A stretch of DNA of 64,000 nt, from positions 1,089,224 through 1,153,223 of the forward strand of contig NZ_QNRE01000001.1 of assembly GCF_003315035.1 (NCBI RefSeq), in the 5' to 3' direction. The first letter of the stretch is position 1, and every line of letters starts with the position of its first letter. A model generated the notes under the pieces. That model searched no databases and was not told the origin of the DNA. It was given only the letters and a program-made list of their open reading frames with translations. The stretch is from Nocardia puris (lineage in GTDB: Bacteria; Actinomycetota; Actinomycetes; Mycobacteriales; Mycobacteriaceae). This document shows, piece by piece, positions 1-64,000 of the stretch. Made by a program: the position numbers and the translations under genes.

Positions 1-85
1 GCAGTTCGCCGCCCCGGCGTCACGTGGCGACGCGCGGGGCGCACCCGCGAACCCCCGCGTCCCGCGCGCCTGTACCCTCTCCCGC

Positions 86-1153
86 ATGCCGGTGAGCGCA
101 CTCGTACGCACCCGATTCCGCACTGTCGCCGCCCGGTTCGGCGCGGCCGCCGTGGCCGTCTGCTGTGCCGCCGCGATGGCCGGATGCTCCTCGGAGTCCG
201 ATCCCGCGAGCTCCATCGTGCGCACCACGACCAGCATCGCGGGCGCGGGCGTGGTCGGCCTGGAGCGCGACACCACGCAGGCGTGCCCGCTGCCGAGCGC
301 GCCCGACGCCAGTGGCGCGACGCGAAGCGTCACGCACGCGGCGGGCGTCACGGAGGTGCCCGCCGATCCGCAGCGCATCGTCGTGCTCACCACCTCGGCG
401 CTGGACGCGGCGTGCGCGGTCGGGCTGTGGGAGCGTGTGGTGGGCGCGGTGACGGTGCCCGGGGAGCGCCCGCAGCCGATGTTCCTCGGCTACGGCGTGC
501 TGGAGATCCCCGGCCTCGGGACGGCCGCCGCCCCCGATCCGGCGAAGATCGCCGAGCTGAACCCCGACGTCATCCTCGGTGATGTGCCGTCGGGCGCGGC
601 CACCTACGAGGCGCTCAGCGCCATCGCCCCGACCGTGCTGGTGGGTTCGCCGGCCAATTGGCAGGCCGAATTCACCGCCTACGCAGAAGGTTTGAACCGC
701 CGCGCCGCCGCCGACGCGGCCCTCACGGCCTACCGGACCGAGGCCCGCGAGACCGGTGTCGCGCTGGCGGCCGAACTCACCGAGGCGTCGGTCGTGCGGA
801 TCACCGCCGACACCGTCCAGGTCCAGGGCGACAACAGTTTCGCGGGCCAGGTGCTGGCCGACGTCGGCGTGCGCCGCCCCGCCGCCCAGCGCCGGGCGTC
901 CTTCGACGTCCAGCCCGGCGCGTACGCGACCGAGGTCGAGGGCGATCTCGTGTACGTCATCCTGGCCGGCCCCGAGGGCACCGAGTACGGCGAGCGGGTC
1001 ATGCGCGGTGACGAGTGGAAGGACCTCGGCGCGTCCACCGACCGCCGCGTCTTCGCGGTGGAGGACCATGTCTGGCGCGGCGACGGCCTCACCGCCGCCC
1101 GCGCCCTCCTCACCGACCTGCGCGACACCCTCAACGGCTACGTGAACGACTGA
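86..1153 (+). CDS. Iron-siderophore ABC transporter substrate-binding lipoprotein (FecB/FepB-like)
   Basis: Predicted 355-residue periplasmic binding protein that would capture a ferric siderophore and pass it to an ABC importer. The N-terminus has arginines, a hydrophobic stretch (about residues 14-30) and a lipobox Met-Ala-Gly-Cys with the lipidated Cys at 34. The rest follows the class III binding-protein plan: a first lobe with PQRIVVLTTSALDAACAVG and LNPDVILGD (about 95-165), a helical linker, and a second lobe ending near 350. No permease or ATPase gene is adjacent in the window, so the partner must lie to the left or elsewhere. The start has no strong ribosome-binding site; an alternative nearby start cannot be excluded. 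Family confident, ligand inferred. Confidence 0.85.
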   Translation: MPVSALVRTRFRTVAARFGAAAVAVCCAAAMAGCSSESDPASSIVRTTTSIAGAGVVGLERDTTQACPLPSAPDASGATRSVTHAAGVTEVPADPQRIVVLTTSALDAACAVGLWERVVGAVTVPGERPQPMFLGYGVLEIPGLGTAAAPDPAKIAELNPDVILGDVPSGAATYEALSAIAPTVLVGSPANWQAEFTAYAEGLNRRAAADAALTAYRTEARETGVALAAELTEASVVRITADTVQVQGDNSFAGQVLADVGVRRPAAQRRASFDVQPGAYATEVEGDLVYVILAGPEGTEYGERVMRGDEWKDLGASTDRRVFAVEDHVWRGDGLTAARALLTDLRDTLNGYVND

Positions 1154-1260
1154 GCGACCACCCGCATCGCCTCACAGCGAACTCCCAGCGATTGCCCAGG
1201 GTGGGCGGAGTGGGCGCGCCTACCTTCGGCCAGGACACGGAACCGCAAGGAGGACGCAGG

Positions 1261-2133
1261 ATGGCCGAGGAACGGGACGAACACGATCTGGGGTTGGCGC
1301 ACGACCTGAGGGTGATGTCGCGCAGGCGGGCGCTGTTCTTCCTCGGGGCCGCCGGGGCGGCGACGGCCGTCGCGGGGTGCGCGGCAACCGATGGTGGTGG
1401 CGCGACGACGACCACCGCGACCACCTCGGAGCTGCCCGAGGCCGCGCCGCAGGAGACCGCCGGTCCCTACCCCGGCGACGGGTCGAACGGACCCAACGTG
1501 CTGATCGAGTCGGGCGTGGTGCGCTCCGACATCACGAGCAGCTTCGGCGCGTATTCCGGAGTGGCGCAAGGTGTTCCGATGACGCTGGAACTCTCGCTGC
1601 ACGATCTGGCCGCCGGTGCGGTCGGCGCGGGCATGGCGGTCTACGTGTGGCATTGCGACCGCGAGGGCAACTACTCCCTCTACAGCCCCGGCGTCACCGA
1701 ACAGAACTACCTGCGCGGGGTGCAGGTGGCGGACTCCGCCGGCAAGGTCACCTTCACCTCGATCTTCCCCGCCTGCTATACGGGACGCTGGCCGCACATC
1801 CACTTCGAGGTCTACGACTCCCTGGAAACCGCCGTCGCCGGCAGCAACGCCCGGCTGACCTCGCAGATCGCCCTGCCCGAGGAGGTCTGCACCGAGGTGT
1901 TCGCCTACGACTCCGGCTACTCCGCCAGCGTGCGCAATCTGTCCGGCGTCACGCTCGCCTCGGACAACGTCTTCGGCGACGGGTGGGACGCCGAGATGGC
2001 GACCGTCGCCGGGACGCCGGCCACCGGCCTCGCGGTCTCGCTCACAATCGGCGTCGCGGCCAAGTCAGAGAACGTCGAATCCGGAACAGGACCGGGCGGC
2101 GGCGGGCCGGGCGGTCCCCCGCCGGGACGCTGA
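1261..2133 (+). CDS. Secreted intradiol ring-cleavage dioxygenase-like protein
   Basis: 290-residue member of the protocatechuate/catechol intradiol dioxygenase fold. The N-terminus has a twin-arginine stretch (SRRRALFFLG, about residues 20-29) followed by a hydrophobic segment and an AGC lipobox-like site near residue 41, so it is probably exported by Tat and perhaps lipidated. The mature part has the family signature ETAGPYPGDG and the metal-site motif WPHIHFEVYD; Tyr and His ligands of Fe(III) appear preserved. The C-terminus is Gly/Pro-rich. I start it at ATG 1261 because AAGGAGG lies just upstream. Exported members of this family are common in actinomycetes; their substrate is not known, so an aromatic substrate is only inferred. 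Confidence 0.82.
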   Translation: MAEERDEHDLGLAHDLRVMSRRRALFFLGAAGAATAVAGCAATDGGGATTTTATTSELPEAAPQETAGPYPGDGSNGPNVLIESGVVRSDITSSFGAYSGVAQGVPMTLELSLHDLAAGAVGAGMAVYVWHCDREGNYSLYSPGVTEQNYLRGVQVADSAGKVTFTSIFPACYTGRWPHIHFEVYDSLETAVAGSNARLTSQIALPEEVCTEVFAYDSGYSASVRNLSGVTLASDNVFGDGWDAEMATVAGTPATGLAVSLTIGVAAKSENVESGTGPGGGGPGGPPPGR

Positions 2134-2283
2134 GTGAGGATGATCCCGTTGCGGGGCAGGAACTTTCCCAGCGACGGCACCGTCCGAGCCACCGTCGCAC
2201 ACGAGACGATCCCTGCCCCCGACGCCACGCGCGAACGAAATACCCTGCGGGACAGTCGAACCCGCCCACTCCGGCACGGGAAC

Positions 2284-2318
2284 GAAAAACGGCGGCGGGC
2301 AAGGCAACCCGCCGCCGT
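2284..2318 (-). terminator. Rho-independent terminator of nrdF
   Basis: Perfect 11-bp stem (ACGGCGGCGGG at 2289-2299 with its complement at 2308-2318) and an 8-nt loop, followed on the minus strand by a run of T (the A-run at 2285-2289). It lies 15 nt after the nrdF stop codon. Confidence 0.85.
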
Positions 2319-2332
2319 TCAACGGACGGAAC

Positions 2333-3400
<1,068 letters not shown>

Positions 3401-3642
3401 CGCGACACTGCGGAATGCCGACCCCTCGATCCGTGGGGAACCCGCCGCGCGCGGCACCCATTGTGCGCGACGCGGCGCCGGGGCGATGCAGCGGTCCCCC
3501 GACTCCGCGGCGCGTGTCGCCCAGGGTTAGCTGGGCGCGCCCTGTTGTCCCAGCCCGCGCCCGTGCGGCAGACTCGGCGCGGCGATCGGGTTCCGGTCGC
3601 CGCGCCCGAGCCGGGCGCCCGGACCGAAGAAGGGGGACTCCC

Positions 3643-4620
3643 GTGCGCCGAACCCTGCTCGCGGCCGCCGCCGTGGCACTCGCCGTCAGTGGTTGTCAGA
3701 GTGATCCGGCCGAGGAGGCCGCGCCGACCGGTGGATTCTGGGGCACGGCACCGGCGAATGAGGAGCAGCGTCTCGAGGTGCTCGAGCGCGCCCGCCTGAT
3801 CGATCCGTGCGCGCTGCTGACCCGGGACCGGCTCGGCGAACTCGGCGAGGTGCGCGAGGTTACCCAGAACGACATCTCCGCCTGCCAGGCCTCGGTCGGC
3901 CCGGAGTCGCTGGACGAGCGCATCGAGCTGAGCTGGTCGGTGGAGGTGCCCGGCACCGCGTCGGAGCGAGCCGAGGAGGGTGAGGTCATCCAGGTCGGCG
4001 ATGCTTCGGTGCGCCTGCTCAGCGACGCCGACGCTCTCGGCGAGGAGTCCGTCGCCTCGATGACCCGGCTCGGCTGCCATGCGGCGGCGGAACTCCCTTC
4101 CGGCGCGGAATTCGTACTCGACATCCGCATTTCGCGCGACCAGGACGCCTGCGCGGTCGCGACCGAACTGACCGAGTCGGCACTGACGGAGTGGTGGCAG
4201 GACCCCCGACCGGGCACCTCACCCGACGGCGCGCGCACCGTGCTGACCGGCGCCGATCCGTGCGCCGTCACCGGGAAACTCGGCGTCACCGTCCCGGCCG
4301 ATGAGCAGACGCTGAGCGTGTGCCGTTTCGTCTACCGGGACAGCGAGGTGATCGTCACCTACGAGTACGAGGAAGAATCGCTCGCCACCGGCGACGAGGC
4401 CGCGTTCACCGTGGGTGAGCGCCCGGTGTACGCGCTCGGCCCGAGCGGCGGCGGGGAGTTCGGGAACATCCGCTCCTACAGCGCCGTCGTGGGCCCCGCA
4501 CTCTACCCCGGCGTCGACCCGGGCACGTTCAGCAGTCCGACCGTGCCCTCGGTCCGCGCGACGGGCACCGAGGGCGTGGTCGAGGACGTGCTGCGCGAGC
4601 TGCTGCCGACCATCTCGTAA
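3643..4620 (+). CDS. DUF3558-type lipoprotein
   Basis: 325-residue predicted secreted lipoprotein. A short signal peptide ends in the lipobox Val-Ser-Gly-Cys (Cys 18). Two repeated halves each hold a segment typical of DUF3558 proteins of Nocardia and mycobacteria: DPCALLTRDRLGELG (about 52-66) and a second ADPCAVTGKLGVTVP (about 205), each with paired cysteines. GTG 3643 is chosen because it gives a clean signal peptide and follows AGGGGG. The biochemical function of the family is unknown; cell-surface location is inferred from the lipobox. Confidence 0.8.
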   Translation: MRRTLLAAAAVALAVSGCQSDPAEEAAPTGGFWGTAPANEEQRLEVLERARLIDPCALLTRDRLGELGEVREVTQNDISACQASVGPESLDERIELSWSVEVPGTASERAEEGEVIQVGDASVRLLSDADALGEESVASMTRLGCHAAAELPSGAEFVLDIRISRDQDACAVATELTESALTEWWQDPRPGTSPDGARTVLTGADPCAVTGKLGVTVPADEQTLSVCRFVYRDSEVIVTYEYEEESLATGDEAAFTVGERPVYALGPSGGGEFGNIRSYSAVVGPALYPGVDPGTFSSPTVPSVRATGTEGVVEDVLRELLPTIS

Positions 4621-4648
4621 GCCGTTCTCGCGCAGCGTCTTTCGCCGC

Positions 4649-6013
4649 TCAGATGCCCAGCACCAGCTTGGCGGTGGTGAAGTAGATGACGAGGCCGGTG
4701 GCGTCCACCAGGGTGGTCACCATCGGCGCCGACACCACGGCGGGGTCGATGCGCAGCTTCTTCGCCAGCAGCGGCATGGTGCCGCCGATGGTGGCGGCCC
4801 ACCCGCAGATCAACACCAGGGTGACCGCGACGACCACCGCGATGCGCGGGCCGACGAACACCGCAGCGATCGCCAAACCCGCTGCGGCCAAGAGGCTTCC
4901 GAGCACGAGGCCGACTCGGCACTCGCGCCAGATGACCTTGAACAGGTCGGAGCCGCGCACCTCGCCGACCGCCAGCGCGCGCACGCACGCGGTGGCGGCC
5001 TGCGCGCCCGCGTTGCCGCCCGCGCCGATCAGCAGTGGGATGAACAGCGCCAGCTGCGCGACCTGCTCGAGGGTGCCCTCGAAGAATCCGGTCACGCTCA
5101 CGGTGAGCGTCGCCGCGAACAGCAGCAGCATCAGCCACAGCGCCCGGTAGCGGGCCAGCTGGAACACCCCGGCCGCCATGTAGTGGCCCTCCCACGGCGC
5201 GGAACCGGCCTGGCGGGCGACGTCCTCGCTGTCGGCGGCCTCGATCACCTCGACCGCGTCGTCGATGGTGAGCAGACCGACCAGGCGGTCCTCGCTGTCC
5301 ACGACGGGCAGGTTGATGTCGTTGGTCTCGCGCATCAGCCGGGCCGCCTTCTCGGCGGCGTCGGTGGCGCGCGCGAACGCGGGTTCGGTGACGACCAGCT
5401 CCGAGACCATGGTCTCGGGTTCGGCCAGCACGAGTTCACGCAGCTCGACGATGCCGGTGAGCCTGCGGCCCGAATCCACCACGGGCAGCGTGTAGACGGT
5501 CTCGGCCGCGCTGCCCTTCGCGCGGACCATCGCCAGGGCCTGCGCGACCGTGAGGTTCCGGGGCAGCGCGACCACTTCGGGCGTCATGTACTGGCCCGCC
5601 GACCCCTCGGGGTAGCCGAGCAGGCTGGCGGTCATGCGCCGCTCGCGCGGGCTCAGGCCGGCGAGCACTTTCTTGGCGACCTTGGCCGGGGCCTCGCGGA
5701 GCATGCGGGCGCGATCGTCGGGGGCCATGCCCTCGACCAGGTCGCGGAAGCTCTGGTCGCGCAGGCCCTGCAGGATCTGCTGCTGGTCGACCGGTTCGAG
5801 TTCCTCGAAGACGGCCAGCGCGCGGTCCTTGTCGAGCAGGCGGAAGGCGACGCCGGCCTGCACCGCGTCCATGCGGGCCAGTTGGTCGGCGATGACGTGC
5901 GGCGGCTGGTCGCCGAGCCAGTCCAGCGCGGCCGCCATCCGGTGTTCGGCGACGAGGTCGGTGAGGGTTTCAGGGGTCGTCGGACGTGCTTCGATCAGGT
6001 CGATCTGCGACAT
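4649..6013 (-). CDS. mgtE: Magnesium transporter MgtE
   Basis: 454-residue Mg2+ channel of the MgtE/SLC41 family. The order is the classic one: helical N domain (about 10-130), two CBS domains (about 135-255) that sense cytosolic Mg2+, and a five-helix membrane part (about 280-454). The membrane part carries the family signature GGNAGAQAATACVRALAVGE and a last helix near WAATIGGTMPLLAKKLRIDP. Length and domain content are complete. It is convergent with the DUF3558 gene, with 28 nt between the stops. The ATG follows GGGAGG at close range. The 5' region contains an inverted repeat described separately. Confidence 0.95.
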   Translation of the reverse strand: MSQIDLIEARPTTPETLTDLVAEHRMAAALDWLGDQPPHVIADQLARMDAVQAGVAFRLLDKDRALAVFEELEPVDQQQILQGLRDQSFRDLVEGMAPDDRARMLREAPAKVAKKVLAGLSPRERRMTASLLGYPEGSAGQYMTPEVVALPRNLTVAQALAMVRAKGSAAETVYTLPVVDSGRRLTGIVELRELVLAEPETMVSELVVTEPAFARATDAAEKAARLMRETNDINLPVVDSEDRLVGLLTIDDAVEVIEAADSEDVARQAGSAPWEGHYMAAGVFQLARYRALWLMLLLFAATLTVSVTGFFEGTLEQVAQLALFIPLLIGAGGNAGAQAATACVRALAVGEVRGSDLFKVIWRECRVGLVLGSLLAAAGLAIAAVFVGPRIAVVVAVTLVLICGWAATIGGTMPLLAKKLRIDPAVVSAPMVTTLVDATGLVIYFTTAKLVLGI

Positions 6014-6370
6014 GGGAGGTCCTCAGCACAGCGTGGGGTGTAAGAGAGCACGGGTACACCGCGCGGGCGCCCACCCTGGACGCAGACCTACCGGGTATGC
6101 GAAGGGGCGGCGCCGCGCGGCCTTCGACTGGGAGGTTCACTGCGCATGACATCCACCTCCCGCTCGTCACCGGCCCGACCCGACTGGTCGCGGCCTCGCC
6201 AAAGGATTTCCACAGTGATCGGACACGAATGCGTCCCCGTCGCAGGATACACGCCCCCGCGGAAATGATCACATCGGTTGGCGTGTCGCCTGGTGCGTGG
6301 TCCGATTCGCCGGGATCGGTGTCACCGCAACGGATTCCGCTTCGCCCGCGTGATCCGTCACGCACCGGCG
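6014..6370. other. Gene-less region upstream of mgtE with a 7-bp inverted repeat
   Basis: No credible gene is seen in these 357 bases. The only clear structure is GGGAGGT (6130-6136) pairing with ACCTCCC (6155-6161) around an 18-nt loop, 117-148 bp upstream of mgtE. I do not recognise an M-box core or another Mg2+ riboswitch. Confidence 0.4.
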
Positions 6371-6871
6371 CTATCGGGTGACCGAGGCCACCACGGCCGT
6401 CTCCACGGCGGGCCACGTCGCCACGTGCTCGACCCAGTCCGGCGCCGGTTCGGGCTGGACGCCGAACAGATACAGGTGCGGCACCAGCCCGCGCAAGGCG
6501 CGATGCACGTCCAGCCGGTCGTCGATCATGTGGGTGATGCCGAGTTCGGCGCAGTGCGCCGCCTTCTCGTGGCGACGCAGGCAGAACCGCACGTTCTCGC
6601 GCGGAATGCCGGTGCGCCCGTGGAAATCGTGGTGCTCGAGCCACTGCCGGGTGCGCTCCTGCACCCGCGGACCGCATTTGGAGATCACCCACGCCCGCCC
6701 CGCGAACAGCGGCACCAGCCTGGCGATCACTTCGAAAGCGTTGGGGCTGGCCGGAGTTCGCATCGCCTCCGCGAACCCACCCGACAGGAACACCGTGTCG
6801 GCTTCCCCCGAAGCCAACGTCGCCCCCTGAATCACCCGCCCGAAATCCACTCCGAGCCCAACTCTGTTCAT
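6371..6871 (-). CDS. HAD-superfamily-like hydrolase
   Basis: 166-residue protein with haloacid-dehalogenase features: GLGVDFGRVIQG at the N-terminus (motif I region; the second acidic residue of the usual DxDxT is a Gly), a basic segment with WVISKCGP in the middle, and a late acidic motif GITHMIDDRLDVHRAL (motif IV, paired Asp). The missing second Asp of motif I means phosphatase activity should not be assumed. Start chosen at ATG 6871, which has GGAG 9 nt upstream; an ATG at 6880 is also possible. It stands alone, transcribed away from the LLM gene. Substrate unknown. Confidence 0.65.
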   Translation of the reverse strand: MNRVGLGVDFGRVIQGATLASGEADTVFLSGGFAEAMRTPASPNAFEVIARLVPLFAGRAWVISKCGPRVQERTRQWLEHHDFHGRTGIPRENVRFCLRRHEKAAHCAELGITHMIDDRLDVHRALRGLVPHLYLFGVQPEPAPDWVEHVATWPAVETAVVASVTR

Positions 6872-7056
6872 CTCATTCATCTCCGGCCAGCATGACCCAC
6901 CCACCCCACCCCGGTCGACCCATTTTCGGCAGTCCCGCAGTGGCCCGGAGTTCGGCGCGGCGCGCGTTAAATGGTTGATCGTGGGGGGTGGGGCGGTGAG
7001 AGTGGGTGGGGGCGGCGGGTCGTCGTCTGTCGAGTCATGCCCGGAAGGAGAGCGCG

Positions 7057-8049
7057 GTGCGCTTCGGATTGTTCGTTCCGCAAGGGTGGCGGTTGGATCT
7101 GGTGGGGATCGAGCCCGCCGCGCAGTGGGAGGTGATGCGGGGGCTGGCGCAGCGGGCCGACGCGCGTCCGGAGTGGGAGTCGATCTGGGTGTACGACCAT
7201 TTCCACACCGTGCCGGTGCCGACCGAGGAGGCGACGCACGAGGCGTGGACGCTGATCTCGGCGTTCGGCGCGGTCACCTCGCGGGTGCGGCTCGGCCAGA
7301 TGTGTACCGCGATCAGCTACCGCAACCCCGTGTACCTGGCGAAGGTGGCGGCGACCGCCGACATCATCTCCGGCGGACGCGTCGAGATGGGCATCGGCGC
7401 GGGGTGGTACGAACACGAGTGGCGCGCTTACGGTTACGGCTTCCCGCCGGCCGGTGAGCGCCTGCGCCGCCTCGACGAGGGCGTGCAGATCTTCCGGCAG
7501 GCGTGGACCACCGGCGTCGCGACCCTGGACGGCGAGGACTATCAGGTGGACGGCGCGATCGTGCGCCCGCTGCCCTTGCAGGAGGGCGGCATCCCGCTGT
7601 GGATCGCGGGCGGCGGAGAGAAGAAGACGCTGCGCATCGCCGCGAAGTACGCGAACTACACCAACTTCAGCGGCGTGATCGAGGAGTTCACCCGCAAGTC
7701 CGACATCCTGCGCGACCACTGCGCCGAGGTGGGCACCGATTTCGACGCGATCACGCGCACCGCCAACTTCAACGTCGCGATCGGCGCCACCGAAGCCGAG
7801 GTCCAGCAGCGCCTCGACGACCTGCGCGCCCGCCTGGCCCCGTTCGTCGGCGAGGAGGCCGCCGCCCTGCGCGTGCAGGAACAGTTCGGCACGTCCGCCA
7901 CCGTCGGCACCCCGGAGCAGATCGTGGAGAAGCTGGGCAAGGTCGGCGACCTCGGCCTCGCCTACGCCATCCTCAACTTCCCCGAGTCGGCGTACGACAC
8001 CTCCGGTATCGAACTCTTCGAACGCGAAGTGATCCCGGCCCTGCGCTGA
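7057..8049 (+). CDS. LLM-class (probably F420-dependent) oxidoreductase
   Basis: 330-residue luciferase-like monooxygenase-fold protein. It opens with RFGLFVPQGW, has SIWVYDHFHTVP (about 45-56), and the central AATADIISGGRVEMGIGAGW that marks the F420/FMN-binding barrel of this superfamily. In Nocardia and mycobacteria, proteins of this subgroup normally use coenzyme F420 as hydride carrier; that cofactor choice is inferred from the family. GTG 7057 follows GGAAGGAG at ideal spacing. No neighbour hints at the substrate. Confidence 0.83.
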   Translation: MRFGLFVPQGWRLDLVGIEPAAQWEVMRGLAQRADARPEWESIWVYDHFHTVPVPTEEATHEAWTLISAFGAVTSRVRLGQMCTAISYRNPVYLAKVAATADIISGGRVEMGIGAGWYEHEWRAYGYGFPPAGERLRRLDEGVQIFRQAWTTGVATLDGEDYQVDGAIVRPLPLQEGGIPLWIAGGGEKKTLRIAAKYANYTNFSGVIEEFTRKSDILRDHCAEVGTDFDAITRTANFNVAIGATEAEVQQRLDDLRARLAPFVGEEAAALRVQEQFGTSATVGTPEQIVEKLGKVGDLGLAYAILNFPESAYDTSGIELFEREVIPALR

Positions 8050-8092
8050 GTGGGTGCGCCGGTATCGGTGTTCGCGACGGAACCGAACTCCC

Positions 8093-9493
8093 TCAGGCCC
8101 ATCCAGATTCATACGCATCCACCCGTCCGTCGGCGATGGCGGTGACGAGTTGGGTGTGGTCGCGTTCGGTTTGGTCTGCGTAGGCGTTGGCGAAATTCAC
8201 CAGGGTGGTGTCGGTGCGGGGGGAGGTGCCGAGGTAGTCGGCGATGCGGGAGGCGTCGCCGGAGCGGGCGTGGGCGCGGGCCAGGACTCTGGCGCAGGCG
8301 CGGGCGAAGTGTTCGAGCTGGGGCGCCACCATGGGGCCGTCGGCGGTGATCTTCATATCGCGGAACTGGCGGACGTAGAAGTCCATGTCGGCGACGCGTG
8401 TCCAGCCGAGGAACTGGTCGGTGGTGGCCTGGAGCATGCGCTGGCCGTGCGCGACGCGGGAGCCGTGGTTGTCGTAGCGGCTCGGCGCGAGGAAGTTCTC
8501 GTACACCGAGGGGCCCGCCTGTTTGACCTGCACGAAGAACGGGTCGCCGGTGCGGCGTTCCTCCAGCAGCGCCAGCAGCACCCGCATGCCGACGCTGCCC
8601 ACGCCGACCACCTGCCGCACCACGTCGATCACGCGGTAGCGGGTGAGCAGCGACCAGATGTGGTCGGGCACGGATTCGGCGTACCCGTGCACGATGGCGG
8701 CGGCCAGCCTGCGGTGGTCGTCGCCGACCTCGATGCGGAACGGCGGCTGCTGGGTGATGCGCCGCCGTCCGTCGCGGATCTCGGTGAGCTTCTCGAACGC
8801 GCCGCGGCTGGTGCGTTTGCGCACCTTGCGCTCGATCTGCTGGGTCGCCATCTTCCGCGCCCGCGGCCCGAAGTAGCCGAGGAAGTCCTGCACGTCGACC
8901 CGCTCGTACCAGATGTCGATCTCGGGCGTGCCCGCGTACTCGGCCATGGCCTCCCGGTAGCCGGCCGAGGTGGCCGCGACCGCCGCGTCGGCCCGCTCGG
9001 GCGACACCCCGTTCTCCCGGGCGAGCACCACCAGCGAGGCCCCCAAGCGCAGCAGGTCCCATTCGAACGGGCCGGGCAGCGTCTCGTCGAAGTCGCGCAG
9101 GTCGAAGACGAGGTTGCGTTCGGGACTGGCCCACATGCCGAAGTTGAGCACGTGCGCGTCCCCGCACAGCTGCACCTCGATCCCGGTGTGCGGACGCGAG
9201 GCCAGATCGGCGGCCATCACCGCGGCCGCCCCGCGATAGTAGGTCCACGGCGAGGCCGCCATCCGCGCCATCCGGATCGGCACCAGATCCGTTGCGCGCA
9301 TGGCGTTCTGGGCGAGAATGGTCTCCAGGGCGTCGTGTCCGCGCCGGTCCGGGTCCCAGTCCCCCAGCGCCGAGCGCGACACGATCTTGCGCGCCCCCCG
9401 CCCCCGCGCGCCCCGCTCGGGCCGCTCGATCCCCGCCCGCGGTGACAGTGGAGGGTCGAGTTCTTCCGGCTCGACGGTGGCAGCGAGGGTCAT
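8093..9493 (-). CDS. DUF2252 family protein
   Basis: 466-residue cytosolic protein of the DUF2252 family, which has a kinase-like fold but no proven reaction. Recognisable segments are LVPIRMARMAASPWTYYRG (about 80-98), CGDAHVLNFGMWASPERN (about 120) and the acidic motif VFDLRDFDETLPGPFEWD (about 138-155), resembling the catalytic and Mg2+-binding loops of phosphotransferases. ATG 9493 is preceded by GGAGG at 5 nt; upstream in-frame extension is rejected. It is convergent with the LLM gene. No function can be assigned from the context. Confidence 0.8.
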   Translation of the reverse strand: MTLAATVEPEELDPPLSPRAGIERPERGARGRGARKIVSRSALGDWDPDRRGHDALETILAQNAMRATDLVPIRMARMAASPWTYYRGAAAVMAADLASRPHTGIEVQLCGDAHVLNFGMWASPERNLVFDLRDFDETLPGPFEWDLLRLGASLVVLARENGVSPERADAAVAATSAGYREAMAEYAGTPEIDIWYERVDVQDFLGYFGPRARKMATQQIERKVRKRTSRGAFEKLTEIRDGRRRITQQPPFRIEVGDDHRRLAAAIVHGYAESVPDHIWSLLTRYRVIDVVRQVVGVGSVGMRVLLALLEERRTGDPFFVQVKQAGPSVYENFLAPSRYDNHGSRVAHGQRMLQATTDQFLGWTRVADMDFYVRQFRDMKITADGPMVAPQLEHFARACARVLARAHARSGDASRIADYLGTSPRTDTTLVNFANAYADQTERDHTQLVTAIADGRVDAYESGWA

Positions 9494-9639
9494 CCCGCCT
9501 CCTGGACTCGGTGCCGTCGAGCACGCTCCGGCACAACGGGTGTGCGAACTGCCCACAGCATAGGCCGCGAGCAACCCCGCAGCTGTCGAATTCACCACCG
9601 CGCCCGCCGAACCCGACCAGCGTGCGGCACAGTGACGAG

Positions 9640-9993
9640 ATGAGCTACGTCTTCGACGTCGGCGGTGAGACCGTGTGGAGCCCCGCCCTGCGGGTCGGCG
9701 ACCTGTATGTGCGCGCGGCCCTGAACATCGCGGACGTGCTGGGCGTGCCCAGCGGCCTGACCGCGGAGGCCGAGGACCTGTGGCAGATCGACATCGACGC
9801 GTTCGAGGGCCTGATCACGGCCGTGCGCGAGGTGTATTTCACGCGGCACCACGAGATCCAGCGAGCCCTGCTCGCCGGGGTGCTCGGGCCGGCGATCGTG
9901 ATGCTCGACCGCGCCGGTCGCCCGATCGAGCCCCGTTCCACCGCCGAGCGGGATTTCGCGGCGTGGGCGCGCACGCTCTCGATGCCGCGCTAG
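9640..9993 (+). CDS. Small hypothetical protein
   Basis: 117 residues, no signal peptide or membrane segment, acidic, with mixed alpha/beta character (VGDLYVRAALNIADVLGVPS, then a helical half with AFEGLITAVREVYFTRHHE). I do not recognise the family. The coding pattern is convincing (third-position GC is high) and the gene sits between the DUF2252 gene and nrdE, separated from nrdE by a terminator. The ribosome-binding site is weak, so the start is uncertain. Confidence 0.6.
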   Translation: MSYVFDVGGETVWSPALRVGDLYVRAALNIADVLGVPSGLTAEAEDLWQIDIDAFEGLITAVREVYFTRHHEIQRALLAGVLGPAIVMLDRAGRPIEPRSTAERDFAAWARTLSMPR

Positions 9994-10003
9994 AACGCCG
10001 AAA

Positions 10004-10031
10004 GGGGCGGCCTCCCAATGGAAGCCGCCCC
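10004..10031 (-). terminator. Terminator of the nrdHIE operon
   Basis: GGGGCGGC at 10004-10011 pairs with GCCGCCCC at 10024-10031 (12-nt loop), and on the minus strand the stem is followed by TTT. It lies 16 nt after the nrdE stop. Confidence 0.75.
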
Positions 10032-10046
10032 GAACTCCGACGATGC

Positions 10047-13000
10047 TCAGAGCATGCAGCTCACGCAGCCCTCGACTTCGGTCCCTTCCAGCGCCATCTG
10101 GCGCAGGCGGATGTAGTAGAGGGTCTTGATGCCCTTGCGCCAGGCGTAGATCTGGGCCTTGTTGAGGTCGCGGGTGGTGGCGGTGTCCTTGAAGAACAGC
10201 GTCAGCGACAGGCCCTGGTCCACGTGCTGGGTGGCCGCGGCGTAGGTGTCGATGATCTTCTCGTAGCCGATCTCGTAGGCGTCCTCGTAGTACTCGAGGT
10301 TGTCGTTGTCCATGTAGGGCGCCGGGTAGTAGACGCGGCCGATCTTGCCTTCCTTGCGGATCTCGATCTTCGACGCCACCGGGTGGATCGAGCTGGTGGA
10401 GTGGTTGATGTAGGAGATCGACCCGGTCGGCGGCACCGCCTGCAGGTTCTGGTTGTAGATGCCGTGCTCCATGACCGAGGCCTTCAGCTCGCGCCAGTCC
10501 TCCTGGGTGGGGATGTGCACGCCCGCGTCGGCGAACAGCTGCCGCACCCGGTCGGTCTTCGGCTCCCACACCTGGTCGGTGTACTTGTCGAAGTACTCAC
10601 CGCTGGCGTACTTGGACTCCGGGAACCCGCCGAAATAGGTGCCGCGCTCCTTCGCGATCAGGTTCGAGGCCCGGATCGCGTGATAGACCACGGTGTAGAA
10701 GTAGATGTTGGTGAAGTCGATGCCCTCTTCGGACCCGTAGTGGATCCGTTCGCGCGCCAGGTACCCGTGCAGGTTCATCTGCCCCAGGCCGATGGCGTGC
10801 GAGGAGTTGTTGCCCTGCTCGATGGAGGGCACCGAGTAGATGTGGGTCTGATCCGACACCGCGGTCAGCGCGCGGATCGACACCTCGATGGTGCGCGCGA
10901 AATCGGGCGAGTCCATCGCCTTGGCGATATTGAGCGACCCGAGGTTGCACGAGATGTCCTTGCCCACCTTCGAGTAGGACAGGTCCTCGTTGAACTCCGA
11001 GGGCGTGGAGACCTGCAGGATCTCCGAGCACAGGTTGGAGTGGGTGATCTTGCCCGCGATCGGGTTGGACCGGTTCACCGTGTCCTCGAACATGATGTAC
11101 GGGTAGCCCGATTCGAACTGCAGCTCGGCGATGGTCTGGAAGAACTCGCGCGCCTTGATCTTCGACTTGCGGATGCGCTTGTCGTCGACCATCTCGTAGT
11201 ACTTCTCGGTGACGTCGACGTCGGCGAACGGCTTGCCGTAGATGCGCTCCACGTCGTAGGGCGAGAACAGGTACATGTCCTCGTTCTTCTTCGCCAGCTC
11301 GAAGGTGATGTCGGGGATCACCACGCCCAGCGAGAGCGTCTTGATGCGGATCTTCTCGTCCGCGTTCTCACGCTTGGTGTCGAGGAAGCGGTAGATGTCG
11401 GGGTGGTGCGCGTGCAGGTACACCGCACCCGCGCCCTGCCGCGCGCCCAGCTGGTTGGCGTAGGAGAACGAGTCCTCCAGCAGCTTCATGATCGGGATGA
11501 CGCCCGAGGACTGATTCTCGATCTTCTTGATCGGCGCGCCGTGCTCGCGAATGTTGCTGAGCAGCAACGCGACACCGCCGCCGCGCTTGGACAGCTGCAG
11601 CGCCGAGTTGATGGAGCGCCCGATGGACTCCATATTGTCCTCGATGCGTAAAAGAAAGCAGTTGTGCACGACGGTGCCGCGGATCGTGTAGGTGTGGGTG
11701 CCCTCGACGTGGAGGTTGTACACCTTCTCCGGAATCTCGGTCGTGTGCTCGATTGAACGGATACCGTAGACGTGACGACCATGAACCACCTGGTAGGTCG
11801 TGCGCTTCACGCCCTTACGGCCGACGTAGTTGTGCAGATTCTTACCGATGTCGAAGATGAACTCTTCGTTCGTACCGGGAAGGCCGGGCACGAAGACCTG
11901 GCCGGTCACATTGCCCGCTTGGTTGATGTAGCCACGGACCACCGACACGATGCCGAGACGCCGCAGAATCAACTGGACCTGGTCGACAAGTGCGGGGTTG
12001 ACCAGATCGAGCATCATCCCGCCCGAAGTACTGCACCCGTCGCCACGGAACAGCCCGGCCAGCAGGCCACGCTGAAAATCCTCGTCTGCGGTCAGCACGT
12101 CATGGGACAGCTGCTTGGCGTTGTAGCCGGTACCTGCCAGCGACAGCAACAGGGAAGCGACAACTTTGCTGTTGCACACCATCCTCGTGGAGTGGTCGGA
12201 ATGATTGGTATGCAGGGAGAGATCGGTTCCGAACACCTGCTTGAACGCCATGCCCAGCTCGACGTGGTATTCGACCTCATGGGCACCCAGGGTGAAGTGA
12301 ACGCCGTTGGGCTGCTCATCGTCACGGCCCGACCGCTTCGACACATGCCCCTCGGCCAGGTACCAGCCGAGAATCAGCCCCAGTTCGTAGGACTCTTCGA
12401 CGTAGCGGTTCACCGCGACGAAACGTTGGCTGTGCCGGTCCCTACTGCGATGTTTGGCATCGGTGTTGACCTTGCGGATCAGCCCGTCGACCTCTTCATA
12501 GACACCCGAACCGGTGTGATCCATGAGATCGAACACGCGCCGTGCGCGATCGACGGTCGGTGCCGCCGTCACGATGAAGTCGGTCGGTCGCACGTCCCGC
12601 GCGGCCAACCACACGAACCCGTTGAACGGATCGGCGCCGTCACCGTCGATCAGAGTGCCGACCTCACGGGAGGTCCACACCAGGATCGGATGCTCGGGAG
12701 TGCACCGAATCGGCTCCTTGTGCCCGAAGTGCGAAATCGACACCAGCGCCTGATCGTTCGGGTTCTCCACCAGCGTCTCCACCACGCGGAAAGAGCCGTC
12801 GTGGGACAGCACACGATCGCCGGGTCGCAGGGTCTCGATGGCGCGGGGTCCGTCGATGGTGTCCACCGGTGTGCCCGCCGGGAAGCAGCTCACCGGTTCG
12901 CCGCGCTGCTTCTTGCCGGAGTTGAGGAAGGTGGGGGTGGCCGGTTGGAAGCGGCCGTCGATGATCTCCTCGACCAGCTTGCGGGCCAGGTCCTCGTCAC

Positions 13001-13463
13001 CGTCGGCCAGGGTCAGCGCGACCATGCAGACCCGGTCCTCGAACCGCTCCAGGTAGCGCTTGCCGTCGAAGGTCTTGAGCGTGTACGAGGTGTAGTACTT
13101 GAACGCGCCGAGGAAGGTCGGGAACCGGAACTTCTTGGCGTAGGCCTGCTGGAACAGGCTCTTGATGAACTCGCGGCTGTACTTGTCGAGTACCTCGGTC
13201 TCGTAGTAGTTCTCCTCGACCAGGTAGTCCAGCTTCTCGTCCAGATTGTGGAAGAAGACGGTGTTCTGGTTGACGTGCTGGAGGAAGTACTGCCGGGCGG
13301 CCTCACGGTCCTTGTCGAACTGGATCCGGCCGTCCGGACCGTACAGGTTCAGCATCGCGTTGAGCGCGTGGTAGTCCAGGCCCTCGGTCGCGGCGTCGGT
13401 GCGCACCGGCGGCTGTTCTAGGCGGGCCGACTTTCCAGCGGGCGCTGTCGTTGCTGTTGCCAA
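10047..13463 (-). CDS. nrdE: Class Ib ribonucleotide reductase alpha subunit NrdE, intein-containing precursor
   Basis: 1138-residue precursor; after splicing about 729 residues, the normal NrdE length. It reduces ribonucleoside diphosphates with NrdF as radical source and NrdH as electron donor. The first extein (1-192) has [21 protein letters not shown] and the ATP-cone-free class Ib start; the second holds [31 protein letters not shown] and the C-terminal redox pair in EGCVSCML. A 409-residue intein (193-601) sits directly before the conserved redox Cys of GEPVS/CFLLR. The proposed start is TTG 13463, giving a length like mycobacterial NrdE and a 46-nt overlap with nrdI; no ATG fits. It is the last gene of nrdHIE. 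Confidence 0.95.
11661..12887 (-). mobile_element. NrdE intein with LAGLIDADG homing endonuclease
   Basis: 409-residue in-frame insertion. Splicing blocks are all present: N-terminal [13 protein letters not shown] and [12 protein letters not shown] (block A), CTPEHPILV (block B, TxxH), [16 protein letters not shown] (block F), and GTVVHN followed by Cys+1 (block G). Two dodecapeptide motifs, [14 protein letters not shown] and [13 protein letters not shown], keep the acidic residues of an active LAGLIDADG endonuclease. The insertion point is immediately before the conserved redox cysteine of NrdE, a site known for RIR1-type inteins. The splicing residues Cys1, His-Asn at the end and Cys+1 are intact, so both splicing and homing look functional. 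Confidence 0.95.
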
Positions 13464-13879
13464 AACAATCCCAATCCCTCTCGGACGCGCTCGACGTCCT
13501 GCGCGGTTCCCATGAGTTCGAAGCGGTACAGGTACGGCACCCCGCACTTGCGCGAGATCACCTTTCCCGCATAGCAATAGGTGTCGCCGAAGTTCGTGTT
13601 GCCCGCCGCGATCACGCCGCGCAGCAGGGCGCGGTTGTGCGGATCGTTGAGGAACTTGGCGACCTGTCTCGGCACGAAGTCCTTGTCGGATCTGTTCCCC
13701 CCCAGGACGTGCCGACCGCCCCCGTAGGTGGGGACGATCAGCACGTAGGGTTCGTCCACGCGCAGCGAATCGGCGGTGTGCAGCGGTATGCGAGTCGCCG
13801 GGAGGCCCAGCTTCTCGACGAAACGGTGCGTGTTCTCCGAGGCGCTGGAGAAATAGACCAGCGCGTTGTCCGCGGTCAC
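13418..13879 (-). CDS. nrdI: Flavodoxin-like ribonucleotide reductase accessory protein NrdI
   Basis: 153-residue NrdI, a small FMN protein that helps to generate the dimanganese-tyrosyl radical of NrdF. It opens with [19 protein letters not shown] (the FMN phosphate loop) and has [27 protein letters not shown] and the terminal helix [11 protein letters not shown] 13879 is preceded by GGAGGG. It lies between nrdH (47 nt upstream) and nrdE (overlapping by 46 nt), so the three are one operon under the NrdR-like boxes upstream of nrdH. Confidence 0.96.
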
Positions 13880-13926
13880 GGCCTGCCCTCCTGCCTTCCC
13901 GGATGAACCGGACCGGTTGGTGTCGA

Positions 13927-14160
13927 TCAGGCCGCCACGGTGGCGAGGGCCTTGATGCGGTCGGGGCGGAAGCCGGACCAGTGGTCCTCGCCCGCCACCA
14001 CGACCGGCGCCTGCAGGTATCCCAGCGCCATGACGTAGTCACGCGCCTCGTCGTTCACGGAGATGTCGACGACCTCGTAGTCCACCCCGGCCTTGTCGAG
14101 CGCCTTGTAGGTGGCATTGCACTGAACGCAAGCGGGCTTGGTGTAAACGGTGATGGTCAT
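13927..14160 (-). CDS. nrdH: Glutaredoxin-like NrdH redoxin
   Basis: 77-residue NrdH, the thioredoxin-reductase-linked hydrogen donor of class Ib reductases. It starts [20 protein letters not shown], where CVQC (residues 11-14) is the redox site, and keeps the NrdH signature [12 protein letters not shown] near the end. ATG 14160 is used; a longer in-frame version starting 24 nt earlier lacks its own ribosome-binding site. First gene of nrdHIE. Confidence 0.96.
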
Positions 14161-14320
14161 TGGTGTCCCTCTCTCCTGATCCACAGCCGGTGATCCGTGT
14201 GCAGTGCGTGTTCCGACGTACGCTGCGCAAACTCCTGGATCAGGTCGAGAAACTCCTGCTCACGCCCCCTCGGGGTGGAGCCCAACGCGGTGTGTCTCGC
14301 GCCGTCTTCCAGTACCGAAG

Positions 14321-14368
14321 ACACTACACCTAGTGGCCGACAGAAAGAAACGACACGACATGTTGCGA
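14321..14368. promoter_or_regulatory. Tandem NrdR-like boxes upstream of nrdHIE
   Basis: ACACTACACCTAGTGG (14321-14336) contains the palindrome CACTA-N4-TAGTG, and ACACGACATGTTGCGA (14353-14368) is a second, weaker copy. They begin 32 bp apart, the same spacing as the pair in front of nrdF. They lie about 160-210 bp upstream of nrdH, implying a leader of useful length. NrdR binding is inferred from the known box pattern. Confidence 0.72.
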
Positions 14369-14550
14369 GTCGCAAAGATGTAATTTCACCGGCAGAAGTA
14401 CCAGGACGCTCGATTCGCAACCCGACACGACAGTGCCCCAGATCACAGTTTTGTGTCGCAGCGTTTCTTCAGCAAACACTTCCGTCACACCCGCCACACC
14501 CGGCTCGAACACCCCGGACGACCCATCGCGGCACACCCGGCACACGCGAG

Positions 14551-14581
14551 CGCCCCCGCCTCGCGAACCGAGGCGGGGGCG
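14551..14581 (-). terminator. Hairpin after the FMN reductase gene
   Basis: Perfect 13-bp stem, CGCCCCCGCCTCG at 14551-14563 with its complement at 14569-14581, loop of 5. It starts 14 nt past the FMN reductase stop. There is no T-run, as is usual for GC-rich actinomycete terminators. Confidence 0.65.
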
Positions 14582-14595
14582 CGGCGGAGACGAGA

Positions 14596-15162
14596 TCAGG
14601 CGGAGACGCCGGCCCGCACCGCTTCGAGCAGCTCGTGCACGGAAGCGCCCAGCTGGGTCAGCGCCTCGGCGTCCTCGCGGGGGTGCGCCTCGCCGAAGCG
14701 CTGGCCGATGACGCCGAAGTGCGCGTGCGCGCCCTCCACCACGACACCGCCCGCGACGCCCACGGACTTGACCGCGTCACCGTGCGCCCACTGCGCGGCG
14801 TTCGGGCTGATCGACGCGCTCACGATGGCCACGGGCTTGCCCTTGATGACACCGGCGCCATAGGGGCGCGAGATCCAGTCGATGGCGTTCTTCAGCACGG
14901 CCGAGAGAGTGCCGTTGTACTCCGGGGTCATGACCAGCAGGGCGTCGGCCGCGCCGACGGCGGTGCGCAGCCGCTCGGCGGCCGCGGGCGCCGACTCGGG
15001 GGTGTCGATGTCCTCGTTGTAGAACGGGATGTCGCCGAGGCCTTCGTAGATGTCGATCTCGACGCCCTCCGGCGCCGTCTGCGCGGCGGCCTCGGCGAGC
15101 TGCCGGTTGATCGAGCCCGCGCGCAGGCTGCCGACGAGTGCGAGGATCCGGGTCTGGGCCAT
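14596..15162 (-). CDS. NADPH-dependent FMN reductase
   Basis: 188-residue flavodoxin-fold reductase. LALVGSLRAGSINRQLAEAA at the N-terminus is the FMN phosphate-binding loop, and LLVMTPEYNGTLSAVLKNAI (about 80-99) is the signature of the NAD(P)H:FMN/quinone reductase family (azoreductase, ChrR, SsuE types). It likely transfers hydride from NADPH to FMN or to quinones. ATG 15162 is preceded by AGGAG. It is divergent from a TetR gene with 96 bp between them containing a strong palindrome, so autoregulated TetR control of this enzyme is likely. Confidence 0.87.
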   Translation of the reverse strand: MAQTRILALVGSLRAGSINRQLAEAAAQTAPEGVEIDIYEGLGDIPFYNEDIDTPESAPAAAERLRTAVGAADALLVMTPEYNGTLSAVLKNAIDWISRPYGAGVIKGKPVAIVSASISPNAAQWAHGDAVKSVGVAGGVVVEGAHAHFGVIGQRFGEAHPREDAEALTQLGASVHELLEAVRAGVSA

Positions 15163-15210
15163 GAGATCTCCTGGTGTACTGAATGTGATGTCCCTGCTTA
15201 CCTTCGTGAT

Positions 15211-15232
15211 TAACCGGACCTCGGTCCGATTA
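15211..15232. promoter_or_regulatory. Probable TetR operator between FMN reductase and regulator
   Basis: Inverted repeat with 10-bp arms, TAACCGGACC and GGTCCGATTA, separated by TC; a single mismatch between the arms. It is 27 bp from the TetR start and 49 bp from the reductase start, well placed to repress both promoters. Confidence 0.7.
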
Positions 15233-15258
15233 CTTCCCGGGAGACGGCGAGAATCTCT

Positions 15259-15927
15259 GTGACCTACCGCACACCTTCGTCCGGCGGCCCGCTCGCCGAG
15301 CGTCCGCTGCTCCCCGTCGGCGCCGTCCGGCTCGGTCCCGGCGAGCCCACCGAGCGCGCCGACGCCGCCCGCAACCGCAGGTTGCTGCTGGACGCCGCCC
15401 AGGAACTGGTGCGCGAGCACGGCGTCGACAACCTGACCATGGACGAGGTCGCCAAGCGCGCCGGCGTCGGCAAGGGCACGGTGTTCCGGCGGTTCGGCAG
15501 CCGCGCCGGCCTGATGCTGGCGCTGCTCGACCACTCCGAACGCAAGTTCCAGGAGGCGTTCATGTTCGGCCCGCCGCCGCTGGGCCCCGGCGTGCCGCCC
15601 CTGGAGCGGATCGTCGCGTTCGGCCGCGCGCGGCTCACCGACTACGAGCTGGAGGGGCATCTGCACCGGGCCGCGGAGGTCGGCGAGGCCGCCGAACGGT
15701 ACGCGGGCAGCCCGTACAACCTGCACAAGGCGCACCTCATGATGCTGCTGCGCGAGGCCGACGCGTCGGGCGAGATCCCGCTGCTCGCCGATACGCTGCT
15801 CGCCCCGCTCGGCGCCCTGCTGGTGGTGCATCAGCGCGGCGTGCTCGGCTACACGCTCGAGCAGATCGGCGACAACTGGGAGGTGCTCGTACGCCGGCTG
15901 GTCGCGCCGCGCCCGCCGGTAGAGTGA
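15259..15927 (+). CDS. TetR-family transcriptional regulator
   Basis: 222 residues. The DNA-binding domain (about 35-95) has RRLLLDAAQELVREHGVDNL and the helix-turn-helix MDEVAKRAGVGKGTVFRRFG. The remaining helices form the ligand and dimer domain. GTG 15259 is the start; a 30-residue extension precedes the helix-turn-helix. It lies divergent to the FMN reductase gene and shares the palindrome described above, suggesting it represses the reductase in response to a flavin, quinone or electrophile signal. It is followed after 6 nt by nadE, so the two may be co-transcribed. Confidence 0.9.
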   Translation: MTYRTPSSGGPLAERPLLPVGAVRLGPGEPTERADAARNRRLLLDAAQELVREHGVDNLTMDEVAKRAGVGKGTVFRRFGSRAGLMLALLDHSERKFQEAFMFGPPPLGPGVPPLERIVAFGRARLTDYELEGHLHRAAEVGEAAERYAGSPYNLHKAHLMMLLREADASGEIPLLADTLLAPLGALLVVHQRGVLGYTLEQIGDNWEVLVRRLVAPRPPVE

Positions 15928-15933
15928 GGCGTC

Positions 15934-16758
15934 ATGGCTAGCGTGCGCGAACAGATCATCGCCGAACTGGGCGTCCGGCCCGAGATCGAACCGAAGGTCG
16001 AGGTGCGGCGGCGGGTCGACTTCCTGAAGGAGTACCTGCGCGCCACGCCCGCACGGGGATTCGTGCTCGGCATCAGCGGCGGACAGGACAGCGCGCTCAC
16101 CGGCAGGCTGTGCCAGCTGGCGGCCGAGGAGCTGCGCGCCGAGGGCCACGACGCCACCTTCCTCGCGGTGCGCCTGCCCTACGGCGTGCAGGCCGACGAG
16201 GCCGACGCCGCGATCGCGATGACGTTCATCGCGCCGGATCGCGCGGTCACCGTGGACGTGCGACCGGGCGCCGACGCCGTCGCCGCCGAGGCCGCCGCCG
16301 CGCTGGGCGCCGAGCGGCTGCGGGATTTCGTGCGCGGCAATATCAAGGCCCGCGAGCGGATGGTGATCCAGTACGCCCTGGCCGGACAGGAGAACCTGCT
16401 GGTGGTGGGCACCGATCACGCGGCGGAGGCCGTCACCGGGTTTTTCACCAAGTACGGCGACGGCGGCGTGGACCTGACCCCGCTCACCGGGCTCACCAAG
16501 AGCCAGGGCGCGGCGCTGCTCCAGGAATTGGGCGCACCCGCCAGCATCTGGTCGAAGGTGCCCACCGCCGATCTGGAGGACGACCGGCCCGCGCTGCCCG
16601 ACGAGGAGGCGCTCGGCCTGCGCTACAGCGAGATCGACGATTACCTCGAGGGCAAGGACGTCGCCCCCGAGGTCGCCGCGAAGCTGGAGTCGATCTTCAC
16701 CAACACCAGGCACAAGCGCGCCGTACCCGTGACGCCGCTCGACACCTGGTGGCGCTGA
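15934..16758 (+). CDS. nadE: Ammonia-dependent NAD+ synthetase
   Basis: 274-residue NadE that amidates nicotinic acid adenine dinucleotide with ATP and ammonia, the last step to NAD+. The PP-loop ATP site SGGQDS is at 48-53, GNIKARERM and [20 protein letters not shown] carry the substrate-binding residues, and the C-terminus has RRxVP-like KRAVPVTP. It lacks a glutaminase domain and so should depend on ammonia. It is 6 nt downstream of the TetR gene. Confidence 0.95.
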
Positions 16759-16765
16759 ACGACTT

Positions 16766-17202
16766 TCAGCGGGCGGTGCGGCCGAGCAGCGGGACGAAGC
16801 GCCCCACCTCGGCGGTGTGGTCCCGGTAGCGATCGCCGTGCACGCGGCGCAGATACGGCTCCTCCACCACGCGGACGTGTCCTTCGATGCCGGCGACGAC
16901 CAGCGCGAAGCCCACGGTGCACACCAGGCCCGCCGGCGCGAGAAGCACACCGATGGTTCGAACTATTCCGTTGTCCAGCAACGAGATCGGGTCCACCAAC
17001 CGAACAGCTGGGCGACCGGGGCCGCCACCGCGCACACCACCGCCACGACGAACGAGAGCTCCGCGAACCACGCCGCCGACCCGTGCTCGCCACGCTCCCC
17101 GAGTAATCCGGTCGGCCCCGTGCGCCGGTAGTGCAGCCGACTGCGCCAACCGAATCCGCCCGCGGCGAACACCAGGTAGAACGCCAGCACCGTGCCAGCC
17201 AT
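16766..17202 (-). pseudogene. Frameshifted isoprenylcysteine carboxyl methyltransferase-like membrane protein
   Basis: Two reading frames together make one protein of about 145 residues. The first (from ATG 17202, after GGAAGGAG) starts AGTVLAFYLVFAAGGFGWR and runs through two membrane segments to APVAQLFG; the second continues VDPISLLDNGIVRTIGVLL and ends with EEPYLRRVHGDRYRDHTAEV, the C-terminal signature of the ICMT/PEMT methyltransferase family. The frame changes near 17000, consistent with loss of one base in a G/T-rich stretch. It is either a recent pseudogene or a sequencing error; all other parts look intact. Confidence 0.75.
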
Positions 17203-17279
17203 GCGACTCCTTCCGAGAGAACCTGGTACTCGCGGGAGGAATCGCGGACCGTCGCGGGCCAGGTACGGATCCGGCGGAT

Positions 17280-18512
17280 TCAGCCCGCCTCGACCTCGGC
17301 GAGACGGCGGGCGAGGAAGCGGCGGGTCTGGTCGTTGCCGACGGTGGCCAGCGCGGCGCGATAGTGTTCGGCGGCCTCGCGCGGGCGGCCCGCCCGGCGC
17401 AAGAGGTCGGCGCGGGTGGCGGGCACGACGTGGGTACCGGCCAGCCGCGGATCGGCCGCCACCTCGTTCAGTGCCGCGAGACCGGCGGCGAAGCCGTGCG
17501 CGAAACCCACCGCCACGGCGCGATTCACGCGGATCACCGGGGAATCGGCATACCCGAGCAGCTCGTCGTAGCCGGAAAGTACCGCGTGCCAATCGGTTTC
17601 GCCCCAGCTCGGCGCCGTGGCGTGCGCCGCGGCGATGCGTGCCTGCGCCAGATACGGTCCCGATCCCCCGGCCGCCGCCGCGTGCAGACAGGACAGTCCG
17701 GCCGCGATCGCGGCGCGATCCCACCGCGCGCGGTCCTGCTCGTCGAGCGGCACCGATTCCCCGTCGGCGGACCGGCGCTGTGCACGCCTGCTGTCCTGCA
17801 ACAGCATCAGCGCGAGCAACGCCCGCGCCTCCGGTTCCTCCGGCAGCAGTCCGCACACCAGCCTGCCGAGCCGGATCGCCTCGTCGCACAGTTCGTCGCG
17901 CACCGCGACCGGACCGGAGGTCGCCGAATACCCTTCGGTGAACACCAGATACACGCACGACAGCACCACCGGCACCCGGTCGGGCAGCAGGTGCGGCGGC
18001 GGCACCCGCAGCGGGATACCGGCCTGGCGGATCTTCGCCTTGGCGCGCGTGAGCCGTTGCGCCACCGTGTGTTCCGGTTGCAGGAACAGCCGCGCGATCT
18101 CGGCCGTGCGCAGGCCGCACACCAGGCGCAGGGTGAGCGCCACCTGCGACGGCGGCGACAGCGCCGGATGGCAGCAGGTGAAGATCATCCGCAGCTGGTC
18201 ATCGGCCACCGGGGACACCTCGGCCTCCTCGACCGGCGCGCGCAGCAGTGCCGCGTCGTATTCCTTGTCCGCCCTGGCCGATTCGCGCCGCAACCGGTCC
18301 AGGGCGCGGTGCCGGGCGGCCGTGGTGATCCAGGCGCCCGGATTGGCGGGCCACCCGCGCTCGGGCCAGGTGCGCATCGCGTCGGCGAACGCCTCCTGCA
18401 CCGCGTCCTCGGCCAGCCCGATATCGCCCGCCAGCCGGGCCACGGTCGCCACGGCCCGGCCGAATTCGGCGCGGTAGACCGCGTCGAGGGTGACGGCCGG
18501 GCCGGTGCGCAC
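17280..18512 (-). CDS. ECF-type RNA polymerase sigma factor with C-terminal extension (SigJ/ECF41-like large type)
   Basis: 410 residues. Region 2 (about 15-75) has LAEDAVQEAFADAMRTWP and PGAWITTAARHRALDRLRR; region 4 (about 120-175) has LTLRLVCGLRTAEIARLFL. The long C-terminal part with CVYLVFTEGYSATSG and tetratricopeptide-like helices (RVNRAVAVG, ADLLRRAGRPREAAEHYR) is typical of large ECF factors that are always paired with YCII-domain proteins. GTG 18512 lies two bases after the stop of the upstream YCII gene, so translation is coupled. No anti-sigma gene is visible; the extension or the YCII partner may control it. Confidence 0.9.
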   Translation of the reverse strand: MRTGPAVTLDAVYRAEFGRAVATVARLAGDIGLAEDAVQEAFADAMRTWPERGWPANPGAWITTAARHRALDRLRRESARADKEYDAALLRAPVEEAEVSPVADDQLRMIFTCCHPALSPPSQVALTLRLVCGLRTAEIARLFLQPEHTVAQRLTRAKAKIRQAGIPLRVPPPHLLPDRVPVVLSCVYLVFTEGYSATSGPVAVRDELCDEAIRLGRLVCGLLPEEPEARALLALMLLQDSRRAQRRSADGESVPLDEQDRARWDRAAIAAGLSCLHAAAAGGSGPYLAQARIAAAHATAPSWGETDWHAVLSGYDELLGYADSPVIRVNRAVAVGFAHGFAAGLAALNEVAADPRLAGTHVVPATRADLLRRAGRPREAAEHYRAALATVGNDQTRRFLARRLAEVEAG

Positions 18513-18514
18513 GC

Positions 18515-19228
18515 TCAGTCGTCCAGCTCGACGACCTGTCGCACCTCGGCGCGGCCGCCCGCGCCGAGCGGGATGGCCAAGGCGATCTCGGCGGCCCGTT
18601 CGCGGCTGTCGGCGGCGAACAGGTAGAGCCCGTCGACCACCTCGGCGAACTCGGGGTAGGGGCCGTCGGTGAGCAGGAGCCGTCCGTCGCGCACCCGGAC
18701 CGTGGTGGCGGTGGACGGCGGGCGCAGCGCCCCGCCGCCGCGGATCGCGTCGGCGTACTTCTCGCCGAACCGGCCGTGTTCGGCCGCCATCGCGTCCCAC
18801 TCCGGTGTGCCAGGTTCGACCACCGCGTCGGGCCGCTCCCACAGCAGCGCCACCCACCAGTCCGCGCGCGGGGTGTCGTGGGGCAACCACTCGGCGAACG
18901 GGCGCACCTCGATGCCGCCGGTCTCGGCGGCGGGCAGCTGCCGGGCCAGGCCGATGGCCTCGTCCAGATCGGCGGCCTCGAAGACGTAGAACCCGCCCAC
19001 GATCTCGGCCTGTTCGGCGTAGGGGCCGTCGGTGACCAGGGTGCGGCCGTCCGCGCGCCGCACGTGCAGCGCCGCGTCGGACGGGTAGAGCGCCGCGCCG
19101 CCCGCGACGGCCGCGGCTTCGCGCTCCTCGAACGCCGCGTACAGCGCGACCTCGGCGTCGAACTCCGGTGAACCGGGCTGGGCGGCCGGGACGTCCTCGC
19201 GCCCCACCAACGTAGCCAGATAGTGCAT
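18515..19228 (-). CDS. Tandem YCII-domain protein, sigma factor partner
   Basis: 237 residues made of two YCII-related (DGPF-type) domains. Each has the motif of the family: TLVTDGPYAEQAEIVGGFYV (about 63-82) and RLLLTDGPYPEFAEVVDGLY (about 180-200). Single-domain forms are usual, so this is an internal duplication. Proteins of this type sit beside large ECF sigma factors across actinobacteria, and here the two genes are separated by two bases. A role as regulatory partner is inferred from this linkage; the molecular function is not known. Confidence 0.82.
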   Translation of the reverse strand: MHYLATLVGREDVPAAQPGSPEFDAEVALYAAFEEREAAAVAGGAALYPSDAALHVRRADGRTLVTDGPYAEQAEIVGGFYVFEAADLDEAIGLARQLPAAETGGIEVRPFAEWLPHDTPRADWWVALLWERPDAVVEPGTPEWDAMAAEHGRFGEKYADAIRGGGALRPPSTATTVRVRDGRLLLTDGPYPEFAEVVDGLYLFAADSRERAAEIALAIPLGAGGRAEVRQVVELDD

Positions 19229-19333
19229 GGCGTCATCCTTCCTCGCTGCGAGGGGCCTGATACCCCTTCTCTACCAGGACGACGAACCGTGCGGCGCGTT
19301 CTCTACATCGAGGCCGGAAGAAATTTTCCGGCG

Positions 19334-19702
19334 TCAGCAGATCGAGCCGGGCGGCAGTGCGGCCGTGGCCCGCAGCAGATCGCGGACCAGATCGAAGTCC
19401 ACCTGGTCGGCCCGGCGAAAGCGCAGGCAGCCCTTGCCCATGTCGTATCCCGCCAGCCGGTCGGCGAACATCTCGCGTACCTCCGTGCGCAGCAGGTAGA
19501 TCGACAGGTACTGCTTCTGACCGGCGAATGCGACCTCGCCGACGCCGTCGCGCGCGTAGTTCGGCATCCCGTAGGCCATGACCTCGGTGAATCCCGGCAG
19601 TTCGGCCCGGCACAGCTCCCGCAACCGGGTCAGCGCCGCCCGCCGCTCCTCGGGCAGCTCGGCGAGATATTCGTCGACGTCCGAAGCCTGACTGCGCACC
19701 AT
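19334..19702 (-). CDS. DUF1801 (YdhG-like) protein
   Basis: 122-residue small soluble protein. VDEYLAELPEERRAALTRLR, then VMAYGMPNYARDG and VAFAGQKQYLSIYLL are the conserved segments of the DUF1801/YdhG family, a compact alpha/beta fold of unknown biochemical role. It is complete in length. It lies between the YCII gene and the molybdopterin genes, all on the minus strand, but spacings of more than 100 nt argue against one operon. Confidence 0.78.
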   Translation of the reverse strand: MVRSQASDVDEYLAELPEERRAALTRLRELCRAELPGFTEVMAYGMPNYARDGVGEVAFAGQKQYLSIYLLRTEVREMFADRLAGYDMGKGCLRFRRADQVDFDLVRDLLRATAALPPGSIC

Positions 19703-19835
19703 GCGCCGACTGTAGCCCGGCCGACACTTGTGGTGCTGCGACCCGCACGGCGGCGCCAGCGCCGAGATCCCGGCCCGAAGCCCGGGCGTATCCGGCGTGT
19801 GGACCGCTCAGGTGACCGTCGGCGCGGGGGACGAC

Positions 19836-19854
19836 GCTCAGCCCCGGGCTGAGC
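19836..19854. repeat. Perfect 19-bp palindrome downstream of moaD
   Basis: GCTCAGCCC, a single C, then GGGCTGAGC: two perfect 9-bp arms. It lies 31-49 nt beyond the moaD stop. It could form a terminator-like hairpin or bind a dimeric protein; the very short centre makes a free RNA hairpin less ideal. Nothing else is seen in the 182-bp gap. Confidence 0.5.
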
Positions 19855-19884
19855 ACCCGGGACAGGCTGGTCGCGACGGAAGTA

Positions 19885-20127
19885 TTACCCGCCCGCGAAG
19901 GGCGGCAACACGTCCACGCGCGGGGTGAGGGTGGTCGACGGGTCGCGGGTGAGTTCGTCGTCCACCAGGTACGCGCACACGCCGAGCATCTTGTCCAGGT
20001 CGGGGCCGTAGGTGTCGGCGAGCGCGGTGCGCAGGTCGGCGACGGTGGCCCCGGCGGGCAGCGACAGGTGTTCGCTGTCCTTGCCGACGGCGTCGGCGAT
20101 GGCGGCGAAATAGCGGACCTCAACCAC
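19885..20127 (-). CDS. moaD: Molybdopterin synthase sulfur carrier subunit MoaD
   Basis: 80-residue ubiquitin-like carrier that brings sulfur to precursor Z in molybdopterin synthase, together with MoaE. It begins [15 protein letters not shown], has the mid segment [15 protein letters not shown] and ends PPFAGG, the C-terminal Gly-Gly that is thiocarboxylated. The GTG start overlaps the end of moaA by 8 nt, so the two are translated together. MoaE is encoded in the divergent arm of the locus at 23641. Confidence 0.93.
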
Positions 20128-21178
20128 CGATGGCTCCCATCGTGCGTTCGGGCGGGACGAACCCCGCGGCGTCGATACCGTGCCCGGCCCACTTCTGCCA
20201 CATGGCGCCGCGCCAGATCTCGGCGACGTCGTCGTCGCTGGCGCCGGAACGCAGTGCGCGGCGCACATCGAACTCCTGATCGCTGAACAGGCACGAGCGC
20301 AGCATGCCGTCGGCGGTGAGGCGGGTGCGGTCGCAGCTCTCGCAGAACTTGCGGGTGACGGTCGCGATCACGCCGACGGTGGCGGGTCCGCCGTCCACCA
20401 GCCACTTCTCGGCCGGGGCCGAGGGGTCGGCGCGCCCGGCCGGGGTGAGGGTGAACCGGGAGCCCAGCACGTCGAGCAGTTCGGCGGCGGTCACCATATT
20501 GGCGCGCGCCCACTCGTGGTCGGCGTCGAGCGGCATCTCCTCGATGAACCGCAGCTCGCAGCCCTCGTCCAGGCACCAGCGCAGCAGATCCGGTGCGCCG
20601 GAGAGGTTTTCGCGCATGAGCACGGCGTTCACCTTGACCGGCGCGAGCCCGGCCTCGCGGGCGGCGCGGATGCCTGCCAGCACCGAGGGCAACCGGTCGC
20701 GGCGGGTGAGCCGGGCGAAGGCGTGCCGGTCGACGGTGTCGAGCGAGACGTTCACACGGGTGAGCCCGGCCGCGACGAGACCGCGTACGCGATGTTCGAG
20801 CCCGACGCCGTTGGTGGTCATGGCGATCGGCAGGCGCGGCAGCCGGGCGCGGCAGCCCGCGACGATCTGTTCGAGTTCGCGCCGCAGCAGCGGCTCGCCG
20901 CCGGTGAACCGCACCTCGCGCACGCCCAGCTCGCGCACCGCGAGGGTGACCAGGCGCACGATCTCGCCCGCCGTGAGCAGTTCGTCCTTCGGGATCGGCG
21001 GCAGCCCCTCCTCCGGCATGCAGTAGGTGCAGCGCAGCGAGCACTTCTCGGTGATCGAGACCCGCAGATCGCGCGCCACCCGGCCGAAACGGTCCACCAG
21101 CAGCGGCGTCTCAGGGCGTCCGTCGAGCGAGGGGCGCCCTGATCGCACGGCGGGGATGCCCATCTCGACCAACGTCAC
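20120..21178 (-). CDS. moaA: GTP 3',8-cyclase MoaA
   Basis: 352-residue radical-SAM enzyme that starts molybdopterin synthesis from GTP, together with MoaC. The first Fe4S4 site is CSLRCTYC (Cys 46, 50, 53); [12 protein letters not shown] and MTTNGVGLE follow. The second cluster motif is [20 protein letters not shown], and the chain ends in the conserved Gly-Gly (MGAIGG) needed for activity. Start GTG 21178 is chosen because it matches mycobacterial MoaA N-termini and follows GGAGGG; ATG 21163 is the alternative. It overlaps moaD by 8 nt and is divergent from moeA. Confidence 0.96.
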
Positions 21179-21243
21179 CCCTCCATTATGACCGGTCGAC
21201 CGATTCGCCGTGGCACCCCGCCGCCGCGCCGAGAACCGGCGAG

Positions 21244-21275
21244 ATCTCACAAACTCCCATGTCAGTACGTGAGAT
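21244..21275. promoter_or_regulatory. Inverted repeat between moaA and moeA
   Basis: ATCTCAC (21244-21250) and GTGAGAT (21269-21275), 7-bp perfect arms with an 18-nt spacer, inside the 171-bp divergent promoter region of the molybdenum-cofactor locus. It could be an operator or a hairpin; no known molybdenum-responsive site is recognised. Confidence 0.45.
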
Positions 21276-21349
21276 TCCGGTAGCGAGAGGTGCGCGGGCG
21301 GCGGGGGACGGTCGCCGGGCACGCGCGTGGCGGGGATAGGCTGACCGGT

Positions 21350-22552
21350 ATGAAACACCGGTCGGCCGCAACCACGGCCCGGTCCGTCGACGACCACCGC
21401 GACCGCATCGAGCAGGTGCTGCGGCCGCTGGCCGCGCGCCGCGTGGAGTCGGTCGCGGTGCCGTCCGCGCTGGGCAGGCAGCTGGCCGAGGACGTCCGCG
21501 CGCCGATCGACCTGCCGGTGTTCCGCAACTCCGCGATGGACGGGTACGCGGTGCGCGCCGACTCCGTCGCGGTCACGCCCGTCACCCTGCCGCTGGCCGG
21601 CGTGGTGGCGGCGGGCGATCCGGGGCGGCCGCTGCCGGAGGGCGCGGCGCTGAAGGTGATGACCGGCGCGCCGATGCCGCCCGGCGCCGACTGCGTGGTG
21701 CCGGTGGAGGACACGCACGCCGACGGCGCCCGCGTGACGGTCGAAAGAGGCCGCAGCGCGGGCGAATTCGTGCGACTGCCGGGCGCCGACGTGCGCGCGG
21801 GCGAACTGCTCGTCGCGGCGGGTGTGGCGCTGAACCCCCGCCACATCGCCGCCCTCGCGGCCGCCGGACTGCCCACGGTTCCGGTGTTCCGGCCGGTGTG
21901 CGCGGCCGTGATCACCACCGGGGACGAACTCGTCGCCGCCGGTACGCCGCTGCGGCCGGGCCAGATCTACAACTCCAACGGCATCGCGCTCGCGGCCGCG
22001 CTCACCGCGAACGGGGTGGCGGTGCAGTCCGTCGAGCACAGTGTGGACGACCCCGGGGTGTTCGGCCGATTGCTCACGGCCGCAACGCGATCCGCTGATG
22101 TGGTGTTCACCACCGGCGGCGTCTCCAAGGGCGATTTCGAGGTGGCGCGCGATGTACTGGCCGCCCGCGGCGGCGAATTCGGGTCGGTAGCCGTGCAACC
22201 GGGTGGTCCGCAGGGGCTCACGGTGGTGGACGGCGTTCCGGTACTGAGCTTTCCGGGCAATCCGGTGAGCACCATGGTGTCGTTCGAGGTGTTCGCGCGC
22301 CCGATCCTGCGCCACCTCGCCGGTCTGCCGCCGGTGCGCGTCAGCACGGTCGCGCTGCTCGAGGACGTGCGCTCCCCCGCCGGGCGGCGCCAGTTCCTGC
22401 GCGGGCGGCTCACCGAAGGCGGCGTCACCTCGGTGTCCGGCCCTGGTTCGCACCTGGTGGCCGGGATGGCCAAGGCCGACGTGCTGATCGACGTGCCCGC
22501 CGAGGCCACCGACCTCCCCGCGGGCACTCCCGTGACGGTGCGGGAACTGTGA
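21350..22552 (+). CDS. moeA: Molybdopterin molybdotransferase MoeA
   Basis: 400-residue MoeA, which inserts molybdate into adenylated molybdopterin. Conserved parts: [17 protein letters not shown] (about 60-75), [18 protein letters not shown] (about 104-121), and the MoCF-type nucleotide domain with [27 protein letters not shown] and [17 protein letters not shown]-terminal domain IV is complete. The start at 21350 has only a weak ribosome-binding site. First gene of the arm moeA-moaCB-moaE; 43 nt precede the next gene. Confidence 0.95.
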
Positions 22553-22595
22553 GCGCGCCGTCGGGGCCGCGGGCCCGCTGTGCCAGGCTGGTGTC

Positions 22596-23654
22596 ATGAG
22601 TGAGCTGTCCCATCTCGACCGGGAAGGCCGCGCCCGCATGGTCGACGTGAGCGCGAAGGCCGACACCGTGCGCGTCGCGGTGGCGGCCGGGGCGCTGCAC
22701 ACCACGCCCGAGGTGGTGGCACTGGTGCGCGCCGACGGACTCCCGAAGGCCGACGTGCTGTCCACCGCGCGCCTGGCCGGAATCGCCGGTGCCAAGAAGA
22801 CTTCCGAGCTGATCCCCCTGTGTCATCAGCTCGCGCTCTCCTCGGTGAAGGTGGAGTTCGGGTTCACCGGCGACACCATCACGATCGAGGCGACCGCGAA
22901 GACCAAGGGCCCCACCGGCGTCGAGATGGAGGCGCTCACCGCTGTCGCAGTGGCCGGCCTCACCCTGCACGACATGGTGAAGGCGGTGGACCCGGCGGCG
23001 GTGCTGAACGGGGTGCGGCTGCTCACCAAAGACGGCGGGAAGCGCGGACATTGGGAACGTCCCGGCGCCGAGCATCACGAGGGCGAAGGCACGAACGCCG
23101 CGGAGAGTCCGGGTCCCGGCGCGGACCATCCGCGCATCACAGCATCGGACCCCACCGAAAACGGCGGTCCCGCACCGCGATCCGCGGTCGTCGTGGTCGC
23201 CTCCACCCGTGCGTCGGCGGGCACGGCTACCGACACCACCGGCCCCGTGCTCGTGGAATGGCTGACGCGCCAGGGCTTCTCGGTGCGCGGCCCGCTGGTC
23301 TACGCCGACGCCGAGATCGCCGCCGGCCTCGCCGACGCGCTGAGCCCCGCCCCCGCGCTGGTGATCACCACGGGCGGCACCGGCGCCTCCCCCACCGACG
23401 CCACTCCCGAGGCGACACTCGCCCTGCTGGACCGGGAACTGCCCGGCGTCGCCGAGGAGATCCGTCGGCGTGGCGCCGAGAAGTTCCCGCTCGCCGCCCT
23501 CAGCCGGGGCGTCGCCGGACTGGCGGGCCGCTCGGTGATCGTGAACCTGCCCGGATCCCCCGGCGGCGTGAAAGACGGTATGGCCGTGCTGGAACCGCTG
23601 CTCGACCATCTGCTGGCCCAAGTGACCGGAGGCGGCGACCATGACCGCGTCTGA
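22596..23654 (+). CDS. Bifunctional MoaC-MoaB/MogA fusion protein
   Basis: 352 residues with two catalytic parts. Residues 1-155 are MoaC (cyclic pyranopterin monophosphate synthase): [28 protein letters not shown], and [20 protein letters not shown] with the active-site residues. A loose linker rich in Gly, Glu and Pro (about 155-195) joins a MogA/MoaB-type molybdopterin adenylyltransferase domain (about 196-345) with [18 protein letters not shown] and [12 protein letters not shown]. Fusion links an early and a late step of the pathway. It overlaps moaE by 14 nt. Confidence 0.93.
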
Positions 23655-24075
23655 AAGCACCGTGCGGCTGGCCCGCATCAGCGACCAGCCGCTCGATCCC
23701 GCCGAAGTCGAGGCCGCCGTGACCGGGCCGGAGCACGGCGCGGTCGTGGTGTTCACCGGCAAGGTGCGCAACCACGATGGCGGACAAACCGTATCGGCGC
23801 TGGAGTACTCCGCGCACCCGCAGGCCGAGCGCTTCCTGCGGGAGTGCTGCGCGAGCGCGGCCGCGGCGAGTGGGCTGCCCGTCGCGGCGGTGCACCGCGT
23901 GGGCCCGCTCACCATCGGCGATCTCGCGATCGTCGTCGCGGTGGCCGCGCCGCACCGGGCCGAGGCGTTCACGGTGTGCGCGGCGCTGGTCGACCGGATC
24001 AAACACGAGGTGCCGATCTGGAAGCGGCAGCGCTTCGCCGACGGCATGTCCGAGTGGGTCAACGCCTGTGGGTGA
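23641..24075 (+). CDS. moaE: Molybdopterin synthase catalytic subunit MoaE
   Basis: 144-residue large subunit that converts precursor Z to molybdopterin using sulfur from MoaD. GAVVVFTGKVRNHDGGQTV, LEYSAHPQAE, VHRVGPLTIGDLAIVVAV and the active-site segment KHEVPIWKRQ are all present. It overlaps moaCB by 14 nt and closes this arm. Its partner moaD is in the divergent moaA-moaD arm, so the two subunits depend on two promoters. Confidence 0.95.
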   Translation: MTASESTVRLARISDQPLDPAEVEAAVTGPEHGAVVVFTGKVRNHDGGQTVSALEYSAHPQAERFLRECCASAAAASGLPVAAVHRVGPLTIGDLAIVVAVAAPHRAEAFTVCAALVDRIKHEVPIWKRQRFADGMSEWVNACG

Positions 24076-24183
24076 TGTCACGGCCGGCTGACAAGGTCGT
24101 AACCCGAATCCGATGACGGATCACATCCGGCGACGTTAGCGTTCTCGTCCGGAGTTGTTCCGCCCCGGACGGCAGGAGGACGC

Positions 24184-25191
24184 GTGGGAACCGATCAGGT
24201 GCTGCTGCATCGCTTCGTCATCTCGCAGCTGACGGCCGCCGGGCTGGACCGCGACCGATTGATCAAAGAGACCGGGCTACCGGTGTGGACCATGTCGGGC
24301 GACGACGTCCACTTGCCCAGCCAGACCTTCTCGCGCCTGTGGGAACTCGCGGCGCACGGCCTGGGTGATCCGGACATCCCGCTGCGGGTCGCGCACCGCT
24401 ACGAACTGCGCAGCCTCGGGCTCTACGACTACCTGTTCGCCACCGCGCCGACGCTCGGCGAGGGGCTGGCCACCTGCGGGCCCTACGTCTCGGCGGTCAC
24501 CACCAATCACCGCTTCGACCTGGTCACCCACGACGAGCACGAGACGGCGCTGTACCTGGAGATGATCGACGGCGAGGGCCTGGGCCGCGACCTCACCCAG
24601 CTGTGGGGGTTGAGCGCGGTGCTCAGCCGCGCGCGGCGCGTGGTCGACGGTCCGCTGGTGCCGCTGCGGGTCACGCTGCGCAGACGCGCGCCCGCCGACC
24701 ACCGCGCCTACGTCGAGGTCTTCGGTACCGACGCCGTCGAATTCGAGGCCGACGCCGACGCCCTCGTCTTCCGCACCGCGGATATGTCCCTGCCGCTCAC
24801 GACCGCCGATCCGGTGCTGGCGAAGATCCTGCGCCCGCTGGCGGCCGCGCTGCCGCCGCCACCGCCGCTGCCCTCGGCCTGGCCGCAGCGGGTCGCCGAC
24901 GCCCTCGCCGACGCGTTCGCCGCCGGCGACACCTCGCTCGACGCCGTCGCCCGGCGCCTGGCCACCAGTCCGCGCACCTTGCAGCGCAGGCTCATGGAAG
25001 CGGGCACCACCTGGCGCAAGGAACTGGACCGGGCGCGCGCCGACCGGCTGCGCGCGGCCAGGGCGACGGGCCCGCTGAGCCGGTCCCGCCAAGCCCAGCT
25101 GCTGGGCTATTCCGACGCGGGCTCGATCCGGCGGGCCGCCCGGCGCTGGCGCGTCGAGGGCGGCGCGCGCCAGGCCGAACGCTTCGACTGA
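24184..25191 (+). CDS. AraC-family transcriptional regulator (arabinose-binding-like N-terminal domain)
   Basis: 335 residues. The N-terminal half resembles the Arabinose_bd domain of OruR/ArgR-type regulators (LPVWTMSGDDVHLPSQTFSR; RYELRSLGLYDYLFATAPTL), and the C-terminal 100 residues form the paired helix-turn-helix, with SLDAVARRLATSPRTLQRRL as the first and a rather divergent second (LSRSRQAQLLGYSDAGSIRR). GTG 24184 follows GGAGG. The genes around it are not obvious targets; such regulators usually control an adjacent catabolic gene, which is not evident here. Confidence 0.87.
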   Translation: MGTDQVLLHRFVISQLTAAGLDRDRLIKETGLPVWTMSGDDVHLPSQTFSRLWELAAHGLGDPDIPLRVAHRYELRSLGLYDYLFATAPTLGEGLATCGPYVSAVTTNHRFDLVTHDEHETALYLEMIDGEGLGRDLTQLWGLSAVLSRARRVVDGPLVPLRVTLRRRAPADHRAYVEVFGTDAVEFEADADALVFRTADMSLPLTTADPVLAKILRPLAAALPPPPPLPSAWPQRVADALADAFAAGDTSLDAVARRLATSPRTLQRRLMEAGTTWRKELDRARADRLRAARATGPLSRSRQAQLLGYSDAGSIRRAARRWRVEGGARQAERFD

Positions 25192-25207
25192 GCGGTAGTG
25201 GGTCACG

Positions 25208-25231
25208 GGCACCCGGCATATCGCCCGGTGC
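25208..25231. terminator. Imperfect hairpin between convergent genes
   Basis: GGCACCCGGC and GCCCGGTGC form an imperfect stem with a short AT-rich loop, exactly filling the gap between the AraC gene and the convergent small gene. It probably ends transcription in both directions. Confidence 0.45.
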
Positions 25232-25423
25232 TCACACGCGCAGGAACGTGGCCGCGATACGCCAGAAGGTGGCGGCCTCGATGGCGCGGAAATCCCAGCT
25301 GTCGGCGATATCGCGGCTCGCGGCGACGATGGCGGGTACGTCGAAGTCGTGGCGCGTCGCCGTCCCTTTGGCCTCCAGGGCCGCGATCACGTAGGCGGTG
25401 GCGCTCTCCCAGGTCTCGGACAC
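25232..25423 (-). CDS. Small hypothetical protein
   Basis: 63 residues: SETWESATAYVIAALEAKG, then a stretch of alternating helices ending ATFWRIAATFLRV. No Cys, no signal peptide, weakly amphipathic. I do not recognise the family. GTG 25423 has GGGAGAG upstream and codon use is typical of the region. It is convergent with the AraC gene. Confidence 0.6.
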   Translation of the reverse strand: MSETWESATAYVIAALEAKGTATRHDFDVPAIVAASRDIADSWDFRAIEAATFWRIAATFLRV

Positions 25424-25587
25424 CGAACTCTCCCCTCACTCGCAGAACGAACGTCCGACCCATCCGGCCCCTCGCGCGGCGCAGTGCACCGACGCGGCGG
25501 CGGGCGTGCTAGCAGTGTCGCGGCAAACCAGGTGGCGCCGCCAGCACCGAACGCGCCAGCTCGCGGCAAACGCGCCAATGTGCGTAC

Positions 25588-26637
25588 TCAGTGCGGCGTG
25601 TAGCGCCAAACGCCCAGCATGGCCCGCTCGTCGAGGGGGTCCTCGCCGGTGTGCACCGTGTCACGCAGACGCGCCAGCGCACGGTCGGCGGGCAGGCCCG
25701 CGCCGATGAGCACGAGGTTGCTGGCGCGCCGTTCGCCGCGCCGCCACGGGCTCGGCTCGAACACGATATGCCTGCCGACCATGTGCAGCTCGAACTTCCG
25801 GCGCTCGGCCGCGACGCCGAACGCCGCGAACCCCTTGGCGCGGAACAGTCCGCGCGGCGGGTCCTCCAGGAAACCGATCAGCGCGCGCGGGTCCAGATCG
25901 CGATCGCTGGTGAAGCTGACGCTGGTGTAGTCGTCGTGCAGGTGCTTGTGGTCCGGGTCGTTGTGATCGTGGTCGTGCTCGGCGAGCAACGAATCGAAGC
26001 TCAGCTGTTCGGCGACGCGCGGCTCGGCGCGCAGCGGCTCGTCGAAGAGCAGGCCGGGGTCGATGCGCCCGCGCGTGGTCGCGTACACCGGAACCTGCCC
26101 CACCAGGTCGGTCAACTCCGCGCGCAGGGCCTCGAGGTCGGCCTCGGGCACGCGGTCGGCCTTGTTCACCACGACGAGGTCGGCCAGGCGCAGGTGGGTG
26201 GCGAGTTCCGGGTGGCGGGCGCGGGATTCGCCGAACAGTTCGGCGTCGACCACCTCGACCAGCCCGCCGTAGCGGATGCGGGGGTTCTCGCTGCCGAGGA
26301 CCATGCGGATCAGGTTGCGCGGCTCCGCGAGACCGCTGGCCTCCACCACGATCACGTCGATCCCGGCGCGCGGTTCGGTCAGGCGGGTGAACAGGTCGTC
26401 GAGCTCGGAGACGTCGACGGCGCAGCACACGCAGCCGTTGCCGAGCGACACCATCGCGTCCACCTGGCCCGCGACCAGCATGGCGTCGATATTGACGGCG
26501 CCGAAGTCGTTGACGACCACACCGATCCGGGTGCCGCGATTGTTGCGCAGCAGGTGGTTGAGCAGCGTGGTCTTGCCCGCTCCGAGGAACCCGGCGACGA
26601 TCAGGACAGGTATCCGGTCAGCCACGCGGACCACCAT
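25588..26637 (-). CDS. CobW/COG0523 GTPase, putative metallochaperone
   Basis: 349-residue G3E-family GTPase. P-loop GFLGAGKTT (16-24), the metal-binding motif GCVCC (68-72), NKAD (158-161), then a His/Asp-rich loop EHDHDHNDPDHKHLHDD (220-236) and a C-terminal CobW_C domain with RAKGFAAF and RRGERRASNLVLIG. Proteins with this layout deliver zinc, cobalt or other metals to target enzymes; many are Zur-controlled. No Zur-type box is evident upstream and no client gene is adjacent, so metal and target are open. Confidence 0.88.
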   Translation of the reverse strand: MVVRVADRIPVLIVAGFLGAGKTTLLNHLLRNNRGTRIGVVVNDFGAVNIDAMLVAGQVDAMVSLGNGCVCCAVDVSELDDLFTRLTEPRAGIDVIVVEASGLAEPRNLIRMVLGSENPRIRYGGLVEVVDAELFGESRARHPELATHLRLADLVVVNKADRVPEADLEALRAELTDLVGQVPVYATTRGRIDPGLLFDEPLRAEPRVAEQLSFDSLLAEHDHDHNDPDHKHLHDDYTSVSFTSDRDLDPRALIGFLEDPPRGLFRAKGFAAFGVAAERRKFELHMVGRHIVFEPSPWRRGERRASNLVLIGAGLPADRALARLRDTVHTGEDPLDERAMLGVWRYTPH

Positions 26638-26683
26638 AGCGGCCCGCGCGGCCGTGCTTTCCGGGTGAAGCCGCGCCGCCCGG

Positions 26684-27865
26684 TCAGTCGGTCGGCGAGA
26701 GCAGGGCGCTGGCGAGGGTGTAGGCCAGGTTGATCAGCTCGGCCGTGATCCTGGTGTCGTCCATGCCGAGCGCACCCGCGAGCGGCATGAGTAGTTTCAT
26801 CACGGTGCCGACCAGCGAACTCGACTCGTCGGGCGAGGAGCCGGGCAGCGTGGGCGTCTTCGGCCGCAGCGGCGCCGAAGGCTCCGCACCGGGCGCGGGA
26901 CGGCTCGGCGGCGCGAGTGCCGCCGGAACCTGTGGTGACCCGGGAGCTTGCGCGGCCGGGGTCTGCGGTTCGGAGGTCGGCGCGGCCTCCGGCTGCGGAT
27001 CGGCGGGCGCCGGTGCCGAAGTCGGTGCGGCGGTGGGCGATTCCGGTGCGGCAGCCGGGGTGTCGGCCGGCGGCGCGCCGCCCAGCAGGTGGTTCACCAG
27101 ACCGGTGGTGATGGCGACCGCGTGCTTCAACTGCCCTTCCGGGCTGCCGAGTTCGGTCGCGTCGTCGGCGTTGGCGCCGTTGCCCATCTCCACGAACACC
27201 AGCGGCACCCGGGTCAGCGCGGGGCCTGCGATATCGGTGCGGGTCTGCAATCCGTTCTGGATGCCCGCGTAGGTGGCGGCGGGGAAGCCGGCCGCGAGGT
27301 AGGCGTCGCGCACCGATTCGCTGAGCGCGCGACCCTCGCCGGACTGCGCCGCGTCAGCCTGGGAATCCGGGATCGGCAGCGCGGGCACGATGAGGTGGAA
27401 GCCGCGCTCGGCGGGCGGTGCGCTGTCGGCGTGGATGCTCACCGCGACGGCGGCGCCGGACTCGTTGGCGGCGCGGGCGCGCTCGTCGATGCAGCCGCCC
27501 CAGCCGGTGTCGTCGGCGCGGCTGAGCACCACGCGCGCGCCCAGGTGTTCGAGCGCGGTCTTGACCAGCTGGGAGACGTTCCAGTTGATGGTGTGTTCCG
27601 GCACGCCGTGCACGGAGGTCATACCGGTGGTCTGGCAGTCCTTGGTGCCGCCGCGTCCGTCGGAGACCTGTCTGCCGAGGTTCTCGGCGTGACCGGGGCC
27701 CTGGTGGCCGGGATCGAGGAACACCGTGGTGCCCGTGAGCCTGGCGGCGTTCTCGGGGGACACCGGTTCGGCCGACGCGGTGAGCGGGGCGATTCCGGCG
27801 AGGGTGACGGTTACCGCGGCCGTGACGGCGGTGGAGATACCGGCCTTGATGATGCTCGGCTTCAT
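26684..27865 (-). CDS. Secreted N-acetylmuramoyl-L-alanine amidase (Amidase_3)
   Basis: 393-residue cell-wall hydrolase. A signal peptide with hydrophobic core (about 10-27) ends at ASA. The zinc amidase domain (about 43-250) has VFLDPGHQGPG (His), HTINWNV (Glu/His region), AVSIHADSAPP (His) and VFVEMGNGAN (catalytic Glu). After it comes a 100-residue Pro/Ala-rich tail, probably a wall-spanning linker, and a short amphipathic C-terminus. It resembles the mycobacterial Ami1/Rv3717 type in the catalytic part, but the long tail is extra. Direct repeats upstream may be a response-regulator site. Confidence 0.9.
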   Translation of the reverse strand: MKPSIIKAGISTAVTAAVTVTLAGIAPLTASAEPVSPENAARLTGTTVFLDPGHQGPGHAENLGRQVSDGRGGTKDCQTTGMTSVHGVPEHTINWNVSQLVKTALEHLGARVVLSRADDTGWGGCIDERARAANESGAAVAVSIHADSAPPAERGFHLIVPALPIPDSQADAAQSGEGRALSESVRDAYLAAGFPAATYAGIQNGLQTRTDIAGPALTRVPLVFVEMGNGANADDATELGSPEGQLKHAVAITTGLVNHLLGGAPPADTPAAAPESPTAAPTSAPAPADPQPEAAPTSEPQTPAAQAPGSPQVPAALAPPSRPAPGAEPSAPLRPKTPTLPGSSPDESSSLVGTVMKLLMPLAGALGMDDTRITAELINLAYTLASALLSPTD

Positions 27866-28249
27866 GTTCGGTCGGCGCCCCGGGACGGAGCACCCCTCCC
27901 TTCCCACTAGTAACACCAAACCCAGTGGTTCACTCTTGCAACGCCCGACACGGCGGGGCAACCCTGGTTACCGAACTGTTACCCGACACTCGGCCCGCAT
28001 TCTGCCTGGTCAATCGGTATAGAGCGGGCTCGTCGGATGCGGATCAAGCCGCCCTGGCGACACATTCCCGCCGGTCCAGCAACCATTCCACCCCGAAACA
28101 CGACCGCGCCCCCGGTGAATGTGACAGAAATCTCTTGAATCGAGGGACGGCGCGCCGGGACTCTGGTAGATCTGGCCTTCGAGACACGGGGATCTCAGCA
28201 GGTCAGCCGCCCGACTCGGGCGACACGCGAGCCGGAGGAGAACAACGTC
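27866..28249. promoter_or_regulatory. Divergent promoter region with GTTACC direct repeats
   Basis: 384 bp without a gene, between the amidase and a small secreted protein. GTTACC occurs at 27967-27972 and 27978-27983, 11 bp apart (one helical turn), and a further GTAACA lies at 27910-27915. Such direct repeats suit an OmpR-type response regulator; MtrA of related genera controls wall hydrolases. Nothing else is clear. Confidence 0.45.
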
Positions 28250-28621
28250 ATGCGTGCCAGCACGCTCTTGATCGCGGGCGCGATGGCGTCCGCGGCCACC
28301 CTGCTCGGGGCGGGCACCGCCGCCGCCCAACCCGCCACCGTCATGCCCGGCGACGGGCTCTACCTGGTGGGCGTCGACATCTTCCCCGGTGTGTGGGAGT
28401 CGCCGGGCACGCCCGACCCCGCCTACGGCTGCGATTGGCGCAGGCTGTGGAAGGTCGAGGGCGACAACACGAACATGAACTACATCATCGGCAACAACTT
28501 CACCCGCCTCGCCCCGGTGCGCGTGGTGATCAAACCGACCGACGTCGCGTTCAAGACCGAGAACTGCGGCGCGTGGCGGATGCTGCCCCCGCCGCCGTCC
28601 ACGGGCTCAGCCGGCTTCTGA
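28250..28621 (+). CDS. Small secreted protein of unknown function
   Basis: 123-residue precursor. A signal peptide (about 1-26, ending TAAAQ) precedes a mature protein of about 97 residues with two cysteines (YGCDWRRLWKV and ENCGAW), likely a disulfide. PGDGLYLVGVDIFPGVWESPG is the conserved part of a secreted family common in Nocardia. Strong GGAGGAG upstream. Function unknown. Confidence 0.8.
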   Translation: MRASTLLIAGAMASAATLLGAGTAAAQPATVMPGDGLYLVGVDIFPGVWESPGTPDPAYGCDWRRLWKVEGDNTNMNYIIGNNFTRLAPVRVVIKPTDVAFKTENCGAWRMLPPPPSTGSAGF

Positions 28622-28651
28622 GCGGGGCGGCCCGCGCATTAGGGTCGCCGC

Positions 28652-29401
28652 ATGACGAGGCAGAGGATTCTGATCACCGGCGCCAGCTCCGGGCTGGGCG
28701 CGGGCATGGCGCGGGCGTTCGCCGCCGAGGGACGCGATCTCGGGCTGTGCGCCCGTCGTACCGAACTGCTCGAGGAGTTGCGCGCCGAACTCACCGCCGC
28801 GCACCCCGGCAGCACCGTGGCGATCCGCGCGCTCGACGTGAACGACCACGCGGAGGTGCCGCGCGTCTTCGGCGAGCTGCGCGCCGAACTCGGCGGCCTG
28901 GACCGGGTGATCGTGAACGCGGGCCTCGGCAAGGGCGCGGTGATCGGCAGCGGGCGCGCCGACGCCAACCTGGCCACCGCCACCACCAACTTCGTCAGCG
29001 CGCTGGCCCAGGCCGAGGCGGCGCTGGAGATCTTCCGCGAGCAGAACGCCGGGCACCTGGTGCTGGTGTCCTCGATCAGCGCGCTGCGCGGGCTGCCGAA
29101 GAAGAAGGCCGCGTACTCGGCGAGCAAGGCCGGCCTGGCCGCGCTGGGCGACGCGCTGAGCACCGAGCTGGCGCGCACGCCGATCGCCGTCACCACTCTG
29201 CTGCCCGGCTTCATCGCCACCGATATGGCCGCGAAGGCGGGTGACGCGAAGCTGGTGGCGCCGCTGGACAAGGGCGTGACCGCGATGGTGCGGGCGATCG
29301 AGCGCGAACAGACCCGCGCGTGCGTCCCGGCCTGGCCCTGGCGCCTGATCGGCGCGGCGCTGCCGCACCTGCCCGCCGCACTCGTCGCGCGGATCGGCTG
29401 A
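28652..29401 (+). CDS. Short-chain dehydrogenase/reductase
   Basis: 249 residues of classical SDR. The cofactor motif GASSGLGAG (10-18) and an Arg in LCARRTE favour NADP(H). NAGLGKG follows, the active site is SSISALRG with YSASK (Tyr and Lys), and the C-terminus is hydrophobic. It follows the small secreted protein by 30 nt and precedes the thioesterase by 81 nt. Substrate unknown. Confidence 0.88.
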   Translation: MTRQRILITGASSGLGAGMARAFAAEGRDLGLCARRTELLEELRAELTAAHPGSTVAIRALDVNDHAEVPRVFGELRAELGGLDRVIVNAGLGKGAVIGSGRADANLATATTNFVSALAQAEAALEIFREQNAGHLVLVSSISALRGLPKKKAAYSASKAGLAALGDALSTELARTPIAVTTLLPGFIATDMAAKAGDAKLVAPLDKGVTAMVRAIEREQTRACVPAWPWRLIGAALPHLPAALVARIG

Positions 29402-29482
29402 CTCGCCAGTTCCCGCCATCCCCGCGCGGATCGGCGCCGATTACCTCGCGGGTAATCGACCGGCGCGCCCGCGCCGGGCAGC

Positions 29483-29893
29483 ATGGCCCCCATGATCGAC
29501 GAGACCGGCACCGCCCTGTTCCATCAGTCCATGCCGTTCACCGAACGCCTCGGCGTCGAGGTGCTCGAACACGGCCCCGCCCTGGTGCGCAGCCGCCTGG
29601 CCTGGGACGAGTCGCTGTGCACGCTGGGCGGCGCGCTGCACGGCGGCGTCCTGATGGCCTTGGCCGACGCGACCGGCGCGGTGTGCGCGTTCCTGAACCT
29701 GCCCGAGGGCAAGCAGGGCACCACCACCGTGGAGTCCAATACCAACTTCCTGCGCGCGATCCGTTCCGGGCACGCGGTGGCCTCGGCCCGCGCGCTGCAC
29801 GCCGGCCGTTCGTTCATCGTGGTGGAGACCGAGATCCACGACGACGCGGGCAAGCTCGTCGCCAAGGTGACCCAGACCCAGGCCGTGCTCTGA
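29483..29893 (+). CDS. PaaI-type hotdog-fold thioesterase
   Basis: 136-residue acyl-CoA thioesterase of the PaaI/YiiD-like hotdog family. LCTLGGALHGGVLMALADAT (about 48-66) carries the typical helix and catalytic region, and TVESNTNFLRAI is the next strand pair. It probably hydrolyses short or aromatic acyl-CoA thioesters. ATG 29483 or 29492 may be the start. It is followed by a strong terminator. Confidence 0.87.
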   Translation: MAPMIDETGTALFHQSMPFTERLGVEVLEHGPALVRSRLAWDESLCTLGGALHGGVLMALADATGAVCAFLNLPEGKQGTTTVESNTNFLRAIRSGHAVASARALHAGRSFIVVETEIHDDAGKLVAKVTQTQAVL

Positions 29894-29949
29894 CCCGATA
29901 AGCCCTCCTTAAGCCCCTGTCAAGCCCCCCGAGGCATGGTTCTTCCGAG

Positions 29950-30003
29950 CCCGGCCGAACCTGCTCCAGGAGGGGGGAGCAGGAGCGGCCGGGCCCTTTC
30001 TCG
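29950..30003 (+). terminator. Strong intrinsic terminator
   Basis: Two stacked perfect stems, GCCCGGCCG/CGGCCGGGC (29950-29958 and 29987-29995) and CCTGCTCC/GGAGCAGG (29961-29968 and 29977-29984), joined by a 2+2 internal loop, then CCTTTCTC. It ends the SDR-thioesterase transcript. Confidence 0.85.
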
Positions 30004-30061
30004 CACGGCGTCCTTCGCACAGCCCCTCCGCGGCCCGCCCGCGCGGGATACAGTCTCGGCC

Positions 30062-30403
30062 ATGCGAGTCCACGCCTACCCCACCGGCGCGGCCACACCG
30101 GTGGACGCCACGGCCGCCCGGGGGATTGCCGACAAGTACTTCCCCCGCCAGGCCGGGGACGAAATCACCACTGTCATCACGGAATTCGACACCTGTTTCG
30201 TGGTGTCGGGCGTACTCGGACCGCTCGCGGCGAACGGGGAAGGCGTGCCACCGCCGCTCGCGGCCGGCTCGATGTCGGTGATAGACAAGGAAACCGGCGC
30301 GGTGTCGCTGTGGCCGACCTATCCCGTCGCGTGGATCGCCGAACAGTACGCGAAGGCGCGTGCCGAAGGCGGGGTCGTCGTGGAGGACGCCTGGCCGAAG
30401 TAG
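30062..30403 (+). CDS. Small YrhB/Imm35-like protein
   Basis: 113 residues. RGIADKYFPRQ, FVVSGVLGPL and an ending with SVIDKETGAVSLWPTYPV are like small cytosolic proteins often annotated as YrhB-domain, of the same size and order as some immunity proteins. No toxin gene is nearby. Function unknown; similarity assigned from memory of the motif VIDKETG...WP only. It is convergent with the MFS gene (4 nt between the stops). Confidence 0.5.
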   Translation: MRVHAYPTGAATPVDATAARGIADKYFPRQAGDEITTVITEFDTCFVVSGVLGPLAANGEGVPPPLAAGSMSVIDKETGAVSLWPTYPVAWIAEQYAKARAEGGVVVEDAWPK

Positions 30404-30407
30404 CGGG

Positions 30408-31721
30408 TCAGCTCACCGGCACCGCCGCGCGCTCCGCGTCGGGAACCTCGGTGCCGCGCAACGACGTTCCCGCCGTCTCGCGCAGGTACGCCCAGGCCAC
30501 CAGGCCGATCAGCGAGGCGCCCACCATGTACGCCGCGGGGAACAGCGACCACCCGGTCGACTCGATGGCGGCCTCGTTGACCAGCGGCGCGGTGCCGCCG
30601 AACGCGGCCGTCGACACGTTGTAGGCCAGCGCGAAACCGGCGTAGCGCACGTGCGTCGGGAAGATCGCCGGGAAGGTGGAGCTGATCGTGGCCAGCTGCG
30701 GCACGTACAGCAGGCCGAGCACGATGAATCCCGTGATGGCCCAGGCGGTTCCCTGCCCCATCAGCCAGTACATCGGCACGGCGGCCACCGCGAGACCCAC
30801 CAGCGAGACCAGCCACAGCGGCCTGCGCCCGACGCGGTCGGAGAGCAGCCCGAAGAACGGCAGCACCAGCATCATCACGATCTGGCCGGTCAGCATCATG
30901 GCGGTGGTGCCCGATTCCGACATGCCGATGGTGTTCTGGAGATAGGTGGGCTGGTAGGTGAGCAGCGTGTAGTTGACCACGTTCAGCGCGATCACCAGAC
31001 CGCCCAGGGTGAGCAGCTCGCGGCGGTAGCCGGTGACCAGCTCGCGCAGGCCGGTCGGCGGGTGCGGCTTCTCGGCGACCTCCTCGAACACCGGCGATTC
31101 GTCCAGCTTGGCGCGCAGGTACCAGCCGGTGAGGCCCAGCGGCACGGCGATCAGGAACGGGATGCGCCAGCCCCAGTCGTGCATGGCCTCCGACCCCAGC
31201 GCGAGCTGGCAGGCGAGCACCACGGCCGAACCGCCGACGAAGCCGGCGAGGGTGCCGAATTCGAGGAAGCTGCCGAGGAATCCGCGCCTGCGGTCGGTCG
31301 CGCATTCGGCCAGATAGGTGGCCGCGCCGCCGTATTCGCCGCCGGTGGAGAAGCCCTGGACCACGCGCAGCAGGATGAGCAGGATCGGCGCGAGCACGCC
31401 CACCGAGGAGTGCGTCGGCAGCAGGCCGATGAGGCCGGTGGCGGCCGACATCAGCAGAATCGTGGTGGCCAGCACCGCTTTGCGGCCGATGCGATCGCCG
31501 AGCGGGCCCCACACCATGCCGCCGAGCGGGCGCAGCAGGAACGAGATGGCGAAGCCCAGCATGGTGCCGAGGGTGCCGAGCTCGCCGGGGAAGAACGCGT
31601 CGGTGAGGTAGGTGGCGGTCGCGGCGTACACGCCGTAGTCGAACCACTCGGTGGCGTTGCCCATCGCGGACGCGGCCACCGACCGTTTCAGCGGCCTCGC
31701 CTCCTGTGCGCGGTCGGTCAT
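30408..31721 (-). CDS. MFS transporter, metabolite:H+ symporter (MHS) family
   Basis: 437 residues with 12 predicted membrane helices. The MHS signature is clear: ATEWFDYGVYAATATYLTD near the N-terminus, RPLGGMVWGPLGDRIGRKAV in loop 2-3, FSTGGEYGGAATYLAE in helix 4-5, and FFGLLSDRVGRRPLW in the second half. Relatives (ProP, KgtP, ShiA) import organic acids or zwitterions by proton symport. It is in the same direction as the polyamine/GABA-like operon and 193 nt beyond it, so uptake of a substrate of that pathway is a fair guess. Confidence 0.88.
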   Translation of the reverse strand: MTDRAQEARPLKRSVAASAMGNATEWFDYGVYAATATYLTDAFFPGELGTLGTMLGFAISFLLRPLGGMVWGPLGDRIGRKAVLATTILLMSAATGLIGLLPTHSSVGVLAPILLILLRVVQGFSTGGEYGGAATYLAECATDRRRGFLGSFLEFGTLAGFVGGSAVVLACQLALGSEAMHDWGWRIPFLIAVPLGLTGWYLRAKLDESPVFEEVAEKPHPPTGLRELVTGYRRELLTLGGLVIALNVVNYTLLTYQPTYLQNTIGMSESGTTAMMLTGQIVMMLVLPFFGLLSDRVGRRPLWLVSLVGLAVAAVPMYWLMGQGTAWAITGFIVLGLLYVPQLATISSTFPAIFPTHVRYAGFALAYNVSTAAFGGTAPLVNEAAIESTGWSLFPAAYMVGASLIGLVAWAYLRETAGTSLRGTEVPDAERAAVPVS

Positions 31722-31914
31722 CTCCGCCTCCTCACCCGATGCGCCCCGTGGGCCTCGATTCGTCGATCGGGCCCGGGCGCGACGAGCGGCCGGGCACGGA
31801 AGGAGGCGTTACCCGCCGCGGCGGAACCCAAACGGCGCGGGCCCGATCACCCGTTCGGCATCTACCCGCTCACCTGCGCGGCAACCACGAATTGTGACAG
31901 TGGTCATAGGGGCG

Positions 31915-32679
31915 TCAGAGCGGGGTGACGTAGGCGCCCGAGATGCCGCCGTCCACCAGGAACTGCGACGCGGTGATGAAGGAGGCGTCATCGCTGGCCA
32001 GGAACGCGACGGCGGCCGCGATCTCCTCCGGTTCGGCGAACCGCCCGACCGGGATGTGCACCAGCCTGCGCGCCGCGCGCTCCGGGTCCTTCGCGAACAA
32101 CTCCGCCAGCAGCGGGGTGTTCACCGGGCCGGGACACAGCGCGTTCACGCGGATGCCCTCCCGCGCGAACTGCACCCCCAACTCGCGGCTCATGGCCAGC
32201 ACGCCGCCTTTGGAGGCCGTGTAGGAGATCTGCGAGGTGGCCGCGCCCATCACCGCGACGAACGAGGCGGTGTTGATGATCGACCCCTTGCCGCGCACCA
32301 GCATGTGCTCGATGGCGTACTTGCTGCACAGGTACACCGACGTGAGGTTCACCTCCTGCACCCGGCGCCAGGCGTCCAGACCGGTGGTGCGGATCGAATC
32401 GTCCTCAGGCGGGGAGATGCCCGCGTTATTGAACGCGATGTCCAGGCCGCCGTACGCGGCGACCGCCGCCTCGAACAGGGCGCGCACCTGCTCCTCGTCG
32501 GTCACGTCGGCGCGCACGAACAGCCCGCCCGCCTCCTCGGCGGCGCGCTCGCCCGCGGCGGCGTCGATATCGGCGACCACCACCCGCGCGCCCTCGGCGG
32601 CGAAGCGGCGCACGGTGGCCAGGCCGATCCCGCTGCCGCCGCCGGTGACCACGGCGACCCGATCCTGTAAGCGCTGCAA
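31915..32679 (-). CDS. Short-chain dehydrogenase of the polyamine/GABA-like operon
   Basis: 254-residue classical SDR: TGGGSGIG (12-19), DIDAAAG after strand 2 (an Asp favouring NAD), NNAGIS, STASF-type active site, YTASK, and CPGPVNTP. TTG 32679 is the start: GGAG lies 5 nt upstream, and ATG or GTG alternatives are out of frame. It is 32 nt after the aldehyde dehydrogenase stop, in one operon with ALDH, the amidotransferase-like gene and the glutamine-synthetase-like gene. It may oxidise a hydroxy intermediate of the same substrate. Confidence 0.88.
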   Translation of the reverse strand: MQRLQDRVAVVTGGGSGIGLATVRRFAAEGARVVVADIDAAAGERAAEEAGGLFVRADVTDEEQVRALFEAAVAAYGGLDIAFNNAGISPPEDDSIRTTGLDAWRRVQEVNLTSVYLCSKYAIEHMLVRGKGSIINTASFVAVMGAATSQISYTASKGGVLAMSRELGVQFAREGIRVNALCPGPVNTPLLAELFAKDPERAARRLVHIPVGRFAEPEEIAAAVAFLASDDASFITASQFLVDGGISGAYVTPL

Positions 32680-32711
32680 CGCATCTCCTTTCGTGGGATG
32701 GCCTGAACCAC

Positions 32712-34070
32712 TCACTCGGTGGCGAGGAAGACGTTCTTGGTCTCGGTGAAGGCCAGCGCCGCGTCGGGGCCGAGTTCGCGGCCGAGCCCGGACTGTTTGA
32801 ACCCGCCGAACGGCGTCCAGTACCGCACCGACGAGTGCGAGTTCACCGACAGGTTCCCGGCCGCCACCCCGCGACTCACGCGCAGGGCGCGGCCGAGGTC
32901 GTTGGTCCAGATCGAGCCGGACAGACCGTATTCGGTGTCGTTGGCCAGGCGCAGTGCGTCGGCCTCGTCCTCGAAGGGCTGCACCGTCACCACCGGGCCG
33001 AACACTTCTTCGGTGAGCACACGGGCGGTCGGCGAAGTGGGCAGCACGACCGTCGGCGGGTACCAATATCCCGGGCCGCTCGGGCAGTCACCGGTGAACG
33101 CCACTTCGCCCGGCGTGACGAATCCCGCGACCCTTTCACGATGCGCCGCCGAGATCAGCGGGCCCATCTCGGTGCCGTCCGCGCCGGGGTCACCGACCTG
33201 CACACCGCGCACCGCCGGTTCGAACAGCTCCAGGAACCGGTCGAACACACTGCGCTGCAAGAGAATTCGCGAGCGCGCGCAGCAGTCCTGCCCGGCGTTG
33301 TCGAACACGCCGTAGGGCGCGGTGGCCGCGGCGCGCTCCAGGTCCGCGTCGGCGAACACGATATTGGCGCTCTTGCCGCCGAGTTCCAGCGTCACCCGCT
33401 TCACCTGCTCGGCGCAGCCCGCCATGATCCGCTTGCCGACCTCCGTCGACCCGGTGAACACCACTTTGCGCACGGCGGGATGGGTGACGAACCGCTCCCC
33501 CACCACCGAGCCCTTGCCGGGCAGTACCTGGAACACGTCGTCCGGAATGCCCGCCGCGCGCGCCAGTTCGGCCAGGCGCAGCGCGGTGAGCGGGGTGAGT
33601 TCGGCGGGTTTGAGCACCACGGCGTTGCCCGCCGCCAGCGCGGGCGCGAACCCCCACGCGGCGATGGGCATCGGGAAGTTCCACGGCACGATCACGCCGA
33701 CCACGCCGAGCGGCTCGTGGAAGGTCACGTCCAGCCCACCCGCGACGGGAATCTGCCTGCCGGACAACCGCTCCGGCATCCCGGCCGCGAAATGCAGGAC
33801 GTCGCGGACGTTTCCGGCCTCCCACCGGGCGTTGCCCAAGGTGTGGCCGGAGTTCTCGACCTCGAGCCGTGCCAGTTCCCCGAGGTCGGCGTCGACCGCC
33901 TCGGCGAAGCGACGCAGCAGCCGGGCGCGGTCGCCCGGCGCCATCGCGCGCCACGACTCCGACGCGCGGACCGCCCGGTCGACGGCGGCGTCGGTCGCGG
34001 CCAGATCGGCGAGTTCTACTGTCGCCACGACCTTTTCGGTCGCGGGGTTCACCACCTCGGTGGTCACCAT
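32712..34070 (-). CDS. Aldehyde dehydrogenase of the polyamine/GABA-like operon
   Basis: 452-residue NAD(P)-dependent aldehyde dehydrogenase. PWNFPMPIAAWGFAPALAAG, FTGSTEVGKRIM, the general base in VTLELGGKSANIVF, the nucleophile in NAGQDCCARSRIL and the C-terminal PFGGFKQSGLGRELG are all present. In Puu-type pathways the enzyme oxidises gamma-glutamyl-aminobutyraldehyde; the context (a gamma-glutamyl ligase and hydrolase upstream) fits this. ATG 34070 overlaps the preceding gene by 7 nt. It matches gene order in polyamine-utilisation operons of actinomycetes. Confidence 0.93.
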   Translation of the reverse strand: MVTTEVVNPATEKVVATVELADLAATDAAVDRAVRASESWRAMAPGDRARLLRRFAEAVDADLGELARLEVENSGHTLGNARWEAGNVRDVLHFAAGMPERLSGRQIPVAGGLDVTFHEPLGVVGVIVPWNFPMPIAAWGFAPALAAGNAVVLKPAELTPLTALRLAELARAAGIPDDVFQVLPGKGSVVGERFVTHPAVRKVVFTGSTEVGKRIMAGCAEQVKRVTLELGGKSANIVFADADLERAAATAPYGVFDNAGQDCCARSRILLQRSVFDRFLELFEPAVRGVQVGDPGADGTEMGPLISAAHRERVAGFVTPGEVAFTGDCPSGPGYWYPPTVVLPTSPTARVLTEEVFGPVVTVQPFEDEADALRLANDTEYGLSGSIWTNDLGRALRVSRGVAAGNLSVNSHSSVRYWTPFGGFKQSGLGRELGPDAALAFTETKNVFLATE

Positions 34071-34819
34071 CCGTTCCACTCCTCTCCGCTCCCACCGGTC
34101 CGCCCGGACGCGGCGGCGACCAATCCCCGCACCAGCCGGTCGTCGTCCCGGTCGGCTTCCGGATGCCATTGGACGCCCACGAGGAATCCCTCGCCGGGCC
34201 GTTCGATCGCCTCGATCGTGCCGTCGTCGGCGCGCGCGCTCACCACCAGACCCGGCGCGAGGGCGTCGATCGCCTGGTGATGGTGACAGCGCACCGTCGC
34301 CTCGGCGCCGACCAGTCCCGATACGCGGGTGCCGCCGACGGTGCGCACCCGCACGTCTCCGAACGATCCCGGCCCGCCGGAGTGCTGCTCGTGCCCCACC
34401 ACGTCCGGCACATGCTGGATCAGGGTGCCGCCCAACGCCACGTTGACCAGCTGCAAGCCGCGGCACACCGCGAGGATCGGCAGGCCCGCGGCCAGCGCGA
34501 GGGCGAACAGCGCGAACTCCGACTCGTCGCGATCGGCGCGGGTGTAGCCGAGCGCGGCGGGCGGGCGGCCGTAGCGAGCCGGCTCGATGTCCGCGCCGCC
34601 GGTGAGCAGCAGCCCGTCCAGCCGGTCCACCAGTTCAGGCCGCGCCACCCCGCCCGGCGGCAGCAGCACCGGGATGCCGCCCGCGCGCACCACCATCTCG
34701 ACGTAGTCGTGGTGCAGGACGGCGGCGGGCACGTCCCAGTCGCCGAACCGCGTCCGCTCGGCGTAGGTCGGCAGCCCGAGGACGGGACGGCGGTCGCCGT
34801 CAGAGTCGTTCGAAGCCAC
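34064..34819 (-). CDS. Gamma-glutamyl-GABA hydrolase-like class I glutamine amidotransferase (PuuD-like)
   Basis: 251-residue protein of the peptidase C26/PuuD family. LLLTGGADIEPARYG, the nucleophile elbow AVCRGLQLVNVALGGTL (Cys about 120), HHHQAIDALAPGL and VGVQWHPE (catalytic His and Glu) form the full triad. It probably cleaves gamma-glutamyl-GABA (or a related conjugate) to free glutamate. It overlaps both neighbours, by 20 nt with the ligase gene and 7 nt with ALDH. Confidence 0.92.
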   Translation of the reverse strand: MASNDSDGDRRPVLGLPTYAERTRFGDWDVPAAVLHHDYVEMVVRAGGIPVLLPPGGVARPELVDRLDGLLLTGGADIEPARYGRPPAALGYTRADRDESEFALFALALAAGLPILAVCRGLQLVNVALGGTLIQHVPDVVGHEQHSGGPGSFGDVRVRTVGGTRVSGLVGAEATVRCHHHQAIDALAPGLVVSARADDGTIEAIERPGEGFLVGVQWHPEADRDDDRLVRGLVAAASGRTGGSGEEWNGW

Positions 34820-36167
34820 GCACCCGCTCCCAGTCTGTGACGGCCGCGTCGTAGGCGTCCAGCTCGACCCGCGCGGCGTTGCGGTAGTGCTCCACTACGT
34901 CGGCGCCGAAAGCCGTTCGAGCGACGGCGCTCTCACCGAACAACTGCGCCGCCTCCCGCAGGGTGGCGGGCACCCGCGGACGGTGGGAGCGGTAGGCGTT
35001 GCCGTGGAACTCCGGTTCCAGCGGCAGCCGGTGCTCGATGCCGTGCAACCCGGCGGCGATCGAGGCCGCCACCGCGAGATAGGGATTCACGTCGCCGCCC
35101 GGGATGCGGTTCTCCACGCGCAGCGAGGGTCCCTCCCCCACCACGCGCAGCGCGCAGGTGCGGTTGTCGCGACCCCAGGCCAGGACGGTCGGTGCGAAGC
35201 TGCCCGGCACGAATCGCTTGTAGGAGTTGATGTTCGGCGCGAGGAAGTAGGTGAATTCGCGCAGGCAGTCCAGCTGGCCCGCGAGGAAGTGGCGCATGAG
35301 CGGGGACAGGCCGCCGGGGCCGTCTCCGGCGAACACCGGCGCGCCCGACCCGTCCCGCAGGCTCAGGTGGATGTGGCACGAGTTGCCCTCGCGCTCATCG
35401 TATTTCGCCATGAAGGTGAGGCTGCGGCCTTCCTGGGCGGCGATCTCCTTCGCACCGGTCTTGTAGATACTGTGGTTGTCGCAGGTGACCATGGCTTCGT
35501 CGAAGCGGAACGCGATCTCGTGCTGGCCCGGATTGCACTCGCCCTTGGCCGACTCGACATACATTCCGGCACCGGCCATCTCGTTGCGGATGCGGCGCAG
35601 CAGGGGCTCGACGCGGGCGGTGCCGAGCATCGAATAGTCCACGTTGTACTGGTTGGCCGGGGTCAGGTCGCGATATCCGGCGCGCCAGGCCACCTCGTAA
35701 CTGTCGTCGAAGACCAGGAATTCGAGTTCGGTGCCGACGTAGGCGCGCAGGCCGTGCTCGGCCAGCCGGTCCAGCTGGCGGCGCAGCACCTGGCGCGGAG
35801 AGGCCACGACCGGTGCGCCCACGGGTTGTACGCGCTCCACATCGCACAGCACCAGCGCCGTGCCGGGCTGCCACGGCACCAGGCGCAGCGTGGTGAGGTC
35901 GGGGCGCAGGACGAAGTCGCCGTAGCCGGTGTCCCACGAGGACATCGCGTAGCCGTCGACGGTGGTCATCTCGACGTCGACCGCCAGCAGGTAGTCGCAC
36001 GCCTCGGTGGCGTGCCCGACCACCTCGTCCAGGAAATACCGTGCCGCGCAGCGCTTCCCCTGGAGCCGCCCCTGCATGTCGGTCATCGCGACGAGCACCG
36101 TATCGATCTCCCCCGATTCGACCCGCGCGCGCAACTGCGTGAGTTCGAGCATCCCTGTTCGCATCAC
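34800..36167 (-). CDS. Glutamine synthetase-like gamma-glutamyl-amine ligase (PuuA/GlnA3-4 type)
   Basis: 455-residue type I glutamine-synthetase fold. VGTELEFLVFDDSYE carries metal-binding Glu residues; NSCHIHLSL and NRTCALRVVGEGPSLRVENR the ATP/glutamate site; GGDVNPYLAVAA the C-terminal part. True GlnA has a Tyr adenylylation loop and other N-terminal residues not seen here. Actinobacterial paralogues of this sort glutamylate polyamines, ethanolamine or similar amines. As first gene of the operon, it should start the pathway by conjugating glutamate to the amine. A nested inverted repeat lies about 50-95 bp upstream. Confidence 0.9.
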   Translation of the reverse strand: MMRTGMLELTQLRARVESGEIDTVLVAMTDMQGRLQGKRCAARYFLDEVVGHATEACDYLLAVDVEMTTVDGYAMSSWDTGYGDFVLRPDLTTLRLVPWQPGTALVLCDVERVQPVGAPVVASPRQVLRRQLDRLAEHGLRAYVGTELEFLVFDDSYEVAWRAGYRDLTPANQYNVDYSMLGTARVEPLLRRIRNEMAGAGMYVESAKGECNPGQHEIAFRFDEAMVTCDNHSIYKTGAKEIAAQEGRSLTFMAKYDEREGNSCHIHLSLRDGSGAPVFAGDGPGGLSPLMRHFLAGQLDCLREFTYFLAPNINSYKRFVPGSFAPTVLAWGRDNRTCALRVVGEGPSLRVENRIPGGDVNPYLAVAASIAAGLHGIEHRLPLEPEFHGNAYRSHRPRVPATLREAAQLFGESAVARTAFGADVVEHYRNAARVELDAYDAAVTDWERVRGFERL

Positions 36168-36213
36168 ACGGCCCCTCTCGGCGTCGACCGTGCCTACGGT
36201 AGAGGAAGAGCTA

Positions 36214-36260
36214 GCGCCTGCGGCGTATTGCTTGGCATTTAGTGCCGTGGCAACAGGCGC
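36214..36260. promoter_or_regulatory. Nested inverted repeats upstream of the amine-ligase gene
   Basis: Outer arms GCGCCTG/CAGGCGC (36214-36220, 36254-36260), middle arms TTGC/GCAA (36228-36231, 36250-36253) and inner arms GGCA/TGCC (36234-36237, 36243-36246) around TTTAG. The element lies 47-93 bp upstream of the first gene of the polyamine-like operon and probably is an operator or a structured leader. Confidence 0.5.
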
Positions 36261-36340
36261 AGGTAGTGGTTGCGTGGGGGTGGGACACGTAGTGGGGGCG
36301 GGCTACCGGCTGAGACGAACACGATCCCGACATCACGAAA

Positions 36341-36363
36341 CCCGCGCGGTGTTGCCGCGCGGG
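36341..36363. terminator. Perfect 9-bp hairpin
   Basis: CCCGCGCGG (36341-36349), loop TGTTG, CCGCGCGGG (36355-36363). It lies 139 nt past the 34-codon gene on its strand and may end that transcript; no T-run follows. Confidence 0.5.
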
Positions 36364-36410
36364 CTTCGCGGGGAGGCGTGCAGAAGGTAGGTGAGTTTCG
36401 CCAAAATCGG

Positions 36411-36488
36411 ATCAACCCCACATGCGCGGGGAGCAAACAACGTTTCCAGCGTGCAGCGGCGGGTCACCCCCATGTCTGCGGGGAACAG
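36411..36488. CRISPR. Degenerate type I-E-like CRISPR remnant, two repeats
   Basis: Copy 1 (36411-36436) contains ATCAACCCCACATGCGCGGG then GAGCAA; copy 2 (36463-36488) contains GTCACCCCCATGTCTGCGGG then GAACAG. They agree at about 17 of 26 positions, and each has the CCCC...GGGG stem and GAGCA/GAACA end of actinobacterial type I-E repeats. The spacer between them is 26 bp, shorter than the usual 32-33. No cas gene is in the window, so this would be a decayed remnant or a short orphan array. Confidence 0.5.
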
Positions 36489-36501
36489 CTTCCGACTCGG
36501 A

Positions 36502-36606
36502 TCAGAGAACGCCCCAGGCCTGGAGGATATAGGTTACGTTCGCCAAGATGCCGGTAACCGTGTTCGCCAGGTTCAGCGCTGACGAGCCGAGATCGATGAT
36601 GTTCAC
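36502..36606 (-). CDS. 34-residue hydrophobic peptide
   Basis: GTG-started frame of 34 codons, reading MNIIDLGSSALNLANTVTG then ILANVTYILQAWGVL. A strong GGAGG lies 6 nt upstream of the GTG. The peptide has one charged residue (Asp5), alternates Asn/Ser/Thr with Leu/Ile/Val/Ala and would form an amphipathic or membrane helix over nearly its full length. It has no signal peptide. Small helical peptides of similar size form mycomembrane pores (PorA/PorH type) in Corynebacterium, and leaderless bacteriocins also look like this; neither identity can be claimed. The next gene upstream on the strand (PAP2-kinase) ends 183 bp away. Confidence 0.5.
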   Translation of the reverse strand: MNIIDLGSSALNLANTVTGILANVTYILQAWGVL

Positions 36607-36788
36607 CGGATTCCTCCGTGGGTGGGAACTACTGGATCGATGTCCAATGTATCGACGCCATCCGACCACCCCTTTCCATCAAGATCACCACGTGGCGCCC
36701 GGAATCCCACCGATCACACTGGCCCGCAACGACTTACGGCCCTTACCCAATCCCGCCGTCCCGAACAGTAATGTGATGCAGGTCATAC

Positions 36789-38255
36789 TTATTCGGCGGG
36801 CGAATCCGGCATACGGAACACCGTGAGCGCCGCCGGTTTGCTCGTGAACACGAACTCCCGCCCGCTCGCGGCCACTTCACCGTCGGTGGCCAGGGCTACG
36901 GGCGCTCGCGCCGTCCGCACCACCAGCCGCTGCGCCTCCCGGTGCCGATACGCGGCCGAGGTGCCCAGCGTGCCGGTGAGCGTCGCCCAGATCAGGCGGG
37001 CCCGCGAGAGCGGCAGGTCGGCGCGCAGGTACCGCACGTCGAGGGTGCCGCGGTGCAGTTCCGGCCGCGACATCGGTACCTGGTCGGACGGGTGATAGCG
37101 CCCGTTGCCCACGAACAACATCCACAGCAGCACCGGCACGCCGTCCACGGTGGCGCGCACCGGACGGGCCCGCATCAGCACGCGCAGCATCGCCACGCCC
37201 GCGGCGGGCCATTTGCCCAGGCGCGGCCGCCAGCGGTCGCGCAGGCGCACGAAGCGCGGGTAGCCGCCCAGGCTCGCGGTGTTCACGAACACGCGCTCGC
37301 CCTCGTCGTCGTAGCGCACCGTCGCCGCGTCGAATCGGCACACCGATCCCGCCGCCAGCGCGGCCAGGGTCTTCTCGTGCGTCTCCACCCCGGCGTCCCT
37401 GGCGAAGTGGTCGAGGGTGCCGCCGGCGAACACCGCGAGCGGCAGATCGCGCCGCACCGCCACCTCGGCCACCGACGACACGGTACCGTCGCCGCCGAGC
37501 ACGCCGAGGGCGACGACGCCGCCCGCCTCGATCGCCTCGTCCAGCTGCGCGCCGAGATCGCGGTCGGGATCCATCCGCAGGAACCGCGCCCGTGGCAGCC
37601 GCGCCCGCAAGCGGGCCTCGGTGAGCGCGGAATCACCCAGTCCGGCAAGGGGATTGGTCACCATCAGCAGTCCGCGCCCGTGCGGCAGCGGTTCGATGTT
37701 CTCGGTGACGCACTCGGTGGCGGGCTCGTCGTTGCGCACCGCCCACCAGCGATGCGTCGCCAGCGCGATGCCGGAGCCGAGCAGCGCGCCCGCCACGACG
37801 TCGGAGGGCCAGTGCACGCCGATGTGGACGCGCGAGTACGCCACCGCCAGCGCGACCGGCGCGACCACCGCCGCCGCGGCCGGACTCTCCAGCGCCACAC
37901 CGGTGGCGAAGGCGGCGGCCGAGGCCGCGTGACCGGACGGGAACGACGAGGACACCGGCGGCGAGAGCGGCCTGCGCACGAACGGCACGGAGCCGTCGGG
38001 CGGGCGACGGCGCGGGAACAGCGGTTTGGCGATGCCGTTCGCGACGCCGCTGGCCAGCAGCGTCGCGAGCACGCCGCGCAGTCCACCGCGACGCACCGGT
38101 CCCGAGCCGAGCACCGCCATCGCCGCGCCCGCGGCCAGCCACAACTTGTTGTGGTTGGCCGAGGCGCTCAGATCCAGCAGGGCCCGGTCCGCGATCGTGG
38201 GCGGGACCCGGGCGCTGTGGTTCACCAGCCGGATATCCACCGCGTGCCAGCGCAT
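36789..38255 (-). CDS. PAP2 phosphatase - diacylglycerol kinase-like fusion protein
   Basis: 488 residues. The first half (about 1-175) is a PAP2 membrane phosphatase: KPLFPRRRPPDGS, FPSGHAASAAAF and YSRVHIGVHWPSDVVAG are its three phosphatase motifs. The second half (about 185-480) is a lipid kinase of the DAGK/YegS type with VTNPLAGLGDS, LGVLGGDGTVSSVAEVA, VFAGGTLDHFARD and a C-terminal domain. Such fusions occur in Mycobacteriales; the lipid substrate is not known. A GTG at 38264, overlapping the stop of the upstream gene as GTGA, is an alternative start and suggests coupling to the quinone oxidoreductase gene. Confidence 0.92.
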   Translation of the reverse strand: MRWHAVDIRLVNHSARVPPTIADRALLDLSASANHNKLWLAAGAAMAVLGSGPVRRGGLRGVLATLLASGVANGIAKPLFPRRRPPDGSVPFVRRPLSPPVSSSFPSGHAASAAAFATGVALESPAAAAVVAPVALAVAYSRVHIGVHWPSDVVAGALLGSGIALATHRWWAVRNDEPATECVTENIEPLPHGRGLLMVTNPLAGLGDSALTEARLRARLPRARFLRMDPDRDLGAQLDEAIEAGGVVALGVLGGDGTVSSVAEVAVRRDLPLAVFAGGTLDHFARDAGVETHEKTLAALAAGSVCRFDAATVRYDDEGERVFVNTASLGGYPRFVRLRDRWRPRLGKWPAAGVAMLRVLMRARPVRATVDGVPVLLWMLFVGNGRYHPSDQVPMSRPELHRGTLDVRYLRADLPLSRARLIWATLTGTLGTSAAYRHREAQRLVVRTARAPVALATDGEVAASGREFVFTSKPAALTVFRMPDSPAE

Positions 38256-38260
38256 TCCGG

Positions 38261-39172
38261 TCACTCCGCGCCGACGAGGAGCACGACCTTGCCCGGCCCT
38301 CGACCGTGCTCGGACTCGCGCTGTGCCGCACCCGCCCGCGCGAGGGGGAAGGTGCGCGCCGGGCCCGGCAGCCGGAACGCGCCGGCGGCCACCCGCTCGG
38401 CCACGTGGGCCAGCAACTCGGGCGAGCGCGGGCCCGGCGCCGAGGAGAAGGTGACGCCGAGTTCGGCCGCGGCGCCGTCGGCGATGGTGACGATGCGCTC
38501 GGTGCCGCCGCGCAATTCGATGGCCGCGGGCAACGCGCCGTGTCCGGCGGCATCGAACACGGCGTCCACGCCGCCGGGCGCGAGCGCGCGCACCCGGTCG
38601 GCCAGTCCGTCGCCGTGGGTGGTGGGGATCGCGCCGAGCGCGGCGACCAGATCCTGGTTGGCGGCCGAGGCGGTGCCGATCACGGTGGCGCCCGCCTCCC
38701 GCGCGAGCTGCGCCGCGATCGAGCCCACCGCGCCGGACGCGCCGTTCACGAGCAGGGTCTCCCCCGGTTTCGGTTCGAGCAGGGCCAGCACCTTCGCGGC
38801 CGTGCCCACCGCCACCGGCAGGGCCGCCGCGTCGGCCCACGCCAGGCCCGCGGGCTTGGGCGCGTAGTCGGTGACCACGGCGTACTCGGCGTACCCGCCG
38901 CGCGTCCAGGCGATCACCTCGTCGCCGACCGCGACGCCGGTGGCCAGCGGCCCGACCGCGTCCACCACGCCCGCCGCCTCGGCGCCGGGGAACTGCGGGA
39001 ACGACGGCTCACCGAAAACCAGGGCCCCGGAACGGATCTTCCAATCCGCGGGGTTGACGCCCGCCGCGCGCACCGCGATGCGGACCTGCGCGTCCACCGG
39101 TTCGGGTGTGTCCACCTCGACCGTGCGCAGAACCTCCGGACCGCCGAATTCGTTGAACGCTATGGCGTGCAT
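38261..39172 (-). CDS. Zinc-type NADP-dependent quinone oxidoreductase (MDR family)
   Basis: 303-residue medium-chain reductase. AFNEFGGPEVLRTVEVDTPE and AAGVNPADWKIRSG at the N-terminus, PGAEAAGVVDAVG, and the cofactor motif VNGASGAVGSIAAQLAREAG (about 142-161) place it in the NADPH:quinone reductase/QOR subgroup, which lacks the zinc ligands of alcohol dehydrogenases. ATG 39172 follows GGAGGTG. The stop overlaps a possible GTG start of the PAP2-kinase gene. Confidence 0.9.
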   Translation of the reverse strand: MHAIAFNEFGGPEVLRTVEVDTPEPVDAQVRIAVRAAGVNPADWKIRSGALVFGEPSFPQFPGAEAAGVVDAVGPLATGVAVGDEVIAWTRGGYAEYAVVTDYAPKPAGLAWADAAALPVAVGTAAKVLALLEPKPGETLLVNGASGAVGSIAAQLAREAGATVIGTASAANQDLVAALGAIPTTHGDGLADRVRALAPGGVDAVFDAAGHGALPAAIELRGGTERIVTIADGAAAELGVTFSSAPGPRSPELLAHVAERVAAGAFRLPGPARTFPLARAGAAQRESEHGRGPGKVVLLVGAE

Positions 39173-39219
39173 GTCACCTCCGTGCCGATCGACGTCCCCC
39201 ACAATAGGCCGCCGCGCGA

Positions 39220-40116
39220 CTAGGAAGCGCCCGGCAACCCCGACGGTCGCGGCTCCCGGTTCCGGACACCGCGGCCCAGCCAGGCACCCGCGGAGTAGAC
39301 GATCGGGACGCTGATGATGCTGTACACACCGGCGGGCACGGCCATGCGGACATCGCCCAGCACGCTGATGGCGATGGTCATGGCCAGCACGCAGTTGTGC
39401 ACGCCGATCTCCATCGCGCACGCCAGAGCCTGGGCGCGCACCACGCCGAACGCCTTGGGCACGAAGTAGCCGACCGCCAGGCTCGCGACGCACAGCACGA
39501 CCACCACCGCGCCGATGTCGACCAGGTAGTCGACGATGTTGTTCCGTTCGGCGACCAGTGCCGCCACCGTCACGATCACCAGGAACAGCACCGAGAGCAC
39601 GCGCACCGGCCGGTCCGAACGGTCGGCGAAACCGGGCCGCAGCCGCCGGGCGATCATGCCCGCGACGACCGGAACGAACACCAACGCGAACACCTGCGCG
39701 ACTTTGGTGAACTGCATCCCCACCCCGCCCGTGCCCGCGGGGTCGAAGTATCCGAGCGCGATATTGGTGATGAGCGGCAGCGTCGCCACCGACAGCACCG
39801 AATTCAGCGCCGTCAGTGAGACATTGAGCGCCACGTCGCCGCCGAACAGGTGGCTGAGCAGGTTCGCGGTGGCCCCGCCGGGCGAGGCCATCAGCAGCAT
39901 CACGCCCACCGCCAGTTCCGGCGTGACGTCCAGACCGGCCACCAGCCCGAACGCGAGCGCGGGCAGCACGATCACCTGGCAGCACAGCGCGACGAACACC
40001 GCGCGCGGATACCGGACGACGCGCAGGAAGTCCTCGACCGTGAGCGAGAGGCCGAGCCCGAACATGATGAACCCGAGCGCCAGCGGCAGCGCGACGGCGA
40101 CCGGCCAACTCTCCAC
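39220..40116 (-). CDS. Bile acid:sodium symporter (BASS/SBF) family transporter
   Basis: 298 residues with about 9-10 membrane segments. FIMFGLGLSLTVEDFLRVVR, LLMASPGGATANLLSHLFGG (the crossover motif) and the later EIGVHNCVLAMTIA are characteristic of the SBF family of Na+-coupled organic-acid transporters. Substrate unknown; bacterial members move organic anions, pantoate or others. It is 47 nt upstream of the quinone oxidoreductase gene on the same strand and may be co-transcribed. Confidence 0.85.
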   Translation of the reverse strand: MESWPVAVALPLALGFIMFGLGLSLTVEDFLRVVRYPRAVFVALCCQVIVLPALAFGLVAGLDVTPELAVGVMLLMASPGGATANLLSHLFGGDVALNVSLTALNSVLSVATLPLITNIALGYFDPAGTGGVGMQFTKVAQVFALVFVPVVAGMIARRLRPGFADRSDRPVRVLSVLFLVIVTVAALVAERNNIVDYLVDIGAVVVVLCVASLAVGYFVPKAFGVVRAQALACAMEIGVHNCVLAMTIAISVLGDVRMAVPAGVYSIISVPIVYSAGAWLGRGVRNREPRPSGLPGAS

Positions 40117-40275
40117 GGGGCACCCTCATCGGTCGAGGCCGCCGGCCACCCGACCGGGAGAACGCGACGATCCGAACAGCACTTGTTTCGCCCCTGTCTA
40201 GCACGCCGGAGTGTCCGGCGGCACCGGCCGACCGCCCACCGCGGCCGCCGAGGCATTTCCCGGCGAGTGAATCCG

Positions 40276-40305
40276 TGTTAACTTAATTCGGAATCACAGT
40301 TAACA
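40276..40305. promoter_or_regulatory. Probable operator upstream of the thiolase
   Basis: TGTTAACT (40276-40283) and AGTTAACA (40298-40305): perfect 8-bp arms with 14-bp AT-rich centre. It ends 19 bp before the ATG and lies in the only AT-rich patch nearby, so it likely overlaps the promoter. The cognate regulator is unknown. Confidence 0.6.
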
Positions 40306-40324
40306 TAGTCGATCGGAGACAGCC

Positions 40325-41491
40325 ATGAGATCCGCCGTGATCGTGGACGCGATCCGCACACCGTCGGGCAAGGGCAAGGCGGGCGGTGGCCTGTCCGAGA
40401 TCCACCCGGCCACCCTGCTCGCCGGCGTGCTGGCCGAGCTGGTCGCGCGCAACGATCTGGACCCGGCGCTGGTCGACGACGTCGTCACCGGCTGCGTCAC
40501 CCAGGCGGGCGAACAGGCCGGCAATATCGGCCGCACCGCCGTCCTCGCCGCCGGGTTCCCGGAGTCGGTGCCCGCCACCACCGTCGACCGCCAGTGCGGT
40601 TCCAGCCAGCAGGCCGCGCACTTCGCCGCGCAGGGCGTGATCTCGGGCGCCTACGACATCGCCATCGCCTGCGGCGTCGAATCGATGAGCCGCGCGCCCA
40701 TGTTCTCCAATACGCAGGGCAAGGACGTCAACCGCGGCCCGCTGGCCCACCGCTACCCGGAAGGTTTTGTCCAGCAGGGCATTTCGGCCGAGGTGATCGC
40801 GGCGCGCTGGAAGTTCGACCGCGCGGCGCTGGACGAGTTCGCGGCCCGCTCGCATCGCCTGGCCGCCGCCACCGCCGCGGCGGGTGGCTTCGACCGCGAA
40901 CTCGTCGCGGCGGGCGCGCTCACCGCCGACGAGACGATCCGGCCCTCCACCACCGCCGAGGGGCTGGCGGGGCTGCGGCCCGCGTTCGCCGACGAGCAGT
41001 ACCTGACCCGGTTCCCGGAGATCGACTGGTCGATCACGCCCGGCAACTCGTCGCCGCTCACCGACGGCGCGTCGGCCGCGCTGATCATGGGCGAGGACAC
41101 CGCGGCGAAGCTGGGCCTGCGCCCGCGCGCCCGCTTCCACTCCTTCGCCGTGCTCGGCGACGACCCGCTGCTCATGCTCACCGCCGTGGTCCCGGCCACC
41201 CGCAAGGTGCTCGACCGCGCCGGACTCGCCATCGACGACATCGACGCCTACGAGGTGAACGAGGCGTTCGCGCCGGTGCCGCTGGTCTGGCGGCACGAAC
41301 TGAACGCCGATCCGGAGCGGCTCAACCCGCGCGGCGGCGCCATCGCCCTGGGACATCCGCTCGGCGCGTCCGGCACCCGCATCCTGTCGACGCTGCTCAA
41401 CCACCTGGAGCAGACGGACGGCCGCTACGGGCTGATGACGATGTGCGAGGCGGGCGGGCTGGCGAACGCCACGATCATCGAACGGCTGTGA
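40325..41491 (+). CDS. Thiolase (acetyl-CoA C-acyltransferase)
   Basis: 388-residue degradative or biosynthetic thiolase. The acyl-accepting Cys is in TVDRQCGSSQQAAHFAAQGV (Cys about 89), the substrate-binding His in YEVNEAFAPVPLVW, the C-terminal His in GGAIALGHPLGASGTRI (about 345) and the second Cys in MTMCEAGGLANATI. It should cleave or form 3-ketoacyl-CoA. GGAG precedes ATG 40325. It stands alone, with its own palindromic operator, so a regulated beta-oxidation step (lipid, sterol or branched acid) is likely. Confidence 0.94.
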   Translation: MRSAVIVDAIRTPSGKGKAGGGLSEIHPATLLAGVLAELVARNDLDPALVDDVVTGCVTQAGEQAGNIGRTAVLAAGFPESVPATTVDRQCGSSQQAAHFAAQGVISGAYDIAIACGVESMSRAPMFSNTQGKDVNRGPLAHRYPEGFVQQGISAEVIAARWKFDRAALDEFAARSHRLAAATAAAGGFDRELVAAGALTADETIRPSTTAEGLAGLRPAFADEQYLTRFPEIDWSITPGNSSPLTDGASAALIMGEDTAAKLGLRPRARFHSFAVLGDDPLLMLTAVVPATRKVLDRAGLAIDDIDAYEVNEAFAPVPLVWRHELNADPERLNPRGGAIALGHPLGASGTRILSTLLNHLEQTDGRYGLMTMCEAGGLANATIIERL

Positions 41492-41566
41492 CGCCCGGTG
41501 ATTGAGCCTCCATCGACCGGGTAGGGCGCAACTGTCAGCCGACAACCCCGATCATGGAGGTACAGC

Positions 41567-41818
41567 GTGACGAAGCACGAGAGCGGATTCCGCGAAGGCG
41601 TCAAGGGCGTCGTCGAGGACGTCAAGGGCAAAGCCAAGGAGGCCGCGGGCACCGTCACCGGCAACGAGGACCTCGAACACGAGGGCCTGGCTCAGCAGGA
41701 CAAGGCCGAATCCCAGCGCGAGGCCGCGCGGAAGGAAGCCGAGGCCGAGAAGGCCAGGGCCGAAGCGGATGTGGACGAGGCACGCCAGCGGACGCATCAG
41801 GACGATGACAAGCGGTAA
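41567..41818 (+). CDS. CsbD-like stress protein
   Basis: 83-residue, highly charged, helical protein of the CsbD family. The signature is VKGKAKEAAGTVTGNEDLEH (about 19-38), followed by EGLAQQDKAESQREAARKEA and an Asp/Arg-rich tail. Family members are small, abundant stress proteins of unknown biochemical role. GTG 41567 is preceded by GGAGG. It ends before a strong two-way terminator. Confidence 0.85.
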   Translation: MTKHESGFREGVKGVVEDVKGKAKEAAGTVTGNEDLEHEGLAQQDKAESQREAARKEAEAEKARAEADVDEARQRTHQDDDKR

Positions 41819-41833
41819 TCCCTTGCCGCACAC

Positions 41834-41873
41834 GGGCGGACGGGTCCAAGCACCCGTCCGCCCCGTCGTTTTG
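41834..41873. terminator. Bidirectional terminator between csbD-like and marR-like genes
   Basis: 12-bp perfect stem: GGGCGGACGGGT (41834-41845), 6-nt loop, ACCCGTCCGCCC (41852-41863), then CGTCGTTTTG. It serves the convergent genes on both sides. Confidence 0.85.
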
Positions 41874-41874
41874 C

Positions 41875-42336
41875 TCAGCGGCCCGACAGCCGCTCGGCCA
41901 CCGCACCGAGCCCGTCGGCGACGGCGCGGCGTTGCCCGGGGGTGAGCACGTCGATCAGCGCCCGCCGCACCGTGGCGACATGCCCTGGCGCGACCTCGGA
42001 CAGGCGCTGCCGCCCGGCCTCGGTGAGCACCGCGACCACACCGCGCTCGTCGCCGGGGGCCGCGGTGCGCCGCACCAGCCCGGCCTTCTCCAACCGCTCG
42101 ACCTGATAGGTCAGCCCGCTCTTCGAGGTGAGCAGCGCCTCGGCCAGATCGGTCATGCGCAGCGCGCCGTCCGGGGCGTCGGACAGCCGCACCAGCGTCT
42201 CGTACTGGGGGTGTGAGAGGCCCTCGCGCTTGAGGTGCTGTTCGACCTCGCGAGTGACCAGCGCGCCCGCGGCCAGGAACGCGTGCCACGCGCGCATCTC
42301 CCCCGCGTCCAGCCACTTCGGTTCGTCCACGGGCAC
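41875..42336 (-). CDS. MarR-family repressor of the dioxygenase-DoxX unit
   Basis: About 153 residues. Winged helix-turn-helix: LSHPQYETLVRLSDAPDGAL, MTDLAEALLTSKSGLTYQVE, RLEKAGLVRRTAAPGDERGV. Residues such as LAAGALVTREVEQHLKREG form the dimer helix. GTG 42336 is the likely start; a TTG at 42357 would begin inside the first operator. It is divergent from a ring-cleavage dioxygenase gene across twin palindromes, as in MhqR-type quinone- or phenol-responsive systems. Repression of the divergent genes and itself is inferred. Confidence 0.85.
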   Translation of the reverse strand: MPVDEPKWLDAGEMRAWHAFLAAGALVTREVEQHLKREGLSHPQYETLVRLSDAPDGALRMTDLAEALLTSKSGLTYQVERLEKAGLVRRTAAPGDERGVVAVLTEAGRQRLSEVAPGHVATVRRALIDVLTPGQRRAVADGLGAVAERLSGR

Positions 42337-42349
42337 CAGCCTAGCCCTG

Positions 42350-42395
42350 TTGTTCAAATTTGAACAAAGCGCTACAGTTGTTCAAACTTGAACGA
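42350..42395. promoter_or_regulatory. Twin MarR-type operators
   Basis: TTGTTCAAATTTGAACAA (42350-42367) is a perfect 18-bp palindrome; TTGTTCAAACTTGAACGA (42378-42395) is a near-copy 28 bp downstream. They fill the divergent gap between the MarR gene and the dioxygenase gene and end 18 bp before its ATG. Confidence 0.85.
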
Positions 42396-42413
42396 CTTCG
42401 GCAGGAGACCGGC

Positions 42414-43178
42414 ATGTCCGACCGCGCACCCGTGCTGTACCTGTCCCACGGCGCGCCACCGCTGGCGGACCACCCGCACTGGCCCGCCGAACTGGCCGCC
42501 TGGGCGGGCGAACTCCCGCACCCCACCGCGATCCTGATGATCTCGGCGCATTGGGAGGCCGCGCCCATCACGCTCGGCGCCACCACGACGGTGCCGCTGG
42601 TCTACGACTTCAGCGGCTTTCCGAGGCACTATTACGAGGTGGTCTATCCCGCGCCCGGCGCGCCGGACCTCGCGTCGAAGGTGCGCGCACTGCTCGGCGG
42701 CCAGGTGCACGACGCACCCGGACGCGGGCTCGACCACGGCGCCTATGTGCCGCTCAAAGAGATGTATCCGGCAGCCGACGTGCCCGTGTTGCAGATGTCG
42801 CTGCCCACGCTCGATCCCACCGAACTGTTCGCGATCGGGCGCACCCTCGCGCCGCTGCGCGACGAGGGCGTGCTGATCGTCGGCAGCGGCTTCTTCACCC
42901 ACAACCTGCGCGCGCTCACCCCCGACGACGAGCACGTCCACGCGTTCACCGCCGAGTTCGACGACTGGGGCGCCCGCGCGCTGGCCGAGGGCGATCTCGA
43001 CTCGCTGCTCGACTTCCGCCACCGCGCGCCGGCGCCGCACCTGGCGCATCCGCGCACCGAACACTTCGCCCCGCTGTTCGTGAGCCTCGGCGCGGGCGCG
43101 GACGATCTCGCGACGCTGCGCACGCCCGTCGACGGCTACTGGCTCGGCATGGCGCGCCGCTCGATCCAGCTCGGCTGA
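42414..43178 (+). CDS. DODA-type extradiol ring-cleavage dioxygenase (LigB family)
   Basis: 254-residue class III extradiol dioxygenase like YgiD/4,5-DOPA dioxygenase. VLYLSHGAPPLADHP has the first metal His; ISAHWEAAP and GLDHGAYVPLKEMYPAADVP carry the other His/Glu residues; GSGFFTHNLR and the C-terminal region near EHFAPLF complete the site. ATG 42414 follows AGGAG. In related MarR-linked sets this enzyme is thought to remove catechols or hydroquinones. It is followed by DoxX after 61 nt. Confidence 0.9.
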   Translation: MSDRAPVLYLSHGAPPLADHPHWPAELAAWAGELPHPTAILMISAHWEAAPITLGATTTVPLVYDFSGFPRHYYEVVYPAPGAPDLASKVRALLGGQVHDAPGRGLDHGAYVPLKEMYPAADVPVLQMSLPTLDPTELFAIGRTLAPLRDEGVLIVGSGFFTHNLRALTPDDEHVHAFTAEFDDWGARALAEGDLDSLLDFRHRAPAPHLAHPRTEHFAPLFVSLGAGADDLATLRTPVDGYWLGMARRSIQLG

Positions 43179-43239
43179 ATCCCCCTGTCCCACAACTGAA
43201 CACCAACACCGGCTCCGGCCGCAACGAAAGGACTCGACC

Positions 43240-43758
43240 ATGACCACACCGGCGACGACCACCGCGCCCGGCGACATCGGCATCGACCTGGGCCTGCTGG
43301 TACTGCGCCTGGGCGTCGGGCTCACCATGGCCGCGCACGGCGCGCAGAAACTGTTCGGCTGGTTCGACGGCGGCGGCATCGACGGCACCAGCCGGTTCTT
43401 CGGCTCCGCGGGCTACCCGGCGTCGCGGTTCTTCGCCATCGTCGCGGGCGTCACCGAGACCTTCGGCGGACTGGCGCTGGCGCTGGGCCTGCTCACCCCG
43501 CTGGCCGCGGCCGCGATCCTGGGCACCATGCTCAACGCGATCGCGGTGAAATGGGGCGGCGGCTTCTTCCTGCCCGAGGGCATCGAGTACGAACTGGTGC
43601 TCACCCTGGCCGCCGCCGGACTCGCGCTCACCGGTTCCGGCCGCCTCGGCATCGACGGGTTCGCGGGCCCGCTGCGCACCCACCGCCTCACCTACGGTGT
43701 GGGCGCCGTCCTGCTCGGCGTGGTGACCGCGGGCATCGTCCTGCTCATTCGCAACTGA
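43240..43758 (+). CDS. DoxX-family membrane protein
   Basis: 172 residues with four membrane helices. LGLLVLRLGVGLTMAAHGAQ and LFGWFDGGGIDGTSRFFGSAG open the DoxX domain; FGGLALALGLLTPLAAAA and GGGFFLPEGIEYELVLTLA follow. Members act with quinone or thiol redox chains at the membrane. Downstream of the ring-cleavage dioxygenase in one transcript, controlled by the MarR operators. Confidence 0.9.
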   Translation: MTTPATTTAPGDIGIDLGLLVLRLGVGLTMAAHGAQKLFGWFDGGGIDGTSRFFGSAGYPASRFFAIVAGVTETFGGLALALGLLTPLAAAAILGTMLNAIAVKWGGGFFLPEGIEYELVLTLAAAGLALTGSGRLGIDGFAGPLRTHRLTYGVGAVLLGVVTAGIVLLIRN

Positions 43759-43795
43759 CCGTGCGCCGGCGCGGCGGGTCGCGCGGTCGACGCGG

Positions 43796-43813
43796 GTACC
43801 AAAGAAGTGGTAC
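43796..43813. promoter_or_regulatory. Inverted repeat upstream of a TetR gene
   Basis: GTACCA (43796-43801), AAGAAG, TGGTAC (43808-43813): perfect 6-bp arms, 86 bp before the TetR start. It may be an autoregulatory site or a weak hairpin after doxX. Confidence 0.45.
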
Positions 43814-43898
43814 GACTGCACCGGGAACGATGCGCCCGTCGCCGGCGGGGTACTACGGGACGTAGAATCACCCGCACCACCGGACGAGGCGAGGGCAC

Positions 43899-44486
43899 AT
43901 GGTGAATCCGCGGGCGACCAACGACGATCTGACCGCGAAGGCGCGCATCAGGAACGCGGCCATGGACCTGTACGCCCAGTACGGCGCGGAGCGCGTCTCG
44001 CTACGCGCCGTCGCCGCCGAGGCCGGGGTCACCCTCGGCTTGGTGCAGCACCACTTCAAGACGAAGGCGGGCCTGCACGCGGCGGTGGACCAGTTGATCG
44101 TCGACTTCTTCGCGCACGCGGTGGCCTCGGTGCCCGCCGAGGGCTCGACCGCCCAGGTGGCGGCGGCGCGCGACGCGGCGGTGCGCACGATGCTCGCCGA
44201 GAACCCGGCCGTGGTGAACTACGTGCGCCGCGCCGTGCTCGAACCCAACGACGCGCGATTCGAACTGCTGGAATCGCTGGTCGACCTGACCCGGCGTGAG
44301 ATCACCGCCCTGCGGGACGCGGGCGTGGCCTCCACCGATCGTCCCGAGTCGGCGCAGATCGTCACCGTGCTGGTGCGCCAGCTCGGCGAGCTGCTGCTGG
44401 CGCCGCTGGTGGACGCGGTGTGGGAGCGGGTGGCCGCGCCCGGCGAGCCGGGCAAGCCCCGGCTGGTCATCTCCGTCGAGCACTGA
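43899..44486 (+). CDS. TetR-family transcriptional regulator
   Basis: 195 residues. The N-terminal helix-turn-helix (about 12-60) reads IRNAAMDLYAQYGAERVSLR then AVAAEAGVTLGLVQHHFKTK. The C-terminal domain ends with a helix bearing LVRQLGELLLAPLVDAVWER. ATG 43899 has GAGGGC upstream. It precedes the sirtuin gene by 39 nt on the same strand but no target is clear. Confidence 0.88.
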   Translation: MVNPRATNDDLTAKARIRNAAMDLYAQYGAERVSLRAVAAEAGVTLGLVQHHFKTKAGLHAAVDQLIVDFFAHAVASVPAEGSTAQVAAARDAAVRTMLAENPAVVNYVRRAVLEPNDARFELLESLVDLTRREITALRDAGVASTDRPESAQIVTVLVRQLGELLLAPLVDAVWERVAAPGEPGKPRLVISVEH

Positions 44487-44525
44487 GCCGGGCCGCTACC
44501 GTCGAATCATCGCTACCCTCGAATC

Positions 44526-45374
44526 ATGTCGTCCCTCGCGCCACCCGCGTCCGGCATCGACGTGCGGCGGGTGGCGGACCTGCTCGCCGGCCGCCCGGTC
44601 GCGGTGCTCACGGGCGCCGGGTTGTCCACCGACAGCGGCATTCCCGACTATCGCGGCCCCGGCTCGCCCCCGCGCACGCCGATGACCTACCAGCAGTTCG
44701 TGGGCGATCCCGTCTTCCGCCAACGGTATTGGGCGCGCAATCACGTCGGGTGGCGGCGCATGGACGCCGCGCGCCCCAACGCGGGCCATCGCGCGCTGGC
44801 GCGGCTGGAGCGCGCGGGCGTGGTGACCGGGCTGATCACCCAGAACGTGGACATGTTGCACACCAAGGCCGGCCATCGGGGCGTGATCGACCTGCACGGC
44901 GTCTACGCCCGGGTGCGCTGCCTGGACTGTTCGGCGCTGATCTCGCGGATGACGCTGGCCGAGCGCCTCGAGGCCGCCAACCCGCACTTCGCCGAACTCG
45001 CGACCGCCACCGGCATCGAGGTCGCACCCGACGCCGACGCGGTGGTCGCCGACACTGCGACCTTCCGCATGGTGGACTGCGCCCGCTGCGGCGGCCTGCT
45101 CAAACCCGATATCGTCTACTTCGGCGAGAACGTGCCGAAGGACCGGGTCGCCGCCGCGTTCGACATGGTGGACCGGGCCGGGGCGCTGCTGGTGGCGGGG
45201 TCCTCGCTGACGGTCATGTCGGGGCTGCGGTTCGCGCGCCGGGCGGCGGCCAACGGATGTCCCATAGTGATCGTCAACCGGGGCCGCACCCGGGCGCACG
45301 ATCTGGCCACCCACACCGTCGACGCGGGTTGCTCCGAAGTGCTCACCGCGCTCGCCACCGAATACGCCGCCTGA
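44526..45374 (+). CDS. NAD-dependent protein deacylase (sirtuin)
   Basis: 282-residue Sir2 protein. NAD-binding LTGAGLSTDSGIPDYRG (28-44), TQNVDMLH (105-112), catalytic His in DLHGVYARVRC (about 124), zinc ligands CLDC (132-135) and CARCGG (about 187-192), and GSSLTVMSGLRFARRA for the cofactor. The loop SGIPDYRG with Tyr/Arg is common in deacylases of desuccinylase or deacetylase type. It removes acyl groups from lysines, often controlling acyl-CoA synthetases. Confidence 0.93.
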   Translation: MSSLAPPASGIDVRRVADLLAGRPVAVLTGAGLSTDSGIPDYRGPGSPPRTPMTYQQFVGDPVFRQRYWARNHVGWRRMDAARPNAGHRALARLERAGVVTGLITQNVDMLHTKAGHRGVIDLHGVYARVRCLDCSALISRMTLAERLEAANPHFAELATATGIEVAPDADAVVADTATFRMVDCARCGGLLKPDIVYFGENVPKDRVAAAFDMVDRAGALLVAGSSLTVMSGLRFARRAAANGCPIVIVNRGRTRAHDLATHTVDAGCSEVLTALATEYAA

Positions 45375-45417
45375 GCGCAACCGGTCCGCGGCCGTTCGCC
45401 GTGTAAGACTGGGCGGC

Positions 45418-46575
45418 GTGAGTGAGCGCGAAGAGCCCACATCGGGGGCAATCGGCAAGGACACGGCCCCGGATCGGGGAGCCGTCATCGGTACCGGCTT
45501 GTTCTGGTTGGCGAAATGGTCACTGTGCGTGGTCGCGATCGCGGCGGGCGCGTGGGTGCTCGGCTGGGTCGTCGCGAAGCTGTGGGTGGTCGTACTGCCC
45601 GTCGCGCTGGCGGTCGTCGTCGCGACCGTGCTGTGGCCGCCCACCCGGTGGCTGATGAAACAGGGACTCAAGCCCGCGCTGGCCGCCACACTGACGCTGC
45701 TCGGGTTCTTCGCGATCGTGTCGGGCGTGATCGCGCTGATCGTGCCGTCGGTGGTGGATCAGGCTCCCCAGCTCGCCGACAAAGGCACCGCGGGCGTCAA
45801 CCAGGTCCGCGACTGGCTGCAGGGTCCGCCGCTGAACATCCGTGACGAACAGCTGGATTCGGCGGTCGAGGCCATCGTCTCGCGCCTGCAGTCCAGCGCC
45901 GAGACCATCGCCACCGGCGTGTTCACCGGCGTCACCACCGCCACCTCGGCGTTGGTCACCCTCTTCCTGGTGCTGGTCCTCTCGTTCTTCTTCATCAAGG
46001 ACGGGCCCCGGTTCCTGCCCTGGCTGCACAACGTCACGGGCTCCAAGGGCGGCAGGCACTTCGAGGCCGTGCTGAGCCGGATCTGGGACACCCTCGGCGG
46101 ATTCATCCGCACCCAGGCGCTGGTGAGCCTGATCGACGCCGTGCTGATCGGCGCGGGCCTGGTGATCCTCGGCGTGCCGCTGGCCATGGTGCTGGCCGTG
46201 CTCACGTTCATCGGCGGTTTCATCCCGATCGTCGGCGCGTTCGTGGCGGGCGCGCTGGCGGTGCTGGTCGCGCTGGTCGGCAACGGCTTGACCACCGCGC
46301 TGATCGTGCTCGGCATCATCATCGCGGTGCAGCAGTTCGAGGGCAATGTGCTGCAACCGATCCTGCAGAGCCGCTCGATGCAGTTGCACGCCGTCGTGGT
46401 GCTGCTGGCGGTGACGGCGGGCGGCGCGCTGTTCGGCATCGTCGGCGCGTTCCTGGCCGTGCCCGTGGCCGCGATCGTCGCGGTGGTACTGCGCTACGTC
46501 GGCGAGCAGATCGACACGGCCACCGCCCCACCACCCGAAGTCACGGACGAACCGGAACCCGAACCCGCCACCTGA
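45418..46575 (+). CDS. AI-2E family transporter (PerM-like)
   Basis: 385 residues, about eight membrane segments. The pattern is that of the PerM/YdiK family: a first pair of helices (LCVVAIAAGAWVLGWVVAKL, LWVVVLPVALAVVVATVLWP), a large soluble loop (about 110-175), then FLVLVLSFFFIKDGPRFLPW and IGGFIPIVGAFVAGALAVLV, with QQFEGNVLQPILQSRSMQLH near the end. Members export or import small metabolites or ions; the AI-2 name is historical. GTG 45418. It follows the sirtuin by 43 nt. Confidence 0.88.
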   Translation: MSEREEPTSGAIGKDTAPDRGAVIGTGLFWLAKWSLCVVAIAAGAWVLGWVVAKLWVVVLPVALAVVVATVLWPPTRWLMKQGLKPALAATLTLLGFFAIVSGVIALIVPSVVDQAPQLADKGTAGVNQVRDWLQGPPLNIRDEQLDSAVEAIVSRLQSSAETIATGVFTGVTTATSALVTLFLVLVLSFFFIKDGPRFLPWLHNVTGSKGGRHFEAVLSRIWDTLGGFIRTQALVSLIDAVLIGAGLVILGVPLAMVLAVLTFIGGFIPIVGAFVAGALAVLVALVGNGLTTALIVLGIIIAVQQFEGNVLQPILQSRSMQLHAVVVLLAVTAGGALFGIVGAFLAVPVAAIVAVVLRYVGEQIDTATAPPPEVTDEPEPEPAT

Positions 46576-46600
46576 CCCGCGGGCCTTCGCTCCGGCGAAC

Positions 46601-47053
46601 TCATTCCGGTGCCGCGAGTCGCGCGGCCTGGTCGCGCAGTACCGCGGTGGTGCGGGTGACCCAGGTGGCGATCACGCCCAGTTCCTCGGGCGTGAACGTC
46701 GCCGACACTGCGGCCATCGCCGCGCGCAGGTCGGCGAACGCGCGCCCGTAGCGGGGATTGGCGATCGGGCGGGCGGTGAGCACCGAGCGGCGGCGATCCG
46801 CGTCGTCGCGGGTGCGCTCGACCAGCTCGGCGGCGACCAGGCGGTCGGCGATCCCGCTGACCGCCGCCGGGCTCAGCGACAGCCGGCGCGCCAGTTCGCC
46901 GCCCGACATCGGGCCTTCGCGGCCGAGCACGCCCAGCGCTTTGTGATCGGTGGCGGACAGCCCCAGCAACGCACCCACAGCCTCGTGGAACACGACGACC
47001 GCGTCGCTGAGTTCGGCGCCCATCCGGTTCCCGATATCAGGGTTTTCCACCAT
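46601..47053 (-). CDS. MarR-family transcriptional regulator
   Basis: 150 residues. ATDHKALGVLGREGPMSGGE, LARRLSLSPAAVSGIADRLV, AELVERTRDDADRRRSVLT form the winged helix domain. ATG 47053 is the likely start; the TTG 36 nt earlier lies inside a palindrome (TTCAGT-CA-ACTGAA) that looks like its operator. Divergent from the small membrane protein gene, which is the likely target. Confidence 0.83.
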   Translation of the reverse strand: MVENPDIGNRMGAELSDAVVVFHEAVGALLGLSATDHKALGVLGREGPMSGGELARRLSLSPAAVSGIADRLVAAELVERTRDDADRRRSVLTARPIANPRYGRAFADLRAAMAAVSATFTPEELGVIATWVTRTTAVLRDQAARLAAPE

Positions 47054-47080
47054 GGTGCCATCGTCACGGGCGGCATATCC

Positions 47081-47094
47081 TTCAGTCAACTGAA
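47081..47094. promoter_or_regulatory. Probable MarR operator
   Basis: TTCAGT, CA, ACTGAA: perfect 6-bp arms in the 67-bp divergent gap between the MarR gene and the membrane protein gene. A weaker half-site pair (TTTCAG and AGTGAA) follows at 47097-47112. Confidence 0.55.
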
Positions 47095-47120
47095 TCTTTC
47101 AGAAAAGTGAAGGAATTGCC

Positions 47121-47666
47121 ATGGACGTAGCGACGGCCGCCCGGGTGTTCACGGACGCGATCCGGTTCTCGATTCGGCACTATCCGGTGATCTTCTGCTG
47201 TGGCGCACTGGTTTCGGCGCAACGGTTCCTCGCCGTCGGCGGCGGCGACCGGTTCGCCTTCGCCGGCGGCGTGGCGGGTGAGCTGTTCACGCTCGCGGTG
47301 CGCCTGGCGTTCCTCGGCTGGGTGATCGCGACGGTGTTCCGGCCACGGGTGCCGTGGCGGACCGCGGCCGACCGCCTGGGCGAGGCCTTCCGCGACCGGA
47401 CGCGCTTGCTGCTCGCGTCGGCGGGCATCCTCGTGGCGCTGGCCGCGGTGTTCAAGGCGCTGCCGTGGATCGTCGCCACCTCGTTCGTCGAACCCGACGG
47501 GCGCGACACGTTTCTCGCGTGGGAGCTGGCGGTCAAGAACGTCACCGTCATCCCGTTCACGATGATCTGGATCGCGTTGCTCGTCCGCGAGATCGTCTAC
47601 GACGGAAGCGAATCCGTGCCGAGGCGGGTCACGCCGGAACCAGGGCGCCGTCGAGGAATTCGCTGA
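47121..47666 (+). CDS. Small membrane protein of unknown function
   Basis: 181 residues with about four hydrophobic segments (HYPVIFCCGALVSAQRFLAV; LFTLAVRLAFLGWVIATVF; LLLASAGILVALAAVFKALP; VTVIPFTMIWIALLVREIVY). It has no signature I know. The last 13 codons overlap the relic of another gene on the opposite strand, so the C-terminus may be a recent read-through into foreign sequence. Divergent MarR control is likely. Confidence 0.65.
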   Translation: MDVATAARVFTDAIRFSIRHYPVIFCCGALVSAQRFLAVGGGDRFAFAGGVAGELFTLAVRLAFLGWVIATVFRPRVPWRTAADRLGEAFRDRTRLLLASAGILVALAAVFKALPWIVATSFVEPDGRDTFLAWELAVKNVTVIPFTMIWIALLVREIVYDGSESVPRRVTPEPGRRRGIR

Positions 47667-47790
47667 TCGCCGGCCAGGTGGTGTCGGCCGCTTCGGGGGC
47701 CGCCACCGAAGGTCAGCGCCCAGCCGTGGCCGAGCGCGGTCGCCAAATCGGGAATGGTGAAGGCCTTCCGTCCGGTCTTGCGTGCCCGAG
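47629..47790 (-). pseudogene. C-terminal relic of a lost gene
   Basis: Two minus-strand frames join across a 1- or 2-base shift near 47695: IPDLATALGHGWALTFGGG, then EAADTTWPAISEFLDGALV and a stop at 47629. This reads like the last 45 residues of a soluble enzyme or small-molecule-binding protein whose remaining body is absent. Family not recognised. It sits between the membrane protein gene and the secreted propeller-like gene and marks a deletion scar. Confidence 0.5.
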
Positions 47791-47910
47791 TCCCAGCGTG
47801 AATGTCGCACCCAGCTCAAATAGGTGTTACTCGCGGTAACAAATTTCGTGGCCGATTTCACCGTCCCCCGGCGATTCGCCGCGCGATCGGGTGCCGAGGT
47901 GGTCCAATTG

Positions 47911-48855
47911 ATGACCATGAAGACGCTGGTAGGAGCGGTTGCGACACTGACGGCGATCGCGTGTTCGGCGATGGCGGCGCCCGCCGCGCACGCGGCGCCG
48001 GTGTGTCCGGGCGCCGGGCAGCCGACGCTGCTCTCGGCCGTCGTCGGCGGCGCGCTCGAAGGGCTCACGGTGGACGCGCGCGGCCGCGCCTTCACCACCG
48101 ACGCGCTGACCGGGCGCGTGTTCCGCATCGACGCGCCCGGCGCGGCGCCGGTGCCCCTCGCGACGGTGCCCAGCGGCGGTGCGGGCGCGCTGGCGTGGAC
48201 GCCCTCGGGGCGCCTGCTCGTCGGCTACGGCGCGGACCCGCGCGTGGTGGTGGGCGACACGCTGCGGCACGCGGGCATCGTGGAGGTCGATCCCGACACC
48301 GGGGCGGTCGCGCCGTACGCGGCGGGACTCAGCGCCGCCAACGGCATGGCGGTGGCGCGCGACGGAACCGTCTACGCCACCAACGATTTCGGCGTGCTCG
48401 TCGGCCGGGTGGCGCCGGACCGCGCGGTCCAGGCGGACTGGACCACCCTGCCCAGCGCCAACGGCGCGGTCCTCGACCGCCGGGGTGAATTCCTCTATGT
48501 GGGACGCACTTTCGCCGACCCCGGGGTGAGCCGCATCCCGATCGCCGCGCCCTGGGCGCCGCAGTCCCTGCTCGATCTCGGCGGCGGTGACGCCTTCGCC
48601 GCGCCCGACGGCCTCACCCTCGATTCCCTCGACCGCCCGGTCGTCCCGTTCAACACCGCGGGCCAAGTGGTCCGCCTCGACGCACCGCAGTCGTACTGCG
48701 TCCTTGGCTCGGGCAACCCCTTCACCACCGTCGTCACCTACGGCCGCGGCGAGCGGGGCTTCTCGGCGGGCCGGCTCTTCGGCGCGACGTTCACCGGCGT
48801 CGTCTACGAGATCCCCGGCGGCTTCGATCCGGCCGCGACGACCGCCGCGCCCTGA
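47911..48855 (+). CDS. Secreted SMP-30/NHL-like beta-propeller protein
   Basis: 314-residue precursor with a signal peptide (about 1-27, ending AAHAAP). The mature part has repeated beta-propeller strands such as LEGLTVDARGRAFTTDALTG, GALAWTPSGRLLVGYGAD, AANGMAVARDGTVYATNDFG, and DGLTLDSLDRPVVPFNTAG. The pattern fits SMP-30/gluconolactonase-like or NHL proteins; a lactonase role would need four metal ligands that I cannot confirm. Start 47911 or 47917. Confidence 0.75.
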   Translation: MTMKTLVGAVATLTAIACSAMAAPAAHAAPVCPGAGQPTLLSAVVGGALEGLTVDARGRAFTTDALTGRVFRIDAPGAAPVPLATVPSGGAGALAWTPSGRLLVGYGADPRVVVGDTLRHAGIVEVDPDTGAVAPYAAGLSAANGMAVARDGTVYATNDFGVLVGRVAPDRAVQADWTTLPSANGAVLDRRGEFLYVGRTFADPGVSRIPIAAPWAPQSLLDLGGGDAFAAPDGLTLDSLDRPVVPFNTAGQVVRLDAPQSYCVLGSGNPFTTVVTYGRGERGFSAGRLFGATFTGVVYEIPGGFDPAATTAAP

Positions 48856-49032
48856 GTCGCGCGACCCGTTCCGTCCGACCACCCGCCGGACTACCATGCA
48901 GGAGAGGACCACTCGAGTCGCACGCGCTACCCACACCGGCCGCCTCGCCTCGCCCGCCAGCGGGTCGCGGGGCTCCAGTCGATCGGCGCCGCCGCCCCGC
49001 CGGTCGTTCGTCCGACCTCGCCAGGAGGACGC

Positions 49033-49569
49033 ATGTCCTACCCGCTCCATTCGAAGATCTGCCTGACCGAAGCGGGGTGCGTCTGCCCCGCGATCACCCT
49101 GTTCCTGGTGCCGGAGCCGCTGATGCCCGGCGGCAGCGTGCTGCACCTGCTGGAACAGGCCGTCGTCACCGATCCCGACGCGCCGCCGCAACCCGATGTC
49201 GCGCTGGTGGCATCGGTGGAGACGCCCGCCGAACCGGAGCGTCCCGAGCCCGCGGTACGTCCCGAACTGCGCGCCTTCGCCGCCGCGCTCCCCGACCCCG
49301 ACCGCGTCCGCGCGATCCTGCGCGACCACCTGATCCTCGACCCCTACGGCCTCGATCTCGGCGATCGCGCCGAACTCACCCGGCTCGCGCTGCTGCCCGA
49401 ACGCCGGATCGGCTTCCGCCGCACCGAGGACTTCCAGGCCGACTCGATGCGGCGGGCGATGCTCGCCGTCTACCGCCACTTCGGCCTCGACCAGCGCGTC
49501 CCGCTCGTCTACCACGGCTACGCCGACCCGGCCGCCGGCTGGTTCGGCCTGCGGACCGCCGCGGCCTGA
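49033..49569 (+). CDS. Hypothetical protein
   Basis: 178 residues, GGAGGACGC upstream of ATG. It starts SYPLHSKICLTEAGCVCPAI (three Cys) and its middle is Pro/Glu-rich (about 52-78); the C-terminal half is helical with LPDPDRVRAILRDHLILDPY and RRAMLAVYRHFGLDQRVPLV. I do not recognise the family. The strong ribosome-binding site and coding pattern support expression. Confidence 0.65.
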   Translation: MSYPLHSKICLTEAGCVCPAITLFLVPEPLMPGGSVLHLLEQAVVTDPDAPPQPDVALVASVETPAEPERPEPAVRPELRAFAAALPDPDRVRAILRDHLILDPYGLDLGDRAELTRLALLPERRIGFRRTEDFQADSMRRAMLAVYRHFGLDQRVPLVYHGYADPAAGWFGLRTAAA

Positions 49570-49570
49570 C

Positions 49571-50602
49571 TCACCCCTCGACCGCACTCCACACGTCGGG
49601 GCGCACCACCCGCGTGCTGCGCCCCCACACGTCGAGCACATGCCCGAACAGCTTGTCGTGGCGCAGCGTCACGGTGCGCTCGGCCGCCCGCAGCCCGGGG
49701 TGCGCGGACACCAGCGCGGCTTCCAGGCGCGGAATATCGCCCAGGCCGTGCAGATTCGCCTGGACGAGCAGATTGTGCGGGCCGCTGACCGCCGCGCAGT
49801 TGCGGGTCTGCGGCCACCGCACCACGGCGTCGCCGATCTCGGCGAGCCGGTGGGCGGGCACGTCCGACCACAGCGTCACCGCCACCGGCCAGCCGCCCAG
49901 CGGCCTGGCGAAATCGCAGCGGAACCGGATCAGTCCCAGCGACACCAACCGGTCGAGCCGACGTTTGACGGTCGACGCCCCGACCCCGAGCGCGTCCGCC
50001 ACCGCGCTGTGCGTGGCGCGCCCGTCGTCGGCGAGCACCGAGAGCAGCGCCCGATCCAGCTCTCCCAAGACGGCCGAGCGCGCGGGCGCCGCGGCGGGTG
50101 CGCCGCCGCTGAGTTCGGCGCGCTGTTCGGGCGCGAGCGCGTCGATGCGCCAGCTCCCGCCCTCGGTGAACATGTGCGTGACGATCCGCGCTCGCACCGC
50201 CGTGACGTGCTCGACGGCGGGCAGGGTCTCGAGGGTGTAGTGCGACATGCTCGCGAGATCGGCCGTTGCGACGGTGGCCAGCAGGGTGGCGCTGCCCGCG
50301 CACCGCTCCACCGTCACCGCGTACGCGTGGTCGCACAACGCCCGGCTCACCGTCGAAGCGGCGGCCGCCGTGCAGTCGATCTCGACGTAGGCGACGGTCA
50401 CCTGGTCGAGCAGCCGCGGCCCGGGTGACGGCCCGACCCACGCCGCCCCGCGCGCGGTGAGCCGCTGCCAGCGCCGCGCGAGCGTCACCGGATCGGCGCC
50501 GAGCACCCGCCCGAGTTCGGTCCAGGAACCGCGCGGGCGCAGTTGCAGGGCGTGGATCAGCGCGAGCTCGTCCTCACTCAGCAGATCGGCGGAATTCTGC
50601 AT
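49571..50602 (-). CDS. Double-module Lrp/AsnC-family regulator
   Basis: 343 residues with two Lrp-like modules. Module 1 (about 8-140): [20 protein letters not shown] and a degenerate RAM domain; module 2 (about 175-320): [39 protein letters not shown] and a RAM domain with [20 protein letters not shown]. Fused double Lrp proteins are known in actinomycetes. It is divergent (93 bp) from the lactate 2-monooxygenase gene, so control of lactate or amino-acid use is likely. Confidence 0.87.
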
Positions 50603-50695
50603 ATTCTTCGCCCTTCCGCACGATTCCTGCGATTCAACGGCCGCGACAACCGGATATCTCATGATCGTGCCACAGCACGGAAAGGCGCGGCACCC

Positions 50696-51856
50696 ATGGC
50701 ATTCGGCGACTACCAGAACGAGATCTACCTGCGCGGGCTCGGCGGCATCGCGCCGGAGTACCCGATGACCTTCGCCGATCTGGAGGAGCGGGCGCGGGCC
50801 GCGCTGCCGCCGGGCATCTGGTCGTACGTGGCGGGTGGCGCGGGCGACGAGCACACCCAGCGCGCGAACGTCACGGCGTTCGACCGATGGGGATTGGTGC
50901 CGCGCATGTTCGTCGGTGCCGCCCAGCGCGACCTCTCCGTCGACGTGTTCGGAACCACCTGGCCCGCACCGGTTTTCCTGGCACCGATCGGCGTGATCGG
51001 CCTGTGCGCGCAGGACGGGCACGGCGATCTGGCCACGGCCCGCGCCGCCGCCCGCACCGGGGTGCCGATGGTGGCGTCCACCCTGTCGGTCGACCCGATG
51101 GAGGACGTCGCGGACTCGCTCGGGGAGACCCCCGGCTTCTTCCAGCTCTACACTCCCACCGACCGTGACCTCGCCGAGAGCCTGGTGCGCCGCGCCGAGC
51201 GGGCCGGGTACCGGGGCATCGTCGTCACGCTCGACACGTGGGTCACCGGCTGGCGCCCGCGCGATCTGAGCACGGCGAACTTCCCGCAGCTGCGCGGGCA
51301 CTGCCTGGCCAACTACTTCACCGACCCGGTGTTCCGCGCCGCGCTCCCCGCTCCGCCCGAGGAGCAGCCGCAGGCCGCGGTGCTGCGCTGGGTCCAGGTC
51401 TTCGGCAATCCGCTCACCTGGGACGACCTGCCGTGGCTGCGCGAACTCACCGACCTGCCGCTCATCGTCAAGGGCATCTGCCATCCCGAGGACGCCCGGC
51501 GCGCGAAAGACGGTGGCGTGGACGGCATCTACTGCTCCAACCACGGCGGCCGCCAGGCCAACGGCGGCCTGCCCGCACTCGACGTGCTCGCCGAGGTGGT
51601 CGCCGCCGCCGACGGCCTGCCGGTGCTGTTCGATTCGGGCGTGCGCGGCGGCGAGCACATCGTCAAGGCGCTCGCGCTCGGTGCCGCGGCGGTCGGCGTC
51701 GGCCGCCCCTACGCCTATGGGCTGGCGCTCGGCGGCGAGGACGGCGTCGTGCACGTGCTGCGCTCGCTGCTGGCCGAGGCCGATCTGACCATGGCCGTCG
51801 ACGGCTACCGCACCCCCGCGGAACTCACGCCCGACGCACTGCGCCGCGTGCTCTGA
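50696..51856 (+). CDS. Lactate 2-monooxygenase
   Basis: 386-residue FMN enzyme of the alpha-hydroxy-acid oxidase family. The start [20 protein letters not shown], then [45 protein letters not shown]-type segment [16 protein letters not shown] and [20 protein letters not shown] match mycobacterial lactate 2-monooxygenase closely, including the long lid insertion of that subgroup. It would convert L-lactate and O2 to acetate, CO2 and water. ATG 50696 has GGAAAGG at 10 nt. Divergent from the Lrp gene. Confidence 0.88.
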
Positions 51857-51921
51857 GCGCGGGGCTGCGCGATCTACGTGAGAACGCGCGCCGGACCGCT
51901 CGGTCCGGCGCGCGACCGGTC

Positions 51922-53100
51922 TCAGCGCACGCTGACCGTGGTGGGCAGGCTCGCGAAACCGCGATTGTTCGAGGAGTGGATGCGGCGCAGATTCGCCGGG
52001 TCGATCTCGTAATCGGTGATGGTGGAAGCGATTTCGCCGAGCGCGATGCGCAGCTCCAACTGGGCCAGGTTGGCGCCGAGGCAGTGGTGGCGGCCGCTGC
52101 CGAACACCAGCGCCCGCGAGGTGTCGCGGTCCAGATCGAAGGCATCGGCCGCGTCGAACACCTCGGGGTCGCGATTCGCCGAGCCGGTCAGCAAGAGGAT
52201 GCGCGCACCGGCCGGGATGTCGACGCCGTGCAGCGAGACCGGCGCGGTGGTGGTGCGCAGCTGGGATTGGGTGGCCGGGTCGTAGCGCATGGCCTCGTCG
52301 ATCCAGTCGCCGATCCTGCCGTCGAGCGCCGCGCGGCGCTGATCCGGGTGCTGCCAGGCGGCGTGCCAGAGATTGCCCAGCGTGAGCATGGTGGTCTCGA
52401 TGCCCGCGCCGACGAGCAGGATCAACACGCCGACGATCTCCTCCGGGGTGAGGCGATCGTCACCTTCGGCGGCGGCCAGCAAACCCGAGAGCAGATCGTC
52501 GCGGGGCGACTTCGCGCGCTCGATGGTGAGTTCGGTGTAGTAGCCGACGAGCGCGCCGATCGCCTGCATCGCCTCGGGGCGCAGATCGGTGGACTCCTCC
52601 TCGGTGTACATGATCTCGGTGCCGAGCTTGCGCAGCATCTCACGATCGGACTCGGGCACCCCGACCAATTCGGAGATCACGTCGGTGGGGAACGGTCCGG
52701 CGAAATCCGCTATGAGATCGAAACTTTCGCGTTCCAGCAGCGGCTCCCACAGCCCGCGCGCGATCTCGCGCAGGCGCGGCTCCAGGCCCTGCACGCGCTT
52801 GTTCGTGAACGCCTTGGTGACCAGTCCGCGTAGTCGCGTGTGCTTCGGCGCGTCCATCGCGACGAACGAAAAGAACTGTTCCGCTTGGGGTCCCCAGAAC
52901 GCGGGCTCCATCCGCAATCCGTTGGCGCTGGAGTATGTGTCCGAATCCCGCAGCGCCGCAAGAACATCGGCGTACCGGGAGTAGGCGTAGAAATCGTCCT
53001 GCGCGTTCCGGAAGACCGGCGCCTCCTCGCGCAGCCTGGCGTAATAGGGGTAAGGGTCGCGGTGGACGTCGAAGTCGTAGGGGCTGTACTGCAACTGCAT
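51922..53100 (-). CDS. Cytochrome P450
   Basis: 392-residue soluble bacterial P450. I-helix LLVGAGIETTMLTLGN, K-helix EAMRYDPATQSQLRTT, and the heme loop FGSGRHHCLGANLA (Cys about 340) are intact. The I-helix has Glu-Thr-Thr in the place of the usual Asp/Glu-Thr. The oxygen-activating site looks normal. It lacks its own ferredoxin gene nearby. Substrate unknown; the divergent gene is a methyltransferase, which may be coincidence. Confidence 0.93.
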   Translation of the reverse strand: MQLQYSPYDFDVHRDPYPYYARLREEAPVFRNAQDDFYAYSRYADVLAALRDSDTYSSANGLRMEPAFWGPQAEQFFSFVAMDAPKHTRLRGLVTKAFTNKRVQGLEPRLREIARGLWEPLLERESFDLIADFAGPFPTDVISELVGVPESDREMLRKLGTEIMYTEEESTDLRPEAMQAIGALVGYYTELTIERAKSPRDDLLSGLLAAAEGDDRLTPEEIVGVLILLVGAGIETTMLTLGNLWHAAWQHPDQRRAALDGRIGDWIDEAMRYDPATQSQLRTTTAPVSLHGVDIPAGARILLLTGSANRDPEVFDAADAFDLDRDTSRALVFGSGRHHCLGANLAQLELRIALGEIASTITDYEIDPANLRRIHSSNNRGFASLPTTVSVR

Positions 53101-53197
53101 GACGGAGCCTTCCGGGGGCCGTGCGAGGGCAGCCCTCGCAACCGGTTCGCAACTCGAGCTGACATGATGACCCTAGTCGAGACGAAGTGAGGACGCG

Positions 53198-54010
53198 GTG
53201 GACTCGGAATCGGCGGCAGCCAGGATTGACACCTCCAAACCGCATCCCGCGCGGCGGTACGACTACTGGCTCGGCGGCAAGGACAACTACCCCGCCGACC
53301 GGGACTCCGCCGACGCGGTGGCCGAAGCGTTCCCGACGGTCCGCCTCTCGGCCGTGGAGAACCGCAGCTTCCTGCGCCGGGTGGTCACCTACCTGGCCGC
53401 CGAGGCGGGCGTGCGCCAGTTCCTCGACCTCGGGACCGGCCTGCCCACCGCGGGCAACGTGCACGAGATCGCGCAGAGCATCGCGCCCGAATCGCGCATC
53501 GTCTACGTCGACAACGACCCCATCGTGCTGGTGCACGCGCGCGAACTGCTGAACTCCTCCCCCGAGGGCGCGACCGCCTACCTCGACGCCGACGTGCGCG
53601 ATCCGGGCGGCATCCTGCGCCACCCCGATCTGCTGCGCACCCTCGACCTCTCCCAGCCGGTCGCGCTGATGCTGGTGGCCGTCATGCACTTCATCACCGA
53701 CGACGAGGGCCCCTACGGGCTGGTGCGCGAACTCTGCGAGGCCCTCGCGCCGGGCAGCCACCTGGTGATGACCCACGCGACCAGCGATCACCTCACCGAC
53801 GAGGACCTCGCCGAGGCGAACCTCGCCAACAAGCGCAGCGGGGTGCCGTTCCAGCTGCGCTCCACCGAGGAGTTCAAGCAGTTCTTCACCGGCTTGGACC
53901 TGGTGCCGCCCGGTATCGGCTCCATCCTGACCTGGCGGCCCACCGAATGGCGGCCGCACCCGCGCCCCGAGGCCGTCTCGATGCTCGGCGCGGTCGCGCG
54001 CATCCCCTGA
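53198..54010 (+). CDS. SAM-dependent methyltransferase-like protein (DUF574)
   Basis: 270 residues of the DUF574 (Methyltransf_19) family, abundant in actinomycetes. ARRYDYWLGGKDNYPADRDS (about 18-37) is the family start signature; FLDLGTGLPTAGNVHEIAQ is motif I for SAM; YVDNDPIVLVHA is motif II; and ALMLVAVMHFITDDEG is motif IV. The reaction is not known. GTG 53198 is the start; it is divergent from the P450. Confidence 0.87.
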   Translation: MDSESAAARIDTSKPHPARRYDYWLGGKDNYPADRDSADAVAEAFPTVRLSAVENRSFLRRVVTYLAAEAGVRQFLDLGTGLPTAGNVHEIAQSIAPESRIVYVDNDPIVLVHARELLNSSPEGATAYLDADVRDPGGILRHPDLLRTLDLSQPVALMLVAVMHFITDDEGPYGLVRELCEALAPGSHLVMTHATSDHLTDEDLAEANLANKRSGVPFQLRSTEEFKQFFTGLDLVPPGIGSILTWRPTEWRPHPRPEAVSMLGAVARIP

Positions 54011-54961
54011 TCAGGTCGCGCGGCGGGCGCGGGCGCGGCGTTTGCCCTCGTGCATGGCCTGCACCCGGGCCACGGGAATGGTGTGGCCCTCGGCGACCAG
54101 GTCGGCGGGCAGTTCCTGCGGCGCGGGCATCTCCTCGGCCCACGGGTCGCGCTCGCCCAGGCGTCGCGGCGCGGTGCGCAGGGTGAAATCGGCCGGGGTG
54201 GCGTCGGCGAGGTCGGCCCAGCCGACCGGGTACGAGACCGGCACACCCGGCCGGATGCGCGGGCTGTAGGCCGAGACCACGGTCGCGCCGCCGGACCGGG
54301 TGGAGTCGAGGAACACCTTGCCCTCGCGGTCGTCGCGGATGAACGCGGTGGTGGCCAGCGCCGGGTCGAGGCGTTCGGCGCGGGCGGCCACGGCCCTGGT
54401 CGCGGCGGCCGCGTCCTCGATCGGGATGCCCGCCACGATCGGCACGAACACGTGAACGCCTTTGGCCCCACTGGTTTTCACCGCGCCGTCCAAGCCGTCG
54501 GCCCGGAGCGCGGTCCGGATGAGCTCGGCCGCGCGCACGGCGTCGCGGAACGTCTGGCCGGGTGAGGGATCGAGATCCAGCACCAGGTGTGTCTGCCCGG
54601 CGGAATAGTCGGCGAGCAACAGCGTCGGGTGATATTCGACCGCACGCTGATTGCCGAACCACACCAGCGTGCGCACGTCGTCGCACAGCGCGTATGTCAC
54701 GTCGCGGTGGGAACTCTCGGCCCACACCGTCACCCGCCGAACCCACTCCGGAGTGTATTTGGGCAGATTCTTCTGCATGAACGGCTCCTGGCCGGGCCGC
54801 ACCCGCACCATCGACAGCGGCCGGTCGCGCAACTGCCGCACGAACCGCTCACCGACCGCCTCCAGATAGTCGATCAGATCCCGCTTCGTCGCGTCCGCCC
54901 CGTCGAACAGCGGCTGGTCGAGATTGGTCAGGGTCACGCCCGCGCGCACCTCGTCGCCCAT
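54011..54961 (-). CDS. Stand-alone LigD-type polymerase (archaeo-eukaryotic primase family)
   Basis: 316-residue protein like the polymerase domain of bacterial NHEJ ligase LigD. LTNLDQPLFDGADATKRDL, MQKNLPKYTPEWV, VWFGNQRAVEYHPTL, then the catalytic LVLDLDPSPGQTF (Asp-x-Asp), KTSGAKGVHVFVPI (substrate His/Lys) and SAYSPRIRPGVPVSYPVGW are present. There is no ligase or nuclease domain and no ku gene in the window. Similar stand-alone PolD proteins exist in mycobacteria. It may add or repair nucleotides at breaks. Confidence 0.9.
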   Translation of the reverse strand: MGDEVRAGVTLTNLDQPLFDGADATKRDLIDYLEAVGERFVRQLRDRPLSMVRVRPGQEPFMQKNLPKYTPEWVRRVTVWAESSHRDVTYALCDDVRTLVWFGNQRAVEYHPTLLLADYSAGQTHLVLDLDPSPGQTFRDAVRAAELIRTALRADGLDGAVKTSGAKGVHVFVPIVAGIPIEDAAAATRAVAARAERLDPALATTAFIRDDREGKVFLDSTRSGGATVVSAYSPRIRPGVPVSYPVGWADLADATPADFTLRTAPRRLGERDPWAEEMPAPQELPADLVAEGHTIPVARVQAMHEGKRRARARRAT

Positions 54962-55059
54962 CGCCCCACCATGCCCGGCCCCACCCGACCGGTCAACCCA
55001 CCGCCGAGGTTCCCCGTTTCTCGGAGGACTCTGACCGTGGTCCGATAGGGCTTTCAGAG

Positions 55060-55422
55060 TCATTCGATCGCGCATACCTGCCAGCGATCGCCTTGTTTGG
55101 CGTAGGTGGCACGGAACCGTGCGGTTGCGCTGCCGGTTTCGGCTGATGGCCGTTCGTATCGCACGCTCACCGTCGCTGTGGCCTCGTCGGGATCGTCCGG
55201 CCTGTTCGGCCCGCACCAGTCGATATCGCCGAGGTCCACCAACTCGCTCCTGCCGCGGGCAGCGACGTTCGCGCGGGCGGAGTCCTCGAACGTGGTGTCG
55301 TCGTGCTTCCAGACACGAATAGCCGACAAGTCCTGCTGGATCGCACGCAAGGTGACCCCGTAGGCCGTGTCCAAACAGGTGACGGACGACGACTGGCGCA
55401 CGGTCGCCGACCCGGATCGCAT
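55060..55422 (-). CDS. Hypothetical protein
   Basis: 120 residues. An in-frame stop lies just upstream, so the ATG at 55422 is the first available start. The C-terminal two-thirds has VSVRYERPSAETGSATARF and ATYAKQGDRWQVCAIE, like the last strands of an NTF2/SnoaL-like or Mce-associated fold. Three cysteines. It has no signal peptide, which is odd for that pattern, and the gene might be the tail of a longer secreted protein that lost its start. Confidence 0.5.
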   Translation of the reverse strand: MRSGSATVRQSSSVTCLDTAYGVTLRAIQQDLSAIRVWKHDDTTFEDSARANVAARGRSELVDLGDIDWCGPNRPDDPDEATATVSVRYERPSAETGSATARFRATYAKQGDRWQVCAIE

Positions 55423-55568
55423 CAGTTCCGGTGAGGCTCTCGGTCACTCCGCCGGAGGCCGAACAGCGCGGTTCACCTCGGGCGAGCGGCGTGCGAAATC
55501 CTCGTTAATGCCGGATGTGGGGTGCGTCGCGGGTCGGCCCGGCCCGCGGGCCCGATGTACCGTGACTT

Positions 55569-57221
55569 ATGGCCGTGTCTCGTCGACAGCTCTTGAGATT
55601 CGGCGCCGCCGGATCGGCCGCGGTCCTCGTGGGCGCGTCGGCGGCGAGCAGCGGGCGGTTCCGGGTGCCGCGATGGGGTGGGGATCCGTTCACCCTGGGT
55701 GTCGCCTCCGGCGATCCCGCGCCCGACAGCGTTGTGCTGTGGACACGCCTGGCGCCCGACCCGTTCGCCCCCGACGGGCACGGCGGCATGATGAACGCGC
55801 CGGTCACCGTGGACTACGAGGTGGCGCACGACGAACAGTTCCAGCACATCGCGGCGCGCGGTTCCGCCGTCGCCACCCGCGAACTCGCGCACAGCGTGCA
55901 CCCCGAGGTGTACGGGCTGGAACCGGACCGCTGGTACTTCTACCGATTCCGCGCCGGCGCGGCGATCTCCCCCGTCGGCCGCACCCGCACCGCACCGGCG
56001 GCGGGCGCGCCGACCGAACGGATCCGCTTCGCGTACGCCTCCTGCCAGTCCTGGAGTTCCGGCTACTACACCGCCTACGACCATCTCAGCGCCGAGGACC
56101 TGGATTTCGTGGTGCACCTCGGCGACTACATCTACGAGAAGGAGTGGACGCGCCGCCTGGGCCGCCCGTCCGGACCCGAATTCCGGGACGAGGCCGTGGA
56201 TCTGCGCTCCTACCGCCTGCGCTACACGCAGTCCAAGGCCGAGCTCCCGCTGCAAGCCGCGCACGCCGCGTTCCCGTGGCTGGTCACCATGGACGACCAC
56301 GAGGTCGACAACAACTGGGCGGGCGACTCGCCGGGCCTGGGCTTCGACATCTACCTGATCCCGCCGATCTTCCGCCGCCGCCGCGACGCCGCGCTGCAAG
56401 CCATGTACGAGCACCAGCCGCTGCGGCTGGCGCAGTTGCCGACCTCGTCGGGGATGCGCCTGCACCGCCGCTACCGCTTCGGCGACCTGGCCGAGATCAC
56501 CATGATCGACACCCGTCAGTATCGCGACGCGCAGGTGTGCAGCGAGAACGTCACCGCCGACTGCCCGGAGCGCTTCGACCCGGACCACACGATTCTCGGT
56601 GCGGAGCAACGTGACTGGCTGATCAAGGGCTTCCGCGAGTCCCCCGCCCGCTGGCAGGTGTTGGGCAACCAGGTGGGCATGAGCCAGACCGATGTCGACG
56701 TCGGTCCCGCGCTGGTGATCTCGACCGACTCGTGGGACGGCTACGTGGCCGACCGCAACGCCGTGCTGGGCTCGGCCACCGACGCCGGGGTGCGCAACCT
56801 GGTGGTCATCACCGGCGACCGGCACCAGAACCACGCCACGGACCTGCGCCGCGACTACGAGAACCCCGAATCACCGGTCGTGGCTTCGGAATTCACCGGC
56901 ACGTCGATCACCAGCGGCGGCGACGGCGCGGACATGAACGAGGTCGGGCGCCGCCTGCAAGCCGCCAATCCCGATATCAAGTTCTTCAACTCCCAGCGCG
57001 GGTACGTGCGGGTGGAACTCGATCATCAGCTGTGGCGCAACGATTTCCGCGTCGTCCCGTTCGTGCGCAGGCCCGGCGCGCCGATCCACACCCGCGCCAC
57101 CTACGTGGTGCGCGACGGTGTGCCGGGTGTGGTCGAGGCGGCGACGCACACACCGCCCGCCGTCACCGACACGCCGGAACCGGATGCCGCCGCCGCGCCG
57201 ACACACCCGGGCGGACGCTGA
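55569..57221 (+). CDS. phoD: Tat-secreted alkaline phosphatase D
   Basis: 550-residue PhoD phosphodiesterase/phosphomonoesterase. The Tat signal SRRQLLRFGAAGSAAVLVGA (about 4-23) is followed by an N-terminal Ig-like PhoD_N domain (about 38-130) with GVASGDPAPDSVVLWTRLAP, and the metallophosphatase domain (about 145-480) with FAYASCQSW, FVVHLGDYIYE, VTMDDHEVDNNWAG and VVITGDRHQN. These bear the Ca2+/Fe3+ ligands. Typically induced by phosphate starvation; no Pho box is evident. Confidence 0.92.
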   Translation: MAVSRRQLLRFGAAGSAAVLVGASAASSGRFRVPRWGGDPFTLGVASGDPAPDSVVLWTRLAPDPFAPDGHGGMMNAPVTVDYEVAHDEQFQHIAARGSAVATRELAHSVHPEVYGLEPDRWYFYRFRAGAAISPVGRTRTAPAAGAPTERIRFAYASCQSWSSGYYTAYDHLSAEDLDFVVHLGDYIYEKEWTRRLGRPSGPEFRDEAVDLRSYRLRYTQSKAELPLQAAHAAFPWLVTMDDHEVDNNWAGDSPGLGFDIYLIPPIFRRRRDAALQAMYEHQPLRLAQLPTSSGMRLHRRYRFGDLAEITMIDTRQYRDAQVCSENVTADCPERFDPDHTILGAEQRDWLIKGFRESPARWQVLGNQVGMSQTDVDVGPALVISTDSWDGYVADRNAVLGSATDAGVRNLVVITGDRHQNHATDLRRDYENPESPVVASEFTGTSITSGGDGADMNEVGRRLQAANPDIKFFNSQRGYVRVELDHQLWRNDFRVVPFVRRPGAPIHTRATYVVRDGVPGVVEAATHTPPAVTDTPEPDAAAAPTHPGGR

Positions 57222-57255
57222 GTATCACCCGTTCGCGTGTCGTACCAGTGACGTT

Positions 57256-57606
57256 TCACCCGTGCGCGGCGTCGTACCAGAGGTAGGGGATCGTCCAGTC
57301 CCACTGCGGCCCGGGTTCTCCGGCGGCGCTCTCCGTTGTCCGCGCGGGCGTGTTCTCCCGCGTGGTCGACGCAGTGCCTCCCGCCTCACGCGTGTCCCAT
57401 GCCGGTGCGGCAGCGTCCGCCTCACACGCGGAAGTGTTGTCCCACGACATCGACGCGACATCGTCCGTCTCCCCCGCTGACGTTCGCTTCCACCCGCGCT
57501 CCCACTCCGCACAGCAGCGCGCCGCGCCGCCGAAGCTCACGCCGTACAGCAGCAGCCCGCGCAGGATGTGCCGCCAGATCGCATGTTCCGAGATGCGCCG
57601 CAACAT
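57256..57606 (-). CDS. Hypothetical protein
   Basis: 116 residues, with an N-terminal hydrophobic stretch (WRHILRGLLLYGVSFGGAA, about 11-29), three cysteines, and a long Ser/Thr/Ala/Glu-rich low-complexity middle, ending WDWTIPYLWYDAAHG. I do not recognise it. The 3' end is tandemly duplicated, with a second copy of the WYD-encoding segment just beyond the stop. It is downstream of the NRPS on the same strand (168 nt). Confidence 0.45.
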   Translation of the reverse strand: MLRRISEHAIWRHILRGLLLYGVSFGGAARCCAEWERGWKRTSAGETDDVASMSWDNTSACEADAAAPAWDTREAGGTASTTRENTPARTTESAAGEPGPQWDWTIPYLWYDAAHG

Positions 57607-57774
57607 CGCGACCTCCCGTGTTCGAGGGTCCGGTTCCGATCAGGATAGGGGTGGGCGGCGCCGCTGACCACAGATTCGCCACGATCGCGGACTGCCCGGC
57701 GGTGGAGCCGCCGCCCCCTTGGCTCCGCCCTGACCGCGCCATGACGCGAACGTTCGTTCGACGGGCGGCGATCA

Positions 57775-60700
57775 CTACACCGGTGACGGCAGCTCCGGCA
57801 GCAGGCCGTCCTCGCGGAACCAGCCGAGGTAGCGGTCGATGACCGCGTCGGTCACCTCCGGGCAGGTGATGCCCAGAGGTGCCAAGGCGCGCCGGGCCTG
57901 GGCGTCGTCGAGGATGACGTCGGCGGCGGCCGGGTCGCCGACGTGGACGAAGTTGCCGACCAGGAGGGCGGCGCGCATGAGATCCGCGTTCTCCGAAGCC
58001 CTTTCGGCGAGGCGCTGCTCGGCCTCCTCGACGCTCACGGTCTCGATCGGATAGCCCAGGCGGCGCAGGCCCGCCAGCAGGTCCGTCACGGGGGTCGGGT
58101 GGGTGTTGACCAGGTGGTATCGCTGACCGGTGGGCACACCCTGCGCCGCGAGGGTGACGATGGCGCGAGCCACGTAATCGACCGGGGCGAGCAAAACGGT
58201 CGCGGTGCCGACGTCGGGCGCGACGCCCAGCAGGGCGGCGGCGCGCACCATCGTCCACATCGAGTCGTCGGCGCTCATCACGCCGGAATCGACGGAGCCG
58301 CAGATCAATCCGGGCCGGTGGACCGCGACGGGGATGCCGCGCGCGCCCGCGTCGAGCACCAGTTGTTCGGCGACCCATTTGGTGGCGACGTAGCCGTGGC
58401 GGGTGACCTCCTCGGCGGGAATCGCGCTGTCCTCGTCCACGATTCCGTCCGTCTCGGTGCCGAGCACGGCGTTGAGGGTGGACACGAAGTGGACGGGCTT
58501 CACGCGGGTGGTGGCAGCCAAGCGCAGGACCTCGGTGGTGCCGCCGACGTTGGCGGCGCGCAGATCCCCGTAGGACTCCATGTGGTTCACGCGCGCGCCG
58601 TTGTGGATGATCACCGCGACGCGCGCGGCCAGGTCGGCGAACGCGGCGTCGGAGAGGCCGAGGCGCGGGGCGGCGAGATCGCCGGGGACCGCGATCACCC
58701 GGTCGGCCAGATCGTGGGCGGGCAGGCGGTATTCGTCCGCGACGGCGGCGATCCGGCGCAGTCCCTCCTCGGGATCGCTCGCCCGCACCAGGCAGTGCAC
58801 GCGAGAGTCCGTGCGGTCCAGCAGTTCTCGCAGCAAGTGGATGCCGAGGAAGCCGGTGGCGCCGGTCAAGAACACCTCGCCGGTGGCAGAGGCGGGTGCG
58901 GCGTCGTCGGCCACGGAGAACGAAGCGTCGAGGCGGCCGTCGGACACCAGCCGCGCCACCCACCGTTCGTCCTGCGCCGCGCCGAGATCGAGCGCGGCGA
59001 GGGCGCGCACGGTGGGCTGTTCGAAGACGGTGCGCGGATCGACCTCCGCGCCCAGCGCCTCCGAGAGCCTGCCCCGCAGCTTGAACACCATCAGGGAAGT
59101 GCCGCCGAGCTCGAAGAAGGTGTCGTCCAGGCCGACCGCATCACATTCCAGGATCTCGGCGAACACACCGGCGATGAGCTGTTCCTGCTCGGTCAGCGGA
59201 CGGTCGTCGGAAGGTGTTGCGGCCTTACGAGTTCCGTTGCCGGACGGGGCGACCGCGACGCACGTATCGCCGTCGGCCGGGGCTACGACGGCGATCGGCG
59301 CGGCGGGGTCGGCGACGACAGCCGACAGGATGCGCAGGTAGCGCGCGGCGAAATCCTCGACGGTCGAGTGATCGAAAAGCTCGGTGGCGTAACGGAAGAC
59401 GGCCGTGAACCCCTCGGCGCCGGGCTCTTGGCGCAGGGTCAGGGCCAGGTCGAAATGGGTTGTGTCCTGCGGCAGGTCGAGCACCGCCAGCCGCAGGCCG
59501 TCGAGCTCCAGTTCCGGGATGGCGGGCAGGTTCTCGAAGGAGAAGACGGTCTGGAACAGCGGGTGCCTGCCCTCGGCGCGCGGCGGGTTCACCGCCTCCA
59601 CGATGTGGTGGAACGGCACCTCGGCGTTCTCGAACGCGTCGAGCGTGACGGTGCGGACCAGCGACAGCAGCTCCGTGAACGGCGCGGCCGGGTCGATCAC
59701 CGTGCGCAGCGGCAGCGTGTTGACGAACATGCCGACGAGATGGTCGAGCGAGGGGTGTCCGCGCCCGGCCACCGCCGTGCCCGCGGTGATATCCGTACTG
59801 CCCGAAAGCTGTTGCAGGAGAACGGCGTAAGCGGCGTAGGCGGCCATGAACACGGTGGATTCGCTGGTGCGGGCCAGCTCGCCCAGCGCCGAGGCGATCT
59901 CGGCGTCCACCGCGAATTCCACCGCCGCCCCGCGACTGTCGCCCGTGGCGGACGAACGATCCACCGGCAGCGGCAGATAACCCGGCGTGCCCGCGAGTGC
60001 CCGGGTCCAGTGCGCGAGCTGACGCGCCGCCACCGACTCCGGGTCGTCGGCCGCGCCGAGCCGGTCCTGCTGCCACAGCGTGTAATCGGCGTACTGCACC
60101 GGCAGCGCCGCCCAGTTCGGGTGGCCACCGGTCGCCCGCGCGGCGTAGGCGGTGGTGAGGTCGGCGACCAGCGGGCCGAACGACCAGCCGTCGGCGGCGA
60201 TGTGATGGGCGACCAGCACCAGCACGTGATCGTCGGTGGCGGTGCGCAGCAGGCGCGCCCGCACCGGCAGGTCGGACGTGATATCGAAAGGCGCGCCCAC
60301 GAATTCGGCGATCGCACCGTCCACGGTATCCGGTGCGACATCCACCGGCTCGAGGTCGAGACGGGCGACCGCGTCGTCCACCGGCAGGATCCGCTGGTAC
60401 GGCCCCGCCGGGGTTTCCGGGTACACGGTGCGCAGCACCTCGTGCCGTTCCACCACGGCGGCGACGGTCGCGGTGAGCACCGAGGGGTCCAGCGGTCCGG
60501 TCAGCCGCAGCGCCACCGGCAGGTGGTACGCCGACGAGTCGGGGAACAGCTGGTTGAGCAGCCACAACCGCAGCTGGGCCGGGGCGGGCGGAATCCGCTC
60601 GGGGCGCGGGCCCGCGATCGGCTCCGGCACCGCCGTGGCGTCGGCGAGTCGGGCCGCCAGCGCCGCGACGGTCGGTGCGTCGAACACCTCGCGCACACCC

Positions 60701-63699
60701 ACACCCAGCCGGGCCGCGACCTGCGTCGCCGTCAGCGACGTACCGCCGAGCAGGAAGAAATCGTCACCGGCGCCGACGGATTCGACCTCCAGCACCTCCG
60801 CGAACACCGCCGCCACCCGGCGCTCCCCCGGCGTGGCGGGCGCGCGGAAGCCGGTGCGGCCGAATACCGGAGCGGGCAGCCGGCGGGTGTCGAGCTTGCC
60901 GTTCGGCGTCAACGGCAACGTGTCGAGCACGACGTAGGCGCCGGGACGCAGGTAGGCGGGCAGCGCGTCGGCGACCTCGGCGCGCACGGCTTCCACGTCG
61001 ATGGCCGAACCATCCTCGGGTACAAGATAAGCCACCAGGTGCGCGCCCGATCGTTCGTCGGTGTGCGCGATCACCGCCGCGCGCGCGATCTCGGGACGCG
61101 CGGTCAGCACGGACTCCACCTCGCCGGGTTCGATCCGGTGCCCGCGCACCTTGATCTGGAAATCGGTGCGGCCGTGGTAGAGGAGCGCGGGATCGGGGCC
61201 GGGGGTGATGGCCACGAGATCGCCTGTGCGATACATGCGTTCGCCCGGGGCGTAGGGGTCGGCGACGAAACGCGCCGCCGTGAGCGCGGTGCGGCCGTGG
61301 TAGCCGCGCGCCAGAGCCGGTCCGCCGATGTACAACTCGCCCGGCATCCCGGGCGGCACCGGCCGCAGCCGGGCGTCGAGCACCACCGCGCGGAAACCGC
61401 GCAGCGGCGCGCCGATCGTCACCGGTACGCCCGCTTCCAGTTCGGCGATGGTCGCGATATCGGTGGCCTCCGTGGGGCCGTAGCCGTTGCGCATGAGCCG
61501 GCCGGGCGCCCAGGCGTCGACCAGATCGGCGCGCACGGCCTCGCCGCCGACGCCGAGCACCTTCAGATCGGGCAGTTCGGCCGGATCGAGGGTCGCCAGC
61601 ACAGCGGGGGTGATGATCGCGTTCGTCACCCGCTCGCGGCGCATGAGGTCGGCCAGATCGGGGCCGGCCACCACATAGCGGGGCGCGACGATCACCGTCG
61701 ACGCTCCGGCGAGCGCGCAAAGCTGTTCTCCGACAGCCATATCGAAGCCGGGTGAGGCGTGGTGCAGCGCGACCGAGCCGGGGTGCAGGTCGTAGCGGTC
61801 GCGACGTTCCTCGGCCAGGTTCGCCAGGCCGCCGTGGGTCACCAGCACGCCCTTCGGGACGCCGGTCGAGCCCGAGGTGTAGATCAGGTACGCCGTGTTT
61901 GCCGGGGAGAGCGCGGCGGTGCGGTCGGCGTCGGTGAGGGCGGCCCCGCCGAAACCGGCCGTGGTGGCCGGGTCGTCGAGCAGCAGCCAGTGCGTGGAAT
62001 CCGGCAGTTCCGCACGTAAAGCGCTGGTGGTGAAGCCGATTCGCGCGCCGCAGTCGCCGAGGATATGCGCGATCCGCTCCGGCGGGTAGCCCGGGTCGAC
62101 CGGCACGAACGCCGCGCCCGCCTTGGTGATCGCCCAGCCGGCCGCCACGGACTCGGCCGAACGCTCTACCGCCATGGCGACGCGCGTCTCCGGACCCGCG
62201 CCCACGGCGACCAGCGCACGGGCCAAACGGTTTGTCCAGGTGTCGAATTCGGTGTAGATCCAGCGGCGGTCGCCGTGCACGACGGCGGTGCCGTGCGGGT
62301 TGCGGGCCACCGCGTCGGCGATCAGGTCGCCCAGGGTCGCCGCGGGGATGCCCGGCGTGCCGCGCCACGGCAGCAGGCGCTCCCGCTCCTGCGCGTCGAG
62401 CACCTCGAGCGAGCGCAGCGGGGTGGCCGCGTCGGCCGCGACGAGATCGCCGAGCAGCCCGACGAATCGGCGGTGGTGGGCCTCGAGTTCGGTGTGGGAG
62501 TAGCGATTCGGGTTGCCCTCGAACTCGATCCGCAACCCGGAATCGGCCGGGTAGATATTGAGCGTCAGATCCTCGACCGGGCCGGTGGACAGCAGGTGCA
62601 GGGTGCCGCGGGCCGGGCCCAGGTCGACGCCGGTGCGGAAGTTCATGATGTTCACGGCGGGCCCGAAACCGCGAACATCGGTGCCGCGCGCCGCCATTCG
62701 CGCGATGTCCTCGCCGCGGAAGCGCTGGTGGCGCAGCGCGCCGCTGAGTTCGCGGCGGGTGGCGGCGAGCAGATCGGCCAGCGTGGTGTCGTCGGTGACG
62801 GCGACGCGCAGCGGGACGATGTTGTTCACCATGCCGCCGCCGCGCCGCAGCACGGCCGTGGTGCGGGCGGTCACCGGCAGGCTCATGGTGATCTCGTCGG
62901 CGCCGGTCATCCTGGCCAGGTAGCCGGCGAGCGCGGCGATGAGCACGCCCGAGGTGCCCGCGCCGTCGGCGGCGCGCTCCAGCGCGGCGTTCAGCTCGTC
63001 GGGCAGCGCGCCGCCCACCACCAGCGCCTGCGCGGCGGGGGCGCCCGGCCTGGTGGCCAGGGTGGTCGGGGCAGGCAGGTCGGCGGCGCGCTCGGCCCAG
63101 TGGGCGCGGTCGGTCTCGTAGCGCGTGGACTCGCGGTAGGCGATATCGGCCTCGACCAGCGCGGCGGGCGGCTGGAGCACGCCGGGCGGGATCTCCTCGC
63201 CGCGGATCATGGCGGCGTAGATCTCGGCGTGCCGCTGCTGCATGCGCATGGCGCCGTAGCCGTCGAGCGCGATGTGGTGGGCGCGGGCGTAAGAGAAGTG
63301 GCGTTCGGGGCCGACGCGCAGGAACGTCCCCTGCAACGGCGGGTCGGTGTGCAGGGCGAACGGGCGGGCCTGGTCGGCGCGCATCCAGTCCAGCGCGGCC
63401 GCGGCCGGGTCGGGTTCGCCGGTGAGGTCCAGGTAGCCGATCTCGTCGTGCTGATCGTGCTCGATGGACTGCGTGACCGATCCGTCGGCGGCCTGGGTGA
63501 ACCGCAGGTACGCGCCCAGCTCCCGGCCGGCTAACCGCCCGGCCTCCTGATAGGCCGCCAGATCCAGCGGACCTTCGATATCGATGTACTGCGTGGTGGT
63601 GACCGGCACCTCCCCTAGCAGCTGCTGGGCAAACCACACTTCGCGCTGAGCGGACGTCAGTGGCAGGAATTCATCGTTGTCACCGGACGAACGCATCAC
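57775..63699 (-). CDS. Iron-regulated NRPS: C-A-PCP-C-PCP-thioester reductase
   Basis: 1974 residues. C1 about 10-430 (HHIALDG at 141-147), A about 455-945 ([13 protein letters not shown] at 605-617; TGDL at 825-828; K in NGKLDTRR), PCP1 (LGGTS, Ser988), C2 about 1035-1475 (HHIAADG at 1165-1171), PCP2 (LGGTS, Ser1535), then a reductase domain about 1605-1974 (TGATGFLG at 1612-1619; YVATK Tyr1770/Lys1774). Condensation and carrier motifs are intact. There is no second A domain between C2 and PCP2. R domains release the product as aldehyde or alcohol. GTG/ATG start at 63699/63696; iron box 33 bp upstream. Product and first acyl donor unknown. Confidence 0.93.
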
Positions 63700-63969
63700 G
63701 CACTACCTTGAACCTATCGGGAACAAAGCACAAAGGTTAGCCTAAGCTCGCTGCCCGCAGCCACTCGGGGCGCGTCGCCGAGATCCAGTTGCTGAACGTT
63801 CGCCGCCTGATGTCGGCGGGCCACACGGAGGCCGTCCTCAGCCACACCCCCGAACAGCAACCTCGCCCACCGTCACGCGATTCGATCCGGCCGATCGTAA
63901 TCCTGGCGCCGGCCGGGCCGCGGTGGTCGGATCTGGGGCCTACGTCCCGGTTCGAGAGGAGTCCCTCGT
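63700..63969. promoter_or_regulatory. Divergent promoter region between the NRPS and the right-edge gene
   Basis: 270 bp that contains the iron box (63732-63750) near the NRPS and GAGAGGAG just before the right-edge gene. No other clear signal. Confidence 0.55.
63732..63750. promoter_or_regulatory. IdeR/DtxR-type iron box
   Basis: AAAGGTTAGCCTAAGCTCG matches the 19-bp IdeR consensus (TTAGGTTAGSCTAACCTAA) at 14 positions, including the whole centre GGTTAGCCTAA. It lies 33-51 bp upstream of the NRPS start, in promoter position, so the gene is probably repressed when iron is plentiful. Confidence 0.78.
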
Positions 63970-64000
63970 ATGTCTGGCGAGCACACTGCTGACGCCGCCG
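63970..64000 (+). CDS. 5' end of a gene cut by the window edge
   Basis: ATG 63970 has GAGAGGAG at 7-8 nt and opens an in-frame start MSGEHTADAA that continues past the edge. Divergent from the NRPS; it may be a tailoring, transport or MbtH-type gene of the same cluster, but nothing can be said from ten residues. Confidence 0.5.
   Translation, partial: MSGEHTADAA

What the first reader, a model, noticed from the sequence alone, without database searches (positions are those of the whole stretch)
57775..63699. NRPS with two condensation and two carrier domains but only one adenylation domain, ending in a thioester reductase
Seen: C-A-PCP-C-PCP-R with intact HHxxxDG motifs in both C domains, serines in both carrier sites and the full reductase motifs, but no A-domain core motifs between C2 and PCP2 (the gap is only about 25 residues). 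Known: dimodular reductase-ended NRPS in this order usually have an A domain in each module (isonitrile lipopeptide Nrp) or a single module (myxochelin MxcG). Inference: the one A domain loads both carriers, or a separate A protein loads PCP2. A product with two residues, or a homodimer of one residue, released as aldehyde/alcohol is expected.
Basis: partly seen in the sequence, partly recalled or inferred. Interest (0 to 1): 0.82.

Follow-up and report, generated by a model that had tools for sequence, protein, structure and literature searches.

The report
Iron-controlled Nocardia peptide synthetase with reductase
This Nocardia gene encodes a large enzyme that probably builds a small iron-scavenging molecule using one amino-acid-loading domain for two carrier sites; several other Nocardia species have the same odd layout, and the product is unknown.

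Summary
One intact 1974-aa ORF on the minus strand (63699-57775) encodes C1-A-T1-C2-T2-R, with 29 residues and no A domain between C2 and T2. The layout is a stable family trait: 18 of 20 related loci found, all Nocardia, have it. C1 is nearest to chain-initiating C domains. An IdeR/DtxR-like iron box lies about 50 nt upstream; 18 of 20 relatives have one in front of the gene or its operon. A hydroxamate-type formyltransferase gene lies directly upstream in 5 of 20 and convergent in a sixth, and occurs in 20 of 20 carrier genomes tested against 19 of 30 non-carriers. Best reading: an iron-regulated siderophore synthetase making an N-acylated two-residue product, probably with formyl-hydroxamate side chains, released as aldehyde or alcohol. 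C-A-T-C-T has a precedent in NbtD of the same genus. Substrate and starter are unproven.

The parts
57775..63699 (-). NRPS gene, C1-A-T1-C2-T2-R, 1974 aa
62380..63675 (-). C1, initiation-type condensation domain (residues 9-440)
   Evidence: Own-family profile; nearest solved chains 7c1k, 4jn3, 6n8e, 5ja1
60865..62337 (-). A, the only adenylation domain (455-945); code DMGIGGGDIK (positions placed by recalled GrsA numbering)
60646..60852 (-). T1 carrier domain (950-1018), Ser 988; stretch after the serine about 6 residues shorter than in T2
   Evidence: predicted four-helix carrier fold, mean pLDDT 87
59287..60594 (-). C2, elongation-type condensation domain (1036-1471)
   Evidence: nearest solved chain 5u89 (DhbF)
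59200..59286 (-). 29-residue linker where a second A domain would lie
58987..59199 (-). T2 carrier domain (1501-1571), Ser 1535
57805..58899 (-). R, thioester reductase domain (1601-1965)
63732..63750 (-). IdeR/DtxR-like iron box CGAGCTTAGGCTAACCTTT, about 50 nt upstream of the start
   Evidence: 15/19 to a recalled consensus; best in 107 kb (next best 13); 12-base core occurs once in the window and in 0 of 100 shuffles

Best explanation
An iron-regulated, single-gene siderophore synthetase family of Nocardia. Under low iron the repressor leaves the upstream box (inferred). C1 puts an acyl or aryl starter onto the first residue, which A has loaded on T1. A also loads T2; C2 joins the two residues; R reduces the T2 thioester and frees an aldehyde or alcohol. 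The residue is most likely an N-hydroxy, N-formyl diamino acid (N6-formyl-N6-hydroxylysine favoured), made by the NbtG-like hydroxylase and the formyltransferase that G000 encodes on contig C8. Shown: domain order, intact motifs, conservation, the box, and the formyltransferase association. Inferred: regulation, double loading, substrate, starter and product.
For: Same order in 18 of 20 relatives. Iron box at 14/19 or better in front of the NRPS or its operon in 18 of 20, against 4 such sites in 350 kb of the same loci outside those stretches. Formyltransferase gene directly upstream on the same strand behind one box in 5 of 20, convergent neighbour in 1; present in 20 of 20 distinct carrier genomes tested against 19 of 30 non-carriers (Fisher p 0.0015, not corrected for kinship). 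N. alba NBRC 108234, one of the five, is reported to make an N-acetyl nocobactin type, so that gene is probably not there for nocobactin. G000 keeps the hydroxylase and formyltransferase side by side, with a box-like site upstream, but has no NbtD ortholog: best match 39% identity over the protein, against 51% or more in 36 of 40; NbtD's A domain finds at best 46% in G000 with all 134 candidates scored, against 70-85% in three genomes that have NbtD. N. jejuensis pairs this A domain with a T2-type carrier. No second A-domain ORF of 300 aa or more lies in the held DNA around the 20 relatives or in the window. C1's seven best solved relatives are, as recalled, starter or aryl-accepting C domains.
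Against: No substrate has been tested. The A code differs from those of the nocobactin NRPSs here (DALHPGHVSK, DAQDAGFVEK) and from the other formyltransferase-linked NRPSs examined. In most carriers, G000 included, the formyltransferase lies elsewhere, and in those whose surroundings I fetched it mostly lies beside nocobactin genes. The hydroxylase is in 38 of 40 genomes and so says nothing specific. No siderophore-type exporter, uptake gene or starter-supplying gene was seen beside the window gene. The N. jejuensis pairing places A beside T2, whereas T2 in G000 is more distant. The box was matched to a recalled consensus.
Confidence: 0.45

Rival explanations
1. T2 is loaded in trans by the A domain of another protein, so the two residues differ.
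For: G000 holds many other NRPS genes. No sequence feature tested here shows that A reaches T2.
Against: No stand-alone A-domain ORF of 300 aa or more in the held DNA around the 20 relatives, nor in the window or L004. N. jejuensis pairs A with a T2-type carrier.
Confidence: 0.25
2. Works like NbtD: T2 takes a hydroxy-acyl unit made elsewhere, C2 forms an ester, and R frees the chain.
For: NbtD is C-A-T-C-T in the same genus, and NbtD is thought to bring in the hydroxy fatty acyl unit by an ester.
Against: C2's nearest solved relatives are elongation domains (5u89 DhbF, a PCP-C didomain; amide formation recalled). C2 matches the second C of the NbtD-type proteins at only 32% (L084) and 36% (L115).
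Confidence: 0.12
3. T1 and C2 are bypassed and the enzyme works as C1-A-T2-R, like MxcG, giving a one-residue product.
For: N. jejuensis lacks T1 and C2; the best NCBIfam match is MxcG, though far below its cut-off (980 of 2300 bits); T1 is short after its serine.
Against: T1 and C2 motifs are intact, the order is kept in 18 of 20 relatives, and T1 is predicted to fold as a carrier.
Confidence: 0.08
4. Iron-regulated but not a siderophore: a peptide aldehyde or alcohol with another role, such as a protease inhibitor or signal.
For: Reductive release commonly gives bioactive aldehydes (recalled); no siderophore transport genes were seen beside the gene (by eye).
Against: Iron box and formyltransferase association.
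Confidence: 0.1

Closest known systems
NbtD of nocobactin synthesis (C-A-T-C-T)
   Same: One A domain for two carriers, an A-less C-T, same genus, siderophore pathway
   Different: No reductase; other A code (DALHPGHVSK); A domains about 41% identical
MxcG of myxochelin synthesis (C-A-T-R)
   Same: Best NCBIfam match (980 bits); starter-type C, one A, reductive release (MxcG's order recalled)
   Different: Cut-off 2300 not met; extra C-T; catechol genes were not searched for, and none was noticed beside the gene
Nrp/ScoA-type isonitrile lipopeptide synthetases (recalled)
   Same: Reductase-ended; a TauD-type oxygenase gene lies next door in G000
   Different: TauD gene not found in the held DNA of 19 of 20 relatives; no thioesterase, acyl-CoA ligase or ACP gene noticed directly beside it (by eye)
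Formyltransferase-linked, reductase-ended NRPSs in another genus of the same family (L118, L119)
   Same: Formyltransferase nearby, iron-box-like site, R domain at the end
   Different: More modules with their own A domains; R 35-37% identical; in L119 the T-R part lies in another ORF

Membership tests
NbtD (nocobactin) | C-A-T-C-T order with one A domain | tested here: met
   NbtD order
NbtD (nocobactin) | Ends after second T, no reductase; orthologous sequence | tested here: not met
   R domain present; A 41% identical; no NbtD ortholog found in G000
MxcG (NF038078) | Reaches the curated cut-off | tested here: not met
   980.3 against 2300 bits
MxcG (NF038078) | Single C-A-T-R module (recalled) | tested here: not met
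   Two C and two T in G000; of the 20 relatives N. jejuensis alone is C-A-T-R
Reductase-terminated NRPS | Thioester reductase domain over the cut-off, with NAD(P)-binding and Tyr/Lys motifs | tested here: met
   TIGR01746 312.3 against 213.35; motifs
Initiation (starter) C domain | Closer to starter C domains than to elongation ones | tested here: met
   top seven distinct chains 7c1k, 7c1h, 7c1p, 4jn3, 5du9, 6n8e, 5ja1 at 146 bits or more, then 1l5a at 86; the rest at 70 or less; the roles of the chains are recalled
IdeR/DtxR-regulated gene | Palindromic iron box upstream, conserved among orthologs | tested here: met
   binding itself not tested, consensus recalled
Hydroxamate siderophore synthetase | A domain activates an N-hydroxylated (acylated) diamino acid | not testable with these tools
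   No labelled code library here; association only
Isonitrile lipopeptide Nrp | A domain in both modules; partner genes beside it (recalled) | tested here: not met
   One A domain; partner genes judged by eye only

The most novel reading that the evidence does not exclude
A new siderophore class: an N-acylated dipeptide of two identical N6-formyl-N6-hydroxylysine units, built by one A domain loading both carriers in cis and freed by reduction as an aldehyde or alcohol, made as a second, soluble system beside or instead of nocobactin; N. jejuensis makes the one-residue version.
Probability: 0.22. Interest if true: 0.72.

Novelty: new variant of a known kind. Interest (0 to 1): 0.52.

Why it matters
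A single gene in a genus with opportunistic pathogens appears to encode a siderophore outside the nocobactins. The published Nocardia siderophore survey describes extracting cell pellets (passage seen), so a soluble product could have been missed in strains that carry this gene (N. alba, N. jejuensis and N. fusca are in its strain list). The natural pair of two-carrier and one-carrier enzymes with the same type of A domain makes the question of how one A domain serves two carriers directly testable.

Tried and rejected
Second A domain missed by models or hidden in another frame: none found. Frameshift or sequencing artefact: rejected by conservation. Neighbouring TauD and glycine-betaine-type ABC transporter as partners: TauD found near only 1 of 20 relatives, so treated as unrelated. 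An ABC exporter pair follows the NRPS gene in G032 (L032, L107) but related genes directly after it were not found in the other 19. Ornithine/lysine monooxygenase (PF13434 at E 1e-30) as marker: 4 of 10 carriers and 8 of 30 non-carriers, no association; the NbtG-like enzyme matches that family only weakly and is in 38 of 40 genomes, so it does not discriminate. A code against formyltransferase-linked NRPSs of other genera: no match. NbtE-type search: 4 of 18 genomes, uninformative. The first look scored only 11 candidates per genome; one search repeated the test with the A domain alone and scored all 134 in G000. Tree for gain or loss of T1-C2: N. jejuensis is not firmly placed; one change by parsimony, direction (loss) only likely (L095 and L107 left out). 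A first tree used wrongly oriented outgroups and was replaced. Paper searches that listed no description of this NRPS. Papers: PMC7413640, PMC5550956, PMC3751702 and PMC4035055 were seen as passages only (PMC4035055 also as abstract and outline); the figures that list all clusters were not held.

Full report
What is there. The finding's coordinates match one ORF exactly, but on the minus strand: 63699 to 57775, 1974 aa, no internal stop. Domain models give C1-A-T1-C2-T2-R with one adenylation domain. Own-family profiles place C1 9-440, A 455-945, T1 950-1018, C2 1036-1471, T2 1501-1571 and R 1601-1965. All core motifs looked for are intact and the C2-T2 linker is 29 residues.

Is the layout stable? 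In 40 genomes of the same genus, drawn from a larger group, 10 hold an ortholog (G000 included); the listed matches of the other 30 are ordinary NRPSs, mostly about 45% identical and at best 53% over part of the protein. One scan of named genomes with the A-domain core found 20 loci, all Nocardia; it used two short peptide patterns, so relatives with a changed A domain would be missed. Of the 20, 18 have the six domains in order; one of these, L107, is cut inside C1 by its contig end. L095 breaks after A, and its remaining part lies in a second ORF. L098 (N. jejuensis) is C1-A-T2-R. Its carrier scores 95 bits with the T2 profile and 59 with T1. The A code DMGIGGGDIK is the same in 8 of 9 complete ortholog A domains tabulated; G004 differs at one place, and the two halves of the broken G013 copy are cut short.

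Regulation. An IdeR/DtxR-like box lies about 50 nt upstream of the start, 15/19 to a recalled consensus; it is the best match in 107 kb, the next best being 13; in 200 shuffles of the 430-nt upstream stretch the best site reached 14 twice and never 15. The 12-base core occurs once in the window and in none of 100 shuffles. Among the 20 relatives, 18 have a site of 14/19 or better in front of the NRPS or its operon. The two misses are L107, whose contig begins inside the gene, and L111, whose best site is 13/19 (G021). The same loci outside those stretches hold 4 such sites in 350 kb, one of them (L109) in front of the formyltransferase gene. The binomial value ignores kinship.

Partners. A formyltransferase gene directly precedes the NRPS on the same strand, behind one box, in L099, L100, L103, L104 and L106, and is a convergent neighbour in L109: 6 of 20. 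In the unnamed assembly G032 (the MAG of L107) it also precedes the start of the NRPS gene, on another contig (L088). It is present in 10 of 10 carriers and 19 of 30 non-carriers, and in 15 of 15 named carrier genomes (15 of the 20 loci were given). Five genomes occur in both sets, so 20 of 20 distinct carriers; L103's genome was not tested. Fisher p is 0.0015 without correction for kinship. In other genomes whose surroundings I fetched it lies mostly in nocobactin-type clusters with an NbtG-like hydroxylase. G000 keeps the hydroxylase and formyltransferase side by side on contig C8, but the nocobactin synthetase NbtD was not found: best match 39% identity, against 51% or more in 36 of 40 genomes; G032, G033 and G038 lack it too. 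A second test with NbtD's A domain alone agrees: at best 46-49% in those four genomes, 70, 76 and 85% in three genomes that have NbtD. The survey PMC7413640 (passages) says that NbtD is C-A-T-C-T and that N. alba NBRC 108234, one of the five operon-like cases, makes an N-acetyl nocobactin type. So in that strain the formyltransferase beside this NRPS is probably not for nocobactin; a second, 51% identical formyltransferase also exists there.

How it probably works. C1's closest solved relatives are starter or aryl-accepting C domains at 146 to 223 bits, then 1l5a at 86, the rest at 70 or less (the roles of those chains are recalled). C2 is closest to DhbF and to a PCP-C didomain. T1 is about six residues shorter than T2 after its serine, in the window and in all 18 relatives laid side by side, yet is predicted with a carrier fold (mean pLDDT 87.2; the top PDB matches are carrier domains). 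No stand-alone A-domain ORF of 300 aa or more was found in the held DNA around the 20 relatives, in the window or in L004. I therefore propose: an acyl or aryl starter from C1, the same residue loaded on T1 and T2 by the one A domain, an amide from C2, and reductive release by R. The N. jejuensis enzyme is the best evidence that this A domain accepts a T2-type carrier. The tree shows one change of state but does not place N. jejuensis firmly, so loss of T1-C2 is likely, not shown.

What weakens it. The A code matches neither the nocobactin nor the other formyltransferase-linked NRPSs seen here. In G000 the supposed partners are on another contig. No siderophore transport gene or starter supplier was seen beside the gene. 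The association counts do not correct for relatedness. Substrate, starter and product are inference.

Place among the known. It is not NbtD (R present, different A domain), not MxcG (cut-off not met, extra C-T) and not an isonitrile Nrp (one A domain). It works like a fusion of NbtD's one-A, two-carrier logic with MxcG-type release. No description of this synthetase was found in the held papers; cluster figures and supplements were not readable.

Noticed in passing
L078:9215-11888 (G000 contig C8): Formyltransferase and NbtG-like hydroxylase genes without the nocobactin NRPS genes that follow them in relatives, with an iron-box-like site at 11622: a remnant or a supply unit for another synthetase.
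   Followed up: partly
L079:1053-18357 (G000 contig C14): A second siderophore-type cluster with iron-box-like sites: by eye a carrier-first NRPS, an IucA-like protein and a PLP decarboxylase beside a lysine/ornithine monooxygenase (PF13434); resembles what a nocardichelin pathway would need (recalled).
   Followed up: no
L118 and L119 (G146, G224; another genus of the same family): Formyltransferase genes beside multimodular NRPS genes that end in a reductase (in L119 in another ORF), with iron-box-like sites: reductive release may be wider among formyl-hydroxamate synthetases.
   Followed up: partly
window 60646-60852: T1 is about six residues shorter than T2 after its serine, also in the 18 relatives listed; may affect which partner domains it meets.
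   Followed up: partly
L095:6791-9868 and L034:7264-13204: N. cyriacigeorgica NBRC 100375 copy is split into two overlapping ORFs in different frames; sequencing error or real break is not known.
   Followed up: no
L032:4881-7437 (G032): In this one genome an ABC exporter gene set lies directly after the NRPS gene on the same strand; not found there in the other 19 named loci.
   Followed up: partly
window 63970 onward (L004:3193-7859): Divergent TauD-type oxygenase followed by a glycine-betaine-type ABC transporter operon; it shares the intergenic region that holds the iron box.
   Followed up: partly
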